The position numbers and the translations under genes are program-made. Shown piece after piece: positions 1 to 64,000 of a stretch of DNA of 64,000 bases (position 1 is its first letter; each line of letters begins with the position of its first letter). Source of the stretch: Glycomyces harbinensis (lineage in GTDB: Bacteria; Actinomycetota; Actinomycetes; Mycobacteriales; Micromonosporaceae); the NCBI RefSeq assembly GCF_900101745.1, contig NZ_FNAD01000001.1, forward strand, positions 620,001 to 684,000. The letters run 5' to 3'. Below the pieces are notes generated by a model that worked only from the letters and a program-made list of their open reading frames with translations, was not told the DNA's origin and made no database searches.

Positions 1-166
1 AGCGGCCGGTGCCGGAGCCGACGTCGACCGCGGCGGTGACGCGGCGGCCGCCGGAGAGTTCGCGGAAGGCCCGCATCCAGGTGCGGCGGCTGACCGGCAG
101 GAGCCTGCGGCCCTTGGCGTATCCGGCGTGCTGTGTCGTGTCGTAGTCGACGCGCTTGTGTCCCAC
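1..166 (-). CDS. Class I SAM-dependent methyltransferase, N-terminal fragment
   Basis: Only the first 55 or so residues lie in the window; the gene runs off the left edge. The translated end reads AVDVGSGTGR, which is the glycine-rich SAM-binding motif I of class I methyltransferases, preceded by a basic stretch. I chose GTG at 166 because a GGGGGA tract lies a few bases upstream; a TTG at 178 is an alternative. It follows the GNAT gene by about 30 bases on the same strand and may be co-transcribed with it. The substrate cannot be judged from this fragment. Confidence 0.7.
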   Translation of the reverse strand, partial: MGHKRVDYDTTQHAGYAKGRRLLPVSRRTWMRAFRELSGGRRVTAAVDVGSGTGR

Positions 167-198
167 CCTGTCCCCCAACCTGATCGGTGCTCGCGCGG

Positions 199-753
199 TC
201 AGTCCCTCCGCGGTCCTCCGCCGGGCGCGGTCGGCACCCGGTACCGCAGTTTCGTGCCGCGCTGGTCTTCGAATACCCCGTTGTTGGCTTCGATCACCTT
301 GCGGGAGGCGATGTTGTCGTCGTCGCAGGTGATGAGCGCCTTCTCGATGCCGAGGGCCGCGGCGTGCGGGAGCGCGGCGGCGAGCATGGCGGTGGCGTGG
401 CCCCGCCTGCGGGCGGTGGGGCGGATGTCGTAGCCGATGTGGCCGCCGTATTCGCGCAGGTGCTCGTTGAGCCGGTGGCGCAGGTTGATGCGGCCGAGGT
501 AGGTGTCGCCATCGGTCCACCAGTAGGTCGTGCAGGGCACGAAGGAGGCCGGCGGGTCGTCGGTGAGCATGCGCTCGAAGTCGAGTACCCGGGCGATCCA
601 CGGGCCGGTGTCCTCCGGTGGTCCGGCCTGTCGGATGAGGTCGCCGAGGAGTGTGCGGTCGTCGGGGCCGCCGCGGCCCTCGGCGAGGAATTCGCGGATC
701 GCCGCGGCGAAGGAGGGGCCGAGCCGTGCGGTCGGCAGGATGAGTTCGGGCAC
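199..753 (-). CDS. GNAT family N-acetyltransferase
   Basis: The product is about 184 residues. The C-terminal half has the GNAT pattern: a beta-strand region (YLGRINLRHRLNE), then GYDIRPTARRRGHAT, which matches the acetyl-CoA pyrophosphate loop R/QxxGxG/A, and a late N/Y region (NIASRKVIEANNG). Relatives acetylate amino groups on small molecules or protein N-termini; the substrate here is unknown. I chose GTG at 753 rather than an upstream in-frame start because a TTGCAC/TAGCGT promoter ends seven bases before it, which fits a leaderless message. Confidence 0.8.
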   Translation of the reverse strand: MPELILPTARLGPSFAAAIREFLAEGRGGPDDRTLLGDLIRQAGPPEDTGPWIARVLDFERMLTDDPPASFVPCTTYWWTDGDTYLGRINLRHRLNEHLREYGGHIGYDIRPTARRRGHATAMLAAALPHAAALGIEKALITCDDDNIASRKVIEANNGVFEDQRGTKLRYRVPTAPGGGPRRD

Positions 754-760
754 GGCTTCG

Positions 761-789
761 ACGCTAAGTGACGTACCGGCTCGGTGCAA
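761..789 (-). promoter_or_regulatory. Promoter of the GNAT gene, leaderless type
   Basis: On the minus strand TTGCAC (784-789) is separated by 17 bases from TAGCGT (761-766). The GTG at 753 follows the -10 box by seven bases, so transcription should start at or next to the start codon. Confidence 0.55.
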
Positions 790-904
790 CCGCTATTCGG
801 CGCGCCGGATCGCACGTGCGGTGCGTTCGCGCACGGGCCTGGGAAATGTAGCGTGGCGGACATCTGCCGTTGGTAGCGTTGCGGATCGACTCGAGGAGGA
901 ACGC

Positions 905-1555
905 ATGGGCGGTTCGATGCTCACCGGTTCGGTGCTGCTGTTCGACATGGACGGGACGCTGGTGGACTCGACGGCGTCCGTGGAGCGGGCGTGGACCCGG
1001 TTCGCGGCCCGGCACGGGCTGGAAGCGGCCGCGATCCTGGCGGTGGCGCACGGGCGTCCGACGATCGAGGTCGTGGCCCAGTTCGCTCCCGCGGGGGTGG
1101 ACGCGCGGGCGGAGACCGACCGGATCGAGGCCGAGGAGATCGACCGCACCGACGGGATCAGCGAGATCCCGGGGGCGGCGGCGCTGCTGGGGTCGCTCGA
1201 CCCGTCGCGGTGGGCGGTGGTGACGTCGGCGACGCGGGCGCTGACGCTGCGGCGCCTCGCGGCCGTGGGGGTGCCGCTGCCGAAGGTGCTGGTGGCGGCC
1301 GACGACGTGACGAACGGGAAGCCGCACCCGCAGCCGTACCTGATGGCGGCCAAGGCCCTCGGCTACGACGCGACCGATGCGGTCGCCTTCGAGGACGCCC
1401 CTGCGGGCCTGGTCTCGGCCGCCGCGGCCGGCGCGGCGACGGTGGTCGTCGGCGGCTACGCGGGTGCCGAGGCCCGGGACCTGCCGCGCGCCGCGGACAT
1501 GCGGGCGGTGCGCGTCGACCAGGAGGGACCGCGCCTGACGGTCACGGTCGGCTAA
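905..1555 (+). CDS. HAD-superfamily sugar-phosphatase-like hydrolase
   Basis: A 216-residue HAD phosphatase of the beta-phosphoglucomutase/sugar phosphatase type. Motif I is FDMDGTLVDS (about residues 13-22) with both nucleophile aspartates; motif II is VVTSAT; motif III/IV are NGKPHPQPY and AFEDAPAG. The helical cap lies between motifs I and II. Such enzymes dephosphorylate small sugar or polyol phosphates; the substrate cannot be read. ATG 905 is preceded by a strong GAGGAGGAA site. A perfect hairpin directly follows the stop codon, so it is probably monocistronic. Confidence 0.85.
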   Translation: MGGSMLTGSVLLFDMDGTLVDSTASVERAWTRFAARHGLEAAAILAVAHGRPTIEVVAQFAPAGVDARAETDRIEAEEIDRTDGISEIPGAAALLGSLDPSRWAVVTSATRALTLRRLAAVGVPLPKVLVAADDVTNGKPHPQPYLMAAKALGYDATDAVAFEDAPAGLVSAAAAGAATVVVGGYAGAEARDLPRAADMRAVRVDQEGPRLTVTVG

Positions 1556-1564
1556 GGCTTCGCG

Positions 1565-1608
1565 AACGGCCGGTCCGGCGCCGCTTATGCGGCGCCGGAC
1601 CGGCCGTT
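1565..1608. terminator. Hairpin terminator, 20-bp perfect stem
   Basis: Arms 1565-1584 and 1589-1608 are perfectly complementary (starting AACGGCCGG) around a TTAT loop, 9 bases after the HAD phosphatase stop. The 3' arm ends in TTTC rather than a long T tract, as is usual in GC-rich actinobacteria. Confidence 0.8.
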
Positions 1609-1659
1609 TCGCCGTGCCCGGGAGCCGTCGCCAAGCCCGGATGTCGACCTGGAAGTCTT

Positions 1660-1672
1660 CCGAAAGTTTCGG
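1660..1672. promoter_or_regulatory. Xylanase-type operator CCGAAAGTTTCGG
   Basis: A perfect palindrome CGAAA-N-TTTCG lies in the 480-base upstream region of the GH11 gene. The same 5-1-5 palindrome is known upstream of streptomycete xylanase genes, where it acts in xylan-dependent repression. A looser second copy (AACTTTCCGG) is near 1807. The gap 1609-2034 otherwise holds an AT-rich promoter area and a GC-rich untranslated leader. Confidence 0.55.
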
Positions 1673-1821
1673 TCGCTCCGACCTCGCACGAGGGCCCGAG
1701 AAGTCGACCTTCATCGATCTGGCCCGCCGATTGCTCTTCGGACACAGCCTATATGCAGGCATAACAGCTTCAGTTAGTCCAATTTGGTCAAATGAGATTA
1801 TCGAGAACTTTCCGGTAATTC

Positions 1822-1849
1822 TTGACAAATCGATGGCGTTCGATAATAC
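1822..1849 (+). promoter_or_regulatory. Promoter upstream of the xylanase gene
   Basis: A consensus TTGACA (1822-1827) is followed after 16 bases by TAATAC (1844-1849), inside a strikingly AT-rich island (about 1740-1870) in an otherwise very GC-rich region. The resulting 5' leader to 2035 would be about 180 bases. Confidence 0.5.
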
Positions 1850-2034
1850 TTTCACTGTCGTAGCCATCGACGTCCATCGATTCGAGTCGCCTTGCGCGGC
1901 CTGGTCTTCCGGGCGTCGACCGCACGGCGACCGAACTCACCGCGCCGCGCGACGCCGGCGGGCGACCCCGCCCGCCGGGCCCTCGGGTCCCGCCGCACCG
2001 GTCGGCCACCCGCCGGCCCGCTCAAGGAGGAATC

Positions 2035-2727
2035 ATGTCCGACGACAAACCCGTCAACCCGTTCAGCCGCAGAAGCCTCCTGCTCGGCGGCGCGAGCGTC
2101 CTGGCGATGGGCGGCTCCGCGCTGCTGGCGCCCGGCACCGCGAACGCCCAGCAGGTCATCAACACCAACCAGGAGGGCACGCACAACGGCTACTACTACT
2201 CGTTCTGGACCGACTCCCAGGGATCGGTGTCGATGACCCTCGGCTCGGGAGGGAACTACAGCTCCCAGTGGAACGGCACCAACAACTGGGTCGGCGGCAA
2301 GGGCTGGCGCAACGGCGGACGCCGGACCGTGAACTACAACGGCTGGGTCAACCACGGCAGCAACGGCTACCTGGCCCTGTACGGCTGGACCTCGAACCCG
2401 CTGGTGGAGTACTACATCGTCGAATCGCACGGCCCGTACAACCCCAGCAGCGGCGCCACCAACCGCGGCACGCTCAGCACCAGCAGCGGCAACTACAACC
2501 TGCTCCACTCCATGCGGTACAACGCCCCGTCGGTGGAGGGGACCAAGACGTTCCCGCAGTACTGGAGCGTCCGCCAGAACCTCCGCAGCAGCGGCACCAT
2601 CAACACCGGCGAGCACTTCGACGCGTGGGCCCGGGCGGGCATGAACCTCGGCAGCTTCAGCTACTACATGATCATGGCGACCGAGGGCTACCAGTCCAGC
2701 GGGAGCTCGAACATCACCGTGAGCTGA
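2035..2727 (+). CDS. Secreted GH11 endo-1,4-beta-xylanase
   Basis: A 230-residue secreted xylanase that hydrolyses internal beta-1,4 bonds of xylan. Residues 1-38 form a Tat signal (SRRSLLLGG, then a hydrophobic stretch, cleavage near ANA-QQ). The rest is a complete GH11 jelly roll: [25 protein letters not shown] with nucleophile Glu125, [29 protein letters not shown] and [12 protein letters not shown] with acid/base Glu217. There is no carbohydrate-binding module. ATG 2035 has an ideal AAGGAGGAATC site. The xylanase-type palindrome upstream suggests repression relieved by xylan products. Confidence 0.97.
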
Positions 2728-2753
2728 CGACCGCCTCCACAGACGGGCGTCCG

Positions 2754-2779
2754 AGCCGGGCCGCTGCGGCGGCCCGGCT
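2754..2779. terminator. Hairpin between xylanase and SWIM-protein genes
   Basis: An 11-bp perfect stem, AGCCGGGCCGC (2754-2764) and its complement (2769-2779), with a TGCG loop. It sits between convergent genes and can serve both. Confidence 0.7.
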
Positions 2780-2793
2780 TCGCCGTGTCCCGG

Positions 2794-3362
2794 TCAGACC
2801 GGCTGGGCGGCGTCCATGCTCGCGAGCCGGGCCGCGCGCAGCCGTCCGGCGAGGTCGCGGGTGGGGCCGCCGCGCAGGAGCAGGACCAGCCACGGGTCGT
2901 CGTCCATCTTGGCGGCGCTGACGAGCGCCAGCGCCATGATGTGCGCGCAGACCTCGCGGTTGTCGGCGCACGGGCAGGAGGTGGTAATGCGGTTGTGGTC
3001 CTCGGTGACGAACTTCTTGGGCAGCAGGCGCATCCCGGTCTCGGCGAGGACGTCGTCGATGCGCTTGGGCAGCCGCCCGGCGAGGAGCCCGGCCACGCAC
3101 GAGGGCGAGAGCGACAACGCGGTCATCCCCGCGGCCCAGGCGGAGGAGTTGTAGACGGGGATGCGGATCTCCGCGGCGAAGGTCCCGTTGCCGTCGGAGA
3201 CGCGCCCGGTCACCGAGCCGGGCTCGATGGACAGTCCGGTGACGGCCGCGTGCCCGGCGAGGGTGCGGCCCTTGACGATGCGCTGGTCGGGGTAGTTGAG
3301 GCCGATGGTCTCCAATGCGCGCCACCATTTGCGGCCCCACCAGGTCCGGCCGTACGGGTCGC

Positions 3363-3366
<4 letters not shown>
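2794..3366 (-). CDS. SWIM zinc-finger domain protein
   Basis: A 190-residue protein with a SWIM motif CxCx(n)CxH visible as CPCADNREVCAH near residue 130, preceded by a conserved N-terminal WWGRKWWRALE segment. SWIM domains bind zinc and mediate DNA or protein contacts. GTG 3366 overlaps the stop of the upstream SNF2 helicase gene (GTGA), so the two are translationally coupled; SWIM proteins are typical partners of this bacterial SNF2 helicase type. The job of the pair is not established; chromatin or DNA remodelling is inferred. Confidence 0.85.
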
Positions 3367-5267
<1,901 letters not shown>

Positions 5268-5537
5268 CGAGGCTCCTACGGGTCAACGGCAGACGTGCCA
5301 TTTTGCCACAGGCGCGGGCCCGAACCCAAACGGAGAAAGAAGGTCTGTGCCTCTTCGGGCGATTCGTTGCGAAACGGGGCGGGGCCTTCCGGGCCGCATC
5401 ACCGTGTTTTCGCGCGGTGGTGCGCCTCCGGTCGGTCCCGCCCCGTCAACCCCAGAGCAAGGTCCGAGTGGAGCGGTACCGGCCCGGACGCCATGGGCGG
5501 CGCGGCGCGGCGAACCCTCCACAATGAGGTCGACCGG

Positions 5538-5560
5538 GCATCCTTCGGACAGAAGGATGC
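5538..5560. repeat. 9-bp inverted repeat in the SNF2 upstream region
   Basis: GCATCCTTC (5538-5546) and its exact complement (5552-5560) flank a five-base loop. It begins about a dozen bases after the predicted -10 box on the minus strand, so it would form a stem-loop near the 5' end of the helicase transcript or act as an operator. The rest of the 5268-5630 gap shows no gene. Confidence 0.4.
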
Positions 5561-5572
5561 GCGAACGTGTAG

Positions 5573-5601
5573 AAGTTATCGGTAATGTTGAACACTGTCA
5601 A
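5573..5601 (-). promoter_or_regulatory. Promoter for the SNF2-SWIM operon
   Basis: On the minus strand TTGACA (5596-5601) and TAACTT (5573-5578) are separated by 17 bases. It points at the helicase gene about 300 bases away, leaving a long leader that contains the 5538-5560 hairpin. Confidence 0.5.
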
Positions 5602-5630
5602 TACCTGAGTCCGCGTCGCGGACGGGCCGG

Positions 5631-6035
5631 TCAGCGGATCGGGCACCGCATCGACAGGTCCAGGGCGGCGGCGTCGCGGAAGTCGAACCGGGCCTGCTCG
5701 AGGGCCTCGCCGGAGGGCTCGGCGGCCACGATCGACTGGGCCTCCTGGGCGTAGCCGGCGACCATGGACTTGAGGGTCTGGTCGGCGATCTCGGTGCCGA
5801 GCGCGTCGATCTCGTCCACGACCGCGTCGACGTTCTGCCCGTCCGCCTCGGTCACCCGGTCGAGGGCCTCCCAGGCGCGGTCGCAGTCGGCGGCGTACTG
5901 CTCGGTGTCGCGGTCGAGGTCCTGGCGGCTCGGGTCGGCCTCGTCGGCGCCGCCGAGGCACTCGGCGAGCATCCACAGGAGGATGAGCACGCCGATGGTC
6001 CAGGCGAAGAGCTTGAGCAGCCGCCTCTCGAACAT
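5631..6035 (-). CDS. Small single-pass membrane protein, unknown function
   Basis: A 134-residue protein with one N-terminal membrane segment (LLKLFAWTIGVLILLWMLAECL, residues about 5-26) and a helical, acidic extracytoplasmic part with two cysteines (YAADCDRAW and the C-terminal MRCPIR). The Cys in the segment LAECLGG could tempt a lipoprotein call, but a lipobox is not convincing. ATG 6035 is chosen because it begins the hydrophobic segment; in-frame upstream codons give an improbable basic extension. I do not recognise a family. It is divergent from the KDG kinase gene. Confidence 0.6.
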   Translation of the reverse strand: MFERRLLKLFAWTIGVLILLWMLAECLGGADEADPSRQDLDRDTEQYAADCDRAWEALDRVTEADGQNVDAVVDEIDALGTEIADQTLKSMVAGYAQEAQSIVAAEPSGEALEQARFDFRDAAALDLSMRCPIR

Positions 6036-6132
6036 GCCCGCCCCCAGGGTGTCGGCCTGACTGTCCAGTCTACGCGGGACAGTGCCGCGAAGGGGCGTGC
6101 GGATTCGCCGCGATGCGGCGGCGGCGGCGGTT

Positions 6133-6161
6133 TTGTGTATGCGTTTTCCGATCGGTAGGCT
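6133..6161 (+). promoter_or_regulatory. Promoter of the KDG kinase/aldolase operon
   Basis: TTGTGT (6133-6138), 17 bases, then TAGGCT (6156-6161), about 45 bases before the kinase start. The -35 box is a partial match. Confidence 0.35.
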
Positions 6162-6205
6162 AAGACGTCCCCACCCCCTCGGAAGCACTACGGATCAGGA
6201 GCCAC

Positions 6206-7120
6206 ATGGACGTCCTGTGCCTCGGCGAGTCGATGATCGTGCTCGCCCCCACGGCCGCCGGCCCCCTCCGCACCGCCGTCGACCTCCAGGCCGGCGTGGC
6301 CGGGGCGGAGTCGAACGTCGCGGTCGCGCTCGCGGGCATGGGCGCGGACACCGCCTGGTACGGCAAGGTCGGGGACGACCCGTTCGGCCGGCGCATCCTC
6401 GACGTCCTGGCCGCCGCCGGCGTCGACTGCTCCGGCGTCGGGACCGACCCCGAGCGGCCCACCGGCGTCTACTTCAAGGACCCCGGACCCGACGGCACCA
6501 CCGTCCACTACTACCGGCGCGGCTCGGCCGCCTCCACCATGGCGCCCGGGCACCTCGCGCGGGTCGCGCCGCCGCGCCTGCTGCACCTGTCGGGGATCAC
6601 CCCGGTCCTGTCCGACACCTGCGCGGCGCTCGTGGACGAGCTCCTGGCCGACCGCGCGCTCGCCCCCGCGCTGGTGAGCTTCGACGTCAACTACCGGCCC
6701 GCCCTGTGGCCGGTCGATGCGGCCGGGCCCGCGCTCGCGCGCCTGGCCGACCTGGCCGACATCGCCTTCGTGGGCCTGGACGAGGCCCAGACCCTGTGGG
6801 GCGTCGAGACCCCCGACGACGTGCGAGAACTCCTGCCGAACGCGGGCGTGCTCGTGGTCAAGGACGGCGGCGAGGGCGTCACCGCGTTCGAGGGCGAGGA
6901 GCGGTGCTACTCCCCCGCCGAGCCCGTCGAGGTCGTCGAACCGGTCGGCGCCGGCGACGCGTTCGCGGCCGGATTCCTCTACGGCCGCTTGCAGGGCGCC
7001 TCCCTCGCGGCCGCCATGCGCCTGGGCCACCGGCTCGCCGCCGGGGCCCTCCAGACCGTCGGGGACCTCGCGCCCCCGCCCGATCCCGAGACCGTCCGAG
7101 CCCTCCTGGAGGACCAGTGA
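6206..7120 (+). CDS. kdgK: PfkB-family sugar kinase, probable 2-keto-3-deoxygluconate kinase
   Basis: A 304-residue ribokinase-fold enzyme that would phosphorylate 2-keto-3-deoxygluconate with ATP. It has the N-terminal substrate part LCLGESMIVLAP and AGAESNVAVALAGMG, the Phe/Tyr-rich PTGVYFKD segment, and the C-terminal PfkB signature VGAGDAFAAGFLYG with the catalytic Asp. ATG 6206 has an AGGAG site. The next gene is a KDPG aldolase that overlaps it by GTGA, which is the main reason for choosing KDG over fructose or ribose as substrate. Confidence 0.85.
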   Translation: MDVLCLGESMIVLAPTAAGPLRTAVDLQAGVAGAESNVAVALAGMGADTAWYGKVGDDPFGRRILDVLAAAGVDCSGVGTDPERPTGVYFKDPGPDGTTVHYYRRGSAASTMAPGHLARVAPPRLLHLSGITPVLSDTCAALVDELLADRALAPALVSFDVNYRPALWPVDAAGPALARLADLADIAFVGLDEAQTLWGVETPDDVRELLPNAGVLVVKDGGEGVTAFEGEERCYSPAEPVEVVEPVGAGDAFAAGFLYGRLQGASLAAAMRLGHRLAAGALQTVGDLAPPPDPETVRALLEDQ

Positions 7121-7716
7121 CCCTGCACCAAGGCGACTACTTCGACCGCCTCTTCGACGGACACCGCGTCATGGCGATCTGGCGGGGACTGCCCGCCGAC
7201 GACACGGTCGAGCTGTCCGAGCGGCTCTGGGACGCCGGACTGGACCTGGTCGAAGTGCCGATCGGGCAGCCGGGCCAGGAGGCGGCCCTGGCCGCCGCCG
7301 TCAAGGCGGCCGAGCCGCGCGGCCACGCCGTCGGCGCCGGCACCGTCGTCTCCCTCGGGCACGTCGAGCGCGCCGCCGCCGCGGGCGCCGCCTACACGAT
7401 CGCGCCGGGCCTGAACCCCGCCGTCCTGGAGGCCTCGCACGCGGCCGGGATGCCGCACCTGCCCGGCGTCGCCACCGCCAGCGAAGTGGGCCTCGCGAGG
7501 GACCTGGGCTGCCGGTGGATGAAGGTCTTCCCGGCCTCGGCGCTGGGCCCGGACTGGTTCAAGGCCATGGCCGGGCCGTTCCCGGACGTGCGGTTCGTGG
7601 CGACCGGCGGCATCGACCCCGACGCGGTCGACACCTATCTCAAGGCCGGGGCCTCGGTCATCGGCATGGGCTCGGCGCTGGCCGACCCGGCGAACATCGA
7701 GAAGCTGCTCGGCTGA
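7117..7716 (+). CDS. eda: 2-dehydro-3-deoxyphosphogluconate (KDPG) aldolase
   Basis: A 199-residue class I aldolase that cleaves KDPG to pyruvate and glyceraldehyde-3-phosphate. Visible features are RGL near residue 23, catalytic Glu46 in LVEVPIG, the phosphate-binding VGAGTV, Schiff-base Lys136 in WMKVFPAS and the C-terminal ATGGIDPDAV and GMGSAL phosphate loops. GTG 7117 overlaps the kinase stop, so kinase and aldolase are coupled and form the lower part of a uronate/KDG route. No dehydratase or dehydrogenase gene is adjacent. The stop is only four bases from the convergent apt stop. Confidence 0.92.
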   Translation: MTLHQGDYFDRLFDGHRVMAIWRGLPADDTVELSERLWDAGLDLVEVPIGQPGQEAALAAAVKAAEPRGHAVGAGTVVSLGHVERAAAAGAAYTIAPGLNPAVLEASHAAGMPHLPGVATASEVGLARDLGCRWMKVFPASALGPDWFKAMAGPFPDVRFVATGGIDPDAVDTYLKAGASVIGMGSALADPANIEKLLG

Positions 7717-7720
7717 GGGG

Positions 7721-8236
7721 CTACAGCTTGCCGAGGAGCGAGAGGACCGGGTAGCCGTCGAGGCGGTCGCGGCCCGAGAGGGCGGCGATCTCCAGGAGCG
7801 CGGCGCAGGCGGCCACGGTGCCGCCGAGGCCTTCGACCAGGCGCACGCCGGCGGCCATGGACTCGCCGGTGGCGATGACGTCGTCGACCAGGAGCACCCG
7901 GTCGCCCTGGCGGACCGCGTCGGCGTGCAGCTCGACCCGGACCTCGGCGTACTCGCCGCGGTAGGACTCCACGGCCGCCTCGCGCGGGAGCTTCCCGGCC
8001 TTGCGGATCGGAAGCAGCGGCTTGCCCGTGCGGTCGGCCAGCGGCGCGGCCCACAGGAAGCCGCGGGCGTCGAAGGCGGCGATCGCGTCGTACGGATAGG
8101 CCTCGCAGGCCTCCTGGAGCCGGTCGATCGAGGCCTTGAAGGCCGCGGGGGCGGCCAGCAGCGGCGTGATGTCGCGGAAGCCGACCCCCGGCTCGGGGAA
8201 GTCGGGCACGACGGGCACGTATTCGGTCAGGTCCAC
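7721..8236 (-). CDS. apt: Adenine phosphoribosyltransferase
   Basis: A 171-residue purine salvage enzyme that makes AMP from adenine and PRPP. It shows the family N-terminus DFPEPGVGFRDITPLL, the AFDARGFLWAAPLA segment, PIRKAGKLP with the flexible loop, and the PRPP-binding motif VLLVDDVIATGESM. Length is typical. GTG 8236 lies seven bases after a TAGTCT -10 box (8244-8249), without a ribosome-binding site, suggesting leaderless translation. In many actinobacteria apt sits beside relA and secDF; that context is absent here. Confidence 0.93.
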   Translation of the reverse strand: MDLTEYVPVVPDFPEPGVGFRDITPLLAAPAAFKASIDRLQEACEAYPYDAIAAFDARGFLWAAPLADRTGKPLLPIRKAGKLPREAAVESYRGEYAEVRVELHADAVRQGDRVLLVDDVIATGESMAAGVRLVEGLGGTVAACAALLEIAALSGRDRLDGYPVLSLLGKL

Positions 8237-8326
8237 AGCGGCAAGACTAGCGGTCGGCGGGTGGAGCAGTGGCGGTGTCGGCGCCGGCTGTGGGCTTCGT
8301 CGTGGCCGCCCCGGTGCGCGCGCAAC

Positions 8327-8358
8327 GGTGCCCCCGGCCGCGAACGGCCGGGGGCACC
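8327..8358. terminator. Hairpin terminator of the sugar ABC operon
   Basis: A 14-bp perfect stem, GGTGCCCCCGGCCG (8327-8340) and its complement (8345-8358), with a CGAA tetraloop, about 110 bases after the last permease gene. Confidence 0.7.
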
Positions 8359-8468
8359 GGGGAATCGAATGAAGTCGGGTGCCTGGACGGCGACGCCCCG
8401 GCGATCCGAGGCGCGGCTCACATTAGCATCGGCCGCTGTCGCCTTTAGAGGGAGTCCGATCCTTGTGG

Positions 8469-9353
8469 TCAGCCTTTTAGTCCGGTTTGCGCAACGCCTT
8501 GGACGAGGAACCGCTGCAGGAACAGGAACACGAACACCAATGGCAGGATCGCCACGAGTGCGGCCATGAACAATTGCGAGAGGCTCACGGTCTGGGCGGT
8601 CAGGAACGTCGACAGCGCGACCTGCACCGTCCACGACTCCGGCGAGCGGCCGATGACCAGCGGCCACAGGAACGAGTTCCAGGCCCCCACGAAGGTGATC
8701 ACGGCGATCGCGGCCAGGAAGTTCCCGGAGTTGGGGACCACGATCCGCCAGAACGAGCCCCAGTAGCCGAGCCCGTCCACGCGCGCGGCCTCCTCCAGTT
8801 CCTTGGGGAAGCCCAGGAAGTACTGGCGGCACAGGAAGGCCACGAAGCCGTTGAACAGCGTCGGGATGATCAGGCCGCGGAAGTCGGAGATCCACCCGAG
8901 GCTGGAGACCATCACGAAGCTCGGCACGAACGTGACCGCGCCGGGGATCATGAGCGTCGCCAGGACCAGGTAGAAGACCTTGTCCGCGTGGCGGTACGGA
9001 ATGCGGGCGAGACCGTATCCCGCAGTGGTGCACAGGAACAGGGTGCCGACCGTGGTCGCGACCGCGACGATGGCGGAGTTCAAGAGGCTCCGCAGCATCG
9101 GCACCGCCGGGTCGTTGAACAGGTTCGGGAGGTTCTCCCAGCTCGGCGAGGAGGGGAACCACATCCACTCGGGCGCGGTGATCTCGGCGTCGGTCGCGAG
9201 GGCGTTGCGCAGGATGAGGTAGAACGGGATCAGGAAGAGCACGGCCAGCACGGACAGGATGACGAGATTCGCCGTCCGGACGCCCCTGGTGCCGACGCCG
9301 GGCTTGTACCCGGCCGGGCGCTTGACCTGGGTCGCGGTCGCCATGCCGCTCAC
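8469..9353 (-). CDS. Carbohydrate ABC transporter permease, MalG type
   Basis: A 294-residue inner-membrane subunit with six membrane segments. The EAA loop reads ELEEAARVDGLGYWGSFWRIVVP, which contacts the ATPase. GTG 9353 overlaps the stop of the upstream permease (GTGA) and has AAGGAAGG in front; ATG 9344 is an alternative. It is the last gene of the three-gene importer. No ATPase gene is present, as in many actinobacterial systems that share a single MsiK-like ATPase. Confidence 0.92.
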   Translation of the reverse strand: MSGMATATQVKRPAGYKPGVGTRGVRTANLVILSVLAVLFLIPFYLILRNALATDAEITAPEWMWFPSSPSWENLPNLFNDPAVPMLRSLLNSAIVAVATTVGTLFLCTTAGYGLARIPYRHADKVFYLVLATLMIPGAVTFVPSFVMVSSLGWISDFRGLIIPTLFNGFVAFLCRQYFLGFPKELEEAARVDGLGYWGSFWRIVVPNSGNFLAAIAVITFVGAWNSFLWPLVIGRSPESWTVQVALSTFLTAQTVSLSQLFMAALVAILPLVFVFLFLQRFLVQGVAQTGLKG

Positions 9354-10318
9354 CGACCTTCCTTGTTGCCGAAACCGAGGAACCTGCCCTGGAGGAGGGT
9401 CACGATCGCGATGAGCAGCGCCAGGATGAGGGCCCCGGCCGAACCGCGGCCGAGGTCCTGCTGCGTGCCCAGGGCCGTGTAGTACAGGTAGGCCAGCGGC
9501 GGCCTGGCGTACGCCTGGTTCCCGATGAGGTTCACGAACTCGTCGAAGGCCTGATAGGCCGCGATGAGGATGAGCATGAGCACCGCCACCGCGGTCGCGC
9601 GCAGCTGCGGCAGCGTGATGTGCCAGAACGTCTGCCGACCGGGCTTCGCTCCGTCCACATAGGCGGCCTCGTAGAGGTGCTGGGGGATCTGCTGGAGCGC
9701 GGCGATGAACAGGATCATGTAGAAGCCGCACTGGATCCACAGGCGCAGGGACACGATGACCAGCCAGTACCACGGCGGGTCGGGGCTGAACAGCCACGCG
9801 ACGTCCTCGATCCCGAACAGGTCGAGGATCGAGTTCATCAGGCCGTAGCGCACGCCGCTGAAGATCGACATCTTCCACACCAGCGAGGCGACCACATAGG
9901 AGCACGCGAAGGGCAGGAAGAACACCGAGCGGAAGAACGCGCGCATGAAGCGGAGCTGGTTGAGCATGAGCGCCAGGCCCAGCGAGCACGCGAAGGTGAG
10001 CGGCACGATGAACGCGGCGAACACCGAGAACGTGATCAGGCTGTCCTGGAACGCCCGGTCGGTGAGCATGTCGGCGTAGTTGCCGAAGCCCACGAAGTCC
10101 TCGGGCAGCGGGGTGACGGTGTTGGTCGCGTCGAACAGCGACAGGTACGCGCTCCAGACCACCGGGACGAGGGTGAAGACCATGAGTCCGGCCAGGAACG
10201 GCCCGACGAACGCCCAGAAGGCGAGCGAGGTGCGCAGGCGGCCCGAGCGGCGGGGCCGGGGACGCTGGTCCCCGGTGCCCGCCCGTTCGGTGTCCGCGGC
10301 CGGTGCTGAGACTGCCAC
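9350..10318 (-). CDS. Carbohydrate ABC transporter permease, MalF type
   Basis: A 322-residue permease with a basic cytoplasmic N-terminus, six predicted membrane segments (first at FWAFVGPFLAGLMVF) and the EAA loop YEAAYVDGAKPGRQTFWHITLP. It pairs with the MalG-type subunit to form the translocation channel. It lies nine bases after the binding-protein gene and overlaps the next permease, so the three are one operon. Confidence 0.93.
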   Translation of the reverse strand: MAVSAPAADTERAGTGDQRPRPRRSGRLRTSLAFWAFVGPFLAGLMVFTLVPVVWSAYLSLFDATNTVTPLPEDFVGFGNYADMLTDRAFQDSLITFSVFAAFIVPLTFACSLGLALMLNQLRFMRAFFRSVFFLPFACSYVVASLVWKMSIFSGVRYGLMNSILDLFGIEDVAWLFSPDPPWYWLVIVSLRLWIQCGFYMILFIAALQQIPQHLYEAAYVDGAKPGRQTFWHITLPQLRATAVAVLMLILIAAYQAFDEFVNLIGNQAYARPPLAYLYYTALGTQQDLGRGSAGALILALLIAIVTLLQGRFLGFGNKEGR

Positions 10319-10327
10319 GGCGGCCGC

Positions 10328-11620
10328 CTAGCCGAAGATGCCGTCGAGTTCGCCCTGGATCGTCGCCACGGCGTTGTCGAACTCGGTCGAGGGGTCGTTG
10401 CCCTCCAGGACGATGTGGGTCATCATGTCGTCGACCGCGGTCTCCATGGTGGGCGTCCAGTTGGGGTTCTCGGCCCAGCCGAACTCCTCGGAGATGCGCA
10501 CGGCCTCGGCGGCCGGTCCGTCGGCGAGCTGCTCGGCGCCGCCGCGCATCGACAGGCGGGGCGGGATGTGGAAGCCGTAGGACAGGTTCCAGTCGAGGAT
10601 GAACTCCTCGTTGTCGACCCACAGCCACTTGACGAACGCCTTGGCCTCGTCCACGTGCTCGGAGCCCGCGTTGACGAAGGTGTCCCAGCCGCCGTTGAAC
10701 ACGGTCGGCGTGCCGGAGCCGAAGGCCGGGAACGGGATGACGGCGATGTCCTCGCCGTGCGCCTCGATGATCTGGGGCAGGGCCCACAGGCCGCACCACT
10801 GGATCGCGCACAGCTCCTGGATGATCGAGGACGGGTCCCACGCCTCGGTCGGCGCGCCGATGAGCAGCGAGGAGGACTCGTGCAGCTCCTTGGCCTGGAG
10901 GGCCCCGGCGATGACGGTGTCCTTGTCGAAGCCGATCTGGTTGTCCTCGGTCAGGAGGGTCTGGCCCGCGGAGAAGACGATCGGCTGGAACAGCTTGGTG
11001 GCCGAGTCGTCGTTGCCGAGGAACAGGCCCTTGACGTCGCCGGTGGTCAGTTCGGCGGCGGCCGCCATGAGCTCCTCGAACGTGGCCGGCGGCGTGATGC
11101 CCGCGCCGTCCAGGAGCGAGGGGCGGTAGTACAGGAACTGCGGGTCGTCGATCATGCGGACGCCGTAGACCTTGCCGTCGATCGTGTTGCGCGCCAGGTC
11201 GTCGGGGGTGTAGTCGTCGAGGACGTCCGTGAGGATGTCGTCGAGCGGGACGATCTGGCCGCTCTCGACCATCGCCCGGTTGAGGTGGCCCTCGAAGACG
11301 TCCGGGTAGTCGCCCTGCTTCTCGGCGAGCAGGCCGGAGGAGAGGGCGGTGTCGTAGTCGCCGGGGATCCAGTTGATGGTGACGGTGGCGTCCTCGTAGG
11401 CGGCGGCGTACTTCTCGGCGGCCTGTTGGGTGCCGGGCTCGCCGTACTGGTGGTACCACTGCGAGAGGTTGACGCCGTCGGCGGAGCCGCGGCCGGTGTT
11501 GCCGCCGCAGGCGCCGAGGGCGCCCGCTCCGGCGGCGAGGCCGCCGAGGGCGAGCATGCGGCGGCGGTTCAGCGCCAGCGCGGAGAGCTGGGAAGGGCGG
11601 TGGTTGCGGAAGGCGACCAT
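10328..11620 (-). CDS. Sugar ABC transporter substrate-binding lipoprotein
   Basis: A 430-residue family 1 extracellular binding protein. The N-terminus has RRRMLALGG, a hydrophobic stretch and the lipobox LGAC, so export through Tat followed by lipid attachment is likely. The mature part has two-lobe features such as LSQWYHQYGEPG, KVYGVRMIDDPQFLYYRPSLL and FNGGWDTFVNAG. ATG 11620 is preceded by AGGAG; an upstream in-frame extension lacks support. The sugar is unknown; the adjacent ROK regulator suggests an oligosaccharide or amino sugar. Confidence 0.93.
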   Translation of the reverse strand: MVAFRNHRPSQLSALALNRRRMLALGGLAAGAGALGACGGNTGRGSADGVNLSQWYHQYGEPGTQQAAEKYAAAYEDATVTINWIPGDYDTALSSGLLAEKQGDYPDVFEGHLNRAMVESGQIVPLDDILTDVLDDYTPDDLARNTIDGKVYGVRMIDDPQFLYYRPSLLDGAGITPPATFEELMAAAAELTTGDVKGLFLGNDDSATKLFQPIVFSAGQTLLTEDNQIGFDKDTVIAGALQAKELHESSSLLIGAPTEAWDPSSIIQELCAIQWCGLWALPQIIEAHGEDIAVIPFPAFGSGTPTVFNGGWDTFVNAGSEHVDEAKAFVKWLWVDNEEFILDWNLSYGFHIPPRLSMRGGAEQLADGPAAEAVRISEEFGWAENPNWTPTMETAVDDMMTHIVLEGNDPSTEFDNAVATIQGELDGIFG

Positions 11621-11724
11621 GGTTGGCTCCTCGCTACTTCGAGAGGTCGGAAGGGTTTGCCGTGCGGCGTCGGGGCATTGGCCGACGTCGCTGCGGCAAT
11701 TCGACATGTGTCGATTCGCTTTTC

Positions 11725-11762
11725 AGTCTTGCGATCGCACGTCACTTTGTCAATGGGTTGGA
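11725..11762 (-). promoter_or_regulatory. Promoter and shared operator of the ABC operon
   Basis: On the minus strand TTGACA (11748-11753) and AAGACT (11725-11730) are 17 bases apart. The -35 box lies inside the motif CCAACCCATTGACAAAG, which recurs with two differences at the ROK gene promoter (13191-13208). In the rest of the 11621-11958 gap I see no gene and no clear terminator. Confidence 0.55.
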
Positions 11763-11958
11763 GTAAGTAGTGTGGTAACGATTTGCGCTCGGCACCACTG
11801 GGAGCGTTCATCCCATGCGCCACAGGCGTTCCGCCAGCGTGCAGGGGTCATCGCGCCCCGGCGGCGTGTGCGCGCGGGGCGGAAGGGTCCGCTGTGGCGC
11901 CCGGTTCGCGATCGGGCTCGTATGCGGTTGGGGCCGTGTCCGGTCGGGGCCGGGCCGG

Positions 11959-13164
11959 TCAGCGGCGGCTGCGCGAGCCGACCGTGTTGAGGCGGTTGAG
12001 GTGGCCTTCCAGGGCCAGCGCGGCGGCGCCGAGCGCGACCATGTTGCGGTCGTACCTGTTGCGGCGCAGCCGGGCGGCCTTGAGGGGGGCCTCCATGGCG
12101 TGGGCGGGCAGGCGGCGCTCGAACTCGGGGATGAGGGCGTCGCCGAGGACCCCGGTGACCCAGCCGTCGAAGACCACCAGGTCGGGGTTGACGAGGTTGA
12201 GGAGGTTGGCGACGCCGGCGGCGAGGTGCTCGGCGACGGTCTCGACGGTGCGCACGGCCGAGACCTCGCCGGCCTCCCAGGCCGCCGCGAGGGCGGCCAT
12301 GGCCTCGGTCTGCGAGGCGGCCCCGGCCCGTCCGTCGAGCTGGGACCACTGCCACAGGATCGCGGGGGCGCCCACATAGGCCTCGATGCATCCCTTGGCG
12401 CCGCAGCGGCACTGGGGTCCGCCGGGGTTGATGGTGGTGTGGCCCCACTCCCCCGCCGAGTTGGTGGCGCCGCGGTACAGCTGGCCGCCGAAGGCGAGGC
12501 CGGCGCCGACGCCGGTGCCGAGGATGAGGACGGCGAGGCGCTCGACGCCGCGGCCGTCGCCGAACCACAGCTCGCCCACGGTGATCGTCTTGAGGGGGTT
12601 GTCGAGGTAGATGGGGACGCTCAGGCGCAGGCGCTCGCCGAGGAGCTTGCGGAAGGGCACGTCGTGCCAGTTCCAGTTCGGGGCGAAGCCGGAGACGCCC
12701 CAGGCCACGTCCACCTGGCCCGGCAGGCTCACGCCGAGGCCGAGGATCGCGCGCTCGCCCAGGCGCGACCGCACCTGGTCCATGGCGGAGGCGATGTGCT
12801 CGATGACCTGGTCGGGGCGGTTCTCGCTGGGCTCCATGCGCTCGTCCACCCGGTCGACCACCGTCAGCGCCAGGTCGTAGACCTCGAGGTGGACGTAGGT
12901 CTCGGCCACGTCGACGCCGATCATGACGCCGCCGCCGACGTTGGGCGCCAGCAGCGCCCGGGGCCGTCCGCCTCCGGAGTCCTCGCGTCCGACTTCCACC
13001 ACGACGCCGAGCTCGATCAGGTCGGTCACCAGGTTCGAGACGGTGGCGACGCTGAGGTCGGTCTCGCGGGCGAGGATCTGCCGGGAGGTGGGGGCGTCCG
13101 CGATGAGGTGCCGGAGCACTGCGAAGCAGTTGCGGAGGCGGATGTCGCGCGAGGTGGACTTCAT
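11959..13164 (-). CDS. ROK-family transcriptional regulator
   Basis: A 401-residue NagC/XylR-type regulator. Residues 10-70 form a winged helix-turn-helix (TSRQILARETDLSVATVSNLVTDLIELG). The ROK domain follows with GVDVAETY, LDNPLKTITVGELWFGDGRG, the ATP/sugar loop ILGTGVGAGLAFGGQLYRG, and the zinc site GHTTINPG..CRCGAKGCIEAY complete. It probably represses the neighbouring sugar importer and itself, releasing DNA when sugar binds. ATG 13164 sits six bases after a TAGCAT -10 box, so its message should be leaderless. Confidence 0.93.
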   Translation of the reverse strand: MKSTSRDIRLRNCFAVLRHLIADAPTSRQILARETDLSVATVSNLVTDLIELGVVVEVGREDSGGGRPRALLAPNVGGGVMIGVDVAETYVHLEVYDLALTVVDRVDERMEPSENRPDQVIEHIASAMDQVRSRLGERAILGLGVSLPGQVDVAWGVSGFAPNWNWHDVPFRKLLGERLRLSVPIYLDNPLKTITVGELWFGDGRGVERLAVLILGTGVGAGLAFGGQLYRGATNSAGEWGHTTINPGGPQCRCGAKGCIEAYVGAPAILWQWSQLDGRAGAASQTEAMAALAAAWEAGEVSAVRTVETVAEHLAAGVANLLNLVNPDLVVFDGWVTGVLGDALIPEFERRLPAHAMEAPLKAARLRRNRYDRNMVALGAAALALEGHLNRLNTVGSRSRR

Positions 13165-13170
13165 GGCTGC

Positions 13171-13208
13171 ATGCTACGACGCCCGGGCCCCTTTGTAAAT
13201 GGGTTAGA
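13171..13208 (-). promoter_or_regulatory. Promoter and shared operator of the ROK regulator gene
   Basis: Minus strand TTTACA (13194-13199), 17 bases, TAGCAT (13171-13176), then six bases to the ATG. The motif CTAACCCATTTACAAAG covering the -35 box matches the ABC operon site at 15 of 17 positions. Confidence 0.6.
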
Positions 13209-13330
13209 TGAAGGGTGCGTTCTCGGACGGGGCCGTGACCTGCGTGTATGCGCTCTCCTGGGGGAGCGGTCATGCACTCGCGTCGATGCGTCGGCGCCCG
13301 GCGGAATCGCGGGCGTGCTTGAATGCGGGC

Positions 13331-13837
13331 ATGGCCGTCACGATCCTCAAAGGCGACATCACCCACCAGAGCGCGGACGCGATCGTCAACGCCGCGAACT
13401 CCTCGCTCCTGGGCGGGGGCGGCGTGGACGGGGCGATCCACCGCGCGGGCGGCGGGGCGATCCTCGCCGCGTGCCAGGAGCTGCGCCGCGGCCGTTACGG
13501 GCGGGGCCTGCCGACCGGGCAGGCCGTGGCGACCACCGCGGGGCGCCTGGACGCCCGCTGGGTCATCCACACCGTCGGCCCGGTCTACTCCGCCGAGGAG
13601 GACCGCAGTGCGCTGCTGGCCTCCTGCTACCGGGAGTCGCTGCGGGTCGCCGACGAGCTGGGGGCCGCGTCGATCGCGTTCCCGGCCGTCTCCGCCGGGG
13701 TCTACGGCTGGCCGGCCGAGTCGGCCGCGGACATCGCCGTCAGGACGGTGCGGGCGACCGCGACCGCGGTCGGGGACATCAGGTTCGTCCTGTTCAACGA
13801 CGAGGTCCTGGCGGCGTTCGAGCGCGCCGCGGGGTGA
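13331..13837 (+). CDS. Macrodomain protein, O-acetyl-ADP-ribose deacetylase type
   Basis: A 168-residue stand-alone macrodomain (MacroD/YmdB class) that would bind ADP-ribose and hydrolyse O-acetyl-ADP-ribose or ADP-ribose esters. Motifs are GDITHQSADAIVNAANSSLLGGGGVDGAIHR (shown here as family signature, residues 8-37), the GQAVATTAG loop, WVIHTVGP and the C-terminal PAVSAGVYGWP. Key Asn and Asp of the active loop (NAAN, GVDGAIH) are present. It is divergent from the ROK gene and not obviously linked to its neighbours. Confidence 0.93.
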   Translation: MAVTILKGDITHQSADAIVNAANSSLLGGGGVDGAIHRAGGGAILAACQELRRGRYGRGLPTGQAVATTAGRLDARWVIHTVGPVYSAEEDRSALLASCYRESLRVADELGAASIAFPAVSAGVYGWPAESAADIAVRTVRATATAVGDIRFVLFNDEVLAAFERAAG

Positions 13838-13907
13838 TGTCGGACCCCTCGGCTACGGTCGGGACCCTGTGCGCGCCCGAGGGGTCGCGCGGGACGAAGG
13901 GGTTCGC

Positions 13908-14783
13908 ATGAAGACGCTCACCGAGGACGCGTTCGCCGCCGCCGAGCGGTACCTGGTCCTCAACGCCCGCCTGGTCGAGCGGCTGCGCTTCGCGCGCGAG
14001 TTCAAGGGCGGGCCCGCGGCGCCGGTGCGCGCGGCCGTGCTCGCCTACCAGAACGCGGACGGCGGCTTCGGCAGCGCGATCGAGCCGGACCTGCGGGGCG
14101 CGGGCAGCCAGCCGCAGGGCGTCGAGGTCGCGTTCCGGATGCTCGAGGACGTCGGCCCCGGGGACCTCTCGCCGGTCCGGGCCGCCTGCGACTGGCTCCA
14201 GGCCAACAGCACTGGCGAGGGCGGCGTGCCGTGGGTGCTGCCGAGCGTCGTCGGCGACGAGCGCGGACCCTGGTGGCAGCCCCAGGGCGAGAAGCCCCCG
14301 GCCGCGCTCAACCCCACCGCCCCGATCGTCGGGCTGCTGCTCGCGCACGGCGAGGAGCACCCGTGGATCGCCCCGGCGGCCGAGTTCTGCTGGAGGACGA
14401 TCGCCGAACTCGATGAAGTCGGCGCCTACGACGCGATGTGCGTGCTGGCGTTCCTCGAGCGCGTCCCCGACCGGGAGCGCGCCGAGGCCGAGTTCGCGCG
14501 GCTCGGCCCGTCGCTGCGGGCCGCGGCGGCGATCGACCCGCACGCCGAAGGGCACGTCCACACCCCGCTGGACCTCGCGCCGGGGCCGGAGTCGATGGCG
14601 CGCAGGCTGTTCGGCGACGACGAGATCGACCTGCACCTGGACGTCCTCATCGATGCGCAGCAGAAGGACGGCGGCTGGGCGCCCAACTTCGAGATGTGGA
14701 CCCCTGTGGTCGTCCACGAATGGGGCGGCTTCCTCACGCTCGCGACGCTGCGGACCCTCAAGGCGTACGGGCGCCTCGCGTAG
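13908..14783 (+). CDS. Prenyltransferase/squalene-cyclase-repeat protein
   Basis: A 291-residue soluble alpha-helical protein with QW-like repeats: YQNADGGFGSAIEPD near residues 45-60, WLQANSTGEGG, and QQKDGGWAPNFEMW near the C-terminus. These resemble the alpha/alpha-toroid repeats of terpene cyclases and protein prenyltransferases, but the DXDD or zinc motifs of active cyclases are not seen, so an enzymatic role is not assured. ATG 13908 has GAAGGGG upstream. A hairpin follows and serves the convergent methyltransferase gene too. Confidence 0.75.
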   Translation: MKTLTEDAFAAAERYLVLNARLVERLRFAREFKGGPAAPVRAAVLAYQNADGGFGSAIEPDLRGAGSQPQGVEVAFRMLEDVGPGDLSPVRAACDWLQANSTGEGGVPWVLPSVVGDERGPWWQPQGEKPPAALNPTAPIVGLLLAHGEEHPWIAPAAEFCWRTIAELDEVGAYDAMCVLAFLERVPDRERAEAEFARLGPSLRAAAAIDPHAEGHVHTPLDLAPGPESMARRLFGDDEIDLHLDVLIDAQQKDGGWAPNFEMWTPVVVHEWGGFLTLATLRTLKAYGRLA

Positions 14784-14824
14784 CGGGAACCGCGCCTGCG
14801 TCGTGTGCGGCCAGGGGCCGAACG

Positions 14825-14859
14825 CGGTCCGGCCGCGCCGCGAAGGCGCGGCCGGACCG
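14825..14859. terminator. Bidirectional hairpin, 15-bp stem
   Basis: CGGTCCGGCCGCGCC (14825-14839) and its complement (14845-14859) around GCGAA, between convergent genes. Confidence 0.75.
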
Positions 14860-14863
14860 TCGT

Positions 14864-15508
14864 CTACGCGGGTTTGCGGGCCGAGCCCACCAGGTGGGGG
14901 CTGACCTTCAGCGGGAACGGCAGGTACGGGAGCCGGTGCGGCTCCAGGCCCTCGGTGTCGAAACCGGCCCGCTCGATCGCCGCGCCGGTGTCCCTGGCGG
15001 TGTGGCAGCCGCCGAACACGTGCGACCACAGCACCGCGTCGAAGACCTTCTCCCCCACCAGGATCGCCCGGTTCGCCGAGGCCACGTGCTCCAGGCAGAC
15101 CAGTTCGCCGCCGGGCTTGAGCACCCGGTGGATCTCGGCCAGCGCGCGGTCCTGGTCGGCGACCGAGCACAGCACCAGCGTGGTCACGACCGCGTCGAAC
15201 GAGTCGTTCTCGAAGGCCAGGTGCTCGGCCTCGCCGTCGAGGACCGTGGCCTTGAGGCCGAGGTCCCCGGCCTTCTCCTGGGCGAGGTCCCGAAGTCGCT
15301 CTTCGGGTTCGACCGCGATCAGTTCGGTCACGGCCTGGGGGTAGTGCGGGAAGTTCGCTCCGTGTCCGGCGCCGACTTCCAGTACGCGCCCGCCGACGCC
15401 CGCCAGGAGCCGCGCCCGCTGCTCTCCGAGACCGCGGTCCTCAAGGGAGGCGGCGGCCTGGGGGTACCAGCGGGCGAAGAGGCGGTGGCTCCTACGTCCC
15501 ATCTTCAC
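14864..15508 (-). CDS. Class I SAM-dependent methyltransferase
   Basis: A 214-residue Methyltransf_11-type enzyme. Motif I is VLEVGAGHGANFPHY (about residues 42-56), the acidic post-I is AVEPEERLR, then FENDSFDAVVTTLVLCSV and LKPGGELVCLEH. It resembles small membrane-associated methyltransferases of the thiol/phospholipid group, but the acceptor is unknown. GTG 15508 overlaps the stop of the upstream small membrane protein (GTGA), so the two are coupled, which suggests a membrane-linked role. Confidence 0.88.
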   Translation of the reverse strand: MKMGRRSHRLFARWYPQAAASLEDRGLGEQRARLLAGVGGRVLEVGAGHGANFPHYPQAVTELIAVEPEERLRDLAQEKAGDLGLKATVLDGEAEHLAFENDSFDAVVTTLVLCSVADQDRALAEIHRVLKPGGELVCLEHVASANRAILVGEKVFDAVLWSHVFGGCHTARDTGAAIERAGFDTEGLEPHRLPYLPFPLKVSPHLVGSARKPA

Positions 15509-15693
15509 TCCTCGGGGTTCTGCGACCGGGCCAGGATCACGATGGCGATCACGATGGCCAGCAACAGGATCACGGCCACGAGGAAGGTGTCGACCGCGAA
15601 CAGGGCGTTGAGGCCCCGCGCGAGGAACGGGGCCGTGATCGCGAGTATCGCCGCCAGGGCGATCCAGCGCGCGTTGCGGCGCATGAATTCCAT
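15505..15693 (-). CDS. Small two-helix membrane protein
   Basis: A 62-residue protein with a basic N-terminus and two hydrophobic segments (WIALAAILAITAPFLARGL and FLVAVILLLAIVIAIVIL). No family is recognised. It overlaps the methyltransferase gene by a GTGA and a good GGGAGG lies upstream of its ATG. It could anchor or assist the methyltransferase; that is inference from coupling only. Confidence 0.65.
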   Translation of the reverse strand: MEFMRRNARWIALAAILAITAPFLARGLNALFAVDTFLVAVILLLAIVIAIVILARSQNPEE

Positions 15694-15789
15694 CGACGCT
15701 CCTCCCGGGTTCTCCCCGAGCCTACGGGAGGCGCGCCCGGTCCGCCGTCCGCGGTCCGGCGCGCGATGGCGCGCCCGGCGGCCGGCCGG

Positions 15790-17721
15790 TCAGTTCGTGC
15801 GGGTGTTGGGCAGGTGGTCGCCGAGGTAGCCGATCCAGATCTTGCCGGTCGCGCCGCCGGCGTCGTCGAGGAAGTGCATGCGGGGCGCGGGCGAGCCGAC
15901 GGCCTGGAGTTTGATGTGCGAGGGCATGAAGACGCGGCCGGACTCGTCGATGTCGGCGGGGACGCGGAAGATCCGGGCCCGGTAGTACTTGGGGTTGCCC
16001 GAGACCGAGTCGGACTCCTTCATGGACACCATGGTCGGGGTGATGATGGGCCCGCCGTGCAGCGGCCGGGTGCACCAGTCGTAGAAGCCGCCGGTGAAGC
16101 GGGCTTCGGCGCGGGCCTCGGCGTAGGCGTCGAGGGCGCGCAGGGCGTCCCAGGTCTTGCCGGTCCAGCGGCGGCGCTGGCGCGGGTACATGACGTCGAG
16201 GCGGGAGACCTCGGTGTCGAGGGTGTCGGGCAGGTCGAGGTGCCGCAGCTGCTTGCGGGCGCGCTGGACGACGTCCATGAGGCTCTCGGCCTCCCAGGGC
16301 CCGTCGAGGTCGGCGTCCTGGACGCCGTAGACGGGGTCGGCGTGCTCGGCGAGGCGGCTCTCCAGCCAGCGGATGCGGTCCTGTGCCTTGCGTTCGTGCT
16401 CTTGGAGTTCGACGTAGTCGGACTCGAGCTGGTCGTACTGCTCCTGGAGCCGCCGGAGCTCCTGGCCGGGCCCGCGGGGGCCCGGGCCGAGGAGGCCGGA
16501 GGACTCGACGGCGCGGGTGAGGGCGTCGAGGTGCGCGGACATGGTCTTGATGAGGCCGGTGGTCTCGGAGTCGCCGCCGCGGGCCATGTCGACGAGGGCG
16601 TCCAGGACGCTGTCGTCGAGCCGGTCGGCGAGCCGCGCGGTGATGCGGTCGGCGAGGTCGTCGGGGACGGGGGCGTCTGCGGTGGCGTCGGTTTCGGGAG
16701 CGGCGGGGGCCGGGGCGGGCGGCGCGGGCTCGGGCTCGGGGGTCTCCGCTGCGGGCGGGGCGGGCTGGGTCGGCAGTGCGGGCGGGGGTGCGGTCCCGGG
16801 CCTGGGGGGTGCGGCCGGTCTGGGCGCCCTCGGCGGTCTGGGGACGGCTATCGCGGCGGGGCTCGGCGGCGGGGCGTGCAGCTCCTCGGGGGCGAGGGCG
16901 CCGGACAGGACGCGGGCGACGCGCGGCTCGGCCTGGCGTATGTCGGTCGGGAGCGGGCGGTGCACGGAGAGGTCGGCGACCCCTTCGATGACGACGCCGA
17001 GCGCGCGTATCCCGTGGTCGCGGATGGCGCCGCCGCCGCGGGGCTGGTGGCGCATCGCGTAGGTCTCCTCGCCGGGCCGCACGCCCGGCAGGTAGGTGCG
17101 CAGGCCGCCGCCGAAGACGCTGAGGTCGGGGCCGAGCCAGGAGTTGAGCTCGTCCTGGGTCCTGGTGTCGTAGAGGCGCGCGACGACGGCGACGCCCGCG
17201 AGGGCCGCGGACAGGTGGTCGGCGCAGGCGGTGACGAGCCCGGGTTCGGTGCGGTCGACGGTGAGGACGATGAGCGGGACGCCCCGGTCGGGGTTGGCGA
17301 GCCAGGCGGTGAGCTCCTTGACCTCCTCGGGGCCGACCAGGTGCGGGCCGGCCTCGACCGGGACGGCGCCGTCGGTGGCGCGCCCGGTGGCGAGGAAGGC
17401 GGCCACGAACCCGGGGGCGCGGGCGGGGGCGTCCTCGGCGGCGTCGCCCTCGACGGTGACGCGGACCCAGCTCTTGGCGGCGCTTTGGGCCGCGGCCCAG
17501 GTCGCGGTGGTGCGCAGGCGCCCGCCGGCGGCGGGGGCGTCGAGGAGGTACCGGCCGCAGACCTCGTTGTCGGCGAGGGCGACGCGGTTGCGGCCCTTCG
17601 CGACGTCGAGGCGTGGCGAGCCGTCGTCGGACACGCCCGCCCACGCGGCGAACGACCGCCGCAGCCGCGGGCCGAGCCGCTGGCCGCCGTCGCGGAGCAA
17701 TGCCTGGTAGAACTGGGTCAC
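15790..17721 (-). CDS. Large coiled-coil protein of unknown function
   Basis: A 643-residue protein I cannot assign. Residues 1-275 form a globular domain containing PLIVLTVDRTEPG (149-161) and a VFGGGLRTYLPGVRP motif (202-216). Residues 283-355 are a Pro/Ala/Glu-rich linker. Residues 356-460 are helical with a clear coiled coil at 419-460. Residues 540-643 form a compact C-terminal domain with KYYRARIFRVPADID, RVFMPSHIKL, APRMHFLDDAGGATGKIWIGYLG. GTG 17721 is preceded by GGAGG. Similar C-terminal domains occur in other actinobacterial hypothetical proteins. It has no signal peptide and no obvious operon partner. Confidence 0.8.
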   Translation of the reverse strand: MTQFYQALLRDGGQRLGPRLRRSFAAWAGVSDDGSPRLDVAKGRNRVALADNEVCGRYLLDAPAAGGRLRTTATWAAAQSAAKSWVRVTVEGDAAEDAPARAPGFVAAFLATGRATDGAVPVEAGPHLVGPEEVKELTAWLANPDRGVPLIVLTVDRTEPGLVTACADHLSAALAGVAVVARLYDTRTQDELNSWLGPDLSVFGGGLRTYLPGVRPGEETYAMRHQPRGGGAIRDHGIRALGVVIEGVADLSVHRPLPTDIRQAEPRVARVLSGALAPEELHAPPPSPAAIAVPRPPRAPRPAAPPRPGTAPPPALPTQPAPPAAETPEPEPAPPAPAPAAPETDATADAPVPDDLADRITARLADRLDDSVLDALVDMARGGDSETTGLIKTMSAHLDALTRAVESSGLLGPGPRGPGQELRRLQEQYDQLESDYVELQEHERKAQDRIRWLESRLAEHADPVYGVQDADLDGPWEAESLMDVVQRARKQLRHLDLPDTLDTEVSRLDVMYPRQRRRWTGKTWDALRALDAYAEARAEARFTGGFYDWCTRPLHGGPIITPTMVSMKESDSVSGNPKYYRARIFRVPADIDESGRVFMPSHIKLQAVGSPAPRMHFLDDAGGATGKIWIGYLGDHLPNTRTN

Positions 17722-17831
17722 AGCGCCTCCAACGGTCCGGCACAAGGCAGCGTTGAGCCAACATGCTACTGGAGACGGGCGTCGCCGTCGTCCCCCAAAT
17801 CCAATAGGGACGGACCATCGCGGACATGCGA

Positions 17832-17861
17832 AGGGCCCGCGGCGAACTCGCCGCGGGCCCT
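17832..17861. terminator. Hairpin terminator of the TauE/SafE gene
   Basis: AGGGCCCGCGGCG (17832-17844) and its exact complement (17849-17861) with an AACT loop, 16 bases after the exporter stop. Confidence 0.75.
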
Positions 17862-17877
17862 GTCGAATCGGGTTTGC

Positions 17878-18816
17878 TCAGGTGGTCTCGGGAGCGGGCT
17901 CCTCCGCCGGGGCGGGGTTGTTGGCCTTGTCGAGGACCGGCCCGCCGACGTCGCGCTCGGCGAGGTGGCGGCGCACCGAGTAGACGACGGCCGCGACCCA
18001 CACGACGCTGATGACGATGTAGACGGTCCAGGCGACGGGCGCGGAGGCCGCGATCCAGTCGCTGCGCAGCAGGGTGCGCGTGTTGGTCAGGATGATGACG
18101 CCGCCGACGGCCGAGCCGAGGACGCGCGGCGGGATGTGGCGGACCAGCCAGGCGGCGATCGGCGCCGCGATGAGGCCGCCCGCGAACAGGACGCCGACCC
18201 AGGCGAAGTTGACGCCCTCGCTGCCGATGCCGATGATGAAGCCGAGCGAGGCGGCGACGGCCACCAGGAACTCGGAGGTGTCGATCGAGCCGATGACCTT
18301 GCGCGGCTCGATGCGCCCGCTCGCCAGGAGCGCGGGCGTGCCGACCGGTCCCCAGCCGCCGCCGCCCGAGGCGTCGAGGAAGCCCCCGACCAGGCCCAGG
18401 GGGGTCAGGAACCGCTTGCGCAGGGGCTTGCCGAGGTTGCGGCTGTCGAGGCCCCGCAGCGTGAAGCGGACGAGCAGGTAGACGCCGAGCGCGAGCAGGA
18501 CGAGGGACATGAACGGGGCGGCGACCTCGGTGGAGAGCCAGGACAGGAAGGTGGCGCCCGCGAAGGCGCCGACCGCGCCCGGGATGCCGATCTTGAGGAC
18601 GACCTTCCAGTCGACGTTGCCGAAGCGCCAGTGCGAGGCGCCGGAGGCGAGGGTGGTGCCGATCTCGGCCAGGTGGACGGTGGCCGAGGCCGAGGCGGGG
18701 TTGGTGCCGATGGCGAGCAGGAGGGTCGTCGAGGTGACGCCGTATGCCATGCCGAGGCTGCCGTCGACGAGTTGGGCGGCCAGACCGACCAGGCCCAGGA
18801 GGACGAGGGTGCGCAC
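17878..18816 (-). CDS. TauE/SafE family sulfite/organosulfonate exporter
   Basis: A 312-residue membrane protein with about eight hydrophobic segments and the duplicated family motifs GSLGMAYGVTSTTLLL and GFLDASGGGGWGPVGTPALL. Members export or exchange sulfite, sulfoacetate or other small sulfur anions. The C-terminal tail is cytoplasmic and charged. GTG 18816 has GGAAGG upstream. An AT-rich inverted repeat 44-64 bases upstream may control it. The substrate is not readable. Confidence 0.9.
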   Translation of the reverse strand: MRTLVLLGLVGLAAQLVDGSLGMAYGVTSTTLLLAIGTNPASASATVHLAEIGTTLASGASHWRFGNVDWKVVLKIGIPGAVGAFAGATFLSWLSTEVAAPFMSLVLLALGVYLLVRFTLRGLDSRNLGKPLRKRFLTPLGLVGGFLDASGGGGWGPVGTPALLASGRIEPRKVIGSIDTSEFLVAVAASLGFIIGIGSEGVNFAWVGVLFAGGLIAAPIAAWLVRHIPPRVLGSAVGGVIILTNTRTLLRSDWIAASAPVAWTVYIVISVVWVAAVVYSVRRHLAERDVGGPVLDKANNPAPAEEPAPETT

Positions 18817-18859
18817 GAGGAAGCCTTCCGAGACGGAATCCGGGTGAATAACTCTACCA

Positions 18860-18880
18860 AATCTATGGGAAATATAGATT
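18860..18880. promoter_or_regulatory. AT-rich inverted repeat upstream of the TauE/SafE gene
   Basis: AATCTAT (18860-18866) and ATAGATT (18874-18880) are perfect complements seven bases apart in an AT-rich patch between divergent genes. This looks like a repressor operator; the regulator is unknown. Confidence 0.4.
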
Positions 18881-19072
18881 GCCGCGGCGCCGCCGTCAAC
18901 CGCGGTTCCCGGAACGCGGGAAACCGCGGCGGATGATGGGACGACGAACCATGGCGAACCGGGACCGGTCGCCCGAACCGCGGTTTACCGCAGAATTCAG
19001 GACGTGGAGGCGCCGCGGGGCCCACAATCGGGCGAGACGCCGCCGCCGGCGGCCTCGCAGAGAGGAAGACGC

Positions 19073-19573
19073 ATGAGCCAACTCATCGCCGTGGCCTATC
19101 CGGACGTCCCCACCGCGCAGACGGTCCTGGCCAAGCTCGCCGACATGCAGAAGCGCGAGCTCATCAAGCTCGGCGACGCCGTCGTCGTCGAACGCCGCCA
19201 GGACGGCAAGGTCAAGCTCCACCAGTCCACCTCGCTGACCGGCGTCAGCGCCGCGGGCGGCGCCCTGTGGGGCGGACTCATCGGCCTGCTGTTCTTCGCG
19301 CCGCTCCTCGGCATGGCCGTGGGCGCGGCCGCCGGCGCCGCGGGGGGCGCCATGACCGACATCGGCGTGGACGACTCCTTCATGAAGAACCTCGGCGCCG
19401 AGCTCAACCCGGGCAGCGCCGCACTCGTGCTGCTGGTCCTCTCGGCGACCGAGGACAAGGTCCTCGACGAGCTCGGCGGCCAGTACCAGGGCAAGCTCCT
19501 CCAGACGAACCTCTCGTCCGAGGACGAGCAGCGCCTGCGCGAGGCCATCGACGCCCACACCGGCGGCGCGTAG
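19073..19573 (+). CDS. DUF1269-family membrane protein
   Basis: A 166-residue protein beginning SQLIAVAYPDVPTAQTVLAKL, with an N-terminal ferredoxin-like fold, a central glycine/alanine-rich hydrophobic hairpin (GALWGGLIGLLFFAPLLGMAVGAAAG, residues about 65-90) and a C-terminal soluble part. This matches DUF1269, proteins of unknown function whose genes are often stress-related in actinobacteria. ATG 19073 has a GAGGAAG site. It is followed by a PPM phosphatase gene about 100 bases on. Confidence 0.85.
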   Translation: MSQLIAVAYPDVPTAQTVLAKLADMQKRELIKLGDAVVVERRQDGKVKLHQSTSLTGVSAAGGALWGGLIGLLFFAPLLGMAVGAAAGAAGGAMTDIGVDDSFMKNLGAELNPGSAALVLLVLSATEDKVLDELGGQYQGKLLQTNLSSEDEQRLREAIDAHTGGA

Positions 19574-19669
19574 CCGCGAGCGGTCGAGACGGAAGCGGAC
19601 GGGAGCGGCCCTCGTCCGCTTTCGCCGTTTCCGGGCCGCGGAAGCACCCGGCCCGCTTACGCTCGCCTC

Positions 19670-20836
19670 GTGAAGGCGACCGGGCGCGTGGCGCAGGACA
19701 TGCAGGGCTACATGCGGTCCTATGTGGTGCCCGAGACCGGTTGGAGCCGCATCGCGAACGGCCACCCCGGTTCGGTCCTGCTCCTGCGGCTGCTGCCGTT
19801 CATTCTGCTGGCGGTCACGGTGCCGCTGGCGTTCCTGGACCCGCTCCTGATCCCGTACGCGAACTACGCGCTCGTGTTCCTGCCCGCGTTCACCGCGCTC
19901 GTCAACGGTCCGGTCGCGACCGCGCTCGCCACGGTCGGCGTCCTCGCGGTCGTCTGCCTCGGGGCCCTGGGGCTCCTCCCCTGGCCCGAGACGGTCTTCA
20001 GCGACCTGCCGCCGATCGCGGCGGTCGGCCTGGTCTGCTCCGTGCTCGCCTGGATCAGGAACCGGATCGTCATGCGCCTGCTCGACATGACGCTCGTGGC
20101 CGAGACCGTCCAGGGGGCGATCCTCCCCGACCTGCCCGCGCACGTCGGCGGCGTGCGGGTCGCCGTGGCCTACCGGACCCCCGAGGACAGCCCCGGCCTG
20201 GTCGGCGGCGACTTCTACGACGTGCAGGAGACCGACGCCGGCGTCAGGGCCGTCGTCGGCGACGTGCAGGGCCACGACCTGAGCACCGTGCAGCTCACCG
20301 ACGCGCTCCTGGGGACCTTCCGCGAGCGCGCGCTCGACGATGCCGACCTGTGCGTCCTGGCCGCCCGCATGGAGCGGCGGGTGCGCCTGCACAACCGGGG
20401 CCGCGGCGAATGGGAGCAGTCGTTCGCGACCGCCGCGCTCATCGAGATCACGCCGCGCCACGACACCGTGCGCGTCGTCCTGTGCGGACACCACGCGCCG
20501 CTGCTGGTGCGCGGCAGCGCGGCGCCGATCAGTGCCAGGCCGATGCCGCCGCTCGGGCTCCTCGACTACGGGCTCGAGCAGGCCAGGGTCCGGGAGGCGA
20601 CGCTCATGCCCGGCGACCTCATCGTGGCCTTCAGCGACGGGATCATCGAGGCGCGCAACGCCGACGGGCAGACCTTCCCGCTGACCTCCATGCTCAACGC
20701 GCACGTCGCGGCGGGCATCCGCGACCCGGACGCGCTGCACCGCAAGCTCAAGGCCGACTTCCAGGGCGGCGGGTTCGTGCGCACCGACGACCTGACCGTC
20801 CTCATCATGCAGATCCCGGGGCCGCTGGACCGGTGA
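19670..20836 (+). CDS. Membrane PP2C-family (SpoIIE-type) serine phosphatase
   Basis: A 388-residue protein. Residues 35-135 contain three to four membrane helices. The C-terminal part is a PPM/SpoIIE phosphatase with VGGDFYDV (metal-binding Asp), VVGDVQGHDLSTVQLT, and FSDGIIEARN with the late metal ligand. Relatives dephosphorylate anti-anti-sigma factors and switch on sigma factors in response to membrane signals; no sensor domain other than the membrane part is seen. GTG 19670 lies six bases after a TACGCT box, so translation may be leaderless. A hairpin follows. Confidence 0.9.
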   Translation: MKATGRVAQDMQGYMRSYVVPETGWSRIANGHPGSVLLLRLLPFILLAVTVPLAFLDPLLIPYANYALVFLPAFTALVNGPVATALATVGVLAVVCLGALGLLPWPETVFSDLPPIAAVGLVCSVLAWIRNRIVMRLLDMTLVAETVQGAILPDLPAHVGGVRVAVAYRTPEDSPGLVGGDFYDVQETDAGVRAVVGDVQGHDLSTVQLTDALLGTFRERALDDADLCVLAARMERRVRLHNRGRGEWEQSFATAALIEITPRHDTVRVVLCGHHAPLLVRGSAAPISARPMPPLGLLDYGLEQARVREATLMPGDLIVAFSDGIIEARNADGQTFPLTSMLNAHVAAGIRDPDALHRKLKADFQGGGFVRTDDLTVLIMQIPGPLDR

Positions 20837-20851
20837 GGGGCCGACACGCGA

Positions 20852-20881
20852 ACGGCGCCGCCCCGGGCGGGGCGGCGCCGT
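20852..20881. terminator. Bidirectional hairpin after the PPM phosphatase gene
   Basis: ACGGCGCCGCCCC (20852-20864) and its complement (20869-20881) with a GGGC loop, between convergent genes. Confidence 0.75.
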
Positions 20882-20891
20882 CGTGCGGATG

Positions 20892-21644
20892 CTAGTGCTC
20901 TTCGTGCGGGTCGCCGTAGTACGAGCGGGACGGGGCCACCGCGGGCTGGCCCACCGGCAGGTGCGCGGTCGCGGTCGCGCCGTCGGAGAAGGTGAAGACG
21001 ACCTCGACGGTCGAGCCGAGGCCCACGTCCTGCTTCAGGCCTTCGAGCATCAGGAACGAGCCGCCGACCGGGGCCAGGCGCACGTAGGACTTCGGCTTGA
21101 TCTCGATCGCGAAGACGCGCTCGCCGAGGAGTTCCGCGGAGCCCTCGTCGCCCTCGGTCGCTTCGGCGGTCGGCGAGGCGTCGCCGGTGGGGGTCTCGGA
21201 GGCGGTCTCGTCGGGCGAGGCTGACTCGTCCCCGCCGGCCGGCGCGTCGTCGGAGGGGGACTCGGACGGGTCGGCCACGACCACTTCGGTGGCCAGGGTG
21301 ACGGCCTCGGCGTCGGGGCTGGTGACCGCCTCGAGGACCACGGTCTGGTCGCCCTCGTTGGCGATCCACACCCGCAGCGGCGCCGCGCCGCCCTCCGGGT
21401 AGCTTCCGGACTCGCCGAAGTCCACCTGGAGGTCGCGCAGGGCCAGCGACCCCGCGTTCACGTCCACGCCGGCGATGGCCGGCTTCATCTCGCTGGTCTG
21501 GGCGTTCTGGCCCGCACCGCAACCGGTCAGGGCCAGGCCCGCCGCCGTCAGCGCCGCGGCCCAGCGCGCCGCGGCCCGTGCGGTGCTCCTCGCACCGGTG
21601 CGGCCCGCCTCGGCACTCGCGTCTCGTCTCTCCACAAGCGCCAC
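20892..21644 (-). CDS. PCuAC/DUF461-like lipoprotein with acidic insert
   Basis: A 250-residue lipoprotein: basic N-terminus, hydrophobic segment, lipobox LTGC near residue 42. The mature protein has the periplasmic copper chaperone fold signature (LRVWIANEGDQTVVLEAVTSP and GSFLMLEGLKQDVGLGSTVEVVFTFSDG), interrupted by an insert of about 50 residues rich in Ser, Glu, Asp and Thr. The usual copper-binding His before the Met (GYHIML in typical members) is Phe here, so copper binding is doubtful. GTG 21644 or GTG 21635 could start it. Confidence 0.75.
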   Translation of the reverse strand: MALVERRDASAEAGRTGARSTARAAARWAAALTAAGLALTGCGAGQNAQTSEMKPAIAGVDVNAGSLALRDLQVDFGESGSYPEGGAAPLRVWIANEGDQTVVLEAVTSPDAEAVTLATEVVVADPSESPSDDAPAGGDESASPDETASETPTGDASPTAEATEGDEGSAELLGERVFAIEIKPKSYVRLAPVGGSFLMLEGLKQDVGLGSTVEVVFTFSDGATATAHLPVGQPAVAPSRSYYGDPHEEH

Positions 21645-21707
21645 CTTAAGCGCGAGGGGGCGGCGCTGGCGGCCGCGACATACCGGCGGGGCGCAATCGG
21701 CGCCGGC

Positions 21708-23294
21708 TCATCCGGACCGGCGCCGTCCGACCGCGCGGTGGTCGAGGGCGGCCAGGACCCGGTCGATGAGGGCGGGGTCGTTGCCGGGCGAGGACCGCAT
21801 CTGGAGCAGTCTCGCGGTCGAGGCCGTCAGCATCTCGCCCTCGATGCGCTGCATCGCGTCGAACTTCTCGACCATCCGCTCGGTCTCGGGGTCCTCGCGG
21901 TCCTCGACGAACGAGGTGACCTGGGCGGCGCGGCGGTCGTACCACTGCTCGAGCCTCGCGGCGACCTCGTCGTCGACCTCGCCCTCCCGCCGCAGTTCGC
22001 GCAGGCGGCTCGTCGCGGCCGCGCCGGCCTCGCCCATGATCGACCGCAGCGTCTCGGTCTCCTTCTCGGTGTCGGCCTTGACGCCGAGGAACTCGATGAG
22101 CCCCGGGAGCGTCAGGCCCTGCGCGAGCAGGGTCGCGATCACCACGACCACGGACAGGAACTGGATCTGCTCGCGCCCCGGGAACGGCGAGCCGTCGGCG
22201 GTGGTCATCGGCAGGGCCAGCGCGGTCACGATCGTGACGACGCCGCGCATCCCGGCCCAGGCGGTCACGACCGCGAGCCGGGGGTGCTCCCCCAGCAGCT
22301 TCCAGCCGATGCCGGTGCGTCCCAGGAGGATCGCGAGGGCGAGCCAGAGGACGCGGACGCCGATCACGGCGCCGGCCACCGCGAGGGCCTTCCACAGCAG
22401 GTCGCCGACGCCGTCGCCGACGGCCTGGATGATGTCGACGAGCTCCATGCCGACCAGGGCGAACGTGAGGGCGTTCAGGGCGGTCTCGAAGACCTCCCAC
22501 ACCGAGCCCTGGACGAGGCGGCTCTCGTAGTCGTCGGGGTCGTTCGAGCGGGCCACGAGGTAGAAGGCGGCGCAGATGACGGCGAGGACGCCGGAGGCCT
22601 TGACGCCGTCGGCCAGGAGGTAGGCGATGTAGGGGCCGGTGAGTCCGAGGGCGGTGCTGACGCGGCTGTCGTTCACGAGGGACCCGAGTCTGACGAGCAG
22701 CCAGCCGACCGCGAGTCCGATCACGACGGCGCAGGCCGCGGAGTAGGCGAACAGGCCGACCGACCACATCGCCGAGACCGAGCCGGTGACGACGCCGAGG
22801 ACCGCGACATTGTACAGGGTCAGTGCGGTGACGTCGTTGAACAGGCCTTCGCCTTCGAGGATGGTGACCAGTCGGCGGGGCAGGCCGAGCCGGTCGGCGA
22901 TGGCGCTGACGGCGGCCGCGTCGGGCGGGGCGCAGATCGCGCCGAGGACGATGGCGGCGGTGACCGGCAGGGCCGGGCTGATCGTGGCCGCGACCAGGGC
23001 GACCGCTGCGGCGGTGACGAAGACGAGGACGACCGCGAGGAAGATGATCGGGCGCCAGTTCGCGGCGAAGTGGCGCCAGGAGTACTTGCGGGCCGCGGCC
23101 CACAGCAAGGGCGGCAACAGGACCGGCAGCAGGTGCTCGGGGTCGAGTTCGAGGACGGGCATGCCGGGGACGAGTCCGAGCGCGAGTCCGTAGAGGCAGA
23201 TGAGGACCGGCGCGGGGAGGCGCATCCACTCGGCGGCGGCGGTGAGCAGCAGGCCGCCGACGGTGAGGGCGAACAGGATCGCCACCAGTTCCAT
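21708..23294 (-). CDS. CPA1-family Na+/H+ antiporter
   Basis: A 528-residue antiporter of the NhaP type. It has about twelve membrane segments; the ion-binding unit is visible in GAICAPPDAAAV and EGEGLFNDVTALTLYN (the conserved ND pair), and WAGMRGVVTIVTALALP is the C-terminal signature. A cytoplasmic C-terminal tail of about 140 residues with a long charged helix follows. ATG 23294 begins right at the first membrane helix. It is divergent from the DHA2 exporter gene. Role: sodium or potassium extrusion and pH control. Confidence 0.93.
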   Translation of the reverse strand: MELVAILFALTVGGLLLTAAAEWMRLPAPVLICLYGLALGLVPGMPVLELDPEHLLPVLLPPLLWAAARKYSWRHFAANWRPIIFLAVVLVFVTAAAVALVAATISPALPVTAAIVLGAICAPPDAAAVSAIADRLGLPRRLVTILEGEGLFNDVTALTLYNVAVLGVVTGSVSAMWSVGLFAYSAACAVVIGLAVGWLLVRLGSLVNDSRVSTALGLTGPYIAYLLADGVKASGVLAVICAAFYLVARSNDPDDYESRLVQGSVWEVFETALNALTFALVGMELVDIIQAVGDGVGDLLWKALAVAGAVIGVRVLWLALAILLGRTGIGWKLLGEHPRLAVVTAWAGMRGVVTIVTALALPMTTADGSPFPGREQIQFLSVVVVIATLLAQGLTLPGLIEFLGVKADTEKETETLRSIMGEAGAAATSRLRELRREGEVDDEVAARLEQWYDRRAAQVTSFVEDREDPETERMVEKFDAMQRIEGEMLTASTARLLQMRSSPGNDPALIDRVLAALDHRAVGRRRSG

Positions 23295-23400
23295 GCGCGC
23301 TCCCCGGGGTCCGCGGTGTCGGGGCCATCCTAAGCGGAGGGCGGTGCGGTTCGGACGCTCTCGGCCACCGAATGACCGTTTTGCCGCTATCGTTCCGCCT

Positions 23401-25476
23401 ATGAGCACTGTCGACACCGCAGCGGCCCCGGACGTCGCCGACCCCGCGCCGCCGGTCCTGAGCAAGTCCCGGCGCAACCTCGTGTTCGCCACGATCCTGC
23501 TCGGCATGCTCATGGCCGCGCTCGACCAGACGATCGTCTCGACGGCGCTGCCGACGATCGTGGCCGACCTCGGCGGCGCGGGCCACATGGCGTGGGTCGT
23601 GACGTCGTACCTGCTCGCCGAGGCGATCGCGTCGGCCGTGGTCGGCAAGTTCGGCGACATGTTCGGGCGCAAGTCGATCTTCCAGATCAGCGCGGTCGTG
23701 TTCGTGGGCGGTTCGGCGCTGGCGGGGTTCAGCACCGACATGGTGTTCCTGATCGTCGCGCGCGCGGTGCAGGGGCTGGGCGCGGGCGGGCTCATGGTCA
23801 CGGCGATGGCGCTCATCGCCGACGTGATCCCGTTGCGCGAGCGGGGCAAGTACCAGGGCGCGATGGGCGCGGTGTTCGGCGTGACGACCGTGCTCGGCCC
23901 GACCCTGGGCGGCCTGTTCACCGACCACCTGTCGTGGCGGTGGTGCTTCTACGTGAACGTGCCGATCGCGGTGGTCATGATCGCGATGGCGGCGGCGTTC
24001 GTGCCGAAGGTGCGGTCGGCGGTGCGGCCGGTCATCGACTACATGGGCTTGGTGTTCGTCGCGGTCGGCACCTCGCTGCTGATCCTCGCCCTGGAGTGGG
24101 GCGGGGACGACTACGCGTGGGACTCGCCGACGATCCTGGGGATGTTCGCCGGGTCGGCGGTCGCGCTGGCGCTGTTCGTGATCGTGGAGCGGCGCGCGGC
24201 CGAGCCGATCCTGCCGATGTGGCTGTTCGCGAATCCGGTGTTCACCGTGTGCTCGATCCTGAGCTTCATCGTGGGTTTCGCGATGCTCGGTGCGATGACG
24301 TTCCTGCCGACGTATCTCCAGTACGTGGACGGGGACTCGGCGACGATGTCGGGGTACCGGACGCTGCCGATGGTGGCGGGCATGCTGTTCACCTCGATCC
24401 TGTCGGGTTCGGTGGTGAGCAGGACGGGGCGGTACAAGGCGTTCCCGATCGGCGGCACCGCGGTGATGGCGCTGGGCCTGTACCTGATGTCGACGATGGG
24501 CTCGGGCACGAGCGTCTGGCTGGAGTCGGTGTACATGCTGGTCTTCGGCCTCGGGCTGGGCCTGGCGATGCAGGTGCTGACGATCGCGGTGCAGAACACG
24601 GTCCCGTACGCGCAGTTGGGCGCGGCGACCTCGGGGGTGACGTTCTTCAGGACGGTCGGCTCGACGTTCGGGACGGCGATCTTCGGGACGCTGTTCACCA
24701 ACCATTCGACGCCGCTGCTGGCGGCGGCGTACGCCGAGACGGGGATCGATCCGGCGGCGGTGGCGAGTCCCGGTGCGCTGCACGAGCTGCCGGACGAGTT
24801 GATCGCGCCGATCGTGCAGGCCTACGCGGACTCGATCAACTTCGTGTTCTTCTGGACGGTGCCGATCGCGGCGCTGGGGTTCCTGGTGGCGTGGTTCCTC
24901 AAGGAGCGCCCGCTCCACGACGCGGCACGGGGCCGGGCCGCGGACATGGGCGAGGGCTTCGCGGCCCCCGACCCGGCGCCGTCGCAGGAGCGGTTGGCGC
25001 GCATGGTCGCCGACGTGATGCACCGCGAGCGCCGGACGGTCTACGACGAGGTGTACCGGTCGGCGGCGAGCGCGTCGGCGCTCGACCGGGCGGGGACGTG
25101 GGCGCTGCGGCAGGTCTACATGCGGCAGGTCGCTGGCGCGGAGGCGACGGTGCCGCGGATCGCGGCGGCGCACCGGCTGCCGCCGCAGGTGCTGGTGCCG
25201 GTGTTCTTGCAGGCGGTCAAGGACGGGTACCTGGAGGTCGAGTCGGGGCGGCTGCGGATGACCGGGCGTGGGATCGCGGAGTTCGAGCGGTTCATCACGG
25301 CCTGGCAGCACTGGCTGGACCGTCGCCTGGACGACTGGGACATCACCGATCCGCAGGACCGGGCGGTGTTCAACGGGGCGGTCAAGCGTCTGGCGAGGGA
25401 CATCGCCGAGCAGGAGTCGTTCGCGGACGGGGACCCGAAGCCGAAGGCGGCGACCGAGGTCGAGAGCGCCGCGTGA
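23401..25476 (+). CDS. DHA2-family (14-TM) MFS exporter with C-terminal extension
   Basis: A 691-residue drug/H+ antiporter of the EmrB/QacA type. Signature motifs are LDQTIVSTALPTIVADLGG (motif D1), GKFGDMFGRKSIFQ (motif A), RAVQGLGAGGL (motif B) and GPTLGGLFTDHLSWRWCFYVNVP (motif C). The membrane part ends near residue 505. A cytoplasmic tail of about 180 residues follows, with a helical segment and a winged-helix-like ending (VLVPVFLQAVKDGYLEVESGRLRMTGRG). The ATG lies seven bases after TATCGT (23388-23393), so it may be leaderless. Confidence 0.93.
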   Translation: MSTVDTAAAPDVADPAPPVLSKSRRNLVFATILLGMLMAALDQTIVSTALPTIVADLGGAGHMAWVVTSYLLAEAIASAVVGKFGDMFGRKSIFQISAVVFVGGSALAGFSTDMVFLIVARAVQGLGAGGLMVTAMALIADVIPLRERGKYQGAMGAVFGVTTVLGPTLGGLFTDHLSWRWCFYVNVPIAVVMIAMAAAFVPKVRSAVRPVIDYMGLVFVAVGTSLLILALEWGGDDYAWDSPTILGMFAGSAVALALFVIVERRAAEPILPMWLFANPVFTVCSILSFIVGFAMLGAMTFLPTYLQYVDGDSATMSGYRTLPMVAGMLFTSILSGSVVSRTGRYKAFPIGGTAVMALGLYLMSTMGSGTSVWLESVYMLVFGLGLGLAMQVLTIAVQNTVPYAQLGAATSGVTFFRTVGSTFGTAIFGTLFTNHSTPLLAAAYAETGIDPAAVASPGALHELPDELIAPIVQAYADSINFVFFWTVPIAALGFLVAWFLKERPLHDAARGRAADMGEGFAAPDPAPSQERLARMVADVMHRERRTVYDEVYRSAASASALDRAGTWALRQVYMRQVAGAEATVPRIAAAHRLPPQVLVPVFLQAVKDGYLEVESGRLRMTGRGIAEFERFITAWQHWLDRRLDDWDITDPQDRAVFNGAVKRLARDIAEQESFADGDPKPKAATEVESAA

Positions 25477-25528
25477 GCGCTCGGCGATACGGCCGCCGCC
25501 CGCAGCCCGGGCGCCGTGGCGCAGGCGC

Positions 25529-25867
25529 CTACGCCGGGCGGACGTCCTCGGCCAGGAGGACCATCCCGCGGGCGCAGGGGATGACGCCGATCACGGGCCT
25601 GAGGGTGCCTTCGACGATGACGCGCTGTCCGACGAAGCCGAAGGCGGCGGCGCCGAACAGCGGGTAGGCGCGGTCCGCGGTCCGCAGCTCCAGGCATCCG
25701 TTGCCCGTGGCCACCACCGTTCCGGTGAAGGTGGACAGAGCCGACTGGGAGGCCGAGTGCCCGGCACCGGGCTCGGAGTGGGCCTGGACCGGGGCGGCGC
25801 CGACGATCAGCGCCGCGCCGACCGCGCCGACCGCGACGGCCATCCTGTAAAGCGTCTTCGAGGACAT
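25529..25867 (-). CDS. Small secreted protein, unknown function
   Basis: A 112-residue exported protein: signal peptide 1-29 ending at VQA-HSE, then a short His/Ser-rich part and a beta-rich domain (TFTGTVVATGNGCLELRTADRAYPLFG, GQRVIVEGTLRPV) with two cysteines that could pair. The fold resembles small OB-like secreted domains, but no family is certain. ATG 25867 is preceded by GGGGAGG. Confidence 0.65.
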   Translation of the reverse strand: MSSKTLYRMAVAVGAVGAALIVGAAPVQAHSEPGAGHSASQSALSTFTGTVVATGNGCLELRTADRAYPLFGAAAFGFVGQRVIVEGTLRPVIGVIPCARGMVLLAEDVRPA

Positions 25868-26023
25868 CGGTGGTCCTCCCCTTCTCATCGCGCGGAAGTA
25901 CGGACGATGCGATCATGCCGACCGTTCGTAAGGGCTGCAAGGGTTCGGGCGCAGGTCGACGCGGCGGCTCGTGCGGTGAGCCCGCAGTGCACGCAGGGCG
26001 CGGCGGGTCCGGCCCCGGGGAGC

Positions 26024-26065
26024 GCCGAAGGCGCCGGGCCTCGTTCGAGGGCCGGCGCCTTCGGC
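26024..26065. terminator. Long hairpin terminator of the GH13 gene
   Basis: GCCGAAGGCGCCGG (26024-26037) pairs with 26052-26065; the inner part extends the stem with one mismatch around GTTC. It lies 25 bases beyond the alpha-glucosidase stop. Confidence 0.75.
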
Positions 26066-26089
26066 TTGCGGTGCGGGCGGAGTCTCGGC

Positions 26090-27754
26090 TCAGGCGCGGA
26101 GCCAGACCGTGGTCTCGGGCGGCAGTTGCCTGCCGTCCAGCGGGCCGCTCGAGAGGAGCACGTCGCCCTCCGGCAGCGCGACCGGTTCGGCGCCGAAGTT
26201 GGTCACGGCCTCCCACCCGTTGTCGCGGCGGACGTGCAGCACCTCGGCGCCCGAGGGGATCCAGGCGAGCGTCTCGGCGGTCTGGAGCTCCCGGCGCAGC
26301 GCGAGGGCCTCGCGGTACAGCGCGAGCGTCGAGGCCGGGTCGTCCGCCTGGACCGCGGCCGCGTAGCGCCCGAACCATTCGGGCTGCGGCAGGTGCGCGC
26401 CCCCGTCGCCGAACCCGAAGGAGGGGCCGTCGGCCGCCCACGGGATCGGCACGCGGCAGCCGTCGCGGCCCACGTCGACACCGGGGCTGCGGAAGAACGT
26501 CGGGTCCTGGCGGTCCGCGTCCGGGATCGACGCCACCTCGCCGAGGCCGAGCTCTTCGCCCTGGTAGAGGTAGGCGCTGCCGGGCAGGGCCAGCATGAGC
26601 AGCGTCGCGGCGCGGGCGCGGCGCAGGCCGGCGGCCACGTCGAGCTCGGGTTCGGTGCCGCCCGAGAGCAGCCACGCGCGGCCGTGCTTGCGCGGCTCGT
26701 CGCCGTTGGGCGGGAGGCCGTAGCGGGTCGCGTGCCGGATCACGTCGTGGTTGGAGAACACCCACGTGGTGGACGAACCCGAGTCGGCGGCCTGCTCGAG
26801 GTTGTCGGTGATGATGGGCCGGAACGCGTCCGCGGCGAAGTCGGCCTCCAGGAGGTCGAAGTTGAACGCCTGGCCCAGGCCCTCGGCGCTGGCGTAGCGG
26901 GCGCGGCGGGCGGGCGGGTCGACCCAGGCCTCGGCGACGGCGATGCGCGGCGGGTCGTACTCGTCGAAGACCCGGCGCCAGTCCGCGTAGATGTCGTGGA
27001 CCTCGTCGCGGTCCCACAGCAGGTGGGTGCCGGTGGCGCGGTCCATCGCGGCCAGCTCGGCCTCCGAGGGCAGGTCCGGGGGCAGGTGCTTGGCGAGGGC
27101 GTGGGCGACGTCGACGCGGAAGCCGTCCACGCCGCGGTCGGACCAGAAGCGCAGGGTCTTCAGGAAGTCCGCTCGCACCTCTTCGCTCCGCCAGTTGAGG
27201 TCCGGCTGCTCGGGGGCGAACAGGTGCAGGTACCACTGGCCGTCGCCGACGGCCGTCCAGGCCGGCCCGCCGAACATGCAGGTCCAGTCGGCGGGCGGCG
27301 CTTCGCCGTGCTCGCCGAGGCCGTCGCGGAAGACGTACCGGTCGCGCTCGGGCGAGCCCTTCGGGGCCGCCAGCGCCGCCCGGAACCACTCGTGGCGGTT
27401 CGAGGAGTGGTTGGGGACGATGTCGGCGATGAGCTTGATGCCCTTGTCGTGCAGGGCCTTGATCATGACGTCGAAGTCGTCCAGGGTGCCCAGTCGCGGG
27501 TCCACGTCGCGGTAGTCGTCCACGTCGTAGCCGCCGTCGGCGAGCGCGGACGGGTAGAAGGGGCTGAGCCAGACGGCGTCGACGCCGAGGTCGGCGAGGT
27601 AGTCGGCGCGGGAGGTGATGCCCGGCAGGTCGCCCAGGCCGTCGCCGTTCGCGTCGGCGAAGCTGCGCGGGTAGATCTGGTAGACGACGGCCTGGCGCCA
27701 CCATGCGGCGTCGGCGGCCTTCGCGGTGCCGTTGCCGGTGATCGGCTCGGTCAT
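26090..27754 (-). CDS. GH13 alpha-glucosidase
   Basis: A 554-residue cytoplasmic enzyme hydrolysing alpha-glucosidic bonds of maltose-like or isomalto-oligosaccharides. Conserved regions: DIVPNHSS (111-118), GFRVDVAH with nucleophile Asp215, VAEAW with acid/base Glu275, and FSNHDV with Asp337. QIYPRSFADANGDGLGDL at the N-terminus is typical of the oligo-1,6-glucosidase/alpha-glucosidase group. It has no signal peptide. The gene is divergent from a ROK regulator that is its likely repressor. Confidence 0.95.
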   Translation of the reverse strand: MTEPITGNGTAKAADAAWWRQAVVYQIYPRSFADANGDGLGDLPGITSRADYLADLGVDAVWLSPFYPSALADGGYDVDDYRDVDPRLGTLDDFDVMIKALHDKGIKLIADIVPNHSSNRHEWFRAALAAPKGSPERDRYVFRDGLGEHGEAPPADWTCMFGGPAWTAVGDGQWYLHLFAPEQPDLNWRSEEVRADFLKTLRFWSDRGVDGFRVDVAHALAKHLPPDLPSEAELAAMDRATGTHLLWDRDEVHDIYADWRRVFDEYDPPRIAVAEAWVDPPARRARYASAEGLGQAFNFDLLEADFAADAFRPIITDNLEQAADSGSSTTWVFSNHDVIRHATRYGLPPNGDEPRKHGRAWLLSGGTEPELDVAAGLRRARAATLLMLALPGSAYLYQGEELGLGEVASIPDADRQDPTFFRSPGVDVGRDGCRVPIPWAADGPSFGFGDGGAHLPQPEWFGRYAAAVQADDPASTLALYREALALRRELQTAETLAWIPSGAEVLHVRRDNGWEAVTNFGAEPVALPEGDVLLSSGPLDGRQLPPETTVWLRA

Positions 27755-27900
27755 GTGCGGGTGCCTCTCTGCGGTGGGCGGATCGCAGGCGGGTCGGCAG
27801 TGCGGGTCGTGTGCCCCGGCGCTGCGGCCACGTTGATCCGATGATTAAATCTAATTTCAAAATCAATTCGCTACCGTCATACTGATACACCGGAGGCGAG
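27755..27900. promoter_or_regulatory. Divergent promoter region between GH13 and ROK genes
   Basis: The 146-base region contains an AT-rich block (about 27838-27870, including GATTAAATCTAATTTC) that contrasts with its surroundings. It should hold both promoters and the ROK operator, but I see no clean palindrome. A GGAGG lies just before the ROK GTG. Confidence 0.4.
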
Positions 27901-29130
27901 GTGTCAAGAGGCGTGACCGAGATCGATGAGAGGACCGCGTTCTCCCAGCGGGGAGTGAACGCGGCGACCGTGCTGGACCGCGCGTGGGACGCGTCGGCGT
28001 TCACCGCGAGCGACGTGATCGCCGCGACCGGGCTGACCCGCTCGACGGTGATCGCCCTGTGCGACGAGTTCGTGGAGCGGGGCTGGTTCGCCGAGCTCCC
28101 GAACGCGCGCGCCGCGGGCGGGGAGTACCGCAAGGGCCGCCCGGCCCGCCGCTACGAGCTGCGCGCCGACGCCGGGGCGGTGGTGGGCGTCGACGCGGGC
28201 GAGCACTGCGTCACGGCCGCCGTCGCGGACCTGCGCGGGCGCGAACTCGCCCGCACTCACACCGAACTCGACCCCGACGGCGCCGTGCAACGCACGGCCG
28301 CCGCGGACGCGACCGTCGAGCGGGCGCTCGCGCTGGCGGGCGTGCCGACCGCGTCGGTCCTGTGCATCGCGGTCGGCGTGCCGGCCCCCACCGACGCCGA
28401 GGGCAACTCCCCCGAAGGCGAGTTCGAGTTCTGGTCGCGCATGAACCCCGGTTTCGCGGCGCATTTCCGCGAGCGCGGGTGGCTCACCGAGGTCGAGAAC
28501 GACGCGAACCTGGCGGCGCTCGCCGAGGGCGCGGTCGGTGCCGGCGCGGGCGCCTCGTCGTACGTCACGCTCGTGTCCGGGGAGCGGTTCGGCGCGGGGT
28601 ACGTGGTCGACGGGCACCTGGTGCGCGGGCGCCGGGGCGGCGCCGGCGAGCTGCGGATGCTCAAGCTGGTCGAGGGCGTGGGCTCGACGCACGGCGTCGG
28701 GGCGCTGCTGCGGCAGTGGGCGCTCGCGGCCCGGTCCGAGGGCACGGCGGCGGACACGAGCCCGCTCATGCGGACGGCGCCCGAGCGCCTCGGCGCCGAG
28801 GTCGTGTTCAAGGCGGCGGAGGCGGGGGACCCGGTGGCGCTGGGGCTGGTCGAGCGGCTGGCCGAGCGGTTGGCGCGGATCTGCGCGGTCCTGGGCGGCC
28901 TGCTCGACGTGGAGCGCATCGTCTTCTCGGGCGCGGTGGCCGCGTCCCTCGCGCCGGTGCTTCGCCTTGCGGCCGAACGCCTCGGGGATCTGACGCACCC
29001 GCCGGCCCCGGAGCTGGCGGCGTCGACGCTGGGCGGTGGCGTGGTGTGCGTCGGGGCGGTCACCAGGGCGGTGGAGCTGGTCCGGACGAACGCGATGGCG
29101 CTCGTCCCGGCGCCGCGCGCGGCGGTCTGA
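27901..29130 (+). CDS. ROK-family regulator lacking the zinc site
   Basis: A 409-residue regulator with an N-terminal winged helix (TASDVIAATGLTRSTVIALCDEFVERG, residues about 35-60) and a ROK domain (VVGVDAGEHCVTAAVADLRG, VENDANLAALAEGAVG, SGERFGAGYVVDGHLVRGRRGGAGEL). The usual His and CxCGxxGC zinc ligands after this point are missing; the sequence reads GELRMLKLVEGVGSTHGVG. Similar zinc-less ROK regulators occur beside alpha-glucosidase genes. It probably represses the divergent GH13 gene in the absence of its sugar. Confidence 0.9.
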   Translation: MSRGVTEIDERTAFSQRGVNAATVLDRAWDASAFTASDVIAATGLTRSTVIALCDEFVERGWFAELPNARAAGGEYRKGRPARRYELRADAGAVVGVDAGEHCVTAAVADLRGRELARTHTELDPDGAVQRTAAADATVERALALAGVPTASVLCIAVGVPAPTDAEGNSPEGEFEFWSRMNPGFAAHFRERGWLTEVENDANLAALAEGAVGAGAGASSYVTLVSGERFGAGYVVDGHLVRGRRGGAGELRMLKLVEGVGSTHGVGALLRQWALAARSEGTAADTSPLMRTAPERLGAEVVFKAAEAGDPVALGLVERLAERLARICAVLGGLLDVERIVFSGAVAASLAPVLRLAAERLGDLTHPPAPELAASTLGGGVVCVGAVTRAVELVRTNAMALVPAPRAAV

Positions 29131-29139
29131 ACGAGAGCG

Positions 29140-29167
29140 ACGCCCCGGGACGCGGGTCCCGGGGCGT
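29140..29167. terminator. Hairpin after the second ROK gene
   Basis: ACGCCCCGGGAC (29140-29151) and its complement (29156-29167) with a GCGG loop, 10 bases past the stop. Confidence 0.75.
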
Positions 29168-29237
29168 CGGTGCGCCATGAGGTGTCCACGGGCTCACGGC
29201 GGTCGGCCGCGCCGGGAGCCCGTGGACGTCCCGTGGG

Positions 29238-30317
29238 TCAGGCCCGGCCGTAGGGGGCCGGGAGGGGGCGCTCGTCGCCGAGTTCGGCGGCGGCCTCGTG
29301 CGGCCAGTACGGGCGGCGCAGGAGTTCGCGCCCGAGCATGACCGCGTCGGCCTCGCCGTCGGCGAGGATCTTCTCGGCCTGGCGGGCCTCGGTGATGAGG
29401 CCGACCGCGGCGGTCGGCATCCCGGTCTCGCGGCGGATCCTCGCGGCGAAGGGCACCTGGTAGCCGGGGGCGGTCGGGATGGGGGCGCGCGGGACGTTGC
29501 CGCCGGAGGACACGTCGACGAGGTCCACGCCGTGCTCGCGCAGGAGCGCGGCGAGGCGGACGCTGTCGTCGGCGGTCCAGCCTTCGGGTTCGATCCAGTC
29601 GGTGGCCGAGACGCGGTACATCAGCGGGGCCCGCTCCCCCACGACGGCGCGGACGGCGTCGACGATCTCCAAGGCGAGGCGGGTGCGGTTGTCGAAGGAG
29701 CCGCCGTACCCGTCCTCGCGGCGGTTGGACATCGGCGAGAGGAACTCGTGGAGGAGGTAGCCGTGGGCGGAGTGGATCTCGACCACCTCGTATCCGGCTT
29801 CGACGGCGCGGCGGGCCGCGTCGGCGAAGGCGGTGACGACGCCCTCGATCTCCTCGCCGGTGAGCTCGTGCGGGACCTGGAGCTTGTCGCTGAAGGCGAC
29901 CGCGCTGGGGCCCACGGGCTTCCAGCCGCCTTCGCCGTCCTTGAGGGACGCGCCGCCGTTGAACTCGAGGTCGGTGCTGGCCTTGCGGCCGGCGTGGGCG
30001 AGCTGGATGCCGGGGACGGTGCCGTGGGCGCGCATGATCGCGGTCAGGCGGCGGTGGCCCGCGACCTGGGCGTCGTTCCAGATGCCGAGGTCGCCGGGGC
30101 TGATGCGCCCCTCGGCGGTGACGCCGGTGGCCTCGACGAGGATCAGGCCCGCGCCGCCGACGGCGCGGGAGCCGTAGTGCTGGACGTGCCAGTCGTTCGG
30201 GGCGCCGGTGTCCGGCCCTTCGGTGTCGGCGCTGTACTGGCACATCGGCGCCATCCAGGCCCGGTTGGGGATGGTGGTGCCGCGGATGGTGAGCGGGGTG
30301 AACAGGTTGCTGGTCAC
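29238..30317 (-). CDS. Old Yellow Enzyme family NADH:flavin oxidoreductase, YqjM type
   Basis: A 359-residue FMN enzyme that reduces C=C bonds of alpha,beta-unsaturated carbonyls with NAD(P)H. MAPMCQYSA places Cys26 and Tyr28 exactly as in YqjM, where Cys26 tunes the flavin and senses substrate. The substrate-binding His pair is in IHSAHGYL (182 and 185), and SPMSNRREDGYGGSFDNR is the family signature. It is followed by a dehydrogenase gene read in the same direction upstream, and both face a divergent MarR gene, which suggests induction by electrophiles. Confidence 0.93.
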   Translation of the reverse strand: MTSNLFTPLTIRGTTIPNRAWMAPMCQYSADTEGPDTGAPNDWHVQHYGSRAVGGAGLILVEATGVTAEGRISPGDLGIWNDAQVAGHRRLTAIMRAHGTVPGIQLAHAGRKASTDLEFNGGASLKDGEGGWKPVGPSAVAFSDKLQVPHELTGEEIEGVVTAFADAARRAVEAGYEVVEIHSAHGYLLHEFLSPMSNRREDGYGGSFDNRTRLALEIVDAVRAVVGERAPLMYRVSATDWIEPEGWTADDSVRLAALLREHGVDLVDVSSGGNVPRAPIPTAPGYQVPFAARIRRETGMPTAAVGLITEARQAEKILADGEADAVMLGRELLRRPYWPHEAAAELGDERPLPAPYGRA

Positions 30318-30444
30318 GGTGGTTCCTTCGAGGTGGCGCTGGACTGCGGTGGGTGTGGTCGGCCGCGGCGGCGTCGCCGCGGCCGGAGCGGGTGCGGCGA
30401 CGCTATCCGATGACCCTGAGCAGGGCTTCGGCGGCCGCTGCGGA

Positions 30445-31320
30445 CTACTGCGTGAAACTCGCGTAGTAGGAGGCGGCCATGTCCTCGCCGCCGTGGCCCT
30501 GGGCCGCGGCGCGGCGGAACCGCTCGGCTCCGGCCTCGGCCAGGTCGAGCCGGACGCCGGCGCCGCGGGCGGCCTCGACGATGAGGCGGGCGTCCTTCAC
30601 GGCGGTGTCGAGGCCGAAGCTCGCCTGGTCGGTGCGGCCTTCGAGGATGAGGCCGCCCTTGATGCGGGCGTACCCGGCGTCGAGCGGGCCGCCGTCGATG
30701 AGTTCGAAGAACCGCTGCGGGTCCACGTGGAGGCCTTCGGCGAGGGCGAGGACCTCGCCGATGCCGTGGGTCAAGGCCAGGACCCAGCTGTTGGCGACGA
30801 GCTTGAGCCGCGAGGCGCTGCCGTCGGCCCCGTCCGGGCCGGTCCACACGGTCTTGGCGCCGACCGCGTCGAAGACGGCGTTCGCGGTCGCGTCGCCGTT
30901 CGGGCCGGAGGCGAGCACGGTGAGCGCGCCGGCCTCGGCGGGCTCCTTGGTGCCCAGCACGGGCGCGTCGAAGAAGACCAGGCCGTGCTCGTCGGCGAAG
31001 GCGGCCAGCGCGGCGATCCCTTCGATCCCGGCGGTCGTGGACTGGATCCAGCGCACGCCCGGGCGCAGGGCGGGTGCGGCCTGGGCCATGACCTCGAGTG
31101 CGGCGGGGCCGTCGTAGAGGACGGTCACGATCGCGTCGGCGCCCTCGACGGCGGCGGCCGGGGTGTCGGCGATGCGGACGCCGGCGGCGGCGAGGGGTTC
31201 GGCCTTGCCGCGGCTGCGGTTCCAGGCACGCACGTCGTGCCCGGCGCGGGCGAGGTTGCGGGCCATCGCGGCGCCCATGATGCCGGTGCCCAGGACGGCC
31301 ACGGTCAGCTTCTCGGTCAT
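30445..31320 (-). CDS. NAD(P)-dependent beta-hydroxyacid dehydrogenase family protein
   Basis: A 291-residue enzyme of the 3-hydroxyisobutyrate/6-phosphogluconate dehydrogenase superfamily. The Rossmann motif is VAVLGTGIMGAAMARNLARAGHDV with an NRSRGK that favours NADP. The catalytic lysine region is RLKLVANSW (about residue 170). Substrates vary from hydroxyacids to succinic semialdehyde, so the reaction is left open. It is the first gene of the OYE operon, divergent from MarR. Confidence 0.9.
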   Translation of the reverse strand: MTEKLTVAVLGTGIMGAAMARNLARAGHDVRAWNRSRGKAEPLAAAGVRIADTPAAAVEGADAIVTVLYDGPAALEVMAQAAPALRPGVRWIQSTTAGIEGIAALAAFADEHGLVFFDAPVLGTKEPAEAGALTVLASGPNGDATANAVFDAVGAKTVWTGPDGADGSASRLKLVANSWVLALTHGIGEVLALAEGLHVDPQRFFELIDGGPLDAGYARIKGGLILEGRTDQASFGLDTAVKDARLIVEAARGAGVRLDLAEAGAERFRRAAAQGHGGEDMAASYYASFTQ

Positions 31321-31362
31321 GGTGCTCCTTCTCGCCGGTGCGGAACGGTCGACCCCACATTA

Positions 31363-31389
31363 CTTGCAAGCGCGGGCTAATTGCAAGCG
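31363..31389. promoter_or_regulatory. Tandem TTGCAAGCG sites, probable MarR operators
   Basis: TTGCAAGCG occurs at 31364-31372 and 31381-31389, 17 bases apart, each centred on the palindrome (C)TTGCAA(G). They lie in the 142-base region between the divergent dehydrogenase and MarR genes. Confidence 0.5.
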
Positions 31390-31462
31390 ATGGTTATTGT
31401 CGTGTTAGGTATATCGCTGTACGCTAAGCTTGCCCGGATCTCCGAGAGCGAGGAGGACCGCC

Positions 31463-31912
31463 GTGACCGCGACCCCGGACACCACGACCGCACTGGCGCA
31501 GCACTGGTGCGCGCTGTCGGCACTGCACGAGCGCATCGCCGACCACGTCGAGCGCAGGCTGGAGGCCGAGCACGACCTGAGCGTCCGCGAGTTCTCGCTG
31601 CTCACCGTCCTCAGTCGCCAGACCAAGACGAGCCACCTCCAGATGCGGCAGGTCTCCGAGGCGATCGTGCTGAGCCAGAGCGCCACGACGCGCCTGGTCA
31701 CCCGCATGGAGGACCGCGGCCTGCTGGCGCGCACGATCTGCAAGGACGACCGGCGGGGCATCTACACGAACGTCACCGAGGAGGGCGCCCGGCTGCTCGA
31801 CGCGGCCCGGCCGACCCATGACGGCGCCCTCCACGAGGCGCTCGACGAAGCGCGCCAGAACCCCGAGTTCAAGCCCCTGGTCGAGGCGCTGGAGCGCATC
31901 GGCGACCGCTGA
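31463..31912 (+). CDS. MarR-family transcriptional regulator
   Basis: A 149-residue winged-helix repressor: dimer helices at both ends, the recognition unit LQMRQVSEAIVLSQSATTRLVTRMEDRGLL (residues about 64-93) and the wing CKDDRRGIYTNVTEEG. GTG 31463 has an ideal GAGGAGG site. The two TTGCAAGCG sites upstream and the divergent dehydrogenase/OYE genes suggest it controls that operon and itself. One cysteine in the wing (TICKDD) could make it redox sensitive; this is inference. Confidence 0.9.
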   Translation: MTATPDTTTALAQHWCALSALHERIADHVERRLEAEHDLSVREFSLLTVLSRQTKTSHLQMRQVSEAIVLSQSATTRLVTRMEDRGLLARTICKDDRRGIYTNVTEEGARLLDAARPTHDGALHEALDEARQNPEFKPLVEALERIGDR

Positions 31913-31939
31913 GCAGGACGGGCGCGGCGGCGGGTCGGG

Positions 31940-32257
31940 TCAGGACTTCCAGAACTTGGCGCCGGCCAGGGCGAGGGCTTCGCGCTGAAGGCGCTTGAAG
32001 CGCTTCTCGTAGTGGTAGTTGAGGTACAGGCTCGGGATCGGGGCGTCGACGCGGTAGACGTTGCCGAGCCAGCGCGCGGGGCGGCCGTCGACCAGCTCCC
32101 ACATCTGGACGATCTTGTCGCCGGGATTGACCGTGAATCTGATGTGGATCCCGGCGGACTCGATGTCCTCGGACCTGACCCAGCCCAGGACCGCGGGGTC
32201 GGGGTATCCGCTGGGCATCGCGGTTTCGTCGGGTCCGTCCATATCCGGGCCAGCCAT
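31940..32257 (-). CDS. Small soluble protein, unknown function
   Basis: About 105 residues from ATG 32257 (an ATG at 32290 is possible; neither has a strong ribosome-binding site). The conserved-looking core is YPDPAVLGWVRSEDIESAGIHIRFTVNPGDKIVQMWELVDGRPARWLGNVYRV, written here only as positions about 18-71, followed by a basic helix ending in KFWKS. I do not recognise a family. It is convergent with the MarR gene, whose stop is 27 bases away. Confidence 0.55.
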   Translation of the reverse strand: MAGPDMDGPDETAMPSGYPDPAVLGWVRSEDIESAGIHIRFTVNPGDKIVQMWELVDGRPARWLGNVYRVDAPIPSLYLNYHYEKRFKRLQREALALAGAKFWKS

Positions 32258-32471
32258 TCCATGTATTGATGACAATCCGGGCTCCATCATCGCAGACCAC
32301 GGTATGCACGCAAGTGCCGCACAGAGTGACACCGGGTCTGCAATGCCCAGGATAGTAGGCGCAACCGGCGCGCCGACAGCGCCGCGGGCGCGAGTCGCGC
32401 CCCGGCGTGACCGGCGACCGGCGCGGCGCGCCCGGAACGCGGGCCGCGGGCGGGGGCCGGATACTGGGGGC

Positions 32472-32720
32472 ATGAAGCTCAGCCGCCCGGTCTCGGTGTT
32501 CCTCCTCGCGTTCGGCGTGTTCTCGGTGTTCGTCTGGTCGACGTTCGTAAAGAACCTGTTCGCCGACGTCAGCGGGCTGGCGTTCGACGCCGCCGGGGAC
32601 CCGACGGGTTATTTCTGGGTCCACTTGACACTGGCGGTGGTCTCGTTCGGGCTCGGCGTCGCGATCGGCGTGATCGGCCTGCGGGGCCTGCTCGCGCTCC
32701 GCGGCACCGGCCGCGACTGA
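32472..32720 (+). CDS. SCO4848-family small membrane protein
   Basis: An 82-residue protein with two hydrophobic segments (SVFLLAFGVFSVFVWSTFVKNL and GYFWVHLTLAVVSFGLGVAIGVIGLRGL). The opening MKLSRPVS and the segment arrangement match the SCO4848 family, conserved across actinobacteria with no known function. The 180 bases before it are GC-rich and show no other gene. Confidence 0.8.
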   Translation: MKLSRPVSVFLLAFGVFSVFVWSTFVKNLFADVSGLAFDAAGDPTGYFWVHLTLAVVSFGLGVAIGVIGLRGLLALRGTGRD

Positions 32721-32862
32721 TTCCTGAAAGGACGGTTCGACGACTGGGCGACTCGCCCGGGAGTCGGAAATCCGACCTGCGCCTTTTCACCCGTTCGGGA
32801 CTCGAGGGGCGGTCGTGTCTCAGGAGACCTCCGGTGCCGCGCGGCCGGTGCCGCCGGGGGCG

Positions 32863-33789
32863 TCAGGCCGCCTCCAGCGCCTCCATCGCCTGCACGGCGG
32901 CGTCGCGGTGCTTGTCGGTCTCGGTGTCGGCGAGGTGGTCGGTGAACCGCAGCAGCGCCCAGGACTTGACGCGGTCGGCGTCGGCGCCCAGGCCCTCGGC
33001 GACGGCCCGCAGGAGGCCGGTGCCGCTGTGGGGGCCGTGGAGCTGCTGCTTGAACAGGAAGTAGCCGCCGTCGAAGGCGCGCTCGGCGGCGTAGGGCTTG
33101 GGGTCGATGACCAGCCACGGCTCCCGTTCGGCCGAGACGATGTTGCCCAGGTGGGTGTCGCGGTTGCCGATGCCCAGCTCGGGCGGGTCGGCGAGCGCGT
33201 CGCACCGTTCGAGGGCGCGGCGCAGGCGGTCGTCGCCGACGCGGCGGCGCGTCTCCTCGGTCGCGTCCTCGAACTGGGCGCGCCAGCCGTCGAGCATCTC
33301 GGTGGCCTTGGGCAGCTCGGGGAATCCGGGCGGCACTTCGACGGGCCGCCACAGGCGCCGGTAGAGCCCGCACGCGATCCCGATGCGCTTCCACGCCGCC
33401 TCGGGCGTGCGGTGCCCGAAGAAGCGGGTCGACTTGAGCCGGTTGCCGGGGACGGCGTGCTCCATGAGCATCGCGCCGGTCGCCGGGTCGTACTCGTGGA
33501 GGCGCACCGCGCCGTCGCCCGCGTAGGCGCGCAGCGCGGTGGGCTCGGCGCGGTTCTCCTCGTCGACGTAGACGACCTTGAGGACCGCCCGCTCGCCGTT
33601 GTCGCGGCGGACCGGGACGACGTAGGAGTGCGAGCCGCCGCCGAAGGGGGCGCCGTCGATCCGCAGGGACCACTGTCGCGTCAGGGCCCAGACCGTCTGC
33701 GGGAGGGCGTCGAGCCATGTCCGCCCGGCCTCGCCGTGCCAAGTGAGGACATCGCGTCGGACAGAGGAGGGAACCACACCAAATCGCAT
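32863..33789 (-). CDS. Aminoglycoside/hydroxyurea kinase-like phosphotransferase
   Basis: A 308-residue protein-kinase-fold enzyme of the APH(6)/streptomycin 6-kinase type. The ATP-binding Lys is in AVLKVVYVDEEN; the Brenner-type catalytic loop is NRDTHLGNIV (family usually GDLHxGN) and the metal Asp is in LVIDPKPYA. APH(6) members phosphorylate streptomycin or small metabolites; real resistance is not shown by sequence. ATG 33789 lies six bases after GATACT with TTGCGT 18 bases further up, so the message is probably leaderless. Confidence 0.85.
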   Translation of the reverse strand: MRFGVVPSSVRRDVLTWHGEAGRTWLDALPQTVWALTRQWSLRIDGAPFGGGSHSYVVPVRRDNGERAVLKVVYVDEENRAEPTALRAYAGDGAVRLHEYDPATGAMLMEHAVPGNRLKSTRFFGHRTPEAAWKRIGIACGLYRRLWRPVEVPPGFPELPKATEMLDGWRAQFEDATEETRRRVGDDRLRRALERCDALADPPELGIGNRDTHLGNIVSAEREPWLVIDPKPYAAERAFDGGYFLFKQQLHGPHSGTGLLRAVAEGLGADADRVKSWALLRFTDHLADTETDKHRDAAVQAMEALEAA

Positions 33790-33871
33790 CCGTACAGTAT
33801 CGAGCACCGCCCTATGGCGACGCAATCCGCATACGCATGGGAGGCAAGCGGTCTGGAATTCCCTGGTGGAT

Positions 33872-34549
33872 TCAGTCGGTTGTCAAGGCGCCCACGGCGT
33901 CCGACACGGCCGTGTCGCCGCCGCGCAGTTCGAGCACGACCTTCGCGACGGCCGGGGTGCACAGGAGTTCGGCGATCACGGCGGCCACATCGGAGCGGGT
34001 GACCGCGCCGCGCCCGACCGGGGGCGCGCCGAGCAGGACCGACCCGGTGGGCGGGTCGTCGGTGAGCTGGCCGGGGCGCAGGATCACCCAGTCGAGGTCC
34101 CTGTCGCGCAGGTCGTCCTCGGCGGCGGTCTTCGCGTCGATGTAGGCGGCCCAGACCTCGTCGCGGCCCGAATCGGCCGCCTGTCCGGCGCCCATGCTGG
34201 AGATCTGGAGGAAGCGGCGCACGCCGGCGCGCTCGGAGGCCTCGGCCAGGAGCACCGCGGCGCCCCGGTCGACGGTGTCCTTCCGGGCGGCGCCGCTGCC
34301 GGGGCCGGCGCCCGCCGCGAAGACGACGGCGTCGACCTCGCCGTACATCTCGGAGGCGAGGAGCCCCGCGAGGTGTTCGGCGTCGGCCTGCTCGAGGTCG
34401 AGGACGATGGGGCGCCCGCCGATCGCGGTGAGGTCCTCGGCGTGGTCGGGGTTGCGGATGAGCCCGGTGACCGAATGCCCTTCGGCGGCCAGGATCTCGG
34501 TGAGGCGCAGCGCGATCTGTCCGTGCCCTCCGGCGATGACGACATGCAT
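33872..34549 (-). CDS. NAD(P)-binding atypical SDR-like oxidoreductase
   Basis: A 225-residue protein with an N-terminal Rossmann fold (VVIAGGHGQIALRLTEILAAEGHSVTGLIRNPDH, about residues 3-36), AVVFAAGAGPGSG and FLQISSMGAG, then WVILRPGQLTDDPPTG. This is the NAD(P)H-binding YwnB/HSCARG-like group, which often senses NADPH or modifies small molecules; no catalytic YxxxK is seen. ATG 34549 follows TATGGT (34557-34562) by seven bases, supporting a leaderless start. Confidence 0.85.
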   Translation of the reverse strand: MHVVIAGGHGQIALRLTEILAAEGHSVTGLIRNPDHAEDLTAIGGRPIVLDLEQADAEHLAGLLASEMYGEVDAVVFAAGAGPGSGAARKDTVDRGAAVLLAEASERAGVRRFLQISSMGAGQAADSGRDEVWAAYIDAKTAAEDDLRDRDLDWVILRPGQLTDDPPTGSVLLGAPPVGRGAVTRSDVAAVIAELLCTPAVAKVVLELRGGDTAVSDAVGALTTD

Positions 34550-34673
34550 ACGGCCCACCATAACCCGGACGGCGCGCCCGCGGGCCGCTCTGCGGCCAGA
34601 CGTCCGCACCGGCGGACGCGGGCTCGCGCGATGCGCGGCGGGGGACGGGAACCGGGGCGCGGAAAGCGGTCTC

Positions 34674-34702
34674 TTGACGCTTGTGGACGGGTGCGCTAGC
34701 GT
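34674..34702 (+). promoter_or_regulatory. Promoter of the 34.8-kb methyltransferase gene
   Basis: TTGACG (34674-34679), 17 bases, TAGCGT (34697-34702), about 77 bases before the start codon. Both boxes and spacing fit the housekeeping sigma factor. Confidence 0.6.
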
Positions 34703-34778
34703 GGGCGGCTCCGTTCGCGGCGGGCCGAGAGGCCCACCGCACCAGGCTATGGCGCTGCACGGCGCCTTGGGGAGACGC

Positions 34779-35561
34779 ATGGCGATCGACGGCGAGCGCG
34801 TGATGGCGAACTACACCGGCACCGGAAACCTCAAGTCCCGCATCGACATCTACCGCTACCGGTCGCCGGCGTTCGATCCGGTCGACCTCGCCGTCGAACT
34901 GCTGCCGGACGACGGGCTGGGCCTCGTGCTCGACGTCGGCGCCGGCACCGGCCGCTACACGCGGCGCCTGCGCACCGCGCATCCCGGGTGCGCCGTGGTC
35001 GCGATCGACAAGTCCCCCGGGATGCTGACCGAGGTCGAGGCGCCCGCGATGGTCGCCGACGCGCAGGCCCTGCCCTACCCCGACGACGGCGCCGACGCGG
35101 TCCTGGCGATGCACATGCTCTACCACGTGCCCGACATCCCCGCGGCCGTCGCCGAGTTCCGGCGCGTGCTCAAGCCCGGCGGGACCCTCCTCGCCTCGAC
35201 CAACGCCGCGGGCGACATGGCCGAGGTCGCGGCCCTGTGGGACCGGGCCGCGCGGGCGACCGTGGGGCCCGGCGCCTACTCGTTCGGCACCGCCATCGAG
35301 AACTTCGACTCCGCGAGCGCTCCCGCGCCGCTGAACGCGGTCTTCGACGCCGTCGAGGAGTTCAGGCGAAAAGGGCTCGTCGCGGTCCCCGAACCGGGTC
35401 CCGTACTGGCCTTCCTCGCTTCGCTGCGCTCGTGGGCGGACTGCGAGGACGCGGCCTTCGACGCGCTCCTGGAGGCGGCCGCCGGGGAACTGGACGGCCA
35501 CTTCGCCGAGCACGCGACGTTCGACTTCACGAAGACGACGGTCTTCTACCGCTGCCGCTGA
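34779..35561 (+). CDS. Class I SAM-dependent methyltransferase
   Basis: A 260-residue enzyme with LVLDVGAGTGRYTRRL (motif I, about residues 49-64), AIDKSPGMLTE, YPDDGADAVLAMHMLYHVPD and LKPGGTLLASTN, the ubiE-like order. The acceptor is unknown. ATG 34779 has GGGGAGA upstream; ATG 34803 (MANYTGTG) is the alternative and matches the start of many relatives. It is monocistronic with its own promoter. Confidence 0.88.
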   Translation: MAIDGERVMANYTGTGNLKSRIDIYRYRSPAFDPVDLAVELLPDDGLGLVLDVGAGTGRYTRRLRTAHPGCAVVAIDKSPGMLTEVEAPAMVADAQALPYPDDGADAVLAMHMLYHVPDIPAAVAEFRRVLKPGGTLLASTNAAGDMAEVAALWDRAARATVGPGAYSFGTAIENFDSASAPAPLNAVFDAVEEFRRKGLVAVPEPGPVLAFLASLRSWADCEDAAFDALLEAAAGELDGHFAEHATFDFTKTTVFYRCR

Positions 35562-35592
35562 CGCGCCGGTCAGGCCGTGGGGCGGGCCTTCG

Positions 35593-36426
35593 TCACCAGG
35601 CCGGTCCGAGTTCGAGGATCGACTCGACCGCCCGGGCCACGCCGTCGTCGGCGGCCTCGCCGGTGCGGTCGGTCGCGACCGCGACGGCTTCGGCGTGGGC
35701 GCCCGCCATCGCGAAGGAGCGTCCGGCCCAGGCCAGCATCGAGACGTCGTTCGGCATGTCCCCGAAGGCGACGACCTCGTCGGCGGCGATGCCGCGCTCG
35801 GCGCACCAGGCCGCCAGCGCGGTGCCCTTGGCGGCGTCGTCGGCGGTGAACTCGAGCTCGGGGAAGCTCCCCCAGTGCCACCGGCGCACGCCGGGGGCCT
35901 CGATGTGGCGGGTGCGCGCCGCGATGTCCTCGCCGGTGGACCCGGGGACGCGGACGATGAACTCGGCGACGCCTTCGGTGTCGGCGTCGAGGACGGCGAA
36001 GGGGTCGTCGCCGGGTGCGAGGAAGGTCCAGGGGTCGGCGTAGTGGACGCCGATCTGCAGGTCGGGCGACTGGGCGATCTGGCGGTCGCCGGTCTCGACG
36101 GCGAAGACGGCGCCGGGGAGGGCGTCGCGGAGCCGGTCGTGGAGGTCGCGGGCGACCGGCAGCGGGATCGGGTGGCGCAGCTCGGCGGTCCTGGCGGCGG
36201 TGTCGTAGACGATCGCGCCGGTGCAGCAGAGGGCGGCGTCGAGGGCGGGGGCGAGTCCGGGGACCCGGTAGACGGACCTGGGGGCGCGGGCGGTCACGGC
36301 GACGGTGAGGAGGCCGTGTTCGCGGGCGGCCTGGAGGGCCTTCTGGTTGCGTTCGGAGAGTCGGCCCTGGCGGTCGAGCAGGGTTCCGTCGAGGTCGGTG
36401 GCGATCACCTTCGGCACTGGCACCAC
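35593..36426 (-). CDS. Cof-type HAD-IIB hydrolase
   Basis: A 277-residue phosphatase: motif I VIATDLDGTLLDRQG, cap domain of the C2b type, motif III lysine region AAKGTALAAWC and motif IV VVAFGDMPNDVSML. These enzymes dephosphorylate sugar phosphates, flavin or pyridoxal phosphate. A close paralogue lies at 40225-41055, with the same length and shared segments. The start is a GTG near the carboxypeptidase side. Confidence 0.9.
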   Translation of the reverse strand: MVPVPKVIATDLDGTLLDRQGRLSERNQKALQAAREHGLLTVAVTARAPRSVYRVPGLAPALDAALCCTGAIVYDTAARTAELRHPIPLPVARDLHDRLRDALPGAVFAVETGDRQIAQSPDLQIGVHYADPWTFLAPGDDPFAVLDADTEGVAEFIVRVPGSTGEDIAARTRHIEAPGVRRWHWGSFPELEFTADDAAKGTALAAWCAERGIAADEVVAFGDMPNDVSMLAWAGRSFAMAGAHAEAVAVATDRTGEAADDGVARAVESILELGPAW

Positions 36427-36518
36427 ATGAGTATCGGGGTCGGGGCGTGCGGGGGCAACCGGGTTGCGCGCGGGTGCAGGGCCAGCGCCTTTCGGCCCCG
36501 GCCCCGCACCCGTTCCTT

Positions 36519-36546
36519 GGTCCGGCCGCTTCTTCCGGCCGGGACC
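36519..36546. terminator. Hairpin after the M14 carboxypeptidase gene
   Basis: GGTCCGGCCG pairs with CGGCCGGGACC across a CTTCTT loop with a single bulge, five bases past the carboxypeptidase stop. Confidence 0.5.
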
Positions 36547-36550
36547 GCCG

Positions 36551-37885
36551 TTAACCGCCGTACGGCGCCGCGGCGGCCTGGGCCGCGGTCAGGAGCGCGC
36601 CCTCGTTCTCGGGCCACAGGGTGTCGTCGACGCATTCGTAGGCGGGGAAGAACCCGCCGCAGTCGCCGAAGTCCTCGCCGACCTCGAAGGTGTAGCTGGC
36701 GATGCCGAACTCGCCGTAGGTGAAGTCGTCGGTGGTGCCGCTGGTGCTGTAGCCGACGGTGTCGTCGTTGGTGCCGACGAAGTAGCCGTTGGACTCGGCC
36801 ATGGCGGCGCCCAGGTCGCGCAGGGCGGCGTCGTTGGGCGCCTTGTCGTCGGTGTAGCCCCACGGGAGGATGATGTAGTTCCCGTAGGAGTGCAAGCTGA
36901 TGAACACGTCGCGGGCGTCGGCCGGGGCCGCGTCGTCGGGGTTCTCGCCTCGCTGGTCGGGGTGCAGGGCCCGCAGCCAGTCCTCGATGGCCTGCGTCTC
37001 GGGTTCGGATGCGGCCGAAGGCCCCTGGAAGGTCTCCGCGCACGGGTTGGTCGAGTCGGCGCCCCACTCGAAGCTCGAGTTGCGGTTGAGGTCGACGCCG
37101 AGGCTGTCGCCGCAGTTCCCGTTGGAGTCGTTCGCGTTCTTGCGCTGGAGGATCGGGTCGTCGCCGCCGGAGGCGACGATGTCGGTGCCGTCGGGGTTGG
37201 CCATCGGCACGACCCACACCTCGGTGGTGTCGAGCAGTTCGGTGACCGCGGGGTCGGTGCCGTAGCCGGCGACGAGCTTGTCGATCCAGCGCATGGCGAT
37301 CTCGCCGGTGGCGATCTCGCGGGCGTGGATCTGGGCGATGAGCGAGAACCGCGGCTTGGTCGAGTCGGGGGCGGTCTGGCAGTCGCCGTCGGCGAGCTTG
37401 GTCACGCAGATCGCGTAGACGTCATGGCCGCCTTGGCCTTCGGTCTTGAGCCAGGAGTCGCCGATGTCGTGGAGCACGGTGAGGTCGGGGTTGGCGTCGG
37501 CGACGTCCTGGAGGTCGGCCTCGTAGGAGTCGACGGTGCGGTACCCGCCGTAGTAGGTGCCCTCCTGCTGGACGGTGGCGCCGACCTCCTTGTACACGGT
37601 GTCGAAGAACTCGGGGTCGTGGCCCAGGGCGCGCAGCTCCTCGGCGACGGCCTCGTCGCCGAGGATGTGGGCGTCGCCGCCGTGCTCGTGGGCGACGTCG
37701 AAGCCGAGCTGCTCGAGTCGGGCGAGTTCGTCGGCGGTGAGGTCGCCGACGGTCCAGGTCACGGTCTCGGAGGAGTCCGCGGGTTCGGCGGGTTCGGCCT
37801 GGGCGGTGAGGGTGGCGGCGCCGGTGGCCGCCGCCACGAGTCCCAGCGCGATGCCCGCGGTGGCGAGCCTTCGCTTCATGTGCAT
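36551..37885 (-). CDS. Secreted M14 zinc carboxypeptidase
   Basis: A 444-residue exported metallopeptidase. Signal peptide 1-31; propeptide to about 105; catalytic domain from YGGYRTVDSYEADL. Zinc ligands are His187 and Glu190 (HAREIATGE) and His332 (SLHSYGNY); catalytic Glu401 is in SYTFEVGEDF; substrate-carboxylate Arg/Asn are in GVDLNRN. It resembles carboxypeptidase T and the M14 enzymes secreted by streptomycetes, removing C-terminal residues from peptides. ATG 37885 (or 37879) has GAAAGGA upstream. Promoter and nested inverted repeat lie just upstream. Confidence 0.94.
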   Translation of the reverse strand: MHMKRRLATAGIALGLVAAATGAATLTAQAEPAEPADSSETVTWTVGDLTADELARLEQLGFDVAHEHGGDAHILGDEAVAEELRALGHDPEFFDTVYKEVGATVQQEGTYYGGYRTVDSYEADLQDVADANPDLTVLHDIGDSWLKTEGQGGHDVYAICVTKLADGDCQTAPDSTKPRFSLIAQIHAREIATGEIAMRWIDKLVAGYGTDPAVTELLDTTEVWVVPMANPDGTDIVASGGDDPILQRKNANDSNGNCGDSLGVDLNRNSSFEWGADSTNPCAETFQGPSAASEPETQAIEDWLRALHPDQRGENPDDAAPADARDVFISLHSYGNYIILPWGYTDDKAPNDAALRDLGAAMAESNGYFVGTNDDTVGYSTSGTTDDFTYGEFGIASYTFEVGEDFGDCGGFFPAYECVDDTLWPENEGALLTAAQAAAAPYGG

Positions 37886-37935
37886 GTGTCCGTTCCTTTC
37901 TCGGCCCGCCAAGGGTGCGGCCGACCGAAGGGGTG

Positions 37936-37987
37936 GGCTAAAGGGATCTTAATCCTACATTTAGCCATCAAACCCTCGAATCGTCAA
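37936..37987 (-). promoter_or_regulatory. Promoter with nested inverted repeat, carboxypeptidase gene
   Basis: Minus strand TTGACG (37982-37987), 17 bases, CTAAAT (37959-37964). GGCTAAA (37936-37942) and TTTAGCC (37960-37966) form an inverted repeat that begins in the -10 box, with GGAT/ATCC nested inside. It could be an operator or a stem-loop at the 5' end of the message. Confidence 0.5.
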
Positions 37988-38026
37988 CGTATTGGGACAC
38001 AATGGATTCCATTGCGGATCGACTCG

Positions 38027-40018
38027 TCAGCGGCCCACGGCGCGGCTCAGGGCCAGCAGATACCCCTCGCGGTCGAGCGGGTTCGCGTCCGTTCGCGCCC
38101 GCGACGGGACCGGCCCGGTCACCGGTTCGTGGCGTTCGAAGGCGCTCTCGAGGACGCCCTCGCCGCTGGTCAGGCCGGGGAGGCGCTGGCCGAGTCCGTG
38201 GACGGCCGCGGCCGGGACGGTCCCTTCGAGCACGCAGCGGTCGCCGCGGTGCTCGGGCGGTCCGGGGACGGCCCGCAGCTTCACGAGGGCGGCGAGCACG
38301 CCGCCGAGGTCGGCGCCGGGCAGTTCGATGCGGAAGCGGTGCAGGGGTTCGCACACGACCGTGCCGGCCTCGCGCAGCGCCTCGGCGAGCACGAGCGGCA
38401 CGAGGCTGCGGAAGTCCCCCGCGGTGCTGGACATGGCCTTGTCGAAGCCGCCGTGCGCGCTCGACTGTCGGGCCCAGTACCCCGAGTGGGTCATGGTGAC
38501 CGCGCAGCCCTCGACCTGCCAGCCGTGCAGTCCCTGGCCGAGGGTCTCGTGGACGGTCTCCTCGACGGCCTTGAAGAACGCGAGCGGCATCGAGCCGAGC
38601 TCGACGCCGAGCCTGAAGTCCACGCCGGACCCGGGGGTCGGCTCTATCCGCAGGCCCACGGTGGCCAGGAACGGGTTCGGGGCCTTCGCGATGGTCTCGG
38701 CCGCGGCGCCGGCGCCGATCGGGCGCTCGACGCAGATGACGGTGGACTCGCGGAAGGCGACGTCGAGCCCGTGCTCCTCGGCGAGGGTCGCGCCGATGAC
38801 CTCCTTCTGGACCTCGCCGTAGAGCGAGACGGACAGTTCGCGGCGCTCCTCGTCCTGGCGCAGGCCGATGAGCGGGTCCTGCTCGGCGAGCTGGGTGAGC
38901 GCGGCGTGCAGCGCGGGGCGGTCGCTCTCGCGGGCCGGGACGACCACGGTCTCCAGGGTCGGCGGCGCGAACCGCTCGACGCGCCGTCCGGGCGGGCGGC
39001 CGATCGGGTCGCCGATGCGGACCTCCCCCAGGCCCCAGAACCGGGCGATCCGCCCGGCCTCGACGCGCCCTCCGGGGCGGTCGGCGCCGTCCGCGAAGAC
39101 GCTGAGTGCGGTCACCTTGGCTTCGCGGCCGCCGACGTCGATCCGGTCGCGGACGGCGACCGAGCCGGAGAACAGGCGGGCGTAGGCGATCCGCTCACCC
39201 GCCGGGCCGCGCTCGATCTTGAACACGGTGCCCGAGAGCGGCCCGGCCGCGTCGCCGGACGAGCCGGGCAGGAACCGCCGGATGCCGCCGATGAGACCCT
39301 CGACGCCGGCGCCGGTGATCGCCGAGCCGAAGTGGACCGGGTGCGCGCGGGCGCGGGCGACCTGGGCGGCGAGGGCGGCGTCCAGGCGCGGGCCCCCGAG
39401 CGCCGGCGCGAGGCCCGCGGGAGCGCCGAGGTAGTCGAGGACGAGGTCCTCGTCCAGGTCGGCCAGCGCCTCGACGAGGTCGTCGAGGTAGGGCCGGTCG
39501 CGGGGGCGCGGGGCGCTGGAGGCGGCCGGAGTGCCGAGGCCGCTGGGGGCGTCCATGGCGATGACCGCCGGGTCGAGCCGGGCGGCGAGTTCGGCCAGGA
39601 GCGGGGCGCCGCGGGCCCCGGAGCGGTCGATCTTGTTGACGAACACCAGTGTCGGCACGCCGAGGCGGCGCAGGGCGCGGAACAGGACCCGGGTCTGGGC
39701 CTGGACGCCCTCGACGGCGGAGACGACGAGCACCGCGCCGTCGAGCAGGCCGAGGACGCGTTCGACCTCGGCGATGAAGTCGGGGTGGCCGGGCGTGTCG
39801 ATGAGGTTGACGGCGGTGTCGCCCAGCGCGAAGGAGACCACGGCCGATTTGATGGTGATCCCGCGGCGGCGTTCGAGGTCGAGCGTGTCGGTGCGGGTGC
39901 TGCCCGCGTCGACGCTGCCGACCTCCTCGATGACCCCGGCGGCTTGGAGCAGCCGCTCGGTCAGGCTGGTCTTACCGGCGTCGACATGGGCGAGGATCCC
40001 GAGATTGAGCGTGCGCAA
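38027..40018 (-). CDS. Ribosomal protection GTPase, TetM/OtrA-like
   Basis: A 663-residue EF-G-like GTPase. P-loop AHVDAGKT (10-17), switch RRGITIK (51-57), DTPGH (74-78), NKID (128-131); then domain II and EF-G-like domains III-V, with GSMPLAFFKAVEETV and the YWARQSSAHGGFDKAMSSTAGDFRSL loop region typical of tetracycline ribosomal protection proteins (quoted in parts). Members remove tetracycline from the ribosome; actinomycete copies may also serve translation factor roles. The start is TTG 40018: upstream in frame is a stop, and the family N-terminus MRTLNLGILAHVDAGKT begins exactly there. A leader gene overlaps this start. Confidence 0.92.
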   Translation of the reverse strand: MRTLNLGILAHVDAGKTSLTERLLQAAGVIEEVGSVDAGSTRTDTLDLERRRGITIKSAVVSFALGDTAVNLIDTPGHPDFIAEVERVLGLLDGAVLVVSAVEGVQAQTRVLFRALRRLGVPTLVFVNKIDRSGARGAPLLAELAARLDPAVIAMDAPSGLGTPAASSAPRPRDRPYLDDLVEALADLDEDLVLDYLGAPAGLAPALGGPRLDAALAAQVARARAHPVHFGSAITGAGVEGLIGGIRRFLPGSSGDAAGPLSGTVFKIERGPAGERIAYARLFSGSVAVRDRIDVGGREAKVTALSVFADGADRPGGRVEAGRIARFWGLGEVRIGDPIGRPPGRRVERFAPPTLETVVVPARESDRPALHAALTQLAEQDPLIGLRQDEERRELSVSLYGEVQKEVIGATLAEEHGLDVAFRESTVICVERPIGAGAAAETIAKAPNPFLATVGLRIEPTPGSGVDFRLGVELGSMPLAFFKAVEETVHETLGQGLHGWQVEGCAVTMTHSGYWARQSSAHGGFDKAMSSTAGDFRSLVPLVLAEALREAGTVVCEPLHRFRIELPGADLGGVLAALVKLRAVPGPPEHRGDRCVLEGTVPAAAVHGLGQRLPGLTSGEGVLESAFERHEPVTGPVPSRARTDANPLDREGYLLALSRAVGR

Positions 40019-40079
40019 CAGCGGTCATGTCCTTTGCGTCGTGGAAGCCTTCCTCGATGAACATGAGCTGTTGACGCAT
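39972..40079 (-). CDS. 35-codon leader peptide overlapping the TetM-like gene
   Basis: ATG 40079 follows GAAAGGGCCACC, a good ribosome-binding site. The frame runs 35 codons (starts MRQQLMFIEEGFHDAKDM, ends in CRRR) to TAA 39972-39974 and overlaps the first 16 codons of the ribosomal-protection gene in another frame. The main gene has only a TTG start and no site of its own, so its translation probably depends on ribosomes moving through the leader. Drug-stalled ribosomes could change that coupling. Role is inferred from arrangement. Confidence 0.5.
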   Translation of the reverse strand: MRQQLMFIEEGFHDAKDMTAVAHAQSRDPRPCRRR

Positions 40080-40185
40080 GGTGGCCCTTTCGCCGGTCGG
40101 AGGCACGGTTCACGTGCCGCGTGCGCTGACCAGTCCAGCAGAGCGCGGCGGGTGCCGCAATCGGTTTTCGCGGGGGCGCGGAGCG

Positions 40186-40209
40186 GCGCCCGGCCGCGGG
40201 GCCGGGCGC
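40186..40209. terminator. Hairpin after the second Cof-type HAD gene
   Basis: GCGCCCGGCC (40186-40195) and its complement (40200-40209) around GCGG, 15 bases past the HAD stop on the minus strand. Confidence 0.6.
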
Positions 40210-40224
40210 TCGCAGGGCCGCCGC

Positions 40225-41055
40225 TCAGGCGGCGGCGGTGGCGCCGGAGCCCTCGGCCTCGGCGAGGAGGCGTTCGATGACCTGGGCGACGCCGTCCTCG
40301 GCGTTCGTGGCGGTCCGGTCGGAGGCGGCCTCGACCGCCTCGGGGTGGGCGTCGCCCATGGCGTAGGAACGGCCGGCCCAGGCGAGCATCGGGACGTCGT
40401 TCGGCATGTCGCCGAAGGCGACCACGGAGGCGGGGCCGAAGCGCCGCTCCTTGCACCAGTGGGCGAGGCCCGAGGCCTTGTCGGCGCCGCGCGCGTTGAA
40501 GTCGAGCATGCCGAAGTCGCCCCAGTGGCACATGGTGAGGCCGCCGAGGTCGACGTCCGCGACGGCTTCGGCCATCTCCTCGCCGGTGCGGTCGGCGCAG
40601 TAGACCTTGAGCTTCACCGCGCGCCGGGCGCGCTTGAAGACGGTGTCGAGGCCGTCGACGAACTCCCAGTTCGAGGAGCCCACGAGGGCCTGGTAGGCGT
40701 CTTCGCCGACGATCCGGTCACCGGTCTCGACGGCGAAGATCGCGTCGGGCAGGCGCTTGGCGACCAGGGCGGCCGCCTTGCGCGCCGCGGCCAGCCGGAT
40801 GGAGCGCAGGATGCGCATGCGGCCGGTGGCGGGCTGGTAGACGACGGCGCCGTTGGCGCAGACCGCGCCGTCGAGGTGCGGGAGGAGGTCGGGCAGCATG
40901 TCGACGCCGTAGGGGGTGCGGGCGGTGACGGCTACGACGGCCAGGCCTCCGGCGCGGGCGGCGGCCAGGGCTTCACGGGTCCGATCCGACAGGTTCCCGC
41001 CGGGGGCGAGGAGGGTCCCGTCCAGATCAGAGGCGATCACAAGGGGTTTGAGCAC
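40225..41055 (-). CDS. Cof-type HAD-IIB hydrolase (paralogue)
   Basis: A 276-residue phosphatase with VIASDLDGTLLAPGG, TARTPYGV, GEDAYQALV cap, ADKASGLAHWC and VVAFGDMPNDVPMLAWAGRSYAMGDAH. It aligns along its length with the HAD at 35593-36426, including shared VFAVETGDR-like and CHWGDF/HWGSF segments, so the two are paralogues 4 kb apart. GTG 41055 is chosen to match the paralogue; an ATG at 41124 would add an unconserved extension. Confidence 0.88.
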   Translation of the reverse strand: MLKPLVIASDLDGTLLAPGGNLSDRTREALAAARAGGLAVVAVTARTPYGVDMLPDLLPHLDGAVCANGAVVYQPATGRMRILRSIRLAAARKAAALVAKRLPDAIFAVETGDRIVGEDAYQALVGSSNWEFVDGLDTVFKRARRAVKLKVYCADRTGEEMAEAVADVDLGGLTMCHWGDFGMLDFNARGADKASGLAHWCKERRFGPASVVAFGDMPNDVPMLAWAGRSYAMGDAHPEAVEAASDRTATNAEDGVAQVIERLLAEAEGSGATAAA

Positions 41056-41188
41056 CGCTCCAGTATTGCCTTCCTCCGCCAGCACCGGCAACCGCAACCA
41101 CCGCAGGCTGGGAGAAGCGTCCATGATCGGTTCGATGATGTTGTGCGGCAATGTGTTTCGTGATTGCGGCGTCGAGAGGACCCCATTG

Positions 41189-41208
41189 TCGACCTCTAGG
41201 TCAAGAAT
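41189..41208. promoter_or_regulatory. TetR operator copy A
   Basis: TCGACCTCTAGGTCAAGAAT lies 17 bases before the TetR start. It contains GACCT-CT-AGGTC, a near-palindrome, and matches copy B at 17 of 20 positions. Confidence 0.6.
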
Positions 41209-41224
41209 GGTGTAGGGTTGTCCC

Positions 41225-41815
41225 ATGGGCAGACCGAAGAACTTCGAACCGGACGTCGCCGTCGCACGGGCGATGGAAGCGTTCTGGTCCAACGGTTACG
41301 CGGGCACCTCCCCCGCCGACCTCGCCGAGGCCACCGGTGTCGGCAAGGGGAGCCTGTACCACGCGTTCGGCTCCAAGCGCGAGCTGTTCGGCAAGGCGCT
41401 CGACCTGTACGGGTCGGCCGGGTCGGAACTCACCGACGAATACCTCAACGAGCCGGGCACCGCCAAGGAGCGCATCCGCGCCTACCTGGTGTTCCTCGTC
41501 GAGACCGACATCTCCAGTCCGGCGCGGCGCGGCTGTCTCGCGGCCAACACCGCACTCGAACTGGGCGGTCGCGACGACGAGGCCACCCGCGCCGTCGCGC
41601 GAATGACCGACGAGACGATCCGCCTGCTCGCCGAACGGCTCCGCAAGGGCCAGCGCGAGGGCGACGTCGCACCCGAGGTCGACCCGGACGCCCAGGCCCA
41701 CTTCCTGATGAACACCCTCGTCGGACTGCGCGTCATGGCCAAGACCCACGACGGGCCGGCCCTGCGCGGGATCATCGACACCGCGCTGGCCGGGTTCTTA
41801 CCGCCGCACGGGTGA
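41225..41815 (+). CDS. TetR-family transcriptional regulator
   Basis: A 196-residue repressor beginning GRPKNFEPDVAVARAMEAFW with the helix-turn-helix TSPADLAEATGVGKGSLYHAFGSKRELF (about residues 29-56), and a C-terminal ligand/dimer domain. The GRP-x-FD start is typical of TetR proteins that control an adjacent SDR or reductase. It has its own intrinsic terminator, and a nearly identical operator lies before both this gene and the following SDR gene, so it should repress both. Confidence 0.92.
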   Translation: MGRPKNFEPDVAVARAMEAFWSNGYAGTSPADLAEATGVGKGSLYHAFGSKRELFGKALDLYGSAGSELTDEYLNEPGTAKERIRAYLVFLVETDISSPARRGCLAANTALELGGRDDEATRAVARMTDETIRLLAERLRKGQREGDVAPEVDPDAQAHFLMNTLVGLRVMAKTHDGPALRGIIDTALAGFLPPHG

Positions 41816-41820
41816 CACAC

Positions 41821-41844
41821 CGCCCTCGCCTGAGGGCGTTTTTT
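41821..41844 (+). terminator. Classical intrinsic terminator of the TetR gene
   Basis: CGCCCTC-GCCT-GAGGGCG followed directly by six T residues, four bases after the stop codon. Confidence 0.88.
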
Positions 41845-41856
41845 CCGCTCCGATTT

Positions 41857-41876
41857 TTGACCTCAAGTTCAAGAAT
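41857..41876. promoter_or_regulatory. TetR operator copy B
   Basis: TTGACCTCAAGTTCAAGAAT lies 21 bases before the SDR start. It differs from copy A at three of 20 positions. Confidence 0.6.
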
Positions 41877-41897
41877 AATCGATCGAAGGGCACTCCC

Positions 41898-42686
41898 ATG
41901 GAACTCGGACTCACCGGCAAGACCGCACTCGTCACCGGCGCCAGCCGCGGCATCGGCCTGGCGATCGCCCAGGCCCTCGCCGCCGAAGGGGTGCGCGTCG
42001 TCGGCGCCGCCCGCACCGTCACCCCCGAGCTGGAGAAGGTCGCCGCGGCCGTGGTCAGCGCCGACCTCTCGACCCGCGAGGGCGCGACCCGGATCGTCAC
42101 CGAGGCCGTCGAGGCGGTCGGCGGCATCGACCTGCTGGTCAACAACGTGGGCGGCGGCGACGCCGACAAGATGGCCCTCGGCGGCTTCCTCGACATCCCG
42201 GTCGAGCAGTGGCAGTCGATCCTCGACCTCAACCTGCTCAGCGCGGTCTGGACCACGCACGCGGCGCTGCCGGGGATCATCGAGCGCCGCGGCGCGATCG
42301 TGAGCCTCTCCTCGATCAACGGCCGCACGCCCTCGGGCGCGCCGGTCGCCTACGCGGAGGCCAAGGCCGCGCTGACGATGTTCTCCAAGCGGCTCAGCGA
42401 GGAGGTCGCGCCCCTGGGCGTGCGGGTGAACACGGTGTCGCCCGGGGTCATCGGCTCGTCGCTGTGGCGCGCCGAGGACGGCTTCGGCGCGAAGGTCGCC
42501 GAGGCGTTCGGGGTGGCGCACGCGGACCTGCTGGAGGGCATGCCCGGCCAGTTCGGGATCGCCTCGGGCCGCATCGGCGAGCCCGAGGAGGTCGCGGACC
42601 TGGTGGCGTTCCTGCTGTCCGGTCGGGCGGCGAACATCCACGGCGCCGATCACGTGATCGACGGGGGAACCCTCAAGGCCGCGTAA
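41898..42686 (+). CDS. Short-chain dehydrogenase/reductase
   Basis: A 262-residue classical SDR. Cofactor motif TGASRGIGLAIAQ (14-26), ADLSTREG, NNVGGG, catalytic Ser in SLSSINGR and Tyr-Lys in YAEAKAAL, and the PG motif VSPGVIGSSL. The substrate is an alcohol or carbonyl of unknown identity. It is controlled with the TetR gene through matching operators and would be induced by the TetR ligand, perhaps its own substrate. Confidence 0.92.
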   Translation: MELGLTGKTALVTGASRGIGLAIAQALAAEGVRVVGAARTVTPELEKVAAAVVSADLSTREGATRIVTEAVEAVGGIDLLVNNVGGGDADKMALGGFLDIPVEQWQSILDLNLLSAVWTTHAALPGIIERRGAIVSLSSINGRTPSGAPVAYAEAKAALTMFSKRLSEEVAPLGVRVNTVSPGVIGSSLWRAEDGFGAKVAEAFGVAHADLLEGMPGQFGIASGRIGEPEEVADLVAFLLSGRAANIHGADHVIDGGTLKAA

Positions 42687-42692
42687 GGTATC

Positions 42693-42727
42693 GGAGGCGG
42701 GCGCGGCGATTCGCCGCGCCCGCCTCC
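42693..42727. terminator. Hairpin after the SDR gene, 16-bp stem
   Basis: GGAGGCGGGCGCGGCG (42693-42708) and its perfect complement (42712-42727) with an ATT loop, seven bases past the stop. Confidence 0.78.
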
Positions 42728-42787
42728 GTGTCCGGGAGGGGTCCCCGCCGGGGTGTGAGAGGAACGGGATGTCAGTCCGCCGTGTCA

Positions 42788-42810
42788 CGGTTGCATCACG
42801 TGTGCAACCG
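42788..42810. promoter_or_regulatory. 8-bp inverted repeat CGGTTGCA / TGCAACCG
   Basis: CGGTTGCA (42788-42795) and TGCAACCG (42803-42810) are perfect complements seven bases apart, about 95 bases before the 42.9-kb membrane-protein gene. Its spacing and symmetry suit a dimeric repressor. Confidence 0.4.
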
Positions 42811-42903
42811 AGTCCCATCCGGGTTCGTCAGACTGGGAACGCCGACCGATTCGCAACGCCGTCCTACCTTGGACGACGACACCGCCCGTTGAAGGAGCCC
42901 ATC

Positions 42904-43455
42904 ATGTCCTACAACCAGCCGCCGCACTACAACTTCGGCCAGCCGGAGCAGCCGCAACAGCCCCAGAGCGTGCCGCCGTCGTACTCGTCGCAGCCGCCGC
43001 CCCAACCGCCCATGGAGACCGGGTACGTGCCCCAGCAGACCTCCCCGGTCCAGGGCTACCCCGGTGCGCCGCAGCCGACGTACGGCACGCAGGTGCTCCC
43101 GACGCCGCCACCGGTGCCCCGGAGGTCGCCGCTCATCCCGATCCTGGCGGTCGCGATGGTGATCAGCCTCGCCGGCGCGGTCCTGTCGCTGGCGCTGTGG
43201 CTGCGCTCCAGCGGCGACCTGGACGACGCCGAGTCCAAGCTCACCGACCGCGACGACGAGATCGCGCAGCTCCAGGAGGACGTCGAGGCCGCGCAGGCGG
43301 AGGCCGACGAGAACGCGACCCTGGCCGCCGACGCCGAGTCGATGCGGGCCTGCCTGGACGACCTGAAGGCCTACTACGCGGCGCCGATCGGCTCCGACGA
43401 GGAGGCCACGGCCGAAGCGGCCCTGCAGGAGTCGTGCCAGACCTGGGTCTTCTGA
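42904..43455 (+). CDS. Pro/Gln-rich single-pass membrane protein
   Basis: A 183-residue protein: residues 1-78 are cytoplasmic and rich in Pro, Gln, Tyr and Ser (repeats such as QPPPQPP); residues 80-100 form one membrane helix (LIPILAVAMVISLAGAVLSLAL); residues 102-150 are an acidic coiled coil (DDAESKLTDRDDEIAQLQEDVEAAQAEADEN, quoted as region); the outer C-terminus has two cysteines (RACLDD, QESCQTW). This layout is common in actinobacterial envelope proteins of unknown function. A hairpin follows. Confidence 0.75.
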   Translation: MSYNQPPHYNFGQPEQPQQPQSVPPSYSSQPPPQPPMETGYVPQQTSPVQGYPGAPQPTYGTQVLPTPPPVPRRSPLIPILAVAMVISLAGAVLSLALWLRSSGDLDDAESKLTDRDDEIAQLQEDVEAAQAEADENATLAADAESMRACLDDLKAYYAAPIGSDEEATAEAALQESCQTWVF

Positions 43456-43471
43456 CCCGTAGCGGCGGACT

Positions 43472-43506
43472 CCGCCCGGACCGGCGCGCGGCGCCGCTCC
43501 GGGCGG
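43472..43506. terminator. Bidirectional hairpin between convergent genes
   Basis: CCGCCCGGA (43472-43480) pairs with TCCGGGCGG (43498-43506), with an inner GGCGC/GCGCC stem. Confidence 0.7.
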
Positions 43507-43513
43507 CCGCGTC

Positions 43514-44680
43514 TCAGCGCTCGCCGCGGTCGTGGTCGAACGCCGCGGGGATGCGCAGTTCATGGCCTCTGAACAGGTCCATCCGCCCGGCCTCCTCGCG
43601 GTTGACCCAGCGGGAGTCCGAGGCTTCGAGTTCGGCGAGCCGGATCGGCTGCGCCGGATCGATGCCGCGGGCGGTGAAGCTCATGATCATGGGCATGCGG
43701 CTGTCGCCGAGGTTCGTGTCGCGCTTGTCGAACGCCCAGGACAGGCCGGTGAGCGCCACGTCGAGGCCGGTCTCCTCGGCCGCCTCCCGGACGGCGGCCA
43801 GGCCGACGGGCTCGCCGACCTCGGCCGCGCCGCCGGGCATGGCCCACTGGCCGGTGTCGGTGCGGCGGATGACGAGCAGGCGCCCCTCGTCGTCGAAGAC
43901 CGCGGCGTCGGCCCCCGTGGAGACGCAGTGGGCGGCGAGGTTCCCGCAGTCGACGGTCGGATAGTCGATCTCGGCCGGCCGGGTGCGCTCGCACAGGGCC
44001 GCGATGCGGTGCTGGCGTTCACGCTCGTATGGATTCTGCACGGCCGCAAGGGATTCCTTGGCAAGTCCGGCGATCGCGACGAGGATCTCGCGGACGGCGG
44101 GCGAGACCGGGAGCGGTTCGCGGTCCGGCACGGCTGCACTGGATTCGGGCGCGACGGCGGGCAGGTCCCCGTCGAGATCGGGTTCCCCGGGAGGGAGCAC
44201 GGCCGCGGCCGCCGCGGCGTCGAGACCGGTCGACAGCTCGTAGACCAGCAGGTACGTGTGCGGGCAGGGCAGGCCCGCAAGGTCGGTGTCGGCGATGGCC
44301 ACCGGCGCCTGCGGCGCCGCGGTGCCGATGAGGGCGGCGGTCGACGCGAGGCGCCGGCCGAGCGTCCCGTCGGCGTCATTCAGGCGCTCGCGGCGCACGA
44401 GCCGGACGCCGTCGGCGCAGTCGACGCGGAACTCGATGCCGGGCATGGGGGTGCGCAGGTTCGCGTCGCGGTCGAAGATCGCCAGGATCGCCTCGGCGGA
44501 GCGGTGGTCGACCTCCGCGAGGAGGGCCGCGGAGAGTTCCCGGAGCCGGTGCAGCCGCGCGACCTCGTCGGGTCCGGCACCCCAGTACAGGCCGTTGGCG
44601 GCCTCGGCGCGGAGGACGTCGACCAGTCGGGCGAGGCCTACGGCCGCACGGTGGTCGGGATCTGCGGGCGGATTCGTCAT
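43514..44680 (-). CDS. NUDIX hydrolase with duplicated N-terminal domain
   Basis: A 388-residue protein. The C-terminal NUDIX domain has VFDDEGRLLVIRRTDTGQWAMPGG and the box GGAAEVGEP..REAAEETGLDV complete. It is preceded (residues about 200-235) by a Nudix-hydrolase N-terminal helix domain (ILVAIAGLAKESLAAVQNPYERER). A second, diverged copy of that helix pattern appears at residues about 18-56 (LVDVLRAEAANGLYWGAGPDEVARLHRLRELSAALL), followed by an unassigned region to 190. NUDIX enzymes cleave nucleoside diphosphate-linked compounds; the substrate is unknown. Confidence 0.85.
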   Translation of the reverse strand: MTNPPADPDHRAAVGLARLVDVLRAEAANGLYWGAGPDEVARLHRLRELSAALLAEVDHRSAEAILAIFDRDANLRTPMPGIEFRVDCADGVRLVRRERLNDADGTLGRRLASTAALIGTAAPQAPVAIADTDLAGLPCPHTYLLVYELSTGLDAAAAAAVLPPGEPDLDGDLPAVAPESSAAVPDREPLPVSPAVREILVAIAGLAKESLAAVQNPYERERQHRIAALCERTRPAEIDYPTVDCGNLAAHCVSTGADAAVFDDEGRLLVIRRTDTGQWAMPGGAAEVGEPVGLAAVREAAEETGLDVALTGLSWAFDKRDTNLGDSRMPMIMSFTARGIDPAQPIRLAELEASDSRWVNREEAGRMDLFRGHELRIPAAFDHDRGER

Positions 44681-44703
44681 GGCGCTCCTCTGCTCGTCGG
44701 CGG

Positions 44704-45240
44704 TCAGATCGTACGCTGCCCGACCGCGGCGCGGGCGACGCTCAGCGCCTCGCGCGTCGAGGCGATGAGCGCCGGGTCGCCGATCCGCTCGCGGATGCGC
44801 AGGACCTCCGCGAGGACGTCCACGGCGAGGTGCGGCCGGCGCGCGTCCACGAGGTGCTTGCCGTAGTGCTGCAGCGCGAAGTGCAGGGTGGCGGGCGACT
44901 CGGCCTGGGCCAGCTCGATGGCCCGCTGGTAGAGCGGTTCGGCGGCCGCCAGATCGCCCGGGTAGCGGTGGGCGTCGCCGAGGTTGACGAGGGCGGCGAC
45001 GCGCTCGCGCGCCGTGGCGGCCCGCTCGACGGCCTCAGTGAGGACGCGCTGCGCGTGGCCGTAGTCGCCGAGGGCGATCAGGCCGACCCCGGCCTGGCGC
45101 AGCTCGGACTGCGAGAGCCGGGGTTCGCGCGCGAGTTCGAAGTGGACGAGGCGGCGGAGCTTGTCCGGCTCGGTCGCGTACATGCGGCCGTCGTTGCCGG
45201 TGGCGATGAGCTCGGCGATCTGGTGCAGTGCTGCCGACAT
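44704..45240 (-). CDS. TPR-repeat protein
   Basis: A 178-residue all-helical protein with tetratricopeptide-like repeats (GLIALGDYGHAQRVLTEAVERA, ALVNLGDAHRYPGDLAAAEPLYQRAIELA, ALQHYGKHLVDARRPHLAVDVLAEVLRI). Probably a protein-protein scaffold. ATG 45240 has GAGGGACACGCC before it. It precedes the NUDIX gene by 23 bases on the same strand, so a shared transcript is likely. Confidence 0.8.
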   Translation of the reverse strand: MSAALHQIAELIATGNDGRMYATEPDKLRRLVHFELAREPRLSQSELRQAGVGLIALGDYGHAQRVLTEAVERAATARERVAALVNLGDAHRYPGDLAAAEPLYQRAIELAQAESPATLHFALQHYGKHLVDARRPHLAVDVLAEVLRIRERIGDPALIASTREALSVARAAVGQRTI

Positions 45241-45332
45241 GGCGTGTCCCTCATTCCCAACCGAGGAGCGGCCGCGAGAAGGCCTCACGCGAGGATATGT
45301 CCCTGCACCGGTCCTTGCCCAGCCCCGGGCGG

Positions 45333-45944
45333 TCAGGGCTTTTCGAGGATGAGCCCCTGGTACTCCTCGATCGAGCCGTCCAGGGGGACGCGGTGCATGT
45401 CGAGGACGGTGAAGTGCCCGGCGGCGGTCGACCGGATGCGGTCGGCGGTGAGGAACGAGAAGAAGCGCTTGGGCTCGCACGCGTCGGACTCCCAGACCCC
45501 CTCGGAGTCCCGGCCGCCGTACTGGCCCCAGTAGAAGCGCCCGCCGGGGACGAGGACGCGCCGGACTTCGGCGAGGACGCCCGCGAGGTGGGTGCGCGGG
45601 ACGTGGAGCAGGCAGTTCATGCCGAAGACCGCGTCGAAGGACTCGTCGGCGAACGCGAGGTCGGCGAAGTCCATCACGTGCGCGTCGAGGCCCTTGGCGA
45701 GGCAGTGCCCGACGAGCGCGGGCGAGAGGTCGACGCAGGTGACGATGTGGCCCGCGTCGGCGAAGTACCGGCCGCTGACGCCGTGGCCCGCACCGATCTC
45801 CAGCAGGCGCGATCCCTCGCGCAGGTGCGCGGCGAAGCGGGCCCGCTCGGCGGGCTTCCACGACCGGTCGTCCATCCGCTCGCGCTTGTCCGCCTCGGCG
45901 TCGTAGGCGCGGCGCAGGTCCTGCTTGACGGCGTCGTATTCCAT
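45333..45944 (-). CDS. Class I SAM-dependent methyltransferase
   Basis: A 203-residue enzyme with LLEIGAGHGVSGRYFADAGH (motif I, about residues 42-61), CVDLSPALVGHC, FADESFDAVFGMNCLLHVP and LVPGGRFYWGQYGG. ATG 45944 begins MEYDAVKQDLRRAYDAEADKRE, which matches the usual start in related proteins; a further ATG at 45953 is possible. The acceptor is unknown. It lies 42 bases after the deformylase gene, same strand. Confidence 0.87.
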   Translation of the reverse strand: MEYDAVKQDLRRAYDAEADKRERMDDRSWKPAERARFAAHLREGSRLLEIGAGHGVSGRYFADAGHIVTCVDLSPALVGHCLAKGLDAHVMDFADLAFADESFDAVFGMNCLLHVPRTHLAGVLAEVRRVLVPGGRFYWGQYGGRDSEGVWESDACEPKRFFSFLTADRIRSTAAGHFTVLDMHRVPLDGSIEEYQGLILEKP

Positions 45945-45986
45945 GGGGCCCATGATGCACGCGGGGTCCGACATCGGGGCGGGCCC

Positions 45987-46529
45987 TCAGCGCAGGCCGG
46001 CCTCGGCGAGGGCCCGATTGCGGGCCTTGCGCGGCAGGCGGTCCACGTAGACCGTGCCTTCGAGGTGGTCGTACTCGTGCTGGAGGCAGCGCGCGAGCGT
46101 GCCGGTGCCCTCGATGCGGACCGGTTCGCCCGCGGCGTCGAAGCCCTCGACCACGGCCGTCGCCGACCTGGCCGTGTCCTCGTACGAGCCGGGCACCGAC
46201 AGGCAGCCCTCGTCGCCGGTCATGAGTTCGCGCGGCGGGGCGGGCAGGCTGAGCACCGGGTTCACGACCGCGGCCACGGTGCGCACCCCGTCGGCGTCCT
46301 CGCAGTCGAGCACGAAGACCCGGGCGTCGACACCGATCTGGTTGGCCGCCAGGCCGACCCCGTTCGCGGCGTACATGCTGGCGAACATGTCCTCGACGAG
46401 CCGCGCGAGCGCGGCGTCGAAGGCCGCGACCGGCGCGCAGGCCCGGTGGAGCACGGGATCGCCGTACTGCACGATCGGGTGCACCCGGCCGCTCGCGCCC
46501 GGGTTCGTCGCTTCCGCCTCGTCCGACAA
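45987..46529 (-). CDS. def: Peptide deformylase
   Basis: A 180-residue metalloenzyme removing the formyl group from new N-termini. Motif 1 GVGLAANQIG (57-66), motif 2 EGCLS with metal ligand Cys109, and motif 3 HEYDH with ligands His151 and His155 and catalytic Glu152. It starts at TTG 46529, supported by GAGGAGG six bases upstream. In most actinobacteria def is followed by fmt or rpsA; neither is here, so this may be an additional isozyme. A 19-bp palindrome overlaps its likely -10 box. Confidence 0.95.
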   Translation of the reverse strand: MSDEAEATNPGASGRVHPIVQYGDPVLHRACAPVAAFDAALARLVEDMFASMYAANGVGLAANQIGVDARVFVLDCEDADGVRTVAAVVNPVLSLPAPPRELMTGDEGCLSVPGSYEDTARSATAVVEGFDAAGEPVRIEGTGTLARCLQHEYDHLEGTVYVDRLPRKARNRALAEAGLR

Positions 46530-46571
46530 CTGGCCCCTCCTCGGTTCCGCGCGGCACCCCGCCGCCCCTTT

Positions 46572-46590
46572 GTTGCAATTGTATTGCAAC
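46572..46590. promoter_or_regulatory. 19-bp palindromic operator GTTGCAATTGTATTGCAAC
   Basis: Perfect 8-bp arms (46572-46579 and 46583-46590) around TGT. On the minus strand the sequence includes TACAAT (46578-46583), a near-consensus -10 box for the deformylase gene, so a repressor here would block transcription. The rest of the 46530-46779 gap has no gene. Confidence 0.6.
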
Positions 46591-46779
46591 AGCAACCGCC
46601 GCAACCGCTGCGGCGCCCGAACCGGGCCGGTGCCCGCGAGGGCGCGCTCCCCGGGGACTCCCAAGCGCGCCCTAGATCGATAGCGGCTCGTAGCCGCGTC
46701 GTTACCCGCGACTCGGAGCATTGGACGAAGCGGCCGAAGACCGGTCGCCGGCCCCTCACGACCCCTTGCGAGGCAACCC

Positions 46780-47691
46780 GTGCGTCTTCATTCACTCTCC
46801 ATTGTGGCCGTCTCGGCCGCGCTGCTGCTCTTCGGGTGCGCGTCCGACGGCGAGGACGCCGGCGGCGGCGTCGCCCAAGACCTCGCCGAGCCCGAGGCCG
46901 CCGACACCGCCAGCGAGCAGGACGCGGCGAACGCGCAGTTCGACGCGGGCGACCGCGCCGTCATCTACGAAGCCGCGCTCGGCGTCACCGACGCCGATCC
47001 CGAGCGCGTCGCCGAGGAGGCCTGGGACCTGGCGGAGTCCTTCGGCGGCTTCGTCACCGACGACCAGCGCGACCGCGCCGGAGACGGCGGCGAGTACGCC
47101 GCCGCGCACCTGGTGCTGCGCGTCCCCTCCGAGCACTTCCTCGAGGCCATGGACGGCCTCGCCGCACTCGCCGAGGAGGAGACGCAGCGGTCGGTGACCA
47201 CCGAGGACGTCACCGAGGCCACCGTGGACCTCGCCTCCCACATCGCCTCCAAGACCGCCAGCGTCGAACGCGTCCGCGCGCTGCTCGCCGACGCCGCCTC
47301 GGTGGACGCCATCCTGGAGCTGGAGTCGGAACTGGCCCGGCGCGAGGGCGAGCTGGCCTCGCTGGAGGCGCAGCTGGAGGACCTGCAGGACCGCGTCGCC
47401 CTGTCCACCATCGACTTCACCGTGTCGACCCCGAGCGCTCCTCGCGAGCAGGCGGGCTACACCGGGCCCGACAGCTTCTGGGACGGCCTGACCGCCGGCT
47501 TCTCCGGCGCCGTGGCGCTCCTGGTGGGCCTCTCGGTGGCACTCGGCGTGGTGCTGCCGTTCCTGCCGATCGCCGCGATCGGCGCCGCCGCCGTCATCGT
47601 GCCGATGCGCTGGGCGCGCAGGCGCCGCGCCGGTCGGGCCGGGGCCGAGCCGCCGGCGGCGGGCTCGCCGCTGCCGCCCGTGCGGCGCTGA
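46780..47691 (+). CDS. DUF4349 lipoprotein
   Basis: A 303-residue lipoprotein: signal 1-19 with lipobox FGCA; the DUF4349 core with RAVIYEAALGVTDADPERVAEEAWDLAESFGGFV, HLVLRVPSEHF and a long coiled coil ending LEAQLEDLQDRVALSTIDFTV (quoted as regions); then a C-terminal membrane helix (SGAVALLVGLSVALGVVLPFLPIAAIGAAAVIV) and a basic tail. The family is thought to act in the cell envelope, with no defined function. GTG 46780 is the only sensible start; no ribosome-binding site is clear. Confidence 0.87.
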   Translation: MRLHSLSIVAVSAALLLFGCASDGEDAGGGVAQDLAEPEAADTASEQDAANAQFDAGDRAVIYEAALGVTDADPERVAEEAWDLAESFGGFVTDDQRDRAGDGGEYAAAHLVLRVPSEHFLEAMDGLAALAEEETQRSVTTEDVTEATVDLASHIASKTASVERVRALLADAASVDAILELESELARREGELASLEAQLEDLQDRVALSTIDFTVSTPSAPREQAGYTGPDSFWDGLTAGFSGAVALLVGLSVALGVVLPFLPIAAIGAAAVIVPMRWARRRRAGRAGAEPPAAGSPLPPVRR

Positions 47692-47753
47692 CGGCGACCG
47701 TCGGGCCGGCGATCGAAAGCCGTGGGAGCGATGAATCCGCGCCTTTCGGGTAG

Positions 47754-47794
47754 TCCTCATCCGCGACGGCCGCGAACGCGGCCGCGGATGAGGA
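47754..47794. terminator. Compound hairpin covering a ribosome-binding site
   Basis: TCCTCATCCGC (47754-47764) pairs with GCGGATGAGGA (47784-47794); inside, GGCCGC pairs with GCGGCC around GAAC. It ends the DUF4349 transcript and also traps the AGGAG of the next gene. Confidence 0.6.
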
Positions 47795-47801
47795 GTGCGG
47801 C

Positions 47802-48385
47802 ATGGGCAAGGTCTTCGTGGACGCGACGGTGTCATCGCCGACGGGCACGACGGCGTCGGCCCGCTGTTCGACTGGTACAACAACGGCGACCGGGCCGTGG
47901 TGCTGGGCGATCCGAGCCGCGTGTCCCGGGTGACGCCCGCCAGCGCGGACTATCTGGAGTCGGCGGTCGCCCCGGCGCGGGCCATGGTGTGCGGGCGGCA
48001 CCTGTTCGACATCACCGACGGCTGGGGCGGCGTGCCGCCCGCCGGCGAGCACGTCTTCGTCGTGACGCACGAGCCGCCGGAGGAGTGGGCGTGGGCCGGG
48101 AAGGCGCCGTTCACGTTCGTCACCGAGGGTGTGGAGGAGGCGGTGGCGCGGGCGAAGGCGTTCGCCGAGGGCGCGGACGTGTCGGTGTCGGCGGGAGTGG
48201 TCGGGGACCAGGCGATCCGGGCCGGGCTGGTCGACGAGCTGCACTGCAACGTGGTGCCGGTGCTGTTCGGTTCGGGGAAGCGGTTCTTCGGCGGTTTCGA
48301 GGACGTGCCGGTGATGCTGGGGAATCCGCGGGTGATCGAGGGCGACCGGGTCCTGCACCTGATGTACCCGGTCGAGAAGCCCTGA
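47802..48385 (+). pseudogene. RibD/dihydrofolate-reductase-like protein, frameshifted
   Basis: From ATG 47802 the frame reads MGKVFVDATVS and then loses homology. A second frame, open from just before, reads IADGHDGVGPLFDWYNNGD and continues through the full C-terminal RibD_C-like domain (LVDELHCNVVPVLFGSGKRFFGGFEDVPVML) to 48385. Related proteins read MGKV..VTMSLDGFIAGPDD at this point, so SLDGF and one extra base, about 13 bases, appear deleted. The AGGAG fits ATG 47802, not the second frame. Either a recent pseudogene or a sequencing/assembly error. Confidence 0.75.
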
Positions 48386-48398
48386 GGCGCATACGGAG

Positions 48399-48429
48399 CG
48401 GGCCGCGGCGGGAGTCCCGCCGCGGCCCG
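48399..48429. terminator. Bidirectional hairpin, 14-bp stem
   Basis: CGGGCCGCGGCGGG (48399-48412) and its complement (48416-48429) around AGT, between the reductase remnant and the convergent Hsp70-like gene. Confidence 0.75.
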
Positions 48430-48437
48430 TCCGGCGC

Positions 48438-50957
48438 TTACAGGCTCCAGACCTCGACGAGGCCGTCGCCGGTGCCGATCACGACGACCGGGTGGCCGTC
48501 GACCGCGCCGATCGCGGCGGTGAGCACCTCTCCCGCGCCGGTGTGGGGCGCGAAGGCCTCGCCCATCTGGGCGCCGGTCTCCAGGTCGAAGACGCTCATG
48601 CCCCGGTTGCCGCGGACCACGGCGACGGCCTTGCCGTCGAGTTCGGTGAGCCCGACCTCGTAGACCTGCTGGAGCAGTTCCATGCCGGGGGTGCCGTACG
48701 GTTCGGCGGTCGTCAGGTCCCAGGCCTGGATCGAGCCGTCGCCGGTCGCGGTGACCCCCAGGGCCCTGCCCGCGGCGGTGCCGGCGGTGAAGGCGCTGAC
48801 GTCGATGGTGAGCTGGTCGAACGTGCCGCCGACGGGTTCGCCGGTCGCGAGGTCGGACACGAAGACGCTGTTCTCGGAGACGCCTACCTGGTGCAGGTCG
48901 CCGCCGATGCCGGTCAGCACGTTGAAGTCGCCGTAGGCGAGGGTCACGTCGCCGAGGACCGCGCCGGTGAACAGCTGCTTGACCTCGTAGTCGGTGATGT
49001 AGACGGGCGTGTCGTCCCGCACGCCGGCCCAGTAGATCGTGTCGTAGGTGGACTCGCGGGTGTTGATCGGGTTCTCGGGGTCGTCGAGGTACCAGACGGC
49101 CTCGGTGGTGGCGTCGCGCGAGAAGGCGACCCACCGGCCCTCGTACTCGAAGACCGAGAGGTGGTCGATGACGTCCTTGTGGCCGCGGAAGGCGCCGATC
49201 TCCGCGCCGGTCTCGAGGTCCCAGACGCGGACGAGCTTGTCGTCGCCGGCGGAGACCGCGACGGGGACGCCGTCGACCTGGCCGGTGCGCACCTGGGTGA
49301 CGGCGCCGACGTGGGCCGCGTCCATGGCGGCGGTCTGGTCGCCGAGGACGGCTTCGGACAGGGGCACGAAGGCGCCATCGTCGCCGGAGGCCGCGGAGCC
49401 GCTGTCGCCCTCCTCGTCCTCGTCGTCGGCGGCGCTCGGGTCGTCGCCGGGGTCCCCGGTCTGGCTGCCGTCGGCGGTGATGTCGCCGGTGTCGCCGCCG
49501 GTCGGGAGGAACTGGAAGGCCACGAGCGCGGCGAGGGCGAGGACCACGACCGCGGCGGCAACCGACAGGGCCGTGATGCCCTGTTTGGACTTGAGCCAGG
49601 GGCCGTCCTTCCCGGGCGGCGGCTGCTGCTGGTACGGGCCGGTCGGCGCGGACATGTGGGCGGGCGGGACCGGGGGCGCCATGTGCGGCTGGGTGACCGG
49701 GCCGGGCATGGCCCCGAGGCCCTGCGGGGTCGGCTGGGAGGGCGGGCGCGGCGCCGAGTTGTGCGGCAGCGGCATGGTCTGGTTCGTGGCGGGGACCGGA
49801 GCGGCGGCCGGGGTCGCCGCCGGCGGGGGCGCGGTCTGGGGCGGCAGGGCCGGGCTCGGCACCGAGATAGGGGTGCTGACGGTGTGCTGGGCGAGCAGGC
49901 CGCCTTCGGAGACGGCGAGTTCTGGCTGCTCGATCGCGGCGGGGGCGATCCCGAGTTCGCGGTGCAGGAGGGTGGCGACCAGGGGCATCCGGCTGGCGGC
50001 GCCGACGAGGAACAGCGCGGCGACCTGCTCCTTGGCGAGGCCGGATTCGCGGATGACGCCCTGGGTGACGCGGAGGGTGCGCTCCACGAGCGGCTTGCAG
50101 ACCTGCTCGACCTCGTCGCGGGTGAGGTGGACGTCCGCGTCGAGCAGGGGGATGGTGAGTTCGGTCGAGGCCGAGCGGGAGAGGCGCTCCTTGGCCTGGC
50201 GGACTTCGTCCATGAACGCGGTCCGGTGGCGCAGGTCGGCCGGGGTCTCGGGGGCGGTGAGCCGGGCCCAGCGCTCGTCCTCGGGCTGGAACGTCGCGGC
50301 GAGGTGTTCGGCGAGGGCCTGGTCGAAGTCGAGGCCGCCGAGGTCGGGGGCGCCGTCGACGGCGAGGACGTCGAAACCGGTGGTGGCCCGGCGCAGGACG
50401 GTCGCGTCGAAGGTGCCGCCGCCGAGGTCGTAGACGACCACGCCGGACCCGGGCGGGATGTCGATGGCGAGGGTCTCGACGAAGTAGGACGCGGCGGCGA
50501 CCGGTTCGGCGACGAGGTCGACGTCGCCGAGTCCGGCCGCGGTCGCGGCGTCGGCGACCACGTGGCGGCGCGTGGGCCCCCAGGCGGCGGGCACGGTGAC
50601 GGTGACCGGGCCCAGGGTGCCGAGGGTGTGGGCGCATTCGCGGGCGACGCGGGACAGGACCGCGGCGATCACGCTGGTGACGGGGATGTCGGTCTCGCCC
50701 AGGAGGATGGAGGCGTCGTCGATGCGCCGCTTGGGGTTGGGCTCGTACCGGTCGGGCTTGCGCCGTCCGGAGTGGACCGCGTCGGCGCCGACGACCGGGC
50801 CGCCCTCGTCGTCCATGAACACCGCGGAGGGCAGCTGCGGGGAGCCGTCGAACAGCTGCTGGTGGACCCGCCCGTCGGCGCGGCGGATGGTCGCGACGGT
50901 GTGCGAGGTACCGAAATCGATGCTGATCGCGGCGGGCCGGGGGTTGGTGAAGGGCAT
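48438..50957 (-). CDS. Membrane-anchored Hsp70-like ATPase fused to a beta-propeller
   Basis: An 839-residue fusion. Residues 10-360 are an Hsp70 nucleotide-binding domain (IDFGTSHT phosphate 1, VVYDLGGGTFDATVL phosphate 2, LFLVGAASRMPLV adenosine motif). Residues 361-455 are a Pro/Ala/Gln linker, 461-483 a membrane helix, 484-527 an acidic linker, and 530-839 WD40-like blades (VSAGDDKLVRVWDLETGAEIGAF, GDGSIQAWDLTTAEPYGTPG, GTGDGLVEVWSL). The substrate-binding domain of DnaK is absent. ATPase in the cytoplasm and propeller outside suggest signalling or envelope quality control. ATG 50957 follows TAGAGT by six bases (leaderless). Confidence 0.9.
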   Translation of the reverse strand: MPFTNPRPAAISIDFGTSHTVATIRRADGRVHQQLFDGSPQLPSAVFMDDEGGPVVGADAVHSGRRKPDRYEPNPKRRIDDASILLGETDIPVTSVIAAVLSRVARECAHTLGTLGPVTVTVPAAWGPTRRHVVADAATAAGLGDVDLVAEPVAAASYFVETLAIDIPPGSGVVVYDLGGGTFDATVLRRATTGFDVLAVDGAPDLGGLDFDQALAEHLAATFQPEDERWARLTAPETPADLRHRTAFMDEVRQAKERLSRSASTELTIPLLDADVHLTRDEVEQVCKPLVERTLRVTQGVIRESGLAKEQVAALFLVGAASRMPLVATLLHRELGIAPAAIEQPELAVSEGGLLAQHTVSTPISVPSPALPPQTAPPPAATPAAAPVPATNQTMPLPHNSAPRPPSQPTPQGLGAMPGPVTQPHMAPPVPPAHMSAPTGPYQQQPPPGKDGPWLKSKQGITALSVAAAVVVLALAALVAFQFLPTGGDTGDITADGSQTGDPGDDPSAADDEDEEGDSGSAASGDDGAFVPLSEAVLGDQTAAMDAAHVGAVTQVRTGQVDGVPVAVSAGDDKLVRVWDLETGAEIGAFRGHKDVIDHLSVFEYEGRWVAFSRDATTEAVWYLDDPENPINTRESTYDTIYWAGVRDDTPVYITDYEVKQLFTGAVLGDVTLAYGDFNVLTGIGGDLHQVGVSENSVFVSDLATGEPVGGTFDQLTIDVSAFTAGTAAGRALGVTATGDGSIQAWDLTTAEPYGTPGMELLQQVYEVGLTELDGKAVAVVRGNRGMSVFDLETGAQMGEAFAPHTGAGEVLTAAIGAVDGHPVVVIGTGDGLVEVWSL

Positions 50958-51052
50958 GGCGCCACTCTAGTGACCGGATTCCAGCTTCCGGGCCCGCGGG
51001 ACGCCTCCGACTGGGGCCCTTGGGCGGCGGCGACGGCTGCGAGAATTCCTCA

Positions 51053-52165
51053 GTGGGTATTCAGACGCAGTTGCGGCGCGCGGTCGCGGTGTTCAGATTC
51101 GCCGCATTGGGCTATCCGGTGCTGCTCGGTGTCATCTCGCTCGACGCGCTGGTGCATCCGGTCTGGGCGGCCCTGCTGGTCGCGGCGCTCGCCGGATGGA
51201 CCGGTGCGGTCAGCTACCGGTACACCCGAAGGGGGTACGAGCCGCGGGTGCTCTACGCGGACCTCGCGGTGACGGCGCTGGCGGTCGCGGCCTCGGCGTG
51301 GGCGCTGGAGGTCTCGGACCGGTCGGTGCCGATCTCGTTGGGGCCGTGGCTGGCCGGGGCCGTACTCGGTTGGGGCGCGGCGTGGGGCCGGCGCAGCGGC
51401 GCGGTCTCGGGCGGCGTGATCGCCATGGTCGGCATGGTCTTTCGCGGCGGCATCAGCGAGAACACCGTCAACGAGGCGGCCCTGCTGGTCCTGACCGGCC
51501 TCACCTTCGGGCACCTGGTGCGCCTCGGCGTCGAGGCCGAGGAGCGCACGCGCCGGGCGACCGAGCGCAGCGCCGCCGCACGCGAGCGCGAGCGCCTCGC
51601 CCGCGGCATCCACGACTCGGTGCTCCAGGTGCTCGCGCTGGTCCAGCGGCGCGGCAACGAGATCGGCGGCGAGGCCGCCGAACTGGGGCGCCTGGCGGGC
51701 CGCCAGGAGGAGGCGCTGCGCGCGCTCATCGTCTCCGAGTCCTACCGGCACCCGCTCGACGGGCGGCGCGACCTGCGTGAACTGGTCGGGCGGCACGCCG
51801 GGCCGGCGGTGACGATCGCGGCCCCGGCCACGCCGGTGCCGCTGCCGACCGCGACCGCCCGCGAGGTCGCGGCGGCCGTGGCGAGCGCGATCGACAATGT
51901 GCGCGAGCACTGCCCCGCGGGGACGCGGGTGTGGCTGCTGCTGGAGGACGACGGCGAGGCGGTGCAGGTGACGGTCCGCGACGACGGCCCGGGCATGGCG
52001 CCCGGACGGCTGGCCGAGGCCGCCGCCGAGGGCAGACTCGGTGTGGCCCAGTCGATCCAGGGACGGATGAGGGAACTCGGCGGCACCGCGACCGTCGTCT
52101 CGGCGCCCGGCGCGGGCACCGAGATCGAACTGCGCCTGCCGCGCAACGCGAACGAGGAGGGCTGA
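51053..52165 (+). CDS. macS: MacS-like sensor histidine kinase
   Basis: A 370-residue kinase. Residues 10-155 contain about five membrane helices (DUF5931-type sensor), followed by a short coiled coil and a HisKA_3 domain with phospho-His187 in RGIHDSVLQVLALVQ. The HATPase_c domain shows the N box AIDNVREHC and G box DDGPGMAPG. This layout matches the MacS kinases that influence development and secondary metabolism in streptomycetes. GTG 51053 starts it; the response-regulator gene follows one base after the stop, so they are one operon. Confidence 0.88.
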   Translation: MGIQTQLRRAVAVFRFAALGYPVLLGVISLDALVHPVWAALLVAALAGWTGAVSYRYTRRGYEPRVLYADLAVTALAVAASAWALEVSDRSVPISLGPWLAGAVLGWGAAWGRRSGAVSGGVIAMVGMVFRGGISENTVNEAALLVLTGLTFGHLVRLGVEAEERTRRATERSAAARERERLARGIHDSVLQVLALVQRRGNEIGGEAAELGRLAGRQEEALRALIVSESYRHPLDGRRDLRELVGRHAGPAVTIAAPATPVPLPTATAREVAAAVASAIDNVREHCPAGTRVWLLLEDDGEAVQVTVRDDGPGMAPGRLAEAAAEGRLGVAQSIQGRMRELGGTATVVSAPGAGTEIELRLPRNANEEG

Positions 52166-52166
52166 C

Positions 52167-52802
52167 ATGGCGACGCTCATCGTGGTCGACGACCACCCGA
52201 TCTGGCGCGAGGCGATCAGCCGGGACCTCCAGGAGGCCGGGCACCGGGTGCTCGCCGCGTTCGGCGAAGGGCGCGCGGCGCTCAAGGCGATCCGGGACCT
52301 GCGGCCCGACGTGGCGATCCTCGACCTGCAACTGCCCGACCTGTCCGGGGTGGCCGTGCTCCAGAGCCTCGGCGAGGACTGCCCCACCGCGGTCCTGGTG
52401 CTCTCGGCCAGCGGCGAGTCCTCCGATGTGCTGGAGGCGATCAAGGCCGGGGCGCGCGGGTACCTGGTGAAGTCGGCCTCGGCCGCCGAGCTCTCCGAGG
52501 CGGTGGAGCGGGTGGCGGCGGGCGACGCGGTCTTCACGCCGGGCCTGGCGGGCCTGGTGCTCGGCGAGTACCGGCGCCTGGCGAACGCGGACGAACCCGA
52601 GCAGCCGAAGCTGTCGGAGCGGGAGACCGAGGTGCTGCGGCTGGTCGCGAAGGGGCTCAACTACCGCGAGATCGCCGAGCGGCTGTTCCTGTCGCAGCGG
52701 ACGGTGCAGAACCACGTGCAGCACATCCTCACCAAACTCCAGCTGCACAATCGGGCCCAATTGGTGCGGTATGCCATCGAGCAGGGCATCGATGGCGACT
52801 GA
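52167..52802 (+). CDS. macR: NarL/LuxR-type response regulator, MacR-like
   Basis: A 211-residue regulator. Receiver domain with acidic pocket DD8-9, phospho-acceptor Asp53 (AILDLQLPD), Thr/Ser in LVLSASGES and Lys in YLVKSAS. The C-terminal LuxR helix-turn-helix reads LSERETEVLRLVAKGLNYREIAERLFLSQRTVQNHVQHIL (residues about 148-187). It is the partner of the preceding kinase. Two direct repeats 22 bases apart directly downstream are candidate targets. Confidence 0.93.
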   Translation: MATLIVVDDHPIWREAISRDLQEAGHRVLAAFGEGRAALKAIRDLRPDVAILDLQLPDLSGVAVLQSLGEDCPTAVLVLSASGESSDVLEAIKAGARGYLVKSASAAELSEAVERVAAGDAVFTPGLAGLVLGEYRRLANADEPEQPKLSERETEVLRLVAKGLNYREIAERLFLSQRTVQNHVQHILTKLQLHNRAQLVRYAIEQGIDGD

Positions 52803-52812
52803 GCAGCGAGAA

Positions 52813-52845
52813 TGAGTAGTTCCTCACCGCGGTTTGAGTAGTTCC
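52813..52845. promoter_or_regulatory. Two direct repeats TGAGTAGTTCC, 22-base period
   Basis: Identical 11-mers at 52813-52823 and 52835-52845 lie between the response-regulator stop and the synthase-oxidase fusion start. A 22-base period is two helical turns, so two regulator subunits would bind the same face of the DNA. The half-site TGAGTA resembles the TGAGTAC half-site of streptomycete MacR. Confidence 0.5.
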
Positions 52846-52885
52846 GCCGTTGCGCGCGGGACCCTTCCCGTTGCTCAATGGAGGC

Positions 52886-54727
52886 ATGAACGCCTACATC
52901 ACCGCAGCCGGCGCGTACCTCCCCGGCGACCCGGTCGGCAACGACGAGATCGCGGCCCGCCTCGGCGGCGTCGACGAGCGCGGCGACCGCCTCCGCCGCC
53001 GCATCCTCGCCGCCAACGGCATCGCCGAGCGCCACTACGCGCTCGACGCGCAGGGCCGCACGACCGAGCTCAACGAGGAACTCGCCGCCGCCGCGCTGCG
53101 GGCGGTCCTGGAAGACCGCGGCGCGCTCCCCCGCGACCTCGACATGCTCGCCACCGCCACCACGCAGGGCGACCTGCTCGTGCCCGGCTTCGCGTCGATG
53201 GTCCACGGGCGCCTCGGCGGCGGGCCGATGCAGCTCCTGTCCGCCGCGGGCGTCTGCGCTTCCAGCCTCGCGGCCCTGGACGCGGCCGTCGCGAAGGTCC
53301 GCCTGGGCGACCGGCGCCGCGCGGCCGTGGTCGGGTCCGAGCTGTCGAGCCGGTGGCTGCGCGCCTCGAGGTTCCACGGCGGCGGGGACGCCGACGCGCA
53401 CTTCCTGCGGTGGATGCTCTCCGACGGCGCCGGCGCCGTCCTGGTCGAGGCCGAGCCCCGGCCCGACCGGCCGTCGCTGCGGGTCGACTGGGTCCGCACC
53501 GTCTCGCTCGCCCACGAGCACGCCGTGGTCATGCGGGCGGGCATGGGCGAGGGGCCCGACCCCGCGGCCGGGCGCACCTGGCAGGACATGGGCAGCGCCG
53601 CGGCGGCCGAACAGGCCGGCATGATGCTGCTGCGCCAGGACACCAGCGCCCTCGGCGCGCTCGCCGAAGCGGGGCTGCGCGAGTTCGAGTCGCTGACGAA
53701 AGAGGGCCTGATCGACCTCAAGCGGCTCGACCACGTCCTGTGCCACTACTCGACGAACGCCTTCCGCGACATCGTGTTCGAGCGCCTCGCCGAGACCGGC
53801 GCGTCCATCGACACCGGACGGTGGTTCTCGAACCTGGAGACCCGCGGCAACACCGGCGCGGCCTCGATCTTCATCGCCCTGGAGGAGTGCTGGCGGACCG
53901 GGCGGTTCGAACCGGGCCAGACGGTCCTGCTGGCCGTCCCCGAGTCGGGGCGCTTCCAGTTCGGCTTCGCGCACCTGACCTGTGTGGACGCCGAACGCTC
54001 CGTGTCCGCCGCCGCGCCCGTCGCGACGTACTCCCCCGCGCCGGAGCCGGTCACCGCGCCCGAGCCTCCCGCCGAGAGCGTGTTCGCGCGCCTGGACGAG
54101 GTGTGGCAGGACTTCGAGGAACGCCTCGCCGCCGTCCCGGTCATGGCCCGCCTCGAAGAGGGCACCGCCACCATGGAGGACTACCGGCGGCTCCTGTTCA
54201 ACCTGCGCCAGCAGGTCGCCGACGGCGCCCGCTGGATCTCCCGGGCCGCCTCCAACTTCTCGGTCGACCTGTTCGACCTGCGCAGCGCCGCGATCGGCCA
54301 CGCCGAAGAGGAGCACCGCGACTTCATGCTGCTGGAGCGCAACTACGCGGCCTGCGGCGGCTCCCTCGAGGACATCCGCGCCGGCGAGAAGAACATCGGC
54401 TCGGAGGCCTTGTCCGCGTACATGTTCCACACCGCGAGCCAGCCCGACCCGATCGGCCTGCTCGGGGCCATGTTCATCATCGAGGGCCTGGGCACCGGCA
54501 AGGCCGCCGGATGGGCCGCCCGGTTCAAGAAGCTCCTGGACCTGCGCGACGACCAGGTCAGCTTCCTGGCCTACCACGGGGAGGCCGACGACGACCACTT
54601 CGCGAAGCTCCAGGCGATCCTCGCCTCCCCGCGCGTCGACGCGCCCGCCGCGGACGCGATCGTCAAGACCGCCAAGATCGTCGCCCGCCTGTACGCGCTC
54701 CAACTGGAAGAACTCGACAATGTCTGA
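52886..54727 (+). CDS. KAS III-like ketoacyl synthase fused to haem-oxygenase-like diiron oxidase
   Basis: A 613-residue two-domain protein. Residues 1-370 are a FabH-like synthase with the full triad: Cys124 (AAGVCASSL), His287 (LCHYSTNAFRD) and Asn322 (RGNTGAAS). A Pro/Ala/Glu linker (371-398) joins residues 399-610, an iron-containing haem-oxygenase-like (HDO) domain with AEEEH ending at His477, Glu533 in IIEGLGTGK, and YHGEADDDH with His564 and His571 as probable ligands. HDO enzymes such as UndA oxidise fatty acyl groups or amino acids. The fusion suggests condensation then oxidation of an acyl chain; the product is unknown. The gene overlaps the next by eight bases. Confidence 0.88.
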   Translation: MNAYITAAGAYLPGDPVGNDEIAARLGGVDERGDRLRRRILAANGIAERHYALDAQGRTTELNEELAAAALRAVLEDRGALPRDLDMLATATTQGDLLVPGFASMVHGRLGGGPMQLLSAAGVCASSLAALDAAVAKVRLGDRRRAAVVGSELSSRWLRASRFHGGGDADAHFLRWMLSDGAGAVLVEAEPRPDRPSLRVDWVRTVSLAHEHAVVMRAGMGEGPDPAAGRTWQDMGSAAAAEQAGMMLLRQDTSALGALAEAGLREFESLTKEGLIDLKRLDHVLCHYSTNAFRDIVFERLAETGASIDTGRWFSNLETRGNTGAASIFIALEECWRTGRFEPGQTVLLAVPESGRFQFGFAHLTCVDAERSVSAAAPVATYSPAPEPVTAPEPPAESVFARLDEVWQDFEERLAAVPVMARLEEGTATMEDYRRLLFNLRQQVADGARWISRAASNFSVDLFDLRSAAIGHAEEEHRDFMLLERNYAACGGSLEDIRAGEKNIGSEALSAYMFHTASQPDPIGLLGAMFIIEGLGTGKAAGWAARFKKLLDLRDDQVSFLAYHGEADDDHFAKLQAILASPRVDAPAADAIVKTAKIVARLYALQLEELDNV

Positions 54728-55562
54728 GCTGCGCGACGACCCGCCCATGTGGGACGCCGTGGTCGCCGACCCGTCGGTGCCGCTGGACCGCGAGACCGTG
54801 CGCATGATCGCCGACGACCAGCGCCGGTGGACGCGCACCTGGCTCTACCCCGTCGCCCGGCCCGTGTCGCGGGTGCTCGCCGTGGTCATCGTCGTCCTCA
54901 AGCGCCTGACGCCGATCCGGTGGACCACGCACCGGCTCATGGACCGGCTCTGCATCTGGTTCCTGCGCCGGTTCGTGTCCCCGCTCGCGGTCGAACTGCT
55001 CATCAGGCACTTCGTGATCGAGACGAACCTGCTCAACTTCATCGTCCGCAACACCGCCACCCCGATCGACCCGGTGGCGCTGCGCCCCACCGACCTCGCC
55101 GGGCTCGGGAACAAGGCCGTGATCGAGCACGACGTCAACGTGTACGTCGTGCTCGCGGCCCTGGACATGACGCCGGCGGGCCCGCTCGACTACGCCGGTC
55201 TCGACATGCCGCCGCTGGACCCCGAGCCGGGCCGGCGGCGGCTCATGCGGCTGGACGTCCAGACGGCCCTGTGCCTCATGAACCTGCCGTTCGCCGCGTG
55301 CCTCACCCCCGACGAGTACCGGCGCGCCGTCCACTCGATGCGGTTCGACGACTCGATCCTGGCGATCCTGGCCGACCTCACCGGCGACCCGACGTTCCTG
55401 CGCTGGCAGAACGGGGACCTGTCGGTGCGGGCCGACTCCAACACGGACGTGCCGCGCGCGGTCTACCGGCACGCCGTGGTCTGCGAGTACGCGCACGCGC
55501 ACCTGCGCAGGCTCGCGGCAGAGGCCGCCGCCGCGGGAGCGGCGGCGGGCGAGGCGGCGTGA
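54720..55562 (+). CDS. Unassigned partner of the synthase-oxidase fusion
   Basis: A 280-residue protein. Residues 30-110 hold amphipathic and hydrophobic helices (LYPVARPVSRVLAVVIVVLKRL and CIWFLRRFVSPLAVELLIRHF) without long clear membrane spans; the centre has NLLNFIVRNTATPIDPVALRPTDL and VIEHDVNVYVVLAALD; the C-terminus is helical and alanine-rich. HF..ETN and EHD..N could bind metal, but this is speculation. ATG 54720 overlaps the fusion gene stop, so the proteins are made in parallel and probably act in the same pathway, perhaps at the membrane. Confidence 0.8.
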   Translation: MSELRDDPPMWDAVVADPSVPLDRETVRMIADDQRRWTRTWLYPVARPVSRVLAVVIVVLKRLTPIRWTTHRLMDRLCIWFLRRFVSPLAVELLIRHFVIETNLLNFIVRNTATPIDPVALRPTDLAGLGNKAVIEHDVNVYVVLAALDMTPAGPLDYAGLDMPPLDPEPGRRRLMRLDVQTALCLMNLPFAACLTPDEYRRAVHSMRFDDSILAILADLTGDPTFLRWQNGDLSVRADSNTDVPRAVYRHAVVCEYAHAHLRRLAAEAAAAGAAAGEAA

Positions 55563-55580
55563 GCGCCCGGTGCTACCGTC

Positions 55581-56207
55581 GTGCGTCGCACGGCGGAAGA
55601 GGGGATCGGACCGTTGGACTCATGGGTGGCGATCGACTTCGAGACGGCCAACGGCAGCAGGGCCAGCGCGTGCTCGGTCGCGGTGGTCCGCTTCTCCGGT
55701 GACGAGGAGAAGGAGTCGTACGCGACCCTGATCCGCCCGCCCGACGGGCACGACCGGTTCGAAGCGCGCAACACGGCGATCCACGGGATCCGGCGCACCG
55801 ACGTGGTGGGCGCCCCGCGGTGGCCGGCGGTGTGGTCGCAGCTGCGGGACTTCATCGGCGACTCCCCCGTCGTCGCGCACAACGCGGCCTTCGACACGTC
55901 GGTGATCCGCGGCGCGAACAGCGCGGCGGGGATCCGCCCGCCGACGCTGCGGTACGCGTGCACGCTGGTCATCGCCCGGCAGACCTGGCAGTTGGACTCG
56001 TACACGCTGCCGCGGGTGGCGCGGGCGGCCGGGATCGTCTTCGGGGACCACCACCGGGCCGAGGCCGACGCGCGCGCGGCGGCGAAGGTGCTGGTGGCCG
56101 AGCGGCGCGAGCACGGGGTCGAGTCGATCGACGGGCTCCTGGCCTCGGCGCGGGTGAGCTGGGGCCGCCTCCACAGTGAAGGCTACGAGGGCTGCCGGAA
56201 GCGCTGA
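55581..56207 (+). CDS. DEDDh-type 3'-5' exonuclease
   Basis: About 200 residues, a DnaQ-like exonuclease. Exo I is WVAIDFETAN with the Asp-Glu pair, Exo II is VVAHNAAFDTSVI, and Exo III is HHRAEADARAAAKVL with the catalytic His and Asp. It has no polymerase or BRCT part. The start is either GTG 55581 or TTG 55614, which has GAGGGGA upstream and begins right before the exonuclease fold. It starts 19 bases after the preceding gene, but a functional link is not evident. Confidence 0.88.
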   Translation: MRRTAEEGIGPLDSWVAIDFETANGSRASACSVAVVRFSGDEEKESYATLIRPPDGHDRFEARNTAIHGIRRTDVVGAPRWPAVWSQLRDFIGDSPVVAHNAAFDTSVIRGANSAAGIRPPTLRYACTLVIARQTWQLDSYTLPRVARAAGIVFGDHHRAEADARAAAKVLVAERREHGVESIDGLLASARVSWGRLHSEGYEGCRKR

Positions 56208-56211
56208 GCCG

Positions 56212-56242
56212 CACCCGGGCCGGGGTGCCCCCGGCCCGGGTG
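56212..56242. terminator. Bidirectional hairpin, 14-bp stem
   Basis: CACCCGGGCCGGGG (56212-56225) and its complement (56229-56242) around TGC, directly after the exonuclease gene and facing a convergent gene. Confidence 0.75.
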
Positions 56243-56249
56243 TTCCGCG

Positions 56250-56885
56250 TTATTCGGACGGGTTGACGGTCACCGTGAACGCTTCGAGCAGGCCGGCGGC
56301 CGAGTCGGTGCCCGGCTCCACGAGGTGGACTCCCTCGGGAATGCTGAGCTGCTGGTTCACCGGCGGGAACGCCTTGACGTCCAGGGCCTCTTCGGGAGCG
56401 AGCGCGAAGGGCGCGGTCTCGAACACGACCGGGCCTTCGCTCGTGACCCCCGCCAGCTGCTCGATCTCGAACGAGAGCACGATCTCCTGGTAGGCGGCGG
56501 GGTCGTCCTTGTCGGCCCGGGCCTTCTCCCGGTCGACGGTGGTGACGCGGATCTGGCCGAGGTCGCCGACCTCGCCGACCGGGTTGTAGAGGACGCCGTC
56601 CGACGCGAAGGCGCCGTTCTGCCGCTCCTGGTGCAGGTTGACCTGCCCTTCGAGCGGTCCGGTCTCGTAGGTCCGGCCGTCGATGCTGATCTCACCGGCG
56701 GCTTCGATCGGGACGTTGATCGTCTGCGGCCGGTCGGTCGCCGGCTTGGCCGGGTCCTCCGCGGCCGCGGCCGGCACGGCGCCGACGGCGAGCAGTGCGA
56801 GGGGCGCTGCTGCGGCCGCCGCGAGCGTGCGGCGGCGAAGTGCGGTCGTACGGCCGGTGGCGCTGCGCTCATCGGTCATGGTCAT
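56250..56885 (-). CDS. Secreted protein of unknown function
   Basis: A 211-residue exported protein: N-terminal LRRRTLAAAAAAPLALLAVGAVPAAAAED signal with twin-arginine character and cleavage near AAA-EDP. The mature part is beta-rich (INVPIEAAGEISIDGRTYETGPLEGQVNLHQ, YQEIVLSFEIEQLAG, EAFTVTVNPSE) and free of cysteines. No family is recognised. ATG 56885 has GGAG four bases upstream. Confidence 0.65.
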   Translation of the reverse strand: MTMTDERSATGRTTALRRRTLAAAAAAPLALLAVGAVPAAAAEDPAKPATDRPQTINVPIEAAGEISIDGRTYETGPLEGQVNLHQERQNGAFASDGVLYNPVGEVGDLGQIRVTTVDREKARADKDDPAAYQEIVLSFEIEQLAGVTSEGPVVFETAPFALAPEEALDVKAFPPVNQQLSIPEGVHLVEPGTDSAAGLLEAFTVTVNPSE

Positions 56886-57145
56886 GCTGCTCCGTTCCCT
56901 GGTACGGCGCGGCGGTCGTTCGCCGCCGCGACTGGATGTCCGCAAGGGACTATATGGCCGGAGGCGGCGCGGCACGGGAACTCGGGAGAATCAGGTGCGC
57001 TTCGCGCGGTCTCGCGGGGCCGGGGCGCACGGCCGCCTCTGGACGCTTCAGCATTCCGATGTCAAGAATGCGTCAAGAACGTTGACGCTGGTCGGCGGCG
57101 GTGGTGCGCTTGAGTCCTCAACGGTTCGACAACCGGAGGTGGAAG

Positions 57146-57595
57146 ATGGAGCGCACGCCCTCGACCTTGTACTCGCGCGCCGGCGGCCTGGCCGCTCTCG
57201 GCGGCTCGATGCTCGTGGCCGGCTCGATGTTCATGCCGTGGGTCGACACCGGCGGAGGCGGACTCGACTTCTGGCACCTCGGATCGGTCGACGGCGTCCG
57301 GGCGGACGCGGGGGTCTACGGACTGTCGCTGACGCTCATCCCGCTGCTGGTGCTGTGGTCGGCGCTGTTCTTCGTGTGGCGCTGCCACGAGACCCGGATG
57401 GCCTGGGCGTTCGGCGGGTTCGCCGGGACGATGATGCTGTACGCCGGCGACCTGGTCATCAGCGAGGACCTGCCGTCGGCGGGCCACGGCGCGGGCGAGA
57501 TCGTCGCGGTGGCGGGCCTGCTGATCCTGGCGGCCGGGTGCGTGGCGGCGATGGCCGCGAACGTCCCCGAGCCGGCGGAGTCGCGCGCCGGTTGA
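57146..57595 (+). CDS. Four-helix membrane protein, unknown function
   Basis: A 149-residue protein with four hydrophobic segments: LAALGGSMLVAGSMFMPWVD, LSLTLIPLLVLWSALFFVW, AFGGFAGTMMLYAGDLVI and IVAVAGLLILAAGCVAAMAA. The first loop is glycine and aspartate-rich. The pattern resembles small actinobacterial membrane proteins with a conserved PW after the first helix. ATG 57146 has GGAGGTGG upstream. A hairpin separates it from the convergent LacI gene. Confidence 0.7.
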   Translation: MERTPSTLYSRAGGLAALGGSMLVAGSMFMPWVDTGGGGLDFWHLGSVDGVRADAGVYGLSLTLIPLLVLWSALFFVWRCHETRMAWAFGGFAGTMMLYAGDLVISEDLPSAGHGAGEIVAVAGLLILAAGCVAAMAANVPEPAESRAG

Positions 57596-57603
57596 GCAGG
57601 TGC

Positions 57604-57636
57604 GGCGCCGTGGCGCCCGGTGGGGGCCACGGCGCC
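57604..57636. terminator. Bidirectional hairpin before the galactan locus
   Basis: GGCGCCGTGGC (57604-57614) and its complement (57626-57636), between the membrane-protein gene and the convergent LacI gene. Confidence 0.7.
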
Positions 57637-57649
57637 TTCGCGTCCGGTC

Positions 57650-58651
57650 TCAGGCGCTGTCGCGCACGACCAGCTCGGTCGGGAGGATCACGGGTGCGAC
57701 CTCCGCTTCTTCGAGGAGGGCGATGAGGAGCCGGACGGTCTCCTCGGCCACCTTCTCGAGGGGCTGGCGGACGGTGGTCAGGGCCGGGCGGGTCGCCGAG
57801 GCGATCGCCGAGTCGTCGAAGCCGCCGACCGCCACGTCCGCGGGCACGCGCCGCCCGGCGTCGTGCAGGGCCTGGAGCGCCCCGGCGGCCATGAGGTCGG
57901 AGGCGACGAACACCGCGTCGAGGTCGGGGACGGCCGCGAGGAGCCGCTTCATCGCGGTCTCGCCGCCGGCCTGCGTGTAGTCGCCGTGGACGATCATCTG
58001 CTTGCCGGCCTTGCGGCCCAGCACGCTCGTGAAGCCCTCCAGGCGCAGGGACCCGCCGGGGGTGTCCATCGGGCCGGTGATCATGCCGATCTTGCGGCGG
58101 CCCTTCCCGACGAGGTATTCGGTCATGACGCGGGCGCCGCCGTACTCGTCGGCGGCGGCGTACGGGATGACCGATTCGCGTCCGAGGACCGCGCCGCAGG
58201 CGACGGCCGGGATGCCCGCGCGCTCGATCTCCTCGAGCAGCGGGTCGCCGGCGTGCGTGGAGGCGAGCAGTGCGCCGTCGGCGTGGCCGCCGCGCAGGTA
58301 GCGGGCGACGCGTTCGCGGCCGCCGTCGTCGCCGGCGATCATGAGCACCAGGGACATGTCCCGGTCGGCGAGCTGGTTGGTCGCCACGCGCATGAGCACC
58401 GAGAAGTTCGGGTCCTCGAACAGGCGCTCCTGCGGTTCGGAGAGCACCATGACGATCGAGCCCGTGCGGCTGGTCACGAGGCTGCGCGCGGCCCGGTTCA
58501 CGACGTAACCGGTCTCCGCGACCGCCCGGCGGACCGCCGTCTCGGCCGACAGCGAGACGTTCGACTTGCCGTTGAGGACCCGCGAGACCGTGCCGCGCGA
58601 GACCCCCGCGGCCTCGGCGACGTCGTGGATCGTCGGTCGTTTGCGTGCCAA
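57650..58651 (-). CDS. LacI-family regulator of galactan genes
   Basis: A 333-residue repressor. The DNA-binding head reads RPTIHDVAEAAGVSRGTVSRVLNGKSNVS (residues about 5-33), with the hinge helix near SLVTSRTGSIVMV and a periplasmic-binding-like sugar domain (ASDLMAAGALQAL, VAVGGFDDSAIASATRPALTTVRQP). TTG 58651 is preferred since AAGGGAGAA lies upstream and GATAAT sits too close to the alternative GTG 58678. It ends the galactan gene cluster and probably binds the two palindromes near 63.65 and 63.81 kb. Confidence 0.9.
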   Translation of the reverse strand: MARKRPTIHDVAEAAGVSRGTVSRVLNGKSNVSLSAETAVRRAVAETGYVVNRAARSLVTSRTGSIVMVLSEPQERLFEDPNFSVLMRVATNQLADRDMSLVLMIAGDDGGRERVARYLRGGHADGALLASTHAGDPLLEEIERAGIPAVACGAVLGRESVIPYAAADEYGGARVMTEYLVGKGRRKIGMITGPMDTPGGSLRLEGFTSVLGRKAGKQMIVHGDYTQAGGETAMKRLLAAVPDLDAVFVASDLMAAGALQALHDAGRRVPADVAVGGFDDSAIASATRPALTTVRQPLEKVAEETVRLLIALLEEAEVAPVILPTELVVRDSA

Positions 58652-58781
58652 GATGCTCAGTTCTCCCTTGTGTCTCACTCATTATCGCCCCCGCCGCCAG
58701 TCGGGTCGGGCCAGCGCCCGGACCCGTGCGCGGCGGGGAGCGCCGGGTCCGCCCAAGGGGGAGGCGGCCCCGGCGCGGTTC

Positions 58782-59924
58782 CTACCCGGTGGCGCCGCCG
58801 AGCGCCCGCAGCGACGGCAAGGCGTTCCCGTCGAAGTCGAAGAGGGCCTGGTTGGCCCAGGAGTTGCCGGCCTCGTCCACGACGTCGTCGCCGTACTCCA
58901 TCCCGGCGCGCGAGGCCCAGGTGGTGCCCGGCACCGGGAGCCATGCCGGCTCCCAGTAGACGATCCCCAGGCCGCGGCCCTCCGGAACGGCGGCGACCGT
59001 GGCGTACAGGTCGCGCAGGAACGCCGTCTGGCCCTCGGGCGAGGCCTCGTAGCCGCCCGTCTCGGCCATGGGGGGCTTGAAGACCTGGTGGTGGCCCTCG
59101 GGCTCGTCGCCGGTCCACGCGTAGGCGGTCTCGGCGACCAGGAGGTCCTTGCCGTAGCGACCGGCGAGGTCGTTGAGGTTCTCGCCCAGGTCCTTGAGGG
59201 TGCCGTGCCAGTACGGGTAGTAGGACAGGCCGATGACGTCGAAGTCCACGCCGCGGGCGGCGCTGGACGTGTCCGACACCTGGTCGAACCAGCCGCGGTA
59301 CAGCTCGTTCGCGCCGCCGAAGTCGAGGTGCAGCATCACCGTCGCGTCCCCGGACTCGCGGACGGCGGCGGCGCCGGCCTTGAGCAGCCCGGCGAGGCGG
59401 TCGAACGCGGCCACGTCCTCGCCTTCGAAGGCCCGGTCCCCGTCGTCGAACTTCGGGGTCCTGCCTTCGGGCCAGAGCATCCCGTTGGTGATCTCGTTGC
59501 CGACCTGCACCATGTCCGGGTACGCGTCCGCCGCGTCGAGTGCGGCGAGGACTTCGGCGGTCCAGTCGTGCACGCGCGCTTGAAGGTCGGCGCCCTTGAG
59601 GTGGCGCCAGGACTTGGGGGTGGACTGCTTCTTCGGGTCGGTCCAGAAGTCGGAGTAGTGCAGGTCGAGCAGGAGGCGCTGGCCCGCGGCCTTGGCGCGG
59701 CGGGCCAGCGCGATCGTGGTCTCCAGGTCGTTGGTGCCGCCCATGTACGGGTTGCCGTCCTCGTCGCGCGGGTCGACCCACAGGCGCAGGCGGATCCAGT
59801 TGACGCCGTTCTCGGCGAGGAGGCCGAGCAGTTCGCGTTCGGTTCCGCCCGAGCGGAAGACCGCGCCGCGCTCTTCGATCTCGGCGGTCATGGAGACGTC
59901 GGCACCCCGGATGGGCGGCAGCAT
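58782..59924 (-). CDS. GH53 endo-beta-1,4-galactanase, intracellular
   Basis: A 380-residue arabinogalactan endo-1,4-beta-galactosidase. Conserved: RGADVSM near the start, WIRLRLWVDP, LDLHYSDFWTDP, QVGNEITNGMLWP with acid/base Glu144, and VAETAYAWTGDE with nucleophile Glu266. No signal peptide is present and the upstream permease stop is only seven bases before its start, so it must act on galacto-oligosaccharides inside the cell, unlike the secreted Bacillus GanB. It is the fourth gene of the importer operon. Confidence 0.95.
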   Translation of the reverse strand: MLPPIRGADVSMTAEIEERGAVFRSGGTERELLGLLAENGVNWIRLRLWVDPRDEDGNPYMGGTNDLETTIALARRAKAAGQRLLLDLHYSDFWTDPKKQSTPKSWRHLKGADLQARVHDWTAEVLAALDAADAYPDMVQVGNEITNGMLWPEGRTPKFDDGDRAFEGEDVAAFDRLAGLLKAGAAAVRESGDATVMLHLDFGGANELYRGWFDQVSDTSSAARGVDFDVIGLSYYPYWHGTLKDLGENLNDLAGRYGKDLLVAETAYAWTGDEPEGHHQVFKPPMAETGGYEASPEGQTAFLRDLYATVAAVPEGRGLGIVYWEPAWLPVPGTTWASRAGMEYGDDVVDEAGNSWANQALFDFDGNALPSLRALGGATG

Positions 59925-59931
59925 GAGTGTT

Positions 59932-60834
59932 CTAGCCTTTCTCGGCGCCGGCGCTCGCGCCGGTCACCAGGTAGCGCTGGAGGACGATGTAGAGGATGGT
60001 GATCGGGACGGCGAGGATGACCGCGCCGGCGGCGAAGGTCGTGAACGCGTTCTGGTAGACGTCCTCGATCATCGCGAACAGGCCGAGTGCGACGGTCTGC
60101 TTCTCGGGGCTCTGGAGCAGCAGCGCGGGGAGGATGAAGTCCATCCACGGCATCGTGAACTGCGTGATCGCCACGAAGGTGAGCATGGGTCGCATGAGCG
60201 GCAGGATGATCTTGACGAAGACCGTCCAGCGGCTCGCGCCGTCGATCGCCGCGGCCTCGTCGAGGCTCGCGGGCAGTTCGTCGGTGTAGCCCTTCATCAG
60301 CCAGGTGTTGTAGGGCAGGGCGGCGGCGATGCTCACCAGGGCCAGGCCGGTGAGCGAGTCGAGCAGCCCGAAGTTGAGGAACAGCATGTACACCGCGATG
60401 GCGGTGAGGAAGGTCGGGAACATCTGGAGGATGAGGATCCCCAGGAGCCCGGCCTTGCGGCCCCGGAACCTGATGCGGGAGAACACGTAGCCGCACAGGG
60501 CCGACAGCACGACCGAGCCGATCATGTTGAGGGTGGCGACGTACAGCGAGTTGAGGTACCAGCGGCCGTAGTCGGTCTCGGTGAACAGCGAGACGTAGTG
60601 CTCGACCGTCGCGTCGGCCGGGATCGGGCTGGCGTTGGCCAGGCCGGTGCCCGGGCTGAAGGACGCGCCGACGATCCACATCAGCGGGAACACGACGATG
60701 ACGGCGACGACGAGGAGTTCGAGGTGGAGGAACGCGGCGGCGATGCGTTCGCCGCGGGGCGCGGTGTGGCGGCGCCTGCGGGCGTCGCGGGCCCGGCGGG
60801 CCGGGTCGGCGGTGGGCGCCTGTTGTGTGCTCAT
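59932..60834 (-). CDS. Galacto-oligosaccharide ABC permease, GanQ/MalG type
   Basis: A 300-residue permease with a basic N-terminus, six membrane helices and the EAA loop LPASLDEAAAIDGASRWTVFVKIILPLMRP (quoted as region). LMKGYTDELP before it is typical of GanQ/MalG proteins. It lies four bases after its partner permease gene and seven before the galactanase gene, so all belong to one transcript. Confidence 0.93.
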   Translation of the reverse strand: MSTQQAPTADPARRARDARRRRHTAPRGERIAAAFLHLELLVVAVIVVFPLMWIVGASFSPGTGLANASPIPADATVEHYVSLFTETDYGRWYLNSLYVATLNMIGSVVLSALCGYVFSRIRFRGRKAGLLGILILQMFPTFLTAIAVYMLFLNFGLLDSLTGLALVSIAAALPYNTWLMKGYTDELPASLDEAAAIDGASRWTVFVKIILPLMRPMLTFVAITQFTMPWMDFILPALLLQSPEKQTVALGLFAMIEDVYQNAFTTFAAGAVILAVPITILYIVLQRYLVTGASAGAEKG

Positions 60835-60838
60835 TGGT

Positions 60839-62212
60839 TCACAGCTCCCGAATCGCCTTGGAGCGGTTGAGGTTCACTACCGAGATGGTGCCGACGATGA
60901 CGAAGATCAACATGCTCATGACCGCGCCGATGTTGTAGAGCCGGTTGTCCAGCGTGAGGTTGAACAGCCAGGTGATGAGTAGGTCGGTGCTGCCGGCGAA
61001 CCGGTAGTCGGCGTTGTCGGGGCCGCCCTGGGTGAGGAAGTAGATCACCCCGAAGTTGTTGAAGTTGGACACGAACGCCAGGATCAGGAGCGGGGCGACG
61101 GTCTTGTGGACCACCGGCAGGGTGATGTGCCGCAGCTGCTGGAGCGGTCCGGCCCCGTCCATGCGGGCGGCCTCGTAGTAGCTGTCGGGGATGTTGGTGA
61201 GCACTCCGCCGACCAGGGCCATGAAGAACGGGAACCCGAGCCACAGGTTGACCAGGAGCGCGACGGCGCGGGCCAGGTTCGGGTGCGAGGGGTCGGTGAA
61301 CCAGTAGACGCGCTCGTCGGTGATGCCCATGTCGACCAGCCACTGGCTGACGGGCCCGAACTGTCCGTTGAACATCGAGCGGAACACCAGCGCGGAGACG
61401 ATGCCGGGGACGGCCCACGGCAGCAGGAACACCGAGCGCCACACACGCGGGAACCTGACCTTCTTGTTGGCGAGCAGGACCGCTTGGAGGAATCCGGCGG
61501 CGTAGGTGGTCGCGGTGGCGATGATGGCCCACACGAAGGTCCAGCCGAGGACGCCGATGAACGTGGCGGTCCAGGAGGGGACGGCGAAGATGGTCGCGAA
61601 GTTCTCGAAGCCGACCCAGTGGACGAGGTTCTTCGGCGGGAGGTTGTCCCTGTTGTAGTCGGTGAAGGCGACGAGGATGCCGAAGAGCACCGGCAGGACC
61701 GACATGAACACGATCAGGATCAGGCCGGGCGACAGCACGATGTAGGCGAACGCGCCGTCCCAGATGCGCCGGAAGTAGGCGCGCGAGGTCTCGGGGGCGG
61801 CTCCGGCGTTCAGGCGCCTGCGGTAGGAGTGGGCGTCGCGGATGCTCCAGATCCAGACGATGGCCAGCAGGGCCAGGGTCAGGAGACTGATGAGGCCGTT
61901 GGCCATGAGGACGATCGAGTTGTCGCCCTCGGTCAGGCCGGTGACGGTCATCTGGCGCGGCTGGGTCCCGAGCGTGAACAGGCCCCACAGTCCGCGGACG
62001 AAGAACCCGCCGTTGGACCGGGGCGTGAACTCCATGCCGGCGTAGTAGTTGCCGGTGCCCATCTCCCAGCCGATCAGGGCCGCGAAGAAGGCGAAGAAGA
62101 AGGCGGCCTTGCCGGCCTGGCGGTTGATCAGCTGGCCGAAGCCCCACACCAGCGCCGAGGCAATGCCCGGCACCGGTGCGGGTGGCCCGCTGCTCTGCTG
62201 AGCGGTGCTCAT
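60839..62212 (-). CDS. Galacto-oligosaccharide ABC permease, GanP/MalF type
   Basis: A 457-residue permease, longer than the MalF-type protein in the other importer (322). The extra N-terminal 150 residues have two membrane helices (AFFFAFFAALIGWEMGTG and ALLAIVWIWSIRDAH) and an outer loop, as in GanP and MalF relatives. The channel domain has SYYEAARMDGAGPLQQLRHITLPVV as EAA loop. It is the second gene of the operon. Confidence 0.93.
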   Translation of the reverse strand: MSTAQQSSGPPAPVPGIASALVWGFGQLINRQAGKAAFFFAFFAALIGWEMGTGNYYAGMEFTPRSNGGFFVRGLWGLFTLGTQPRQMTVTGLTEGDNSIVLMANGLISLLTLALLAIVWIWSIRDAHSYRRRLNAGAAPETSRAYFRRIWDGAFAYIVLSPGLILIVFMSVLPVLFGILVAFTDYNRDNLPPKNLVHWVGFENFATIFAVPSWTATFIGVLGWTFVWAIIATATTYAAGFLQAVLLANKKVRFPRVWRSVFLLPWAVPGIVSALVFRSMFNGQFGPVSQWLVDMGITDERVYWFTDPSHPNLARAVALLVNLWLGFPFFMALVGGVLTNIPDSYYEAARMDGAGPLQQLRHITLPVVHKTVAPLLILAFVSNFNNFGVIYFLTQGGPDNADYRFAGSTDLLITWLFNLTLDNRLYNIGAVMSMLIFVIVGTISVVNLNRSKAIREL

Positions 62213-62228
62213 CTGCGGCGTCGTTCCC

Positions 62229-63584
62229 TCAGAGTCCGGCGAGTTCGTCGTAGCCCGCGGCCGCCGCGGCGGCGGCGTCCGATGCGGACGACAGGTCGTC
62301 CCAGACGGCGACGGTCATCTCGTTGGCGGTGGACCAGAAGTACTCGGGCAGCTGCGGGAACAGGTCGGCCTGCGCGCCCTGGGCCACGATGCCGGCGACG
62401 TGCGGGTCCTCGGCGAGCCCGGCGATGCCGGTGAGCAGGTCGGGGTTGAGGGCCGGGATCTGGCCGGTGGTGGCGTAGAGCGCGGCGGCGCCGGCGTCGG
62501 AGGCGAGGAAGTTCGCGAAGACGCGCGCGGCGGCCGGGTACTTCGTGTACGCCGAGACGGCGATGACGTGCATGCCGGCGAACGAGGACGCCGGGTCGCC
62601 GGAGGCGGCGGACGGGATCGGCGTGACGCCGTACTCGAAGGCGTTGTCGGCGGCGCCGGTGTTGAAGGCGCTGAAGGCCCAGGGGCCGGTGATGATGTAG
62701 GGGGTGTTGCCGGCGGCGAACTCGGCCTCGACGGTCTCGGGGGTGGCGTCGGCGCTGGGGACGTTCCAGACGCCGCGCAGGCCCTTGTAGTACTCGAGGG
62801 CCTCGGCCAGCGCCGGGTCGTCGAAGCCGGGCTCGTTGACGTCGCCGCCCGGGTACGCCTGCCAGCCCATGGAGGACAGCACGGAGTAGGAGTAGTAGAT
62901 CTCGCCGGGGACCCAGCGGATCGTCCACCGGTTGCTCGCCGGGTCGTTGTAGTCGGCGGCGACGGCCTGGACGTCCTCCCAGGTGGTCGCGGGCTCGTCG
63001 GAGCCGGTGATCGACTTGAGGAGGGTCTTGTTGTACATGAGCGCGATCGACTCGGTGGTGACCGGGACGGCGTACATCTGGCCGTCCTCGCCGGTGACGG
63101 CGCTGACGAAGTTCTCGGCCATGCGGTCCTTGAGGACGGACTCGTACTCGCCGAGGGGCGCGGCGGTGCCCTCTTCGATCGCGCGGGCGACCTGGTCGTA
63201 GAAGCTCATGAAGACGTCGCCGCCGTTGCCGGCCTCGCCGGCGAGGGACATCTCGGAGACGGCGTCGTTCTGGGCGACGAGCTCGTACTCGAACGCGATG
63301 TCGGGGTAGACGTCCTTGAACGCCTCCTTGAACGCGGCGATCTGGGCGTTGGCGAGGTCTTCGTTCTCGAACCAGAGCTTGAGGGGGACCTCGCCCGAGG
63401 CGATCTCCTCTTCGATGACGTACTGCTGTGCGTCGGCGTCCCAGTCGAGGCCGCCTTCTTCGGCCGTCTCCTCTTCGGGGCCGCCGCAGGCGGCGAGGGT
63501 ACCGGCGGCGGCGACGCCTCCGCCGAGGGCGAGGAGGTTCCGCCGGTTCATGGAGGGTCCCGCGTTAGCACCTTTGCTGCGCAT
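62229..63584 (-). CDS. Galacto-oligosaccharide-binding lipoprotein, GanS-like
   Basis: A 451-residue extracellular binding protein. MNRRNLLALGGG and lipobox LAAC (about residues 12-33) give a Tat-type lipoprotein signal. The mature part has PLKLWFENEDLANAQIAAFKEAFKDVYPDI, VPVTTESIALMYNKTLL and YIITGPWAFSAFN, the maltose/galactose oligosaccharide-binding pattern. ATG 63584 is chosen over ATG 63551 because AAGGA precedes it at the right distance. First gene of the importer operon, with a LacI operator at its transcription start. Confidence 0.94.
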   Translation of the reverse strand: MRSKGANAGPSMNRRNLLALGGGVAAAGTLAACGGPEEETAEEGGLDWDADAQQYVIEEEIASGEVPLKLWFENEDLANAQIAAFKEAFKDVYPDIAFEYELVAQNDAVSEMSLAGEAGNGGDVFMSFYDQVARAIEEGTAAPLGEYESVLKDRMAENFVSAVTGEDGQMYAVPVTTESIALMYNKTLLKSITGSDEPATTWEDVQAVAADYNDPASNRWTIRWVPGEIYYSYSVLSSMGWQAYPGGDVNEPGFDDPALAEALEYYKGLRGVWNVPSADATPETVEAEFAAGNTPYIITGPWAFSAFNTGAADNAFEYGVTPIPSAASGDPASSFAGMHVIAVSAYTKYPAAARVFANFLASDAGAAALYATTGQIPALNPDLLTGIAGLAEDPHVAGIVAQGAQADLFPQLPEYFWSTANEMTVAVWDDLSSASDAAAAAAAGYDELAGL

Positions 63585-63641
63585 GTCAAGTCCTTGTCTC
63601 GGTGAATGAGGGGAGTCGGGTCGTGATGGGCACCACCCGAC

Positions 63642-63686
63642 TGTGAACGTTTACACGAATCTAGCGACTCAGGCCTCAGTTAGCAA
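63642..63686 (-). promoter_or_regulatory. Galactan importer promoter with LacI operator
   Basis: Minus strand TTGCTA (63681-63686), 17 bases, TAGATT (63658-63663). The palindrome TGTGAACGTTTACA (63642-63655) follows the -10 box by two bases and covers the start of transcription, the classic position for LacI-family repression. Confidence 0.7.
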
Positions 63687-63734
63687 CCAAGTTTTACACC
63701 GATTGTCCGCTTCCATGGCAATAATTCTTCATGA

Positions 63735-64000
<266 letters not shown>

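Follow-up and report, generated by a model that had tools for sequence, protein, structure and literature searches.

The question raised by this locus is whether a ketosynthase joined to a putative haem-oxygenase-like diiron oxidase (HDO), together with the gene overlapping it, forms a dedicated biosynthetic unit, and what such a unit might make. The window, meaning the whole stretch of DNA that was analysed, consisted of 64,000 nucleotides from Glycomyces harbinensis.

Gene layout and conservation of the cassette

The fusion gene was a single open frame running from the ATG at 52886 to the stop codon at 54725–54727 and encoding 613 amino acids, with both domains above the Pfam cut-offs. This agrees with the original prediction of a synthase and a second domain within one 613-residue protein, although the start given there, 52813, was the first base of an upstream operator-like repeat and the gene begins at 52886. 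The StlD/DarB-like ketosynthase domain occupies 52886–53995 (forward strand; residues 1–370) and is followed by a low-confidence interdomain linker at 53996–54079 (forward strand; model pLDDT below 50 for residues 371–396), the two domains being separate genes elsewhere. The putative diiron-type HDO domain lies at 54080–54727 (forward strand; residues 399–613 and the stop codon). The 280-amino-acid partner gene lies at 54720–55562 (forward strand), and its start shares 8 nt with the end of the fusion gene, which confirms the predicted overlap.

Analysis of the best 80 of 455 confirmed relatives revealed the order ketosynthase, oxidase, DUF6999 in 78 loci; because these are the closest relatives only, counts over the 80 loci lean to Actinomycetota. 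The distance from the HDO stop codon to the nearest in-frame DUF6999 start, determined in 78 loci, had a median of 0.5 nt, with an overlap in 37/78 and a spacing of 60 nt or less in all 78, while the pairwise distances of the three proteins correlated at 0.89–0.95 (78 rows). The synthase and HDO were fused in 40 of 81 loci and encoded by neighbouring genes in the rest, with three changes between the fused and split states on the tree; on these grounds an assembly accident could be rejected as the origin of the fusion. The distance and tree counts exclude L075, L078, L084 and L108. The synthase frame is broken in L078 and L084, and L084 was scored as split only because of that break.

Among sampled genomes carrying DUF6999, the synthase-HDO pair adjoined it in 16 of 17 (13 of 14 without the three sampling-centre genomes), distributed as 3/3 in the window's phylum, 4/5 around L108 and 9/9 around L107. 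An apparent lack of DUF6999 at L108 was discarded, as its contig stops inside a desaturase gene and a second contig with a 119-nt overlap carries DUF6999 next. The genome-neighbourhood search found fusion and partner together across phyla, as had been anticipated; the cassette occurred in Actinomycetota, Bacteroidota, Pseudomonadota, Acidobacteriota and one Neomarinimicrobiota genome. A search of viral contigs yielded nothing useful. Caulobacter gave matches to both DUF6999 and PF14518. The full-length fusion was present in 18 of 22 Glycomyces genomes, and DUF6999 in 1.0–2.3% of the sampled genomes of three phyla. Ketosynthase, HDO and DUF6999 are a real cassette.

The ketosynthase and oxidase domains

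The synthase half matched ACP_syn_III_C with 41 bits (cut-off 26.6) and ACP_syn_III with 27.3 bits (cut-off 24). Its best NCBIfam match was NF005293 (StlD/DarB; 320.9 bits, E 1.1e-95), its best PDB match was StlD (5gk0; phmmer 5e-62), and Foldseek placed its model with StlD at E 1e-31 and a TMt of 0.86–0.91. The predicted C124-H287-N322 triad was intact, aligned with that of StlD and was unchanged in 78/78 cassette rows. The domain is therefore a ketosynthase as first proposed, but by both sequence and fold its closest known relative is StlD/DarB rather than a generic ketoacyl synthase III. StlD and DarB are chain-joining, ring-forming ketosynthases. The cassette synthases resemble them in sequence, fold and triad, but differ in their fused or neighbouring HDO and DUF6999 partners and in scoring below the NF005293 cut-off of 450 bits, which was missed by 7/7 proteins tested (the six others at 327.4–423 bits). 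Because of these scores, the reaction may differ from that of StlD/DarB. A relative of the synthase on a Streptomyces plasmid had ACPs, FabF, FabG, a P450 and an FAD monooxygenase as neighbours.

The C-terminal half matched Haem_oxygenas_2 (PF14518) with 36.9 bits against a cut-off of 28.9. Set A5 draws on 28 fused loci (of 40) and 5 split ones (of 41); of its 39 members, 34 matched the same profile at E 0.01 or better, which equals the number of rows containing the domain. A structure search with the whole fusion returned synthase folds only among the best 50 matches. The model of the HDO domain was all-helical, and a profile of the domain gave 14 PDB matches at E up to 1, including 3dde and the named HDOs SznF, MboA, CADD (CT610), 4-aminobenzoate synthase, BesC (4-chloro-allylglycine synthase) and HrmI.

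Both sequence patterns from which a diiron site had been proposed, AEEEH and YHGEADDDH, could be located in the domain. Across 82 rows, the first Glu of AEEEH was conserved in 33 and the second in 74, and the third (E476) and H477 were invariant; among 11 further loci, seven had Gln in place of H477. Seven ligand candidates, H472, E476, D479, E533, H564, D568 and H571, were invariant in 82/82 rows and in 11/11 further loci, six of which encode HDOs only 32–37% identical. The candidate set comprises three His and four Glu/Asp residues; for comparison, HDO ligand sets of the 3H/3C or 3H/4C type, borne on core helices, are described in the available part of a 2026 review (PMC13108848). The mid-helix Glu (E533) and the H-x3-D-x2-H helix (H564, D568, H571), together with PF14518 and the helical model, are shared with SznF, BesC, MboA, CADD and UndA. 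The cassette HDO differs from these in its ketosynthase fusion and in its first ligand helix, which reads H472-x3-E476-x2-D479 in contrast to the E-x2-H or E-x9-H of aligned relatives, so that Asp stands at the standard His position and the His lies earlier on the helix. The putative diiron site has an invariant set of Glu/Asp/His candidates, and its ligand pattern departs from the standard E-x2-H. Small operons of proteobacterial plasmids (T_hemolysin, AMP-binding, HDO, SDR) also contain a PF14518 HDO, about 25% identical, but this one has the standard E-x2-H, and no adjoining ketosynthase or DUF6999 was annotated in the three regions compared.

This altered helix could be taken to mean that the domain is no longer a metal enzyme and has a structural or redox-protective role, leaving the synthase as the sole catalyst. 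The Asp in the His column would fit such a loss, and a protective role of the HDO-like protein DtpC of Acinetobacter is reported in the accessible text of PMC13232832. However, the same text states that the DtpC effect is lost once the predicted ligands are altered, and the invariance of seven ligand-type residues across phyla, even at 32–37% identity, argues for a working site. Loss of metal chemistry is hence considered very unlikely, and the oxidase appears to retain a full but rearranged set of ligand-like residues forming a candidate metal site.

It is also quite unlikely that the domain acts in the manner of UndA, turning the acyl product into an alkene or shortened hydrocarbon by decarboxylation or cleavage. 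The HDO fold with ligand-type residues and the fatty-acyl neighbour genes of some lineages are compatible with this, and UndA is a fatty-acid HDO according to the portion of PMC13108848 at hand. Nevertheless, UndA was absent from the 14 PDB matches of the profile, the first ligand helix is unlike the E-x2-H of relatives, and a StlD/DarB-type product would usually be no free fatty acid. None of the results points to the alkene or cleaved product that the original prediction had considered.

DUF6999, neighbouring genes and regulation

The partner had been described as a protein of no recognised family. It is a member of Pfam DUF6999 (PF22523; 280.8 bits, E 1.2e-83, cut-off 27), a family without an assigned function, which rejects the view that it is unrelated to any family; PF22523 was matched by 41/41 members of set A6, which covers 40 loci. 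The AlphaFold2 model was helical (pLDDT 85.5), and no fold match was obtained at E under 0.001 by Foldseek with the PDB and viral libraries included. The possibility that DUF6999 is itself an HDO was dismissed, as the Foldseek matches to PolF, AetD and TenA were weak and profile comparison returned a probability of 0.1. One hydrophobic helix was compatible with membrane contact; on this weak evidence the predicted action at the membrane is retained to the extent that DUF6999 is perhaps membrane-associated.

Genes for lipid enzymes accompany the cassette in several lineages. Five of eight new Pseudomonadota loci carried both FA_hydroxylase and FA_desaturase and a sixth carried FA_desaturase alone, while both were missing from the remaining two. 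FA_hydroxylase directly preceded the synthase in the Bacteroidota loci L154 and L108, and in L082 a P450 lay before the synthase. In L108/L147 a desaturase gene sits between HDO and DUF6999: the 127-residue desaturase end in L108 had no Pfam match but a PDB match to acyl-CoA desaturase (2.5e-6), and its continuation in L147 scored 31.4 bits in Pfam (cut-off 29.7). The addition of hydroxylase and desaturase genes by some Pseudomonadota and Bacteroidota cassettes points to a fatty-acyl product. Relatives of the hydroxylase, desaturase or P450 (E 1e-6) were found in the available flanks of only L108 and L082 among 81 loci, so the searched actinobacterial cassettes have no such neighbour and these genes are lineage-specific. 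Apart from the cassette genes, no gene in the available flanks recurred in over 6 of the 29 genera or comparable groups.

In Glycomyces, the cassette comes after a MacS-type sensor histidine kinase with DUF5931 (PF19354) and HATPase_c (PF02518) domains (51020–52165, forward strand) and its NarL/LuxR-type response regulator with Response_reg and GerE domains (52167–52802, forward strand). The kinase, the proposed regulator of the cassette, scored 397.9 bits against NF047322 (MacS; cut-off 300), and that of the Trebonia locus L101 scored 434.2. The pair thus resembles Streptomyces MacRS in its kinase and NarL-type partner, but it adjoins a biosynthetic cassette, and its putative site is a direct TGAGTA repeat. 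This tandem operator-like repeat, TGAGTA-N16-TGAGTA, lies at 52813–52840 (forward strand), just 5' of the cassette, and recurs ahead of the cassette in other families. The exact motif occurred once in the 6.17-Mb genome, as did its letter-reversed control, and in none of 100 shuffles of the window; a half-relaxed form was no commoner genome-wide than its control, and two of the 18 Glycomyces genomes with the cassette lacked this form ahead of it. Judged from the position and recurrence of the repeat, the response regulator may bind it. Relatives of the regulator accompanied the cassette in Glycomyces, Phytomonospora, Catellatospora and Trebonia. Of 81 loci, only 25 had such a relative in the 3 kb upstream, two of these matches being weak; a universal need of the cassette for a sensor pair could be rejected, since such pairs were found near some cassettes only.

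Two further roles bear on this arrangement. The synthase might generate a diffusible cyclohexanedione- or pyrone-like signal, with the actinomycete MacS-type kinase sensing it or the resulting membrane state. The kinase-regulator pair and operator-like site adjoin the cassette, and Photorhabdus DarABC products and dione intermediates act as signals according to the available part of PMC4414361, yet with a regulator upstream in so few loci and no cross-phylum receptor seen among the flanking genes, signalling is judged unlikely. It is somewhat less improbable, though still rather doubtful, that the cassette supplies a structural membrane or envelope lipid for envelope stress rather than a signal or secreted compound. 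MacR targets in Streptomyces coelicolor are membrane proteins and lipoproteins in the accessible part of PMC9739842, two Glycomyces genomes have a D,D-carboxypeptidase gene at the operon position, and the membrane desaturase and hydroxylase neighbours of other phyla would be in keeping with such a role. Against it stands the accessory distribution of the cassette described above for Glycomyces and the sampled genomes.

Proposed pathway and significance

The best explanation, held with slightly more belief than doubt, is a dedicated fatty-acyl assembly cassette in which synthase action is followed by HDO oxidation and a DUF6999 step, under MacRS-type control in actinomycetes. For the substrates, product and reaction we infer a route analogous to that of StlD/DarB: the synthase would join two acyl thioesters supplied by primary fatty-acid metabolism to give a 2,5-dialkylcyclohexane-1,3-dione or a related beta-diketone, which would be handed directly to the fused or adjacent HDO domain. 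With its rearranged ligand set presumably binding metal, this domain would oxidise the product with O2, desaturation or aromatisation being most likely. In the known dialkylresorcinol route, the corresponding oxidation is carried out by a separate enzyme. DUF6999, helical and perhaps membrane-associated, would carry out a further step; a membrane hydroxylase, membrane desaturase or P450 may act in addition in some lineages; and in Glycomyces and related actinomycetes the MacRS-type system would turn the cassette on through the tandem TGAGTA site.

The DarABC dialkylresorcinol operon likewise combines a joining synthase with later oxidation of the dione it forms, as described in the partial text of PMC4414361, but the partner of the cassette synthase is instead an O2-type oxidase. 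With one FAD monooxygenase from L143 as a stand-in for DarA, no relative of this query was found in 81 loci at E 1e-6. The more specific proposal that the permuted-ligand HDO (H-x3-E-x2-D, Glu and H-x3-D-x2-H) replaces the dialkylresorcinol aromatase and, with DUF6999, yields new dialkyl ring lipids under envelope two-component control in actinomycetes is offered only tentatively. The original idea of a pathway that builds and then oxidises an acyl chain is partly supported, by the synthase-oxidase fusion, the constant partner, the cross-phylum co-occurrence and the fatty-acid neighbours of some loci.

A literature search revealed no description of DUF6999, the ketosynthase-HDO pair or a cassette product, and the words 'fusion', 'fused' and 'ketosynthase' were absent from the HDO review (PMC13108848), which counts about a dozen characterised members of the superfamily. 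The cassette probably makes one class of fatty-acid-derived compound undescribed in the literature searched. It provides the first context for DUF6999, extends the HDO superfamily by a branch that is coupled to a ketosynthase and whose putative metal site is unusual, and is compact enough for whole expression in a laboratory host. Aromatisation of the ring by the oxidase, if true, would give the HDO fold a chemical role that the accessible part of that review does not name.

Organisation and recurrence of the cassette

In the 6.17 Mb genome of Glycomyces harbinensis (G000), the 613-residue protein predicted to combine a synthase with an oxidase was confirmed as a single frame, from the ATG at 52886 to the stop at 54727. 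It consisted of a ketosynthase domain (residues 1–370), a linker (371–396), and an 'iron-containing redox enzyme' domain (PF14518; 399–613), a haem-oxygenase-like diiron-type oxidase (HDO). The AlphaFold2 model of the fusion had a mean pLDDT of 84.7 and a pTM of 0.61, with low confidence in the linker. The partner gene, starting at 54720, was also found as predicted (280 aa, 8-nt overlap with the fusion gene); it had been assigned to no recognised family and could be identified as DUF6999. The closest named cassette was that of Glycomyces amatae (92% identity, 848 columns).

A genome scan based on the HDO alignment yielded 455 confirmed relatives, and the neighbourhood search proposed with the original prediction revealed the order synthase-HDO-DUF6999 on one strand in 78 of the best 80. 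The other two were L075, which stops right past the HDO, and L108, which stops within a desaturase; a second contig of the latter genome, overlapping by 119 nt, supplies the desaturase followed by DUF6999. The three genes were also present on a Pseudoalteromonas plasmid. Of 81 loci, 40 encoded synthase and HDO as one frame and 41 encoded them separately, L084 being among the latter owing to a frame break. Fusion state changed three times on a tree of 78 rows, the deepest branches of which were long and of unsure placement. Distances among the three proteins correlated at 0.94, 0.95, and 0.89, as expected from co-inheritance, though common species history by itself also raises such values. The L084 contig, with its broken synthase frame, is titled Euryarchaeota; its HDO matches those of the Acidobacteria loci L083 and L085 in identity to the window's (63, 62 and 63%), and the label is possibly a binning error.

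In the reverse search, DUF6999 matches were obtained in 3/296 genomes of the window's phylum, 5/296 of the phylum of L108 (titled Saprospiraceae), and 9/398 of the phylum of L107 (titled Pseudomonadales). The synthase-HDO pair adjoined DUF6999 in 3/3, 4/5, and 9/9 of these, respectively, with a desaturase intervening in G419. Three of the 17 genomes (G000, G419, and G716) were sample centres; when these were excluded, the pair adjoined in 13 of 14, so that its anticipated co-occurrence in other genomes held and DUF6999 was hardly found without the pair in these samples. The lone exception, G639, showed a 32-bit DUF6999 match with an in-frame stop near a synthase relative, and no HDO match nearby. 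DUF6999 and PF14518 both matched in the control genome of Caulobacter vibrioides, which may harbour a cassette.

Synthase and oxidase domains

Among NCBIfam models, the window synthase was best matched by that for StlD/DarB, at 320.9 bits (E 1.1e-95), and the best solved relative was StlD (phmmer 5e-62, profile 1.6e-100, Foldseek 1e-31, approximately 35% identity). The enzyme is StlD/DarB-like in sequence and fold, yet it scored below the family's own cut-off of 450 bits, as did six more cassette synthases (327.4–423 bits). The predicted Cys-His-Asn triad was intact, with C124, H287, and N322 unchanged in 78/78 rows.

Comparison of the HDO profile, built with relatives, against solved structures revealed matches to 3dde (1e-20), SznF (2e-6), MboA (2e-5), and CADD (1.5e-4), and, among the 14 chains listed, also to 4-aminobenzoate synthase, BesC, and HrmI. 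Alignment with other PF14518 members showed agreement at a mid-helix Glu (E533) and at H564-x3-D568-x2-H571, while the His column of the first ligand helix is Asp (D479) in cassette HDOs. H472, E476, H477, D479, E533, H564, D568, and H571 were each present in 82/82 sequences (window and 81 loci). All except H477 were retained in 11 further loci, six of which have HDOs sharing just 32–37% identity with that of the window; H477 was Gln in seven of the 11 (six Pseudomonadota and L153). Within the AEEEH motif, originally read as part of the metal-ligand pattern, the third Glu (E476) was always kept, the first was Glu in only 33/82, and the His (H477) was replaceable. H472, E476, and D479 lie at i, i+4, and i+7 of a single predicted helix (460–489) and can therefore face the same side in the model. 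We infer that the cassette HDO has a putative permuted ligand set, with three His and four carboxylates; 3H/3C and 3H/4C naming of such sets is used in PMC13108848. Two other PF14518 proteins occur in G000, L116 (G000:C34:45641-46171; 201.8 bits), away from the cassette, and a weaker one on C21.

DUF6999 and the upstream region

The DUF6999 model was nearly all helical (pLDDT 85.5, pTM 0.84); a fold search with it gave no match at E < 0.001, and profile comparison with the HDO revealed no link. Among the residues conserved in all, or all but one, of the 78 rows are R96, H97, E101, N111, H137, D138, D179, D210, H251, and E256. The most hydrophobic 19-residue stretch had a mean of at least 1.6 in 58/78 and started at residue 30–60 in 65/78, a pattern that would allow, but does not prove, contact with the membrane. 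In one contig from the L108 phylum sample, the final part of the DUF6999 frame is overlapped by a Colicin_immun family gene (L153 3507-3908).

Upstream of the window cassette lie a sensor kinase passing the MacS model (397.9 against a cut-off of 300) and a NarL/LuxR-type regulator; a response-regulator relative was found within 3 kb upstream in 25/81 loci. The exact repeat TGAGTA-N15-18-TGAGTA occurred once genome-wide, at 52813-52840, as did its letter-reversed control, so the count by itself carries little weight; the half-relaxed motif was likewise no commoner genome-wide than its control. The MacR binding consensus of Streptomyces coelicolor reportedly also starts TGAGTAC. The weight of the repeat as evidence is its location, not its number. 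The full-length fusion was present in 18 of 22 Glycomyces genomes, in which the half-relaxed repeat was at most about 100 bp away in 14, approximately 1.2 kb upstream in two, and absent in two. In the two with the longer distance, an S13-family D,D-carboxypeptidase gene (L044 3639-4817, L046 3639-4817) separates the MacR-type regulator and repeat from the synthase. Across the 81 loci, the relaxed repeat lay no more than 150 bp ahead of the synthase in 16 and upstream of the carboxypeptidase in two, compared with 0 in 217 kb of cassette bodies, 1/81 for the reversed control (L093, itself among the 16), and 0 for the opposite strand. It was also seen in Catellatospora, Longispora, Asanoa, and one more actinomycete, as well as in Trebonia, where the spacing is wider. 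MacRS targets in S. coelicolor are described as membrane proteins and lipoproteins in PMC9739842 and PMC10345050.

Neighbouring lipid genes and the proposed reaction

In the flanking DNA of the 81 loci, no other gene was found in over 6 of the 29 genera (or equivalent groups); the most widely shared, among the rows listed, were response-regulator-sized. Informative additional genes were present outside Actinomycetota. FA_hydroxylase followed by FA_desaturase lay immediately 5' of the synthase in five of eight new Pseudomonadota loci (the hydroxylase of L169 was called by tblastn, those of the other four by Pfam); a sixth had the desaturase without the hydroxylase, and L174 and L175 had neither by similarity. 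In the Bacteroidota loci L154 and L108, FA_hydroxylase ends only a few nt from the synthase start; in L108/L147 a desaturase gene sits between HDO and DUF6999, and in L082 a cytochrome P450 gene ends 14 nt 5' of the synthase. Such enzymes are typical of fatty-chain tailoring, and a fatty-acyl product is proposed chiefly because of these neighbours. An argument against such a product is that tblastn queries for hydroxylase, desaturase, P450, FAD monooxygenase, and ACP gave nothing at E 1e-6 in 79/81 loci, leaving actinobacterial cassettes without such neighbours.

Two other arrangements were observed. On a Streptomyces linear plasmid (L143 8703-17141), a StlD/DarB-like synthase is accompanied by ACPs, FabF, FabG, FAD monooxygenase, and P450, a possible standard counterpart of the cassette. 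Small HDO clusters on Citrobacter, Pseudoalteromonas, and Variovorax plasmids (L027 5880-10046, L028 5844-10087, L029 5651-10041) are annotated in the order thermostable hemolysin, AMP-binding protein, iron-containing redox enzyme, SDR oxidoreductase, and hypothetical protein.

The literature searches, which covered few subscription papers, listed no paper on DUF6999 and no account of a ketosynthase paired with an HDO, PF14518, or iron-containing redox enzyme. StlD and DarB are members of the dialkylcyclohexanedione-forming synthase class, and the flavin aromatase is DarA or StlC. According to PMC4578411, 2,5-dialkylcyclohexane-1,3-diones are formed by this widespread class, with a beta-ketoacyl thioester and an unsaturated acyl thioester as substrates, and the dialkylresorcinol route is described as passing through them (PMC4414361). 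In contrast to that route, the constant partner of the cassette synthase is an O2-type oxidase, and the simplest model is therefore one in which the HDO oxidises what the synthase makes. HDO precedents include sequential desaturation by MboA and desaturation by PolF (PMC13108848). Hydroxylation or cleavage could be an alternative outcome; desaturation of the synthase product to an aromatic ring by the cassette HDO would, by analogy, fit HDO chemistry.
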